25,057 nucleotides of DNA from a virus, in the IMG/VR virus record IMGVR_UViG_3300028831_000079, positions 1 through 25,057 of that record; one strand, given 5' to 3'. The notes under the pieces were generated by a model. The model did not search any database. It had not been told where the DNA came from and saw nothing but the letters and a program-made list of their open reading frames with translations. Shown here in pieces: positions 1 to 25,057 of the stretch (its first letter is position 1; each line of letters opens with the position of its first letter). Position numbers and translations under genes: made by a program.

Positions 1-1273
1 ACTTCCACGAGAACTGACCGAGCCCGTCCGAGCCATAACTCAGTGCACGCCCTCCGCTTGGTGCCCACTGCGAAGTGGTCGGAGGATGAGAGTTCGTGAA
101 GTTCTGTCCAGCGGTCCAACCGCTGACTTCACCGAACTCGTTGACCGCTTGAGCACGAACGAACCAGATGCCCTGGTCGATGTAGCTGGAATTCGGGACC
201 GTTTCAATCGTCGCCCCAGCGGTACGGAAGTCTTGATACGGCTCCTCAATCGTTTTGACTTCCGTAGTGAAGTTCTGATCCTTGGCTAGCTGCCAGCGAG
301 CCTTCACCCGCGGCGCATAGGCCATCGAAGACGACGCTACCCGAGCCCCCAGCACAGGCGTATTCGTGTTCACAACTGCACCGTACGTTGGCGTCACGTT
401 GGTAGGAGTCGGAACGGTATCTGCTATGCGAAAGATCGAACTATTCGCAAAATCAGAGAACCACACATCCCTGCCACCAACGACCTGCTTCGCCGCTCGC
501 ACGTACGCCTTGTACGCGCCATTCGGCAACGACTGAAGGAGGGCGAACGAGTTGGCGTTCGAGTTGGAAACTCGATAATCCAGATAAGGGATCGTGCCGG
601 CTGGTGTAAACCCACCAGAGGTGTACTGCGCCTCAGTAAAGATCAAAACCTGGAAGTCGTGCTGCTGATCCCCGTCAGGATCAGAATAACTCCACGACAC
701 CGTGGGCCGGTGAGTGTTGCCGGGGTTCGTAACATCGCCATAGTTCCCGTTGATCGCAACAGCGGAAACGCTGGGCTTCTGCGTGTACTCAACTTCAATC
801 CAGATCTGAAAAACACGCAGGCCAGCAGTTGACCCAGCATCACTAAAGACGATCTCGGATTGAATCCCGTCGAGGTAGCCCTGCGTCCACTCGTTGCCGC
901 TCTCGGGGGTAGTGTAAAGCCACTCCGACGTATATTCGTGAGGAACGGCCCATGATGCTTGGACATCAAGCATCTTTCGTTCTTCAGCACCGTAGTCAAT
1001 CCAGCCGGTGAACTGATATGTGTTTCCCGGCACATCCGTCATCAGCCGGAAGATGAGTCGAACGCGCTCAACCCGCTGGTTGTTCGTCGGGTAGATCACG
1101 TCGCTCGACATATTGAAGATGACGCTCTTGTCGCCACCTCCAGATGTAGCCAGAGCGTATGTCGAGTCGCTGCCGTCAGAAACGGCGTCGTAGAGCGTCG
1201 GCCCGCCGAACCAGCCCCAGCCGTTATTCTGGAATGTACCGTTGGGAACTAAGAATGTACTCTGATGAGGCAT
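1..1273 (-). CDS. Minor tail protein with fibronectin-like domains (partial, C-terminus outside window)
   Basis: The frame is open from the ATG at 1273 to the left edge, giving 423 residues without a stop. Residues 1-160 begin MPHQSTFLVPNGTF and look like a beta-sandwich of the kind found at the start of tail-tip proteins. Residues about 165-275 contain WSYSDPDGDQQHDFQV, a signature I associate with fibronectin-III-like repeats of phage tail proteins. A second similar domain spans about 285-390. The start codon overlaps the tape measure stop as TAATG, so translation is probably coupled. A location directly after the tape measure fits a distal-tail or baseplate/minor tail protein at the tail tip. 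The exact role (distal tail, tail-associated lysin or fibre) cannot be decided without the C-terminus. No enzymatic motif is visible in the part present. Confidence 0.82.
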   Translation of the reverse strand, partial: MPHQSTFLVPNGTFQNNGWGWFGGPTLYDAVSDGSDSTYALATSGGGDKSVIFNMSSDVIYPTNNQRVERVRLIFRLMTDVPGNTYQFTGWIDYGAEERKMLDVQASWAVPHEYTSEWLYTTPESGNEWTQGYLDGIQSEIVFSDAGSTAGLRVFQIWIEVEYTQKPSVSAVAINGNYGDVTNPGNTHRPTVSWSYSDPDGDQQHDFQVLIFTEAQYTSGGFTPAGTIPYLDYRVSNSNANSFALLQSLPNGAYKAYVRAAKQVVGGRDVWFSDFANSSIFRIADTVPTPTNVTPTYGAVVNTNTPVLGARVASSSMAYAPRVKARWQLAKDQNFTTEVKTIEEPYQDFRTAGATIETVPNSSYIDQGIWFVRAQAVNEFGEVSGWTAGQNFTNSHPPTTSQWAPSGGRALSYGSDGLGQFSWK

Positions 1274-4200
1274 TACCTACCTGCCAACGATTCAAGGTTG
1301 CGTACGAATGCTTCAGCATCGTTCGGATCAGTGATGTTCGGGAAGCTTAGATCACCGTGGAAGTGCATTTCCTTCCGGTTGAACTCGTCGCCACTTTGCA
1401 GCGGAATGATCGCCTCGTCTCGACCGCGCTCGCCAGCACGAAGGATCGTACCTTCCGCCGAACCTCGAATGATGGCTCCGTTGTAGGCACCGGGAAGTGG
1501 TCCCGAAATAAGTACATCTGCAACGGCAACGAGTCCGTCCCTGATTCGATTCTTGATCCCGTGATATACCTGCTGACCAAGCCCCGGCAGATTGCGATAC
1601 GCAGGCGTGACTTCAATGGGCTTCGTAGCGACATCAAAGGCTGTACTAAGAATTTTCCGCTTTGCTGACTTCTCGAAATCACCGAGCTTTTCGAGGACCG
1701 GCCCAACGCCCGGAATCTTTCCAAGCAACCCAGAAATTCCGCCGTCCTCCATAAGCCGAGGGCCAAGGTCGTTGTAGAGCGCAGTTGCCCGAGCGCGGTA
1801 CTTAGGATCGGTCGGAATCACATACTCGGGGTGGACGTTCGAACCTTCGCCCACGATCGCCCGAGGCTTGTTGGTGATGAATCCGTCCCGAACCTGAACC
1901 GATGGAATAGCGCCAGAAGCGACCAGAGCTTCCCAGCGGCCCATGACCGCACCCGAAGCATGAAGTTGTGTCGCCAACGGTGGCCTACCGCCTCCGCCGC
2001 CTCCGCCTTCGGTTTCTTCCTTGGGAAGATCAGGAATTCGCCCAAACCGAAGCGACTGGTTGCCGATCTTCGACGGCACGCCGATGGTGTCCATCATGGC
2101 GTTGATGGCCTCGATCAAGAAGTTACCGACGTTGATGATGCCCTGAACCAACCCTCGCCAGTGGTTCTTGATAATCAGGATGGCACCAACGATGGCCGCA
2201 CCAACTGCGGTGGGGATAGCACCAAGGGCAACTGCAATCGGGGCAACGATTGTCACCAGCCCAATCCCGATCCAATCGGTCAGTTTCTTTTGAAGATCGT
2301 CTAGAGCCGTACTCAGCTTCTCGCCAAGGCCAGCGAAGGGATTGAAGTTCAATCCCTTCTGTTCAGCCAGGTCCATATCGGCGTTGAACTGCGCAAGCCA
2401 GTCGTTCATCTTATCTTCGCCGCCCTCAAACAAGGCGTCCCACGCGTTGCCGATCTGGTCAGCGCCATCTACGCCAGTTTGAGCCATCGAATCCAAGGCG
2501 GTCTTGTTGTTCTGAATTGTCGTCACCAGATTACTGAGCGTACCTTCTACGTCAGTAATGACCGACTTCAGGCTCTCGTAATTACCCTTAAGAACTTCGA
2601 GCTTGGCGCTTTCCTCGTCATACTTCGTCTTGATGATGTCGCGAGCAGCGACCAATTCATCGACGTGCTTCTTTTGACCCTCTGTCGCCTGGTTGGCGAG
2701 TTCCCACTGCGCCTGAAGGTCGGCCACGACCTGCTTCTGGCCTAGGATCTTTGAATAGAGTTCATCGAAGGGCAGCGCCGTCATGCTGTCCTTCGTTTCG
2801 TCAATCTTCCGCTTCAGCGGGTCGAACCTCAGCGACTTCTCTAGATCCAGTCGTTCAGCTTCGTCCTGAAGGTTCTTGAGTTCTTCCTCAAGCTTTTGGA
2901 CCGCACTCATCGGTCCTTCAAGAACACCGCCGCCCTGACCTTCCATGCCAGCGATCGTGCGACGAATGCCCTCCATCTCCGCGCCCAACGGACCAAGGAT
3001 TTCGGAGCCAGCACCCGACTCTCGTAGATCCTCAAAACGACCCCGAGCAACAGTGAGGTCACCATGAAGTTCTGCGAGCCTGTTGCTCACGTCTTCAATA
3101 GACTTGTCAGCTTCCTTCATCTTGAGAAGTTCTAGACGAAGCCGCTTCTGCGCCATCTCGTTGGCAAAGATTTGGTCATCCATCTCCTTGAGACCTTCGA
3201 GGGGCGTGTCGTACAGGTTATCGAGAACCTGCTTCTGCTGGTCGAGTGCCTCCTTCAAAGCATCCGACTTCAGCTTCATCGTGTCGTAAATCCGCTGCTG
3301 CTCATCCAGAGCGCGGTTCGCATCATCCAGCGACTTCTTCAACCCAATAACAACCAGATCCTGCTGATAATACGCTTCCCGAGCAGCGTCAAGCTTCGGA
3401 CGCAGTTCATCCAGCTTGGCGATGATCCCGTCCAGAGCAGGAACCGCTTGTGGTGCTACCTCAAGCAGTTCCTTCCGTTCCTTCGAGCGTTCGATAGCCT
3501 TGTTGGCTTCGTCCAGCTTCTCCTTCCAGTTCTGGATTGCGCGAGCCTGCTGCTCCACTGTCATCGACGTGTTGGACAGGGCGCTATCCAGATCAGGCAG
3601 CAGCGAAAGATATGCAGCGATGGTGGCTGCATTCTTTTCCATTATCTCGCGCTGCTTGGCAAGCTGCTTCGGAGTCAGTTCATCGGCTGCGCCGCCTCCG
3701 CCGCCGCCAACTTTGCCGCCGCCCCGCTTGCGATTCTCGTTAGCAAGCTGCTCTTGCTTCTTCCGTTCTTCCTCCAGCATCTTCATGCGCTGGCGGTGCC
3801 AATCCTTATAGGGGATCGGGTCAGCTTTCCTTGCCTGCGTCTTCCTGACGTAATCCGTGTACTCCGCGGCATCCTTAGCTGACGACGGCGGAGTCGTCAT
3901 CTTTCGGTACGACTCTTGATCCTTAAGATCCTGAGCCGCCTTCTTCGCCTTCTCGATGTCGCTGTAATCGACCTTAAACTCCAACCACGCCTTCGGAGAA
4001 TGGCCCATTGCTCCGAAGGTAAAAATGTACTGAATTAGCTTGGCGAGGTTCATGACCTGACCAGCTACCCAATACAAGAACTTTGCAACTTGTTCCTTGT
4101 ACTTCACGAAGTACATAATGATCAGAGGAGCAAGTGCCGCAATCATCAGAACGATGTTGCCGGTGGATGCCGCACTCATCTCGGCAGTTTCTGTTGCGGT

Positions 4201-6903
4201 AACAGCCGCGCCTTCACGCATCGCAGCCTGGGCCGCTGCCGCCGACGCGGCGGCTTCTGCCGACGCCGCGGCTTGAGCCCCAGCAGCTCGTGCGGCCTGT
4301 TCGGATTGGAACGTTGCGCTCTTGGCCGCTTCCTCGTTAATGAACGTGTACGCCTCGCGCCAGCGTTCCAATGAGGTGCTAGCAGCGAGCGTTTCAGCTT
4401 CTGTAACCTTGGCGGCAGAAAGTTGAGCCGCTTCAGCGGTATTTGCCATCTCGACTTCGATGCCCTCTGAAGTCACAACCCAGACGTTGCCGCTGCTGGC
4501 AACTTCTCGCTTCATCATCTCGATAGCCAGAATCCAACGCTCCGCGATACGGTCGATCGCCGCAGCGGCATTGAGTTCAATCTGCAAGAACACTGCGCTG
4601 ATCTGTTCGCCGGCGACTTGCTGGGCTCCAACGATGGCCTGCATCGTGTCGAGGTAGACCGGATACATGCCCTCAACCGCACCCACCCAGACGGTCCCCA
4701 TGCGAGTAAAATCTGTACTCATCGTGACAGTCGTATTGGCTGCGATGAGTTCAAGCTGCTGGAACGCCTGCCCCACCCGTGCAGTGAACGCCAGCGCCGC
4801 GATCGCCATGTTGTTGAACTGGAGGATCACCTCGCCGCTGATGGCTTCGAAGAAGGTAGGGAAACCCACGAAGGTCGAGCGAAGCTGGGCAAATGCAGCT
4901 TCCGTCCCTGCGAAGAACTGGTTCCATGCTGCGGTGCTTTCGGCTGCTCCTGCCACCCAGACGCGGGTAACGACCGTAGCCGTAGTGCTAGACGTGGTTC
5001 CCAGTTCCCGAAGCCGGCCTTCGATGGCCGCAACGCCGATGTTCCAATCGCCAACGATCTGGTTGATGCTCATGGCGAAGATTTCTTCAGTCTCCGTCAT
5101 GACTCGTCGTGCGTTGGTAGCAACCGACTGGTCGAACATCAGACCTGGCCCTAGCGCCAGCGGAGTCGTTACCACTGACGCTGCGGCTGCACGAGCGGCT
5201 GCGGTTTTCTGAGACTGCATATTGATAAAGTTGACGAAGTTGGCCCGATCCGCAGCGGCCATCGTGGCGTTCGCCTGCGCCCAAGCTTCTTCGGCTGCTG
5301 CTGCCGAAGCGGCAGCAGCTTCAGCCTTCTTTTGCTCCGCTGCTGTCGCAGCAGCGAGGTCACGTTCGATTCGTGCTGCTTCACGGGCTGACCGCTGCGC
5401 CTTACGAAGTTCCAGTTCCTCCAGTTCCAATGCCAGTCGCTTGGCTTCCAGCGCCGCGGCCCGTTCCTGCGCGGCCGCTGCGGCGGCGGCTGCGGCTCGC
5501 TTAGTAGAGATCCCGAGCAACTCTGCGATTCGCAGAATGACGAATCCAGCAATCTTGAAAAGCACACCCAGCAGTGTGCTGAACGCGCCCACGTATTTGA
5601 TGACCGGACCTAGCGCAGCTAGAGCAAGGGCCAGTCCGAGAACCCATTTTAGAGTGTTCTCGTCCAGGCTCGCGAACCAAGTAACAAGCTGAACGATGCC
5701 GCCGACCAGCTTGCCAAGCAGAGGAATCATCGGAATGACGATCCGTGCCAGCGCATTCTGGAGCATGACCCAGAACTGCTGAAACTTCTTCGGATCAGAT
5801 CGCATGACCTCGGCCAACTGATCCGTCCAAAGCTTCGTAGCCTTACCTTCTGCGTTGACTTCCTTCATTGACCGAGCAACGTTGCCGTTCGCGTCGCCAA
5901 TATCCTTCAGAAGTGTGAGCGCGCGGTTGGCTTGGAAGACCCCGAAGATGTCCTTCACAATCCGAATCTGGGCATCTGGACTGAAATGCTTGAGCCGATC
6001 AGCGATGTCCTTCAGCCGCTCCGTTCCGGTTTTGGCCTTCCAGCCCATTGAATCAATCGCAATGCCAAGTTCTTTAAACGCCTTCTTCCCAGCAGTGACC
6101 GGCGCAACAACACGAATCAAGATAGTTCTCAGAGCGTTACCAGCGGAGGTGGCAGAGCCGGTAGCCGGAACCAGAGCAGAACCAAACGCAGCGAGTTCCT
6201 CGAAGCTGGAGCCAGCAGTTTCAGCCGTAGAACCAGCTTTGGTGATGATGTCAATAAGACCAGCGAACGTGATACCTGTAACGGTCTGGATGATGTTCAA
6301 CTTCTCCAGCCGCTTACGGGTATCGTCAACTGAGCCACCATAGATGGCCTGAACGGAGATGAGATTCTTCGTCACCGTTTCTAGGTCCGTGGCCGACACA
6401 ATGGATGTCTGAATCGCCAAGTCGGTCATTTTCTGAAGTGCAACTCCAGAGATACCGGCTTCAGCGAACCCAGACATCACCTTCGCCACTTCAGCCCGAT
6501 TGACGCCCCAGGCGTTCGACAACGAAGTAGCTGTGGCGTCCAGAATCTTTAGTTCCGCAGCGAGGTCACGGGTTCCATCACCGAAGACTTGATAAACCTT
6601 CCGCAATTCGGTGAGTTGCTTCTCCTGCTGCAAAAAGAAGTGAGTACCCGCGCCGATGGCTGCAAGAACTGGCAGCGTGAAGGCAAACTGAAGCTGTCTA
6701 CCCGTCCACTGAGCGTTCTTGCCCCACTTAATCAACGCGTCCCCGTTGCGGGTCAACGTTTTGCTGAAGTCCTCCAACTTCAGCGAAGCAGCGCCAGTCA
6801 TCGCCCCGAAGGAACTAAGATTGGTGCCTTTGATCGCGCTGTCGAGGCTTCGAATCGCAGCTTCCTGTTCACGCAGAACCTGGCGCGCTTGATTCGCAAG
6901 CAC
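1273..6903 (-). CDS. Tail tape measure protein
   Basis: This is the largest gene in the window (1876 residues from the GTG at 6903). It sets tail length and is threaded inside the tail tube. Residues about 100-330 match the conserved phage minor tail/tape measure domain (ATSLSNAWGVNRAEVAKVMS, then AGSSFEELAAFGSALVPATG). Hydrophobic stretches lie near 385-470 (including VLGLALALAALGPVIKYV), in the middle (NIVLMIAALAPLIIMYFVKY) and near the C-terminus (GIGLVTIVAPIAVALGAIP). An Ala-rich coiled coil covers about 469-550, and a long Lys/Glu/Gln-rich coiled coil fills the second half. The C-terminal ERGRDEAIIPLQSGDEF is typical of the family. The GTG at 6903 lacks a ribosome site. The frame stays open to an ATT at 6933, preceded by GGTGATC, which may be the true start and would add ten residues (INAILNIQIR). 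Confidence 0.96.
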   Translation of the reverse strand: MLANQARQVLREQEAAIRSLDSAIKGTNLSSFGAMTGAASLKLEDFSKTLTRNGDALIKWGKNAQWTGRQLQFAFTLPVLAAIGAGTHFFLQQEKQLTELRKVYQVFGDGTRDLAAELKILDATATSLSNAWGVNRAEVAKVMSGFAEAGISGVALQKMTDLAIQTSIVSATDLETVTKNLISVQAIYGGSVDDTRKRLEKLNIIQTVTGITFAGLIDIITKAGSTAETAGSSFEELAAFGSALVPATGSATSAGNALRTILIRVVAPVTAGKKAFKELGIAIDSMGWKAKTGTERLKDIADRLKHFSPDAQIRIVKDIFGVFQANRALTLLKDIGDANGNVARSMKEVNAEGKATKLWTDQLAEVMRSDPKKFQQFWVMLQNALARIVIPMIPLLGKLVGGIVQLVTWFASLDENTLKWVLGLALALAALGPVIKYVGAFSTLLGVLFKIAGFVILRIAELLGISTKRAAAAAAAAAQERAAALEAKRLALELEELELRKAQRSAREAARIERDLAAATAAEQKKAEAAAASAAAAEEAWAQANATMAAADRANFVNFINMQSQKTAAARAAAASVVTTPLALGPGLMFDQSVATNARRVMTETEEIFAMSINQIVGDWNIGVAAIEGRLRELGTTSSTTATVVTRVWVAGAAESTAAWNQFFAGTEAAFAQLRSTFVGFPTFFEAISGEVILQFNNMAIAALAFTARVGQAFQQLELIAANTTVTMSTDFTRMGTVWVGAVEGMYPVYLDTMQAIVGAQQVAGEQISAVFLQIELNAAAAIDRIAERWILAIEMMKREVASSGNVWVVTSEGIEVEMANTAEAAQLSAAKVTEAETLAASTSLERWREAYTFINEEAAKSATFQSEQAARAAGAQAAASAEAAASAAAAQAAMREGAAVTATETAEMSAASTGNIVLMIAALAPLIIMYFVKYKEQVAKFLYWVAGQVMNLAKLIQYIFTFGAMGHSPKAWLEFKVDYSDIEKAKKAAQDLKDQESYRKMTTPPSSAKDAAEYTDYVRKTQARKADPIPYKDWHRQRMKMLEEERKKQEQLANENRKRGGGKVGGGGGGAADELTPKQLAKQREIMEKNAATIAAYLSLLPDLDSALSNTSMTVEQQARAIQNWKEKLDEANKAIERSKERKELLEVAPQAVPALDGIIAKLDELRPKLDAAREAYYQQDLVVIGLKKSLDDANRALDEQQRIYDTMKLKSDALKEALDQQKQVLDNLYDTPLEGLKEMDDQIFANEMAQKRLRLELLKMKEADKSIEDVSNRLAELHGDLTVARGRFEDLRESGAGSEILGPLGAEMEGIRRTIAGMEGQGGGVLEGPMSAVQKLEEELKNLQDEAERLDLEKSLRFDPLKRKIDETKDSMTALPFDELYSKILGQKQVVADLQAQWELANQATEGQKKHVDELVAARDIIKTKYDEESAKLEVLKGNYESLKSVITDVEGTLSNLVTTIQNNKTALDSMAQTGVDGADQIGNAWDALFEGGEDKMNDWLAQFNADMDLAEQKGLNFNPFAGLGEKLSTALDDLQKKLTDWIGIGLVTIVAPIAVALGAIPTAVGAAIVGAILIIKNHWRGLVQGIINVGNFLIEAINAMMDTIGVPSKIGNQSLRFGRIPDLPKEETEGGGGGGGRPPLATQLHASGAVMGRWEALVASGAIPSVQVRDGFITNKPRAIVGEGSNVHPEYVIPTDPKYRARATALYNDLGPRLMEDGGISGLLGKIPGVGPVLEKLGDFEKSAKRKILSTAFDVATKPIEVTPAYRNLPGLGQQVYHGIKNRIRDGLVAVADVLISGPLPGAYNGAIIRGSAEGTILRAGERGRDEAIIPLQSGDEFNRKEMHFHGDLSFPNITDPNDAEAFVRNLESLAGR

Positions 6904-6938
6904 GCGGATCTGGATGTTCAGGATGGCGTTAATTCAGA

Positions 6939-7702
6939 TCACCGCCCGCGTCTGCTTTGCGGCGGCTTGTTCTTCGCGGCTTGCTTCGCATCCCAGCTAG
7001 CTTGTTCGTTGAAGATAATCATGAAGTCCTCAACCAACTTCGGATGCTGCGCGTACAAACCCCCCGGAACCGGAAGATGGTTCCATCGCATTGCGGCACA
7101 CATCGAGAAGAGACGCATGGATTCCGTGGGGTGTTCGACCTCCACCCCACGGACCCACTTCTCTACCTTCTCGCGGAAGAGTCTTTTCCCGCTTCTTCCT
7201 CAAGCTTCTTCTCCCGCATTTCCTTGAGGGAGTCAATCTCCTTGTCGATGTCCTCGACGGTCATCTCGGCCATGAGCCAAGGGTTCGCCTTGCGAACCTC
7301 CTTCTCAATCACGTCGATGACCTTCGGCGGAGCGAGGTCGAGGAAGTCGTCCAGATTGCGTGAGGTGAAGGGCAGCGGCGTACCGTTGCGGTAGACATTC
7401 CAGCCACAGATCGCCACCTTGAGCAGAGCGTGCCGCTCGTCACCGGGAGCCATCCGCATCTTCGCGTCGCCCGTCGCCCGCTGGATCACAACGTCACGGT
7501 TGACGGAGTTCTGGTACTTCCGCTTCTGCCCTTCGTTGAGCACCTTGTGTTCGATGAACTGCTTGCCATCGGGAAGGTAGACGACGTGCGTTTCCTCAAA
7601 CCCGAAGTAGTCAACGACAACCGATTCGGTCAGCGGAATGCCGGCCGCGGTCATGTTGGCCTCAGTTGCAGCAATCTGGTCGTCAGTCATTACGTCAGCC
7701 AT
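6939..7702 (-). CDS. Tail assembly chaperone, -1 frameshift long form (lambda gpGT-like)
   Basis: Joining the upstream frame to the downstream frame by a -1 slip at 7190-7184 gives a 254-residue protein: 173 residues of the short form, then 81 residues running to the TGA at 6939. The junction reads through GKRLFREKVEKWVRG into VEVEHPTESMRLFSM. The downstream part has no convincing ribosome site of its own, only an internal GTG at 7145. It contains a Trp/Pro-rich motif (RWNHLPVPGGLYAQHPKLVE) typical of the second chaperone domain, which contacts the tail tube protein. The zero-frame codons are GCG GGA AAA, so the slippery site has the correct X XXY YYZ phase. The long to short ratio normally matters for tail assembly; it cannot be estimated here. 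Confidence 0.85.
7163..7702 (-). CDS. Tail assembly chaperone, short form (lambda gpG-like)
   Basis: This 179-residue protein lies between the tail tube and tape measure genes, the invariant place for tail assembly chaperones in long-tailed phages. It starts at an ATG with a strong AGGAGG eight or so bases upstream. The sequence is acidic and helical, and ends in a charged segment (MREKKLEEEAGKDSSARR). In lambda-type phages the short form binds the tape measure protein and keeps it soluble until the tube polymerises around it. The gene ends six codons after a GGGAAAA slippery heptamer, where a fraction of ribosomes should shift to the -1 frame and make the longer form. Family membership rests mainly on position and on the frameshift, because these proteins are poorly conserved. 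Confidence 0.88.
   Translation of the reverse strand: MADVMTDDQIAATEANMTAAGIPLTESVVVDYFGFEETHVVYLPDGKQFIEHKVLNEGQKRKYQNSVNRDVVIQRATGDAKMRMAPGDERHALLKVAICGWNVYRNGTPLPFTSRNLDDFLDLAPPKVIDVIEKEVRKANPWLMAEMTVEDIDKEIDSLKEMREKKLEEEAGKDSSARR
7184..7190 (-). promoter_or_regulatory. Programmed -1 ribosomal frameshift site GGGAAAA
   Basis: On the minus strand the heptamer GGGAAAA sits in the phase G GGA AAA relative to the short chaperone frame. It has the same form as the GGGAAAG site of lambda G/GT. The zero frame ends six codons later at TAG (7165-7163), while the -1 frame stays open for 81 codons with protein-like sequence. No obvious strong downstream stem was found by eye. Confidence 0.85.
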
Positions 7703-7751
7703 CGGACCTCCTAGTGTCCTTTAGTTGGAGTTCTGTAGATGAAAGTTGCAG

Positions 7752-8765
7752 TTACTGAACCGTAGCAACATCGTTCTTCAGCACGAACGTTGCAGCGTTG
7801 GCCGCAAGCGAAGGCCGAAGTGCTTGAATCTCGATGGTTTCCTCAATCACGTCGTCACCGTTGGGGGTCACAGCGTGCGGCTTGAGGACCGCGTTCGGAA
7901 GTGTCACGGTCAGAGTGTACGGCGTGTTCGGAGTACCACCGGGGATGATGTCACACGAAGTCATGGTGATGACGACCGGCTGCTTCGTCGGCATACAGGT
8001 CGGGGCCGTCGATGCCGCCGTACCATACACCGCCTGCCGCCAGATACCAGAGTCAACTGGCCGAAGCACGATACTGGCCTGCACGTCACGCCGCTTCTCT
8101 GTAATTTCACCAAGGAAGAACGAACCCAGCCGGAAGTCGTCATCCTCCATGTTGTTGTTCACGTCGAGGGTAAACGACTTAGCCTGAAGGGTGACAGCAT
8201 TCAGGGTAATCGAGATGTTCGTTCCAGTAATGAGCGGCGAGTTGTCGTAGAGCGTGCCAGCCGGGTTAGTCGCCGTCGCACCAGCAATCTGGTTCTTGGC
8301 GATCATCCCAACAGTCGCCATCAGATAACCGTTGGCTTCCGCTTCCATGTGGAAGGTGTTGACCTTCACATCGTTGTAGCGGAACGTTTCGAACGTGCCA
8401 CCGATGTTCTCTTCAATTGAGAGAATCGGCAGCGCCGTGGAAACGGGGTTGTAGGTGTGAGTCGTCACACCAGTCGTAGTGGCGGTCGTCGGCGCTCCAA
8501 GGAGAGCCTTCAGAATGATCGTGAGTTCCTTGAAGCGGGCGTACATTTCATAGTCGCCCGCCCACGCGATCGTACCGAGAAGGGCGTCGGGCATATCCCG
8601 GCTGCCGCCGATCTCAGGATCGGGGATCAGAAGTTCACGAGTCGGCGCAAGCGTTCCACTGCGCAGCTTGACCGCGATTCCCGCGGTGCCGGTGTCGGCC
8701 TGGTACGTGCCAGCCACCGACTGCGACCGCAGCATGATGTAGCCATTCTGGCTTGAGAAACCCAT
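7752..8765 (-). CDS. Major tail tube protein
   Basis: The 337-residue product starts MGFSSQNGYIMLRSQSVAG, with GGAGG eight bases before the ATG. The N-terminal pattern (GTYQADTGTAGIAVKLRSGT, then LLIPDPEIGGSRDMPDALLG) and the beta-rich remainder fit tail tube proteins of siphoviruses, which stack as hexameric rings around the tape measure. The gene lies directly before the chaperone pair and after the tail completion genes, which is the canonical place. The product is larger than minimal tube proteins (about 200 residues). The C-terminal third (about residues 230-337) may be an added surface domain with an Ig-like fold; that is inference from beta-rich spacing only. Confidence 0.88.
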   Translation of the reverse strand: MGFSSQNGYIMLRSQSVAGTYQADTGTAGIAVKLRSGTLAPTRELLIPDPEIGGSRDMPDALLGTIAWAGDYEMYARFKELTIILKALLGAPTTATTTGVTTHTYNPVSTALPILSIEENIGGTFETFRYNDVKVNTFHMEAEANGYLMATVGMIAKNQIAGATATNPAGTLYDNSPLITGTNISITLNAVTLQAKSFTLDVNNNMEDDDFRLGSFFLGEITEKRRDVQASIVLRPVDSGIWRQAVYGTAASTAPTCMPTKQPVVITMTSCDIIPGGTPNTPYTLTVTLPNAVLKPHAVTPNGDDVIEETIEIQALRPSLAANAATFVLKNDVATVQ

Positions 8766-8768
8766 TGC

Positions 8769-9098
8769 CTATGCCTCCGCGGGGGCCTCGGGAGCCGGTG
8801 CTTCCACCGTCTGCGGTTGCGCTTGGGCCTCAGCGGCGGCGAGCAAACTCGCAGCCGACCCTTCGATTCCTGCCATCGCAGCGAGTTCCTGCGAACGTGC
8901 AAGCTGTGCTTCAAGTTGCGCCTTCTCAGCTTGGAACTTCGCTTCGTGGTATGCCCGAGAAGCTTCCTGCTCCTTGCGATACCGTTCCACGTTCGACTCG
9001 TAGAGCTGCTGCCGCAGAGAGTCGAGTTCAGCCGCCCTCGCTGCGTAGTCGTCCGTTTCGGGTGCCACCTGAGATTGGGTCTGACGACCGTTAGCCAT
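8769..9098 (-). CDS. Small coiled-coil protein of unknown function
   Basis: The 109-residue product begins MANGRQTQSQVAPETDD behind a perfect ribosome site (AAGGAGG, ten bases before the ATG), so it is very likely translated. Residues about 15-75 form a continuous charged helix rich in Ala, Glu, Gln and Arg (DSLRQQLYESNVERYRKEQE) that should be a coiled coil. The C-terminal 25 residues are low-complexity Ala/Pro/Glu. There are no cysteines and no membrane segment. It lies between the tail terminator candidate and the tail tube gene, with three bases to the tube gene, so it is made in the same operon. I do not recognise a family. A minor virion component or an assembly helper would fit, without direct support. 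Confidence 0.75.
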   Translation of the reverse strand: MANGRQTQSQVAPETDDYAARAAELDSLRQQLYESNVERYRKEQEASRAYHEAKFQAEKAQLEAQLARSQELAAMAGIEGSAASLLAAAEAQAQPQTVEAPAPEAPAEA

Positions 9099-9110
9099 GC
9101 TGGAGCCTCC

Positions 9111-9602
9111 TTACGCCGGAACCGTTTCGGTCTGCACCCACATATCCATAGTGGAAAGAAACACGAACGACCCCTGAACCTCGTTTTGGATAAACCGCTG
9201 CGTGCGAACGCCCCACCGCTGGACTCGCTCCTTGGCACCCATCGAAGTCTCGTCTAATGAGCACAAAGCTACACGCAGACCAACATCGCGGTACAGCATT
9301 GACCGGACTATCTTAGATAGAACCGTGTGCTTGAGGATGCCTTCTTCCTCCCCCGCCATCTTGACAAAAGCCTGAATGGCATAGTGGTAGGTGGCGAGAA
9401 CTGGATCTATGGTGATTGTCGGATTGACGTGTCCACCAATTTCGAAATCGTCAGGCGACCAATTCACGGCAAAGATCCCAACACACATATCTGGGTCAGT
9501 CGGTCGGAGGGGTCGCTTGAGGACGTACTCCAGCCCTTCGATAGCCATGAACTTGTCGGCTAGCAGATCAACGACACTGTTCGGGAATCCAAGCAGGTTC
9601 AT
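9111..9602 (-). CDS. Probable tail terminator / minor tail protein
   Basis: This 163-residue protein (MNLLGFPNSVVDLLADKFMA) has the alpha/beta pattern and size of tail terminator proteins: an N-terminal helix, a middle segment with PTITIDPVLATYHYAIQAFV, and beta strands at the end (GSFVFLSTMDMWVQTETV). Terminators cap the finished tail tube and join it to the head. The gene overlaps the preceding gpG-like gene by four bases (ATGA) and is separated from the tube gene only by the coiled-coil gene, which fits the usual order. The call is based mostly on synteny and fold-like pattern; a different connector role is possible. Confidence 0.6.
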   Translation of the reverse strand: MNLLGFPNSVVDLLADKFMAIEGLEYVLKRPLRPTDPDMCVGIFAVNWSPDDFEIGGHVNPTITIDPVLATYHYAIQAFVKMAGEEEGILKHTVLSKIVRSMLYRDVGLRVALCSLDETSMGAKERVQRWGVRTQRFIQNEVQGSFVFLSTMDMWVQTETVPA

Positions 9603-10204
9603 ATCGTCAACCTTGCCGTATTGACCATCTGAACCTCAAGCACCTGACGGGTGAACCAAAACGTCAGCATTTCGATCGCGGCGAGAGCGTCCGTTTCGTC
9701 CAGACCATAAATGGGGCGCGCAGGCGTACGGGGCTTTCGCTTACCCCCCGCAGCCGTCGCCAATTTGGCCTTCAACTCAGAGTTCCCAGCCGGTCCCGGC
9801 CATTCCATCAGAGCGCCATAGTCGCCAATTGCGCCCACGAGAGGCTGATTGCCTCGAAGGATAAAGTCCTTCATTTCGCCGGACCTGTCGTTGATCGGTT
9901 CAGGCGGATACCCCTGCCGTTCACGAATGCGCTCAGTGGATTCGGTCAGCGGTTCCCACGCCTGCCCCATCGGGTCGTACTCGCCCTGAAAACCTCTTGC
10001 AGCCTTTACCCGAAGATACGGGTCCATTTCGTCCATGAGCCAGCCCACCAGCCGATAGCCAGCGAGGATGAGTTCGATGGACCGCAACCAGGCTTCGACA
10101 TCGTAAGCATTACTCTGAATCTGTACGGAAGACCCCGCGACTCGCGGTCCCTTGACTCCCATGCCACGAGGGTTGGACGTAGGGAGCGGGAAAATGTCAG
10201 TCAT
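9599..10204 (-). CDS. Virion morphogenesis / tail completion protein (Mu gpG-like)
   Basis: The 201-residue product has hallmarks of the phage virion morphogenesis family. The central motif is WEPLTESTERIRERQGYPPE, followed by a short NDRSGEMKDFIL segment and a C-terminal ARPIYGLDETDALAAIEML, which matches the usual PARPFLGL-type ending. In this family the protein helps complete the head-tail joint. The N-terminal 80 residues include a helical segment (YDVEAWLRSIELILAGYRLV). The ATG at 10204 lies inside the end of the upstream connector gene with an eight-base overlap, so translation is probably coupled. Family assignment is from motifs read by eye and is fairly secure; the exact step in assembly is inferred from the family. 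Confidence 0.78.
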   Translation of the reverse strand: MTDIFPLPTSNPRGMGVKGPRVAGSSVQIQSNAYDVEAWLRSIELILAGYRLVGWLMDEMDPYLRVKAARGFQGEYDPMGQAWEPLTESTERIRERQGYPPEPINDRSGEMKDFILRGNQPLVGAIGDYGALMEWPGPAGNSELKAKLATAAGGKRKPRTPARPIYGLDETDALAAIEMLTFWFTRQVLEVQMVNTARLTI

Positions 10205-10697
10205 CTTCCGGTCCCGGCTCCCAGATCGGCCCGATGACCGTGCCGCTCCACGGCGTCATGGCGTACTCGTAGAACGCCTCTATTGCGGAGTTCGCATCCT
10301 GATTAAAGATCGTAGGGCCACTGTCGTCCAGGCCCGACGTGGTATCGACCGGAATGGCGCACTCAAGGAAAATCTGGCCTTGAACAATCTGATTGAGCCA
10401 CTGGATCGCTTCCTCAATCAGCTTCAGACCATACGCATGGACAAGGCTGTCCTCGCTGCCTGCTGCAACAGCGAGGATCAGCCGACCTGTCGCTAGGTGG
10501 TTGTTGATTCTTTTAAGCAGCAGGGCAATGTGAGGCGAACCGTCGCAGGTCGTGATCGGTACTTGATACCGAAAGCCCAGCACCGAGTTCATCTCATCCG
10601 CAGCGTCCTGTACGAACTTATTCGCGTCGACGCGACTGCCGAGGGGGATATCCCCAATCAGCAGATCGTCTACAGTGGAATAAGTCGTAGAGGGCAC
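10197..10697 (-). CDS. Head-tail connector / adaptor protein
   Basis: This 166-residue protein starts at a GTG (10697) with AGGAG six bases upstream, the ribosome site being built into the stop region of the preceding gene. The N-terminal half (STVDDLLIGDIPLGSRVDAN, then KFVQDAADEMNSVLGFRY) is typical of helical adaptor proteins that dock on the portal ring. Those proteins usually begin with a short loop and an aspartate-rich helix that packs in dodecameric rings. The remainder has LATGRLILAVAAGSEDSLVH and a C-terminal acidic tail. Position after the capsid genes and before the gpG-like gene supports an adaptor or stopper role. I cannot separate the adaptor and stopper functions from sequence alone. 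Confidence 0.65.
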   Translation of the reverse strand: MPSTTYSTVDDLLIGDIPLGSRVDANKFVQDAADEMNSVLGFRYQVPITTCDGSPHIALLLKRINNHLATGRLILAVAAGSEDSLVHAYGLKLIEEAIQWLNQIVQGQIFLECAIPVDTTSGLDDSGPTIFNQDANSAIEAFYEYAMTPWSGTVIGPIWEPGPEDD

Positions 10698-10700
10698 CTA

Positions 10701-11081
10701 CTACTCCTTGGCGGGAGCCTTCGCAGCAGGCTTCGGAGCGGGTTCTGCTTCCTTCTGGATTGTGGTGGCATTCCACATGCCGCCGTCCCCGCCTTCGGTG
10801 ATGACCTGACCATCATCGTTGGTCTTAGCCTTCACCGTCTCTTCCTCCTGCGGAGGATCGCCGTCGAGGACGCCGGTGGCACCCGTGATGCCCCACTCGA
10901 CATCCTTGAGCATCTTTTCCTCGTCCTTGGTGTTGAGCGGCTTACCAGCGTCCGTCGAGTAGTTCTGATACATCGGATCGACGCCAACGAACCCGGACAC
11001 GTCCACGCCCCCCGTCAGGTCACGGGGCTTGGCGTCAGCATCGGGCAGCTTGGCGGTGTCAGCGTTCGTCGGTTCTGCCAT
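10701..11081 (-). CDS. Acidic structural-module protein of unknown function
   Basis: The 126-residue product starts MAEPTNADTAKLPDADAK behind a strong AGGAGG. It is acidic in the first two thirds (KDEEKMLKDVEWGITGATG, DGDPPQEEETVKAK) and ends in a Lys/Ala/Pro tail (EPAPKPAAKAPAKE), so the charge is strongly asymmetric. It sits between the capsid genes and the connector genes, downstream of a strong hairpin (11100-11127) that separates it from the capsid block. There are no cysteines and no clear domain. It could be a head accessory protein, but no family is recognised. Confidence 0.72.
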   Translation of the reverse strand: MAEPTNADTAKLPDADAKPRDLTGGVDVSGFVGVDPMYQNYSTDAGKPLNTKDEEKMLKDVEWGITGATGVLDGDPPQEEETVKAKTNDDGQVITEGGDGGMWNATTIQKEAEPAPKPAAKAPAKE

Positions 11082-11099
11082 CAGATCCTCCTAGTGAAA

Positions 11100-11127
11100 G
11101 GGGGTCGGGGCGAGTACCCCGACCCCC
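11100..11127. terminator. Strong GC hairpin between capsid block and connector genes
   Basis: GGGGGTCGGGG (11100-11110) and CCCCGACCCCC (11117-11127) are perfect complements, forming an 11-bp stem with a 6-base loop. Read on the minus strand the stem is followed only by TTTC, so it is at best a partial rho-independent terminator. It lies 24 bases after the stop of the 54-residue gene and just before the ribosome site of the next gene. A leaky terminator here would make capsid mRNA more abundant than connector mRNA. Confidence 0.5.
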
Positions 11128-11151
11128 CGAGCCTCTCAGGTCTTCCAACTT

Positions 11152-11316
11152 TTACTTCTGAACGTCGTACCCCGTCTTGCCTGCGGGCTTCCACTTCGCC
11201 TTGGCCGACCGAATGGCCGGACCAGAAGCGGTCGCCGCGCCCGGAGGCGTGAACCCCCGAGTAGCACTGCCGCGAGGGCGAATTGCCGGTCCAGAAGGCT
11301 TAACTGCCTTACCCAT
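11152..11316 (-). CDS. Small basic protein downstream of the major capsid gene
   Basis: A 54-residue reading frame starts MGKAVKPSGPAIRPRGSATR at an ATG preceded by AGGAGG with five bases of spacing. That ribosome site overlaps the stop of the major capsid gene, so the frame is well placed for coupled translation. It is strongly basic (many Lys/Arg, no acidic residue before the last few) and contains the hexapeptide SGPAIR twice, 23 residues apart (positions 8 and 31). The two copies use different codons, which points to selection on the protein. It ends WKPAGKTGYDVQK. I do not recognise the family. A small head protein or a DNA-contacting packaging accessory would suit the charge and place; this is inference. 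Confidence 0.7.
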   Translation of the reverse strand: MGKAVKPSGPAIRPRGSATRGFTPPGAATASGPAIRSAKAKWKPAGKTGYDVQK

Positions 11317-11326
11317 CACTTCCTCC

Positions 11327-12457
11327 TTAGAGGACCGTCATCGTGTATGTGAGGTCCATGTGGGGGAATACGGGGAACATCTTGACCCCGGTGCCAACGT
11401 CGTAACCCCACGGGTCAGTTGTTTCCGCTTCCCACTCGTAGAAACCGGACTGCCAGTTGCCCATCGGGTGTGGGCTGGTGAGCGTGCGACCGAAGCCGAT
11501 TTCCGTCTCCACGAAGTTGTTGACATCTTCGAGGTTCGGGAGGAAGAAAATCTTGTTGTCAGACAGGAAACGGTTGTTGGTGACGGTGTTCGAACCAACC
11601 GGACGAGTCCGGTACACCGAGTCGTACTCGACAAACGAGACGTTCGTAGCACGACTCAGCACCTGCACCGCCGCATCCGGCCCCCAACCGTCGATCAGGT
11701 AGTAGGGGTCGATCTTCGTGCCACCAGATGCAACAGCCAGTCCGGTACGAGCAGCGAAGCGGTCGGAGTTGAGGACCGAGTTCAGGACCCGCCGCGACGT
11801 GATAGCGCGGTCCATGCGGACACCGTAGGTGTCGAACATGGTCTGCTGCATCGTGAGGATATCTGAAATCGGGTTGGAAGTAGTCAGCGACCACAGACCA
11901 CCGGGAGGGGCCTGGTTGGTCTGGCCAGCAGGACGCCCCCAGTCCACGCTGAACTTGATCTTGCCGTCGTTGTAAGCGATGAGACCAGCCTCAATGGACT
12001 GGGTAATCATCCACTCCAGCCGGTTGTCCAGCTTGCGGCGGCGAAGCGCCGTGTCGCGGGCCAGCTTCTGAGCCCAACCGTCGAGCATCGACGTGATGGT
12101 CAGCGGCAGGCTCAGGGTGTCCCGAGTCGCTTCGGCCACCAGAAGGGCCTCGCGATACCGGGTCACGTCCGACGCGGAGTAGTGGTCCTTCAGGGCCCAG
12201 TCAATGATCGCAGCGCGACCCTGACCAACCCAACGGTCGTCCTTCTGAGCCAGTTCAGACTCAGCGTCCTCGGCGCGAGCAGGAGCCAGACCGTCAGTCA
12301 GGCCCACTGCGTAGTCGAAGATCACGTCGTCCGACTGAACTTCCAGCCAGGGCGCAATCGTCAGGCCGATATGCGTCGTCGGCGGAACAAGCTCGCGGAT
12401 AAGCCCGAGAGCGACTTCCTTGCGGACCAGCCGGTCCAGAGCAATATTCGGGGGCAT
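11327..12457 (-). CDS. Major capsid protein (lambda gpE-like family)
   Basis: The 376-residue product starts MPPNIALDRLVRKEVALGL after AGGAGGAACA and ends FPVFPHMDLTYTMTVL. The layout fits the gpE-type major capsid family: an N-terminal arm, a long alpha-rich middle (RYREALLVAEATRDTLSLPL), the NKIFFLPN strand, and a late WEAETTDPWGYDVGTG segment. These subunits with the HK97 fold form the icosahedral shell. The preceding gene is a decoration protein of about the expected size, as in the lambda D-E gene pair. The gene is intact and the length is normal for the family (about 340-380 residues). Confidence 0.93.
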   Translation of the reverse strand: MPPNIALDRLVRKEVALGLIRELVPPTTHIGLTIAPWLEVQSDDVIFDYAVGLTDGLAPARAEDAESELAQKDDRWVGQGRAAIIDWALKDHYSASDVTRYREALLVAEATRDTLSLPLTITSMLDGWAQKLARDTALRRRKLDNRLEWMITQSIEAGLIAYNDGKIKFSVDWGRPAGQTNQAPPGGLWSLTTSNPISDILTMQQTMFDTYGVRMDRAITSRRVLNSVLNSDRFAARTGLAVASGGTKIDPYYLIDGWGPDAAVQVLSRATNVSFVEYDSVYRTRPVGSNTVTNNRFLSDNKIFFLPNLEDVNNFVETEIGFGRTLTSPHPMGNWQSGFYEWEAETTDPWGYDVGTGVKMFPVFPHMDLTYTMTVL

Positions 12458-12472
12458 TGTTCCTCCTAGCCC

Positions 12473-12925
12473 TTAGTAGAACAGAATGTCAAGGGTCTTG
12501 GTAGACCGCATGGCGTCGGCAGTGGTGTTGGTCAGGGCCACAGTCGCACCACCAGTGGCGATTTCCGTACACCACGCCTGCACGCAGACGCCGGTATACA
12601 GAACAGCAATCTCAACGTCCCGTTCAATCAACTGCCACGGAAGGAACGTGTCGTTGATACCGACGATGTTGGCGAGAGTCTGGCGACCATCGGTCGCATC
12701 GGCGTTGAACGGACCAACCTTCCCAGAGTCGCCACCGGACGTGATCTTCGCCATCACCGTACCGGGCTGAAGAATCTTCTGGCCGGTGTAGGTGTCGATG
12801 GTCTGCGCAACCACTGAAGCGGCTGCACAGGTATACGAGATGAACTTTGTGCCACGGGTCGAACGGAGGTAGACGTTCTTCCCGAAGGGAGTACGGTTCG
12901 CACCACCCTTAACGAATACGGGCAT
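12473..12925 (-). CDS. Head decoration protein (gpD-like)
   Basis: This 150-residue protein (MPVFVKGGANRTPFGKNVYL) precedes the major capsid gene. It has the pattern of capsid-stabilising decoration proteins: GTVMAKITSGGDSGKVGPFN, then ATDGRQTLANIVGI and RDVEIAVLYTGVCVQAWCTE. Such proteins sit as trimers on the outside of the expanded capsid. The gene has an excellent ribosome site (TAGGAGG) nine bases before the ATG and is 15 bases upstream of the capsid gene. It lacks an export signal or membrane segment. The three Cys residues (one near residue 33, two in the VCVQAWC segment) are unusual for a virion surface protein but not exceptional. Confidence 0.82.
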   Translation of the reverse strand: MPVFVKGGANRTPFGKNVYLRSTRGTKFISYTCAAASVVAQTIDTYTGQKILQPGTVMAKITSGGDSGKVGPFNADATDGRQTLANIVGINDTFLPWQLIERDVEIAVLYTGVCVQAWCTEIATGGATVALTNTTADAMRSTKTLDILFY

Positions 12926-12934
12926 TGTCTCCTC

Positions 12935-14095
12935 CTACTTAGCGGCGGTAAGTGCGGCCAGCTTCTTCGCACTCGGGGTCTTTTCGATCTGCTCGTCACT
13001 CATACCAGCGCGACGGTGCATCGAAATGATTTCCTGAAGCGTCTCAACCTCAGTCGGCTCAGTGTTCTGAGCGTCGTTGTTGGGGTTGGTCACGCCGTTG
13101 TGCTGGTTGAAGATGCCGGCCGGGGCAGCGCCTTCACGGTTCTTCTTGTACGCTTCCCACTGCTCGTCGGAGAAGGTCTTCACGAGAGCAACCTCAGCGT
13201 CAAGCTGCGGTGCTGCCATCTTGTTATCCTTCACCAACTGAGTGACGAAGTTGACACGAGCCGTTTCCAGCGTTTCCCGCTGGAAGGTGCTGAGGGTCGT
13301 CACCTGAGTCTCAAGGTTCGTGATGTGCTGCTGAACCTGAGCGAAGTCAGTGGTCTGGCGACCCCCGATGGAGAAGGTCGTCTGCGGCGGAGCCGGGTTC
13401 GGCGGCGTGGGCTGCGGCTGCGGCTGCGGCGGAGCCGGGTTCGGAGCCGGGTTGTTCGGGTCCGGCGGAGCCGGGGGAGCCGGAGGAGTGGGTTCGGGCA
13501 CTGTAGTTTCTCCTTCAGTCAGGACCGTGTAGCTCTGCGGTTGGCCTGAATACAGACCTTCCACAGCGGCGAGGTCAACGAATGCGACCCCCATGATGAC
13601 GGGCCAATAAACGGCTTCGTCATTCGTCTCGTACAGACCAACCTCGGCAGAACGGTTGCGATACGTGCCGCGGTCGATTTTTTCAATCGCACCCGGCTCC
13701 GTAAACGTGACATCGGCAAGGAGGAAGTTCTCTTGTACGAACAGCCTGTCGATGTAACCGCAGACCTTATCAACCGAGAAGCTGTGATCTACTCGCCAAG
13801 GCACATTCGGGAAGGTCCCTTTCGACTTCAGCAGATCGAAGTGAAACACCATCTGCTGAAGATGCTCGGGTTCCCAAGTGTGCTGAAAGCCCATCGAGTC
13901 CTTGAAGGTCCCCGACTTGAAGATCCGCATACCCTCCGCAGTCGCCGTACCGTCGTCCTTCTTGGTCAGTTCGATTTGAGAAGCCGCCTGGAACAGCGCG
14001 ACATTCATCTTTTTATCGAACTGGAGCTTGGCAGGAGCAGAGAAGGTTTGGAGCCCAATCAGCTTGCCGCTCGGCGAAAACGGGTTGGTATTCAT
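12935..14095 (-). CDS. Capsid maturation protease fused to scaffold domain
   Basis: The 386-residue product has three parts. Residues 1-190 look like a head maturation protease: WRVDHSFSVDKVCGYIDRL carries a candidate catalytic His104, and TYRNRSAEVGLY carries a candidate nucleophile Ser149. Residues about 197-238 are a proline-rich linker made of repeated PAPP/PQP units. Residues 250-386 are helical and charged (QQHITNLETQVTTLSTFQRE), as in scaffold proteins that fill the prohead. Fusion of protease and scaffold, with the protease cutting the scaffold after assembly, is known from lambda-type phages. The ATG at 14095 has only a weak ribosome site (GGTAGG, about 14 bases upstream). A downstream start at Met30 is possible but would remove sequence that looks coding. 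Confidence 0.83.
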   Translation of the reverse strand: MNTNPFSPSGKLIGLQTFSAPAKLQFDKKMNVALFQAASQIELTKKDDGTATAEGMRIFKSGTFKDSMGFQHTWEPEHLQQMVFHFDLLKSKGTFPNVPWRVDHSFSVDKVCGYIDRLFVQENFLLADVTFTEPGAIEKIDRGTYRNRSAEVGLYETNDEAVYWPVIMGVAFVDLAAVEGLYSGQPQSYTVLTEGETTVPEPTPPAPPAPPDPNNPAPNPAPPQPQPQPTPPNPAPPQTTFSIGGRQTTDFAQVQQHITNLETQVTTLSTFQRETLETARVNFVTQLVKDNKMAAPQLDAEVALVKTFSDEQWEAYKKNREGAAPAGIFNQHNGVTNPNNDAQNTEPTEVETLQEIISMHRRAGMSDEQIEKTPSAKKLAALTAAK

Positions 14096-14141
14096 CGTCT
14101 TGAGACGAACCTACCGAAAGCAGACCTCGTGCTGCAAGCAT

Positions 14142-14408
14142 TCAACGAGGCAAAGTGATGGACTCCGGTAGTTCGTCCAGCGTCCATTCGGGGATGGACG
14201 CTCGAATCACGACTCGATGCCAACGCAAGCACTTCGGACAGTGAATACGCGCCGTACCGGATTCAACAATGACCTCACAGAGAATGCGCTCCTGCTTCCA
14301 CCTACGAATCCAGATATAGGGCTTGCCGAAACTGTCGATACCCCACTGGGCGATGATCGGCTCACCAGCGCAGATGCATCGGAGGTCGTGTCTAGTCTTG
14401 GGTCGCAA
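14142..14408 (-). CDS. Small zinc-ribbon protein (Com-like)
   Basis: This 88-residue frame lies between portal and protease genes. It carries two cysteine knuckles, RCICAG near residue 12 and IHCPKCLRWHRV near residue 57, separated by beta-type sequence (KPYIWIRRWKQERILCEVIV). That spacing suits a zinc ribbon and recalls the small Com-type regulators near Mu-like portal genes, though the similarity is only in layout. The start is a TTG at 14408 inside the last codons of the portal gene, 17 bases of overlap, with only a weak GGGGA upstream, so expression probably depends on translational coupling. It is basic and might bind nucleic acid; that is inference. Confidence 0.7.
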   Translation of the reverse strand: MRPKTRHDLRCICAGEPIIAQWGIDSFGKPYIWIRRWKQERILCEVIVESGTARIHCPKCLRWHRVVIRASIPEWTLDELPESITLPR

Positions 14409-16152
14409 GGGACTCTAGTTCCCCATCAAGGACAAGCTCGAAAGCCTCTACAAGACTTTCAGCGGTCGAATAAACCGGCACAGCTTCGTGTAGCCACGTT
14501 TCAAGCTTATGGTAGCAATCGCGAGCAAATGCGGCTGCGTCATCCACTTCCATGCCTTCCGCCACGAGGGCTTCCTCGAACTGCTTACGGTGGCCGAGGA
14601 TCGGGTAGAACTTGTCGCCTCTGGTATACGCCTTGTGGGCCTGCTCCAGAAGTCGAGCCGCAATCTGCTTACCAGTAGACTTCGGCTTCTGAACCGTACG
14701 AGGCTTGGCCTTCGGACGATCCCGCGGCGGGCGCTTGTCCTGCGGACCCGTCTTTCCCCCAATTGGGGGAGCTACTGGCGGCGGTGGAGGAACCTCGCCG
14801 GTGTTCGGGTCTACGGCCACCATAGGCGGGTCAGGCTTGTCAGGCTGGAACTCAATACCGATAAGGTCGGACAAGTCTTGAAGGTTTGCCTTCGCCTTCC
14901 CCGTGCGGAGGATCTCCGTGATGATCGCCCGTACTGTCTCGACATTTTCCTTCCCCATCGGGCGAGGGACCCAGTACGCCTTCGGGGCACGCTCACCGAA
15001 GTTGAATTCTTTTAGTCGGTTGACGACGAACTTGTCGATGTATTCTTTGAGGTCGGCTGCGAGAGCGTTAAGCATCCACATGAACAACTGCATGTGGGTG
15101 ACCCCGAGGTTGTAGGAGCCAACGTCGCTCGTCCGAAAGAGCAGCGTAGGGGTGAAGATCCCAATGGACATTTCTTCGTCCAGGCGATCAAGATACCGCT
15201 CAAAGTCAGCACCCCTCATCTGACTTTCAAGGTACTCAATCGAGTAATCGTACTCCTTCGTTTCTGGATCGCGGCTCGACGGAAGTACAACCACAGATCG
15301 GTTGCGCAAAGCCGACAAGACACTTTCCATCGCTGTACGACCACTGACCGTTTTGCCATCAATCTCTACCTGATCTTCGTAATCAGCACGTCCCACGGGA
15401 GTCGGCTCGCCAAAACGCTCAAGATAACGGTTATGGAAAAGGTGAATAAGAATACTAAAAAACCAGCTAGGAAAAGCCGGACGAAGGATCTTACGTCCGT
15501 AGTAATCGCCATTTTCCATCAAGAGCGGATACCACAGGGTGTTCTCCGTTGGGATGTGCGACCGCATCCCCAGCGGGATGCCCTCCAGGTGTGTACCCGA
15601 GCCATACTGGCCGTAACGGGTCTGAACGATCCCGTCGTAAATCGGGATCTTCGGCTTGGCCGTGTTCGGAGGCGCGTAGCCGTCAACCGTCTTCCAGTTG
15701 ACGACGCATTCCTCGGGAATCAGATCCTTAAACTTGGTGGCGACGATCCGGCGCTCATCCAGATCATTTTCCCACTGGATCGCAATAGGACTGAACCCCG
15801 ACCAGTACGCCTGCCCCATCGCCCGGATCAACCGTGTCCAGACTTCCTTCAGGTTGTCCTCAACGAAGGAGGCGATTTTCTTGTCAGTGCATTCGATGTG
15901 CCAGTCCAGCCGCTGCATCATGAACGTCAACACCGACAGCGACACGTTGATCTGGTAGTGGTCGCGCATGTTGCGGTAGTCAGCAAGCGTGAGCTTTGAG
16001 AGGTCAAACTGGAGGATGCCGCCGCCTGGGAGGGTCAGAAGCTGCGTGTTCGGGCCTGACCACACTCCAAACTTCTCGCCCAACTTCGGAGGGGGCGATT
16101 TCTTGAACTTAGCGACAGACGACGAGGGGGGTAGCCACAACTCAGCCGCCAT
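14392..16152 (-). CDS. Portal protein (Mu gp29-like, DUF935 type)
   Basis: The 586-residue portal forms the ring at one capsid vertex through which DNA enters and leaves. The family signature HNRYLERFGEPTPVGRADYE is at residues 240-259. Other family features are NVSLSVLTFMMQRLDWHIEC near 69-88 and the VGSYNLGVTHMQLF segment near 344-357, which corresponds to the clip/stem region. After residue 450 there is an unusual extension: a proline and lysine/arginine-rich linker (451-495), then a helical domain (496-586) ending in an acidic tail. The start ATG directly follows the terminase stop (TAAATG), with GAGG in the terminase end as ribosome site. The core assignment is secure; the role of the C-terminal extension is unknown. 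Confidence 0.95.
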   Translation of the reverse strand: MAAELWLPPSSSVAKFKKSPPPKLGEKFGVWSGPNTQLLTLPGGGILQFDLSKLTLADYRNMRDHYQINVSLSVLTFMMQRLDWHIECTDKKIASFVEDNLKEVWTRLIRAMGQAYWSGFSPIAIQWENDLDERRIVATKFKDLIPEECVVNWKTVDGYAPPNTAKPKIPIYDGIVQTRYGQYGSGTHLEGIPLGMRSHIPTENTLWYPLLMENGDYYGRKILRPAFPSWFFSILIHLFHNRYLERFGEPTPVGRADYEDQVEIDGKTVSGRTAMESVLSALRNRSVVVLPSSRDPETKEYDYSIEYLESQMRGADFERYLDRLDEEMSIGIFTPTLLFRTSDVGSYNLGVTHMQLFMWMLNALAADLKEYIDKFVVNRLKEFNFGERAPKAYWVPRPMGKENVETVRAIITEILRTGKAKANLQDLSDLIGIEFQPDKPDPPMVAVDPNTGEVPPPPPVAPPIGGKTGPQDKRPPRDRPKAKPRTVQKPKSTGKQIAARLLEQAHKAYTRGDKFYPILGHRKQFEEALVAEGMEVDDAAAFARDCYHKLETWLHEAVPVYSTAESLVEAFELVLDGELESLATQD

Positions 16153-17970
16153 TTACTTCCTCACAGTTGGATGATCCCAATTGCTCGGAGGCAGAGGTGC
16201 AGACATCTGCCCAAGACCTCGTAGCGCAGGATGGGAAAAGCCGCTCGGACCTCCGTACCCTACAGCGTCCTTCTGCTCGCGAACAGCATCTAGCTGCACG
16301 ACCTTACGCCGGTACTTGCGCTCTCCCATCAGAACTGTCGCCACACCCGCCATCGCGTCGGAGACATCCTTTGAGAACAACCCTCCTTCCGGGTGGTCGA
16401 TCTTTTTATTTATCTCCTGAAGCGACAAGAGTTCCCGTACGACGATTTCGGTGAGTTCGGTGTCGCCGCGGCGGAACTTGGTCATGTACTTCGGGAACTC
16501 GATCCGTTCCTCGTAGATGAGTTCCTTCAAGTCGTAATACGGAAGGAGACTTTTATCCATCGACACTTCCTCCACTTGGAAGTGTTTTCTGTATAGCTGC
16601 TGCTGCATCTCCTTGGACTGGAAGCCATCCATCGTCACCTTGACGATGTTGAACTTCCGTTGGTCCCGAAGCTGATAGATGAACTGGCGTACGTCGGCCA
16701 GGAAGATTTCCGTCCCTTGCGGGGCCACCCACCTGAGCAACAGGTCGATGATCACGTACGGCTTCATCTCGCGGTCGATATCCACGATGTGATGCACGTG
16801 ACCCATAGCGAAGCCCAGCGCGTCGCCGGCAGCCGTGCCCATCCCTACGTCGATGTGGCAGACACGCTTGAGTGTGTCTGGGGCGACGAACCAGTCCTCT
16901 AGTTTTCCGTCTGGTCGGATAGGGGTTTCAAGACCATCAAATCGCTGAATCCATCTGTCTCGACAGGCGTGGACTTTGAAGTCGAGGGCGATGAACGCGT
17001 CTCCGACATTAGGAGGGATTCCGGCGAGGTCTCGTAGAGCCTTCTCAGGGTCATTCTTGAAGTCCCGAAGGTACAGTTTCGGAACTTCGATGTAATTCGG
17101 GTCCGCCAGGAGGCCCACCACTTTCGGGAAAATAGCCTTCCTCGAAATATCATAGAAGAACGAATCACGCTCCCCCCGATCGTTAAGGAAGTTCTCCCAC
17201 CCGACCGACTCCCAGATGGTTAGCTTCGCTACATAACTGTTGTCGGGATCGGTCTGGTATTCCTGAAGGATTTCAGCCACGAAGCCGAGGTTCGACTTCA
17301 TCTGGCCGATGACCATGAGGAAGCCACGGTTCCCGAACCGGCTCGAGATTCGGGCATTGATCGTGTCGTAGCCCGCCCGAGCGTAGTTCTTGGCTTTCGT
17401 AATCTTATGTGAGTCTGCTTCGTCTAGGATTCCACCCAGAATGTTGTAGCCCTCGAAGGTTGTCTCAGCAGAGTCACCAGGCAGAATCCAGATGTCTTTC
17501 GGGAAACGTATCTGTGCCTTGAACTGGGGGTCAGGGGGATACTTCTCCTGAAACCATCTGGAGCCTGCAATACGGGCTTTGATGTCCCCAAAGACGACCT
17601 CTTTAGCCTGGGCCTCGCTCGTACTCATCTGCATAAAGGCTATGCGGCTCCCGGGAAGGAGCTTGTAGAACCTTTGAGGATTTCTCAGACAAAGTGTCCA
17701 GTGCACGAGGTAGGTGAGAACCACGCTAGCGATCGTGGTCTTGCCGATACCGATACCACCCGTAAACAGCGCCCGCGGGTAAACGAACGGCTTATTGCCG
17801 TTCACGTCGTCGCCCATGATGTCTACGAGAATCTTCCTGATCGAAGGCCGGATGCCGTCTTCGATGTTCAGGTATTCCTCGCCCAAAAATTCTTCAAGTG
17901 TCGCCGGTCGCTCATCGAACCAAGGGTGATCCTTCAGCCACTCCAGTTCGGTTGCGAGCGATACTTTCAC
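16153..17970 (-). CDS. terL: Terminase large subunit
   Basis: The 605-residue packaging motor and nuclease has all expected motifs. Walker A is GGIGIGKTT (71-79). Walker B is GGILDEAD (179-186), with the adjacent catalytic acid. The RNase H-like nuclease acids are Asp374 in HIDVGMG, Asp448 in VTMDGFQSKE, and Asp538 in KDVSDAMAG. An SFFYDISRKAIFPK segment lies between the two domains. It acts at the portal ring to cut concatemeric DNA and drive it into the prohead. The start is a GTG at 17970 that overlaps the upstream stop as GTGA. No truncation or missing residue is seen. The last 60 residues are Gly/Pro-rich and probably flexible. Confidence 0.97.
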   Translation of the reverse strand: MKVSLATELEWLKDHPWFDERPATLEEFLGEEYLNIEDGIRPSIRKILVDIMGDDVNGNKPFVYPRALFTGGIGIGKTTIASVVLTYLVHWTLCLRNPQRFYKLLPGSRIAFMQMSTSEAQAKEVVFGDIKARIAGSRWFQEKYPPDPQFKAQIRFPKDIWILPGDSAETTFEGYNILGGILDEADSHKITKAKNYARAGYDTINARISSRFGNRGFLMVIGQMKSNLGFVAEILQEYQTDPDNSYVAKLTIWESVGWENFLNDRGERDSFFYDISRKAIFPKVVGLLADPNYIEVPKLYLRDFKNDPEKALRDLAGIPPNVGDAFIALDFKVHACRDRWIQRFDGLETPIRPDGKLEDWFVAPDTLKRVCHIDVGMGTAAGDALGFAMGHVHHIVDIDREMKPYVIIDLLLRWVAPQGTEIFLADVRQFIYQLRDQRKFNIVKVTMDGFQSKEMQQQLYRKHFQVEEVSMDKSLLPYYDLKELIYEERIEFPKYMTKFRRGDTELTEIVVRELLSLQEINKKIDHPEGGLFSKDVSDAMAGVATVLMGERKYRRKVVQLDAVREQKDAVGYGGPSGFSHPALRGLGQMSAPLPPSNWDHPTVRK

Positions 17971-19244
17971 GGCTTACCGGGAGTAGGTCCCCGGACCTCC
18001 ACTACATCTAGTGCTGGCTGGGCGGAGCGCCCCAGGACGTTGTTCAGCATCTCCGGGGTGATCTGGTCTCTTGAAATCCCGTGGGCTTCGAGTTCGCGGA
18101 CGAGGCCAGCGACGATGGTTTTTGGATTGGGTCCCGAGGTGATCTGCTGACCACCGTTGTTGACTACCACGCCCACGGACGGCTTCTGAAGCGTCGGGTC
18201 CATGAGCTTGGCAAGCTTGACGCCCTTCTCGAAGAGACTGTCGTAAATCTTAGTCACTTCGGGGTCAATTTCCTCCAGCGTGCGTTCGTTCTCCAAACCA
18301 CGCTCAAGACGCTCAGAGCCAAGCCTCATCATGTAGTTGAGCCCTGAAATCACCTGCTCTGCGTCCCGAGTTTGGAAGAAGTTCGCTAGGGAGGTCATCT
18401 CGCTCCTCGGCAGTGTACAGATGCTATCCACACGATAGTACCTGCACGTCTTACTCACCGAGCAACTATTGCAAACAATTTTGTCGTTTGGGTCTGTTTT
18501 GGCCCGGAGATGGCTCAGTGTCGAGGGTGCGGTCTTGCCGCGTTTGATGTTCGCGACGCCCTCCCAGCGGGGCGGGACGGTGAACTCCAGAGCAGACGTG
18601 TCCTTCCAGTATTCGGCTGCTGTGGCGAACGAACGAGCGTTAAAGATGATCCTGTTACGCGGCACGATTACTTCGTGAGTGTCCATGCCCAGAATCCAGC
18701 ACCACTTATGGTCGCCTTTTCTTAAGTTCTTACCAGCCTGCCCATTCGGCGGTATCAGGTACTCCGTGTCGAGATATCCAGACACGGATTTCAGCCCGAC
18801 GCCGAACAGCAACGGGAACCTGTTGTGCAGGCCCATGACGTGAATGAGGGTGCTGGGAGAAGCTTTCTGAAGTTCTGAAAGTTCTCGAGCCGCTCTTGCC
18901 AGCATGTTGGGATTCGTGGCCTCGACCTTGACGACAAGTTGCTCGGGATTGTCGAGTAGCAAATTTAGGAAATCTGCGACCTGAGCCGAGTCGTAAGACC
19001 AGACGGGGATGTTTTGAACCCCCAGCCCCGTGCCGGCATATTTCGCTTTCTCGCCCTGGACCATGATCGCCTCCCAGCCGTCGGGGAAGCAGTCATTCAT
19101 CCACTGGACGACATCTATATCCTTCGAACGCTCCGTCCAGATAAACCGCGGAGTGACCTGAGCTTCGATCAGCTCTTTTCCCCAATGGGAAGCGTCCTCG
19201 AACCAAAATTTGGTGCTCACAGACCCATGATACCCAGCGGTCAA
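17967..19244 (-). CDS. Two-part protein upstream of terL, possible small terminase with extra N-terminal domain
   Basis: This 425-residue protein is the first gene of the late operon and overlaps terL by four bases, where a small terminase is expected. Residues about 258-425 have a Cys cluster (C258, C261, C267, C276 in IVCNSCSVSKTCRYYR), then a helical segment (TRDAEQVISGLNYMMRLGSE) and DPEVTKIYDSLFEKGVKLAK. From memory this resembles a domain found near terminases in actinophages. Residues 1-245 are a separate alpha/beta region with LVVKVEATNP, TLIHVMGLHN and SGYLDTEYLIPP, loosely recalling a TIM-barrel such as tRNA-guanine transglycosylase relatives; this is weak. Two starts are possible: TTG at 19244, almost leaderless relative to the TATAAT, or GTG at 19220. 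Confidence 0.72.
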   Translation of the reverse strand: MTAGYHGSVSTKFWFEDASHWGKELIEAQVTPRFIWTERSKDIDVVQWMNDCFPDGWEAIMVQGEKAKYAGTGLGVQNIPVWSYDSAQVADFLNLLLDNPEQLVVKVEATNPNMLARAARELSELQKASPSTLIHVMGLHNRFPLLFGVGLKSVSGYLDTEYLIPPNGQAGKNLRKGDHKWCWILGMDTHEVIVPRNRIIFNARSFATAAEYWKDTSALEFTVPPRWEGVANIKRGKTAPSTLSHLRAKTDPNDKIVCNSCSVSKTCRYYRVDSICTLPRSEMTSLANFFQTRDAEQVISGLNYMMRLGSERLERGLENERTLEEIDPEVTKIYDSLFEKGVKLAKLMDPTLQKPSVGVVVNNGGQQITSGPNPKTIVAGLVRELEAHGISRDQITPEMLNNVLGRSAQPALDVVEVRGPTPGKP

Positions 19245-19367
19245 ACATCTTTAATTATAGTGCTGGACCCTGTGAATACAGGGGCGTAGGCTGCGTCCCC
19301 TACCACCTGAAGGCCGGTTGTCTGGACCTCGACGGCGGCCTACCAGAACATCAGCAGAGGAACCAAC
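19245..19367. promoter_or_regulatory. Divergent promoter/operator region between late and replication modules
   Basis: The two gene modules diverge here. On the minus strand there is a perfect TATAAT (19259-19254); no good -35 box is seen at the right distance, but TTCACA and TGTATT lie nearby. An inverted repeat CCCTGT-GAAT-ACAGGG (19268-19283) covers the zone where the -35 would be and could be an operator. On the plus strand TTGTCT (19319-19324), 17 bases before TACCAG (19342-19347), is a weak promoter candidate for the primase gene. A repressor or activator binding the palindrome would be well placed to switch direction; that is inference. Confidence 0.45.
19254..19259 (-). promoter_or_regulatory. 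-10 box TATAAT for the late operon
   Basis: A perfect TATAAT reads leftward, ending about ten bases before the TTG at 19244. Transcription would begin near 19247, giving a nearly leaderless message if TTG is used, or a leader of about 27 bases if GTG at 19220 is used. The missing -35 suggests an activator or a phage-specific arrangement. Confidence 0.45.
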
Positions 19368-20090
19368 GTGCCCGACGAACTTTCGTTGGACTCGCTTGTC
19401 GCGAAGTTATTTCTAGAACGTCGCGACGTGAAAGCGATCCAAAAATCAACAGGTGAGTACAACCCTGTCAAAACCAAGTGGACGCGAGCCGATATCCAGG
19501 CTCATCTCGATGAAACCCGTACTTACGGACATTACCTCGTAGATCCGACAACCGAACGGTGTCGGGTCTTTTGTTTTGATATCGACCTGAAGGCCGAGTA
19601 CCGGGCTGAATTTCTTTCAGCAGATACAGAACGGGTCGCATGGCTGAACGCCGAACTGAGGTGTTTCGCCAAAAGCTTTACAGAACGTATCAAGGATTTG
19701 TTGGGCATCCCGACAGCAGAACTGTTCTCGGGAAACAAGGGCGTGCATGTGTACGGGTTCACGGGCAGTGAACCCGCCAGTGATGTACGGGACGCAGCCG
19801 ATCTCGTTCTTCAGTCTTTCAAACAGAAAGACGGAACGCCGGAATACTTCCCGACCAAAGGTCAACACTTCTTCGGCCACTACTCATACCCCGAGATTGA
19901 AGTCGAACTCTATCCCAAGCAGAAAGAGATGAACGGGAAAGAGTACGGCAACCTTCTCCGCCTCCCGTTGGGGGTCAACCGCAAATCTGGCCGAAAGTCC
20001 TTCTTTTACGATACCGCGGCTCCCCTCTGGGAGTTCACGCCGGTTGACCCTTTAGGAGTTCTCCAGAATGTCGCTGAAGGACAAGCTTGA
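19368..20090 (+). CDS. Archaeo-eukaryotic-type primase (TOTE-like AEP family)
   Basis: The 240-residue protein makes primers for DNA replication. Motif I is CFDIDLK (Asp71, Asp73) for metal binding. Motif II is SGNKGVHVYGF (121-131) with His127. The third metal/nucleotide region is EVELYPKQ (178-185), followed by GNLLRLPLG (194-202). The PKQ...GN.L.LPLG pattern is characteristic of the primase domain of TOTE conflict systems and related phage primases. The start is GTG at 19368 with AGAGG eight bases upstream. It overlaps the next gene by 23 bases, so the two are translated together. It contains only the catalytic domain; the zinc ribbon and motor are supplied by the next gene. It may also act as a polymerase, as some AEPs do, but that cannot be seen. 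Confidence 0.88.
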   Translation: MPDELSLDSLVAKLFLERRDVKAIQKSTGEYNPVKTKWTRADIQAHLDETRTYGHYLVDPTTERCRVFCFDIDLKAEYRAEFLSADTERVAWLNAELRCFAKSFTERIKDLLGIPTAELFSGNKGVHVYGFTGSEPASDVRDAADLVLQSFKQKDGTPEYFPTKGQHFFGHYSYPEIEVELYPKQKEMNGKEYGNLLRLPLGVNRKSGRKSFFYDTAAPLWEFTPVDPLGVLQNVAEGQA

Positions 20091-21963
20091 AGCCGCGCGG
20101 GCAAAAGTCGGACTGCCGGAGGCTACCACCCCTCCGACAGTTCACGACCCTGAATGCATACCCGACGATCCGTATGAGGGTTCGGATCGTACCGACCTCA
20201 AGGAGCACGTAACTCTACTTGAGGGATACCAGAAGTATATCTCGCCGCTTAAGGATGGATTCTATCCGGTCCACCGGGCAAGTCAACGCGAAAGCATCAA
20301 AGTTCGGTGTCCGTTTCCCGGCCACGTAGACCGTTCACCTTCCGCTTGGGTGAACTCCGACAAGGATCTTGGGCACTGCGGAGTCTGTGAGTGCGGGTTC
20401 GATTTATTCGACCTTGCCGCCATCGAACTGGGCTACTCGGTCCCGGCGTACCGGCGTGACAAGGACGCATTCAAAGAAGTAGCCGGGAAGATTGCGGAAG
20501 ACTTCGGCCTTGAAATTAAAACCACGATTTCAGGCACAACTATCACACGATCAGATTATGAGGATGACGCCCCTCCTGGTGACCCCCCTGGCTCCGAACA
20601 TGCCGGTTCTGCCAGTTCCGATACCACCATTGACCTGACGGACCCGCCGCCTCCGCCAGATGAACATATGGCCGAGGTGGCGGATCTGAGTGATTTCCGC
20701 TGGGGAGATGTTGAAATTGACTACCCGGAAATCGACTATTCGGTCTGCGTAACGCCGGGAACCTTTATTGATTCATGGGTCAATCTTGGCGAGTCACTCA
20801 ACTATACGAAGGCGCACTTTCTTTTCACAGCCCTGCCGGCCATCTCGCTGGCGGTGAGGCGACACCTCATCGGTTCAGATGAACCGGCGATCCGTAACAA
20901 TCTGTATGTCGTTCTACTGGGCGAGTCCGGTTCAACCAAGACAAAAGCGCAAGCCCTGTTCATCCGGCTCATTAAGCAGGCGTTTGATCCCGAAGATCCC
21001 GAGATGGGGGTCAGGCTGTTTGTGCCGATTTCAGGCGAACACCTGATCGAAGAAATGATCGTGGACCCCGCTGCCGGGAACGTCGATAACCCCGGTTGCA
21101 TCATCACCAACGAGTACGCCAGATTGGCTCAGATCATGGACCGGCCAGGGTCCACGATGGAGACGTACCTTCAAGACTTTTATGACAACTGGGAGCACCT
21201 CAAGCACCCCCGAAAAGGAATAGCGCCCCACCACCAGCTCTGCATGGTGACGACCACCCAACCGGACGCGGTGAAGGATCACCTGAAGAAAGAGCACGTT
21301 CAATCGGGATACGCTAACAGATTAATCTTTTCTTGGGGCCCCCCTGGAAAACCTGATGCTTGGAACAAAACGGTTGATCTTGGTCCGCACGTGAAGCTTC
21401 TCCAGGAGATTTACGCTCATTACGCGAAGTTGACAGTTACTGAAACTGTACCCACTCCTGAGGCTCGGGATTACTGGGAGCAGTTCCTGAATGACGTAAT
21501 TATCCCCGACAAGCGGTCTTCGACACGACTGCTAACACGTGTAGACCTTCACCTGAAGAAGCTGTTCAACCTCTTTCAAGCCAACGAACTGTCGCCAGAG
21601 GTGAACCTCCACCACGTCGAACAGGCTTGCTCGCTGTACCCCTACCTCAAGAAATCCGCCGAGTTTGTGCAAGGCAAAATCGGTTTCGGGCTTCACGAGG
21701 ACTGCCATGACGACATCGCTTCGTATCTGAAGCGGAAGCGTTATCAGAACACGAAGCGCCTCGTTGATGCCGTCCGCAAGCGCGGCCATCAATACCCTGT
21801 CGTCCATGCCGTCCTCAACATGATGAAAGCTCTTGAGGAAATCGACACCTGCAAGGTCAAGGGTCAGAGCGTCTGGTACTTGACCGATTCCGGCAAACCA
21901 GCCGAAGCGGCTCGCGAAACGAGTTCGACCACTAGTAAGAGAGCTTCGCGGAAAATTCCGTAG
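20068..21963 (+). CDS. Primase-associated zinc-ribbon helicase/ATPase (DUF3987-like)
   Basis: The 631-residue protein starts at the ATG at 20068, with AGGAG eight bases upstream inside the primase gene. Residues 75-125 are a CHC2-type zinc ribbon (C81, H86, C104, C107 in RCPFPGHVDRSPS and LGHCGVCECGFD), normally the template-reading part of DnaG primases. A Ser/Asp/Pro-rich linker (160-200) follows. Residues 225-540 are a P-loop ATPase: Walker A is GESGSTKTKA (285-294), an acidic Walker B-like CIITNEYARL is at 344-353, and a likely arginine finger is in GYANRLIFSW (414-423). The C-terminal 80 residues look like a winged-helix domain. With the upstream AEP catalytic protein it probably forms a split primase-helicase. 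Confidence 0.88.
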   Translation: MSLKDKLEAARAKVGLPEATTPPTVHDPECIPDDPYEGSDRTDLKEHVTLLEGYQKYISPLKDGFYPVHRASQRESIKVRCPFPGHVDRSPSAWVNSDKDLGHCGVCECGFDLFDLAAIELGYSVPAYRRDKDAFKEVAGKIAEDFGLEIKTTISGTTITRSDYEDDAPPGDPPGSEHAGSASSDTTIDLTDPPPPPDEHMAEVADLSDFRWGDVEIDYPEIDYSVCVTPGTFIDSWVNLGESLNYTKAHFLFTALPAISLAVRRHLIGSDEPAIRNNLYVVLLGESGSTKTKAQALFIRLIKQAFDPEDPEMGVRLFVPISGEHLIEEMIVDPAAGNVDNPGCIITNEYARLAQIMDRPGSTMETYLQDFYDNWEHLKHPRKGIAPHHQLCMVTTTQPDAVKDHLKKEHVQSGYANRLIFSWGPPGKPDAWNKTVDLGPHVKLLQEIYAHYAKLTVTETVPTPEARDYWEQFLNDVIIPDKRSSTRLLTRVDLHLKKLFNLFQANELSPEVNLHHVEQACSLYPYLKKSAEFVQGKIGFGLHEDCHDDIASYLKRKRYQNTKRLVDAVRKRGHQYPVVHAVLNMMKALEEIDTCKVKGQSVWYLTDSGKPAEAARETSSTTSKRASRKIP

Positions 21964-22004
21964 GGTATCCGCCGTTTTCCTGCTGGTTTAGTCCTCGAAT
22001 CCAA

Positions 22005-22044
22005 GCGTTTTCGCAGGTCAGCCGGTCTTTTTGTGTTTTTTTTT
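22005..22044 (+). terminator. Possible terminator after the replication operon
   Basis: After the helicase stop there is a small GCG-TTTT-CGC hairpin (22005-22014) and an alternative CCTGC/GCAGG pairing (21979-21983 with 22013-22017). These are followed by T-rich DNA with T5 (22028-22032) and T9 (22036-22044). The stems are weak, so termination is plausible but unproven. Confidence 0.38.
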
Positions 22045-22131
22045 GTTCGGCCCTTACGTGATTGGAAATCCAACACTTTTAATGGGGGTGTAGGTATGTG
22101 AATGTAACAAAATATACTCTGACCTGCTGTT

Positions 22132-22160
22132 TTGATTGGAATTAGTACGGAATTTATATG
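22132..22160 (+). promoter_or_regulatory. Promoter candidate for the low-GC orphan gene
   Basis: TTGATT (22132-22137) and TATATG (22155-22160) are separated by 17 bases, with AT-rich flanks in otherwise GC-rich DNA. Transcription would start near 22167, leaving about 48 bases before the ATG at 22215. An ATG at 22158 falls inside the -10 box, which argues against that upstream start. Confidence 0.5.
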
Positions 22161-22214
22161 GAATCATGGCCGAAAACAGCGGAAAACGATTTTTCAGGAT
22201 TTGGAGGGAATCAG

Positions 22215-22457
22215 ATGGAATTGAAGGAGTATCTGGAGGAAATTGCAGGGATTCTGGGTAAACTTTATAGGGATTATCCAGAAGCAGATGTTTCTTTTAC
22301 CTTTCAGGAGCCTCCTGAGCCGAATGGCGATGTCGTGAAGATATTTTTGACTGTTTCGCGGTCTAAATGGTTCAAGAAGCAGGCTAGGTGGGCGGTCATG
22401 GAGGATGGTCTGTGGAATTGGGAAGATCCAGATAAACGTGCTCCTCAAATAATTTGA
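22215..22457 (+). CDS. Low-GC orphan protein of unknown function
   Basis: The 80-residue product starts MELKEYLEEIAGILGKLYRD at an ATG with GGAGG eight bases upstream. An upstream in-frame ATG at 22158 would add 19 residues but overlaps a likely -10 box. The protein has a helical N-terminus, a beta region (ADVSFTFQEPPEPNGDVVKI, FLTVSRSK) and a Trp-rich end (RWAVMEDGLWNWEDPDK). That order could be a small alpha/beta fold. The gene is clearly poorer in G+C than its neighbours and has its own promoter-like sequence and flanking T-rich DNA, as expected for a recently acquired single gene (moron). No family is recognised. Confidence 0.72.
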   Translation: MELKEYLEEIAGILGKLYRDYPEADVSFTFQEPPEPNGDVVKIFLTVSRSKWFKKQARWAVMEDGLWNWEDPDKRAPQII

Positions 22458-22627
22458 TATGTACGGGGGGCGACAAGAGAACGAGCGCTCTGGCCGGCAG
22501 CCTCGATAAATCTTTGCCCGGTTCACGAACGAGGTCAACTGCCTCGCCGGCCTCACGAGCAACACGAACAACACAAACCGCCGATAATCGCCATTATCGG
22601 TCGGTCGTGATCAGTAGCTCACTGGCC

Positions 22628-22636
22628 TTATCCACA
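22628..22636 (+). promoter_or_regulatory. Consensus DnaA box TTATCCACA
   Basis: The nine bases are an exact match to the strongest bacterial DnaA box. It lies 28 bases after a perfect 8-bp-arm palindrome and downstream of the primase-helicase operon. A single copy can occur by chance in 25 kb, so the location is the main support. Confidence 0.5.
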
Positions 22637-22825
22637 GTGTCAGGCCAGGCCAGCGTGTTACACGAACACCAATAGCAACAATTGCGACGCGTCGACCCTC
22701 CCGCGCTGGCGCGGTGCCGGATCAGCAGGCCAGCAGGCCAGCACGCGCCAGCGGTGTCGGATCAGCAGCGCGGCACCTGCCGATAACGCGCACCTTAACG
22801 ATTACTGAGAAAGTTCCCGAACAAA

Positions 22826-22855
22826 TTGACCTTTCACAAGGCCACGCGCTAAGCT
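22826..22855 (+). promoter_or_regulatory. Possible promoter for the repeat-containing gene
   Basis: TTGACC (22826-22831) and TAAGCT (22850-22855) are 18 bases apart in a short AT-richer island within very GC-rich DNA. The -10 is poor. Transcription would start about 65 bases before the ATG at 22929. Confidence 0.3.
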
Positions 22856-22928
22856 TGCTTCGCGGCGCGGAGGTGCCGCACCGGAGGCCACGTGCCTACC
22901 GTCCGATCCGACACCGGAGGAAATGACA

Positions 22929-23924
22929 ATGCGCAATCCGACCAGCAAGGCCAGCGACACCACTACCGATCAGGAGGCCAGCGACACCGTGACCACTACC
23001 GACACCGCACCGGAGGCCAGCGACACCGTGACCACTACCGACACCGCACCGGAGGCCAGCAGCGAGGCCAGCGACACCGCTACCGACCAGCAGGCCAGCG
23101 ACACCGCCGAACCTTTGACGCACGAGCAGCGCGTGGCCGCATGGCTCGCGATCGACACCGCTGGCACGGGGCACCTGTCGCTGGTCGATCAGCAGGCCGT
23201 GTACGGTGCCACGCGCAAGGCCAAGGATCGGGAGGCCGTGGTCGCGCTGCTGGGTAAGGCGATCAGCGACGCGCTGGCCGCTACCGACTACGCGAAAGCG
23301 GGAGCCGCGTCCGCGCTGCTGAACCTCGTGAACGCCAGCGACGCGCCCGTGGACCCCGTGGGGGAGGCCTTGCACGCGCTGCTTACCTACTCCTACGCGT
23401 CCGCGTCGCTGCTGGCCTCGCTTGACGAGGGTACGCGTGCCAAGGTCACGAGCGCGCTGGCCGAATCGCTGGCCGCGAACCCGGTCGCGCCGGAAGGGTT
23501 CGAACCCTCCCCCGGTTTCGCCCCTTGTGGGAGCAAGGCCAGCAAGGGCACGCGCAAGGCCAGCAGCAAGGCCAGCGGAACGTCGGACAAGCCGCGCGCT
23601 GGCAAGGGTTGGGTTAGTGCGTTCGTGTCCCGCGTGATTCCCGCGGACGGTAGCGCGATGCTGCTGTCCGAAATGGAAAAGGCCGACGCGGGAATGCTGC
23701 TCGCTGGCCTGCCCTACCGTCCTAGCCTCGGGGCGATCACCGCGTGCGTCAAGGGTCCGAACCCTCCCGCTGGCGTTTCGGTCACCACGGTTCGGAATGG
23801 TGACAAGGACCAACTCGCGGCCAAGGTGTCGGACGCTAGCGCGTTCGTGGTCGCGGACATTCCTGCCGATCCCCACGGTGCCAGCGACACCGCACCGGAG
23901 GCCAGCAGCGAGGCCAGCAAGTAA
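22929..23924 (+). CDS. Unknown protein rich in Ala-Ser repeats encoded by GGCCAGC words
   Basis: The 331-residue frame is placed at the ATG at 22929 because GGAGG (22916-22920) is eight bases upstream; an ATG six bases earlier is too close. Residues about 6-55 are low-complexity Ser/Thr/Asp/Ala, including a 39-bp exact tandem duplication (22976-23053). A helical Ala/Leu-rich domain follows (THEQRVAAWLAIDTAGTGHL to about residue 185), then a Lys/Ser/Ala linker (KASKGTRKASSKASGTSDKP). A C-terminal domain (WVSAFVSRVIPADGSAMLLS, then VSVTTVRNGDKDQLAAKVSD) leads to a terminal EASSEASK tail. GCCAGC is nearly always read as Ala-Ser. Strong GC3 bias and a good ribosome site support coding. I do not recognise a family; no catalytic or membrane motif is visible. 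Confidence 0.75.
   Translation: MRNPTSKASDTTTDQEASDTVTTTDTAPEASDTVTTTDTAPEASSEASDTATDQQASDTAEPLTHEQRVAAWLAIDTAGTGHLSLVDQQAVYGATRKAKDREAVVALLGKAISDALAATDYAKAGAASALLNLVNASDAPVDPVGEALHALLTYSYASASLLASLDEGTRAKVTSALAESLAANPVAPEGFEPSPGFAPCGSKASKGTRKASSKASGTSDKPRAGKGWVSAFVSRVIPADGSAMLLSEMEKADAGMLLAGLPYRPSLGAITACVKGPNPPAGVSVTTVRNGDKDQLAAKVSDASAFVVADIPADPHGASDTAPEASSEASK
22976..23053 (+). repeat. 39-bp tandem repeat, two exact copies, inside the Ala-Ser-rich gene
   Basis: Units 22976-23014 and 23015-23053 are identical and encode a 13-residue repeat (EASDTVTTTDTAP in phase). A third, divergent GGCCAGC unit follows at 23054. The unit length is a multiple of three, so copy change would keep the frame. 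Confidence 0.9.
23494..23513 (+). repeat. Dispersed 20-bp element, copy 1 (contains GGGTTCGAACCC)
   Basis: AAGGGTTCGAACCCTCCCCC matches 18 of 20 bases of a second copy at 23751-23770. Here it is read GAA GGG TTC GAA. The core is a 12-bp palindrome that looks like a tRNA T-arm, but no tRNA can be folded around it. Confidence 0.75.
23751..23770 (+). repeat. Dispersed 20-bp element, copy 2
   Basis: AAGGGTCCGAACCCTCCCGC is the partner of 23494-23513. It lies in the same gene but in a different reading frame (AAG GGT CCG AAC), so the similarity is at DNA level and not due to a repeated peptide. Confidence 0.75.
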
Positions 23925-23934
23925 CGAGCGATAC

Positions 23935-23967
23935 GGTGCCCCGTGGTCGATCCGACCACGGGGCACC
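23935..23967. repeat. Perfect 15-bp-stem hairpin after the Ala-Ser-rich gene
   Basis: Arms 23935-23949 and 23953-23967 (GGTGCCCCGTGGTCG and its exact complement) leave a three-base loop ATC. It starts 10 bases after the stop codon. There is no T-run, so it is not a classical terminator, but it would block or protect RNA. Its right arm shares CACC with the next hairpin. Confidence 0.85.
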
Positions 23968-24016
23968 TGCGCAGGAGGCCACGCGGGACCATTCCTGCTG
24001 GCCTCCTGCGCAGGTG
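23964..24016. repeat. Long hairpin with 18-bp perfect arms overlapping the previous hairpin
   Basis: Arms 23964-23981 and 23999-24016 are perfect complements. The 17-base loop contains a further stem (GCGGGA with TCCTGC, one G-T pair), giving about 24 pairs with one bulged C. Four bases (23964-23967) are shared with the upstream hairpin, so the two cannot both be fully formed. The arms contain the GGAGGCC and GGCCTCC words of the repeat vocabulary. Confidence 0.85.
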
Positions 24017-24056
24017 CCACTACCGATCCGATCCGACACGAACGAAGGGGATACCG

Positions 24057-24221
24057 ATGATTCCGACACTGCTTATGGTCCGATCTACCGAATGGGAGGG
24101 TCATCCCACGTGGACAGTGGCCGCGCGGATGCCAAACGGCGCGATCGCGCTGGCATCGTTCACCGCGTGCGCGTGTCTCGCTTGCCAGCAGGCCAGCGAC
24201 CAGCAGGAGGCCAGCAAGTGA
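24057..24221 (+). CDS. Small unknown protein with repeat-derived C-terminus
   Basis: The 54-residue product starts MIPTLLMVRSTEWEGHPTWT at an ATG preceded by AAGGGG six bases upstream. After a short beta-like body there is a Cys-containing segment (FTACACLACQQAS) and a tail QQASDQQEASK encoded by two GGCCAGC words. The stop overlaps the next start as GTGA. The motif TCCGATCCGACAC lies 17 bases upstream of the start, as it does before the 22929 gene. No family is recognised. Good ribosome site and tight coupling support expression. Confidence 0.62.
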   Translation: MIPTLLMVRSTEWEGHPTWTVAARMPNGAIALASFTACACLACQQASDQQEASK

Positions 24222-24490
24222 ACGCCAGCGACCAGCAGGCCAGCGAAAAGCGCGCGAACCTCGTGCGCGCCTTGTGGGACGCGGGTTACACGAATTTCGA
24301 GGCCGGGGCAATCGCCAGCGCGGCGGCCGTGGTCGCGGACAGTTTGCGCAGGTTCGGCATTGATTCCGCCGGGGAACCTCCTGCCGCGAACGAACACGGG
24401 GGGATCATGAACCGCGTACTTTGGGACGTTGGCACCGTGGGCGCGAACGCGCTCGTGGCCGCGCTTACCGACCAGCAGGCCAGCAAGTGA
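24218..24490 (+). CDS. Small unknown helical protein with repeat-derived ends
   Basis: The 90-residue frame starts at a GTG (24218) that overlaps the upstream stop. The ribosome site GGAGG, seven bases before the start, is part of a GGAGGCCAGC repeat word. The N-terminus is (V)NASDQQASEKRANLVRALW and the C-terminus LTDQQASK, both written with GGCCAGC or GCCAGC words in the Ala-Ser frame. The centre (YTNFEAGAIASAAAVVADSL) is helical and Ala-rich and may fold as a small helical bundle. The stop overlaps the next GTG as GTGA. No family is recognised. Confidence 0.6.
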   Translation: MNASDQQASEKRANLVRALWDAGYTNFEAGAIASAAAVVADSLRRFGIDSAGEPPAANEHGGIMNRVLWDVGTVGANALVAALTDQQASK

Positions 24491-24660
24491 CCGCGCTGCT
24501 TTCAATGGCCGTGCAAGCCGCGGACTCGCTCGCGACAGGTTGGCCGTGGTGCTGGCTTACGGTATGCGAGCAGCGCGGGTTCGTGCTCATTTGGGACGCC
24601 AGCACGCGGCAGGCCACGGTAGAAACGCTGGCCTGCTGGCAGGAGGCCAGCACGCGGTAA
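24487..24660 (+). CDS. Small unknown Trp/Cys-containing protein with repeat-derived C-terminus
   Basis: The 57-residue frame starts at GTG 24487, overlapping the upstream stop by four bases. It has only a weak CAGG ribosome site, so coupled translation is likely. An ATG at 24505 is an alternative start. The body GWPWCWLTVCEQRGFVLIWD, then ATVETLACWQEASTR, looks like a short beta-hairpin protein. The last residues are coded by a GGAGGCCAGC word. It completes a three-gene chain (24057-24660). No family is recognised. Confidence 0.52.
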   Translation: MTALLSMAVQAADSLATGWPWCWLTVCEQRGFVLIWDASTRQATVETLACWQEASTR

Positions 24661-24679
24661 CGCCAGCAGGCCAGCAGGT

Positions 24680-24715
24680 GCCAGCGCGGGAGGCTACCTA
24701 GCCTCCCGCGCTGGC
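24680..24715. repeat. 36-bp near-perfect palindrome (17-bp arms)
   Basis: Arms 24680-24696 and 24699-24715 are exact complements around a CC centre. The right arm plus three bases (CCTCCCGCGCTGGCGCG, 24702-24718) also occurs at 22697-22713, where the repeat zone begins. It lies 19 bases after the last gene and could end transcription or form a cruciform. Confidence 0.88.
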
Positions 24716-24748
24716 GCGTGCGTACCTGCCACGTGAACCGATCAGGAG

Positions 24749-24794
24749 GCCAGCAGGAGGCCAGCGCGGCACCTAGCCGCGCTGGCCTGCTGGC
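24749..24794. repeat. Long hairpin with 12-bp and 7-bp stems
   Basis: GGCCAGCGCGGC (24759-24770) pairs exactly with 24776-24787, with a five-base loop ACCTA. Outside it GCCAGCA (24749-24755) pairs with 24788-24794, leaving a GGA bulge. The apex ACCTAGCC is shared with the palindrome at 24680-24715. Confidence 0.85.
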
Positions 24795-25057
24795 GCGCCT
24801 AGAGGCCAGCAGCGAGGCCAGCGCGGGAGGCCAGCAGGCCAGCGCGGCCACGCGCCAGCAGCGAGGCCAGCAGGCCACGCAGGAGGCCAGCAGCGAGGCC
24901 ACGCGCCAGCGAGGCCAGCAGGCCAGCGCGGGAGGCCAGCAGCGAGGCCACGCGGACCGATCAGGAGGCCAGCAGCGAGGCCAGCAGGCCAGCGCGGGAG
25001 GCCAGCAGCGAGGCCAGCAGGCCACGCGCCAGCAGGAGGCCAGCAGCGAGGCCAGCA

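Follow-up and report, generated by a model that had tools for sequence, protein, structure and literature searches.

The DNA considered here (the window) is the whole of IMG/VR record IMGVR_UViG_3300028831_000079, 25057 bases in length. Its terminase, portal, protease and capsid genes lie on the strand opposite to the primase and helicase genes, as they do in phage Trogglehumper. The primase is 34–43% identical to those of ReqiDocB7, Perlina, Trogglehumper, Gmala1, Mbo2 and TIN2, and the tblastn matches of the helicase are exclusively to Rhodococcus and Gordonia phages. The window thus comes from a relative of the Rhodococcus, Gordonia and Tsukamurella phages ReqiDocB7, GMA3 and Gmala1. Reynauld and Trogglehumper have been placed together with DocB7, Mbo2 and several Gordonia clusters (PMC13313380). 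The primase alignment contains 80 IMG/VR relatives; no close relatives were recovered from IMG/VR with helicase and terminase peptides. The initial annotation overlooked both this kinship and the tandem duplications described below.

The arm downstream of the helicase gene

The features of this arm are collected in Table 1. The inverted GCAGGTCAG motifs and the palindrome downstream of the helicase gene are colinear in the window, ReqiDocB7, Gmala1 and locus L181, the motifs lying 106–211 bp apart and the palindrome 383–462 bp further on, while GMA3, Perlina and Jumbo retain only parts of this setting. The palindrome occurs once each in ReqiDocB7, Perlina, Jumbo, Gmala1 and GMA3, always within a non-coding stretch beyond the helicase gene, and zero times in 296 kb of bacterial control DNA. 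The conserved motif pair presumably marks an origin. In the window the palindrome ends at 22600, that is, 47 bases before the first copy of a clustered short word, GGCCAGC, which is the subject of this analysis.

Table 1. Features of the window from the primase gene to the right edge
Feature	Position	Strand	Evidence and remarks
Primase (AEP type)	19368..20090	+	Pfam AEP-TOTE 1.4e-13; phrog_5362 9e-61; anchors phage to ReqiDocB7/Gmala1/GMA3 group
Helicase (DUF3987 type), last large gene before word region	20068..21963	+	phrog_5311 1.5e-42; tblastn
Inverted GCAGGTCAG motifs, one at each end and on opposite strands; candidate origin or regulatory element	22012..22126	.	Pair kept in relatives
Palindrome CCGATAATCGCCATTATCGG, CCGATAA-N6-TTATCGG type	22581..22600	.	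Conserved in relatives beyond motif pair
First non-coding word cluster, including CCTCCCGCGCTGGCGCG at 22697-22713	22648..22776	+	Word counts
Gene 1, 333 aa	22923..23924	+	Acidic, Thr-rich and word-rich N-terminus; Lys-Ala-Ser linker; C-terminus ...EASSEASK
Hairpin right after gene 1, terminator-like	23935..23967	+	Fold -33.9 kcal/mol, z -6.2
Second strong hairpin, arms with AGGAGGCCA / TGGCCTCCT	23962..24018	+	20-nt perfect inverted repeat; -59.2 kcal/mol, z -10.4
Gene 2, 54 aa, ends QQEASK	24057..24221	+	AGGAGG in last codons
Gene 3, 90 aa, VNASDQQAS start, DQQASK end	24218..24490	+	GTG start overlaps gene 2
Gene 4, 57 aa, ends QEASTR	24487..24660	+	GTGA overlap with gene 3
Word-built hairpin, CTAG near loop, holds second CCTCCCGCGCTGGCGCG	24666..24729	+	31-nt arms 84% complementary; -58.8 kcal/mol, z -8.4
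Hairpin with AGGCCAGCGCGGC / GCCGCGCTGGCCT arms	24754..24792	+	-37.4 kcal/mol, z -3.9
Non-coding GC-rich array, cut by contig end	24802..25057	+	AGGCCAGC in irregular tandem, almost no T

The word region coincides with a step in base composition. Between about 22500 and 22700 the GC fraction rises from about 0.55 (0.38 just before the step) to 0.66–0.77, and GC3 is 0.75–0.83 in genes 1–4 versus 0.58–0.68 in the five large left genes tested. The last 217 bases contain a single T. Within the terminal array the AGGCCAGC copies are separated by the spacers A, AGCGA, AGGA and GCGGGA, and a variant, AGGCCACGC, is present. Genes 2–4 (24057–24660) are joined by GTGA overlaps. Genes 1–4 are without a detected homolog, and gene 1 matches neither Pfam nor PHROG families. 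Weak colinear similarity was seen between gene 1 and a conserved right-arm gene (ReqiDocB7 gp081, GMA3 91; phrog_6708/15295), with a local profile score of 22.1, where none of 25 shuffles exceeded 18.9, while global tests failed. The two are colinear by eye without statistical support, and homology of gene 1 to this family is not claimed.

Density, orientation and internal structure of the word

GGCCAGC has 52 exact matches in the 25,057-base window, where dinucleotide shuffles give an expectation of 4.7. Of these, 46 (38 on the plus strand, 8 on the minus strand) lie between 22648 and the right edge, a density of some 19 per kb that is restricted to the final 2.4 kb, while the left 22479 bases hold six, all on the plus strand. 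The initial annotation had described a strand-biased word recurring in genes, ribosome sites, hairpins and intergenic DNA from about 22697 onwards and only sporadic upstream; the bias, the contexts, the clustering and the upstream scarcity are all borne out, and the remainder of the contig has no comparable density, but the cluster begins somewhat earlier, with the copy at 22648. It had also proposed that the count be set against a Markov expectation. Models of order 1–3 trained on the left part predict 0.3–0.5 plus-strand copies for a stretch of this length; with training on the region itself, the prediction of an order-2 model is 2.8 (maximum 9 in 200 trials). An order-3 model so trained is the only one to come close (mean 19, maximum 30), and it nearly memorises the word.

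All 38 plus-strand copies in the region lie within the exact 8-mer AGGCCAGC, which is found in the four small genes, in hairpins and in the GC-rich non-coding tail. One-mismatch relatives of this core number only five, which is about the background expectation, while the base at -2 and the other flanking positions are variable. Other linked words increase together with AGGCCAGC. As reported, CCGATCAGGAGGCCAGC occurs at 22966, 24738 and 24957 and CCTCCCGCGCTGGCGCG at 22697 and 24702; the 17-bp word and related 29-nt forms are found in both coding and non-coding places. A more general measure, the share of 9-mers seen at least three times in 2 kb on both strands, reaches 0.262 in the peak 2 kb of the window, against an order-2 null of 0.008 and a contig median of 0.0015; both this statistic and the choice of word were fixed after the data had been seen.

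Local duplication has occurred in the word region. Gene 1 contains an exact, in-frame 39-nt tandem duplication (22973–23060), and near-tandem units of 33/66 nt with 80–90% match occupy 24907–25057. Furthermore, the identity of the sequences flanking word copies falls with distance, from 0.475 for pairs 40–150 bp apart to 0.355 for those more than 1.5 kb apart (random pairs, 0.28). The original description of the region as not a simple tandem repeat thus needs qualification: it is tandem in these parts (39 bp; 33/66 bp) and irregular otherwise, its copies being nested pieces of 8–40 bp with non-uniform spacing. That it is not a CRISPR stands, since the array lacks the regular unit length and spacing which would be expected throughout, and so does the absence of a recognised insertion element: 22480–25057 holds no transposase-type gene, element ends or target duplication.

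Within genes, 21 of the 22 word copies fall in one codon phase, and those on the plus strand read [K/Q/E]-Ala-Ser. Ala-Ser is encoded as GCC AGC in 21 of 27 cases, a share far beyond that predicted from the way these genes otherwise encode Ala and Ser, and GCG is the favoured codon for Ala not followed by Ser. This choice is a hint that the DNA word is itself under pressure. The proteins of genes 1–3 all have a C-terminal ASK, because the same module forms the gene end and, at the junction of genes 2 and 3, the ribosome site, where AGGAGG stands 7 nt before the overlapping GTG of gene 3. The word precedes a gene start in this manner at the gene 2/3 junction only, and not before most genes of the arm.

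Repeats in the same arm of related phages

A right-arm repeat peak well above the genome's own median was found in 10 of 11 phage relatives, in several cases with a rise in GC; the eleventh, Trogglehumper, was scored in its left part only and has no comparable peak there. These peaks reach 0.04–0.19, with order-2 nulls averaging 0.000–0.032. Bacterial control loci score up to 0.083, and TIN2, Orchid, Hotorobo and Woes fall within that range, while the peaks of ReqiDocB7 and Reynauld are gene leaders rather than GC-rich arrays. The right-arm repeat peaks are a mixed class. The two sides of the primase gene were compared over equal lengths in 39 loci, drawn from uncultivated relatives together with a single cultured phage record and the window itself. 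The downstream peak is the higher one in 28 of these loci, and six are ties (Wilcoxon p 8e-6, which is only a guide as the loci are related). In about half of the uncultivated relatives a strong peak is lacking within the available sequence.

The words differ from phage to phage; examples are CCTCGGC (Mbo2), CCGCCGC (Jumbo), CGCTGAG (Gmala1) and AGAAATG (Perlina). The initial annotation had suggested counting GGCCAGC in related phages, and in none of the relatives examined was it in comparable excess. A signal set by the host or a packaging signal common to the group is unlikely, because the same-arm repeats of the relatives use other words. We likewise disfavour a host-defined signal, Chi-like or similar; ReqiDocB7 and Reynauld, both phages of R. 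equi, differ in their words.

The strongest peak among the relatives belongs to Gordonia phage GMA3 (KR063279), in which 16 copies of a 37-bp unit form an array of 76% GC at about 66420–67030, after conserved gene 91 and a hairpin, in a genome of 51.3% GC. That genome is complete and was determined at 1200-fold coverage (PMC4524720).

Possible origins of the array and comparison with known systems

The initial annotation had raised, as hypothetical functions, a propagating element, a recombination or packaging signal, a protein-binding array and decoy sites. We think it somewhat probable that the clustered words make up a repeat region of the cryptically simple kind, amplified locally in a fast-evolving arm downstream of the primase-helicase genes. 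Short GC-rich modules of 8–40 bp with AGGCCAGC at their core would have been duplicated and shuffled repeatedly, most likely through replication slippage and short-homology recombination near the presumed origin, so that each phage of the group would acquire dominant words of its own. Copies may survive in genes where an in-frame [K/Q/E]-Ala-Ser falls in termini, linkers or disordered protein ends, and others as an AGGAGG ribosome site or as parts of hairpins. The array would be young, with most copies having no individual function. Youth is in fact required by this explanation, since a drifting array should have decayed more than the near-invariant core (38 exact copies, five variants) has done. 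Against duplication as the explanation stand the Ala-Ser codon choice, the lack of a significant tie between gene 1 and the conserved right-arm gene, and the half of the uncultivated relatives without a strong peak.

In the main rival reading the invariant 8-bp core with its variable flanks is a selected site, and it is possible, though not likely, that AGGCCAGC forms an oriented array for a putative phage-encoded protein (a repressor, replication initiator or nucleoid-type protein) beside the presumed origin, with a separate pairing of protein and site in each phage. The 38:8 orientation with transcription and the word-specific Ala-Ser codons would fit, as would copies at gene starts, at gene ends and between genes, which recall Cluster A stoperators. 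However, spacing is not uniform, linked words rise alongside, part of the copies is explained by tandem duplications, and the density of about 19 per kb is confined to 2.4 kb, unlike the genome-wide distribution of the 13–14 bp stoperators. The shared codon phase and [K/Q/E]-Ala-Ser reading would also fit mere codon bias of Ala-Ser-rich disordered proteins; this is scarcely credible, the densest part (24661–25057) being non-coding with mixed phases and Ala outside Ala-Ser preferring GCG.

The step in GC and GC3 and the lack of detected homologs for genes 1–4 are what one would expect had the assembler joined a 69% GC right end from another actinobacterial replicon to a 55% GC phage. We regard such a chimera as quite improbable because conserved elements, the motif pair and palindrome, precede the region and extend to 22600; a join between about 22600 and 22900 would still be compatible with them. 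Genes 1–4, moreover, are on the strand expected for this arm, and the complete GMA3 genome has a comparable GC jump and array. The conserved elements and the GMA3 array likewise speak against the assembly artefact that the initial annotation had considered. No other source emerged among 84,980 prokaryote species, plasmids, phages and IMG/VR: a 20-mer of the vocabulary gave 38 chance matches in 84,980 prokaryote genomes, 19-mer and triple-word patterns gave only chance matches and simple tandems in IMG/VR, and blastn and tblastn against phages and plasmids returned nothing. A literature search for GGCCAGC gave only unrelated papers among the matches listed. Palindromic elements in Rickettsia genes offer a parallel for a short selfish module inserting into genes and spacers, and the occurrence of the 17-bp word and 29-nt forms in both contexts is in keeping with one, but this is very improbable here: the region has neither visible element ends nor target duplications, empty sites with a single copy were not seen either, and the copies are nested 8–40 bp pieces at one locus only.

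A wider proposition, about which we are rather doubtful, is that every phage of the group has a private, oriented, exactly conserved word beside its origin, read by a fast-changing putative phage protein acting in replication, transcription or packaging. Word and protein would then co-diverge between sister phages, and the densest example would be AGGCCAGC, whose influence would extend to the make-up of the adjacent proteins. Repeat-rich DNA near the right end had been noted in passing for a few Gordonia and Rhodococcus phages (PMC4563357). What is added here is that such repeats are found in a larger group including uncultivated phages, with words that vary by phage and can spill into genes. 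The arm offers a testable case of short-word turnover beside a likely phage origin, whether by a mutation process or by a co-evolving site and protein, and accounts for such contigs ending, or seeming foreign, downstream of the helicase.

Among known systems, cryptically simple DNA is irregular enrichment in short motifs derived from slippage. The window resembles it in its tandem duplications, its local similarity and the scrambling of short motifs both inside and outside genes, and differs in that its core word is almost without decay. In the start-associated sequences of Cluster K mycobacteriophages, short words that contain a ribosome site recur before small genes; these the window recalls, but its word is a clear ribosome site at the gene 2/3 junction only, most copies lying elsewhere. 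Stoperators, which in Cluster A are one-directional and intergenic or over gene termini (PMC13313380), and which occur in CA actinophages as well, are likewise short and asymmetric, follow the direction of transcription and lie between genes or over gene ends. They are of other sequence, however, 13–14 bp long and genome-wide at about 25 per genome, whereas the words of the window are confined to its last 2.4 kb and no repressor is known for it.

Closer at hand is a long non-coding region with inverted repeats, located towards the right end in ReqiDocB7, GTE7, GordTnk2, Gmala1 and GordDuk1, which the accessible part of its description calls unusual without offering, there, an explanation (PMC4563357). 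It shares with the window its place downstream of the helicase and its richness in repeats and hairpins, but it is described as non-coding and 1.2–2.5 kb long (PMC4563357), while the window has one dominant GC-rich word, which also enters small genes, and a stronger GC step. ReqiDocB7 and Gmala1 in addition have the motif pair and palindrome in common with the window. The GMA3 array, like that of the window, is built of short GC-rich modules, follows a hairpin and lies in the arm beyond the helicase gene, in a phage of lower GC; it is a mostly regular 37-bp tandem of other words, whereas the array of the window is irregular and enters genes.

Motif pair and palindrome downstream of the helicase gene

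Both the inverted GCAGGTCAG pair and the CCGATAATCGCCATTATCGG palindrome are kept downstream of the helicase gene in ReqiDocB7, Gmala1 and contig L181, while in GMA3, Perlina and Jumbo their conservation at this position is partial. Together they could represent an origin of replication or an early control region; no description of either was found in the consulted passages of the literature on these phages.

Features of the window and of related loci (L-numbers)
Feature	Location	Strand	Remark
Inverted GCAGGTCAG pair	window 22012-22126	both	conserved in relatives
Palindrome CCGATAATCGCCATTATCGG	window 22581-22600		conserved in relatives
phrog_6708/15295 protein	L109 37395-38288
phrog_6708/15295 protein	L107 35086-35859
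phrog_6708/15295 protein	L112 36099-36803
phrog_6708/15295 protein	L197 6696-7448

Conserved acidic protein

The acidic phrog_6708/15295 protein, which carries a SLGRGPKGQGRKPK-like motif, is conserved and present throughout the group (GMA3 gene 91, Gmala1 84, ReqiDocB7 gp081), its gene being followed in Gmala1 and GMA3 by a strong hairpin.

Arrays and leader modules

The contig's final 217 bases (24841-25057, + strand) contain only one T. GMA3 possesses a second array (L157 6292-6505; 14 bp x 15, ATATGGGTACCTGT). In the related loci L105 (29000-35850), L106 (27000-34000) and L111 (38000-45981) small genes are preceded by repeated leader modules; Reynauld, for instance, has ACACACCGAGACAAGGGG and ReqiDocB7 has CCACCGAGAGTGAGGCTAGA. 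The modules of these three loci look like start-associated sequences.
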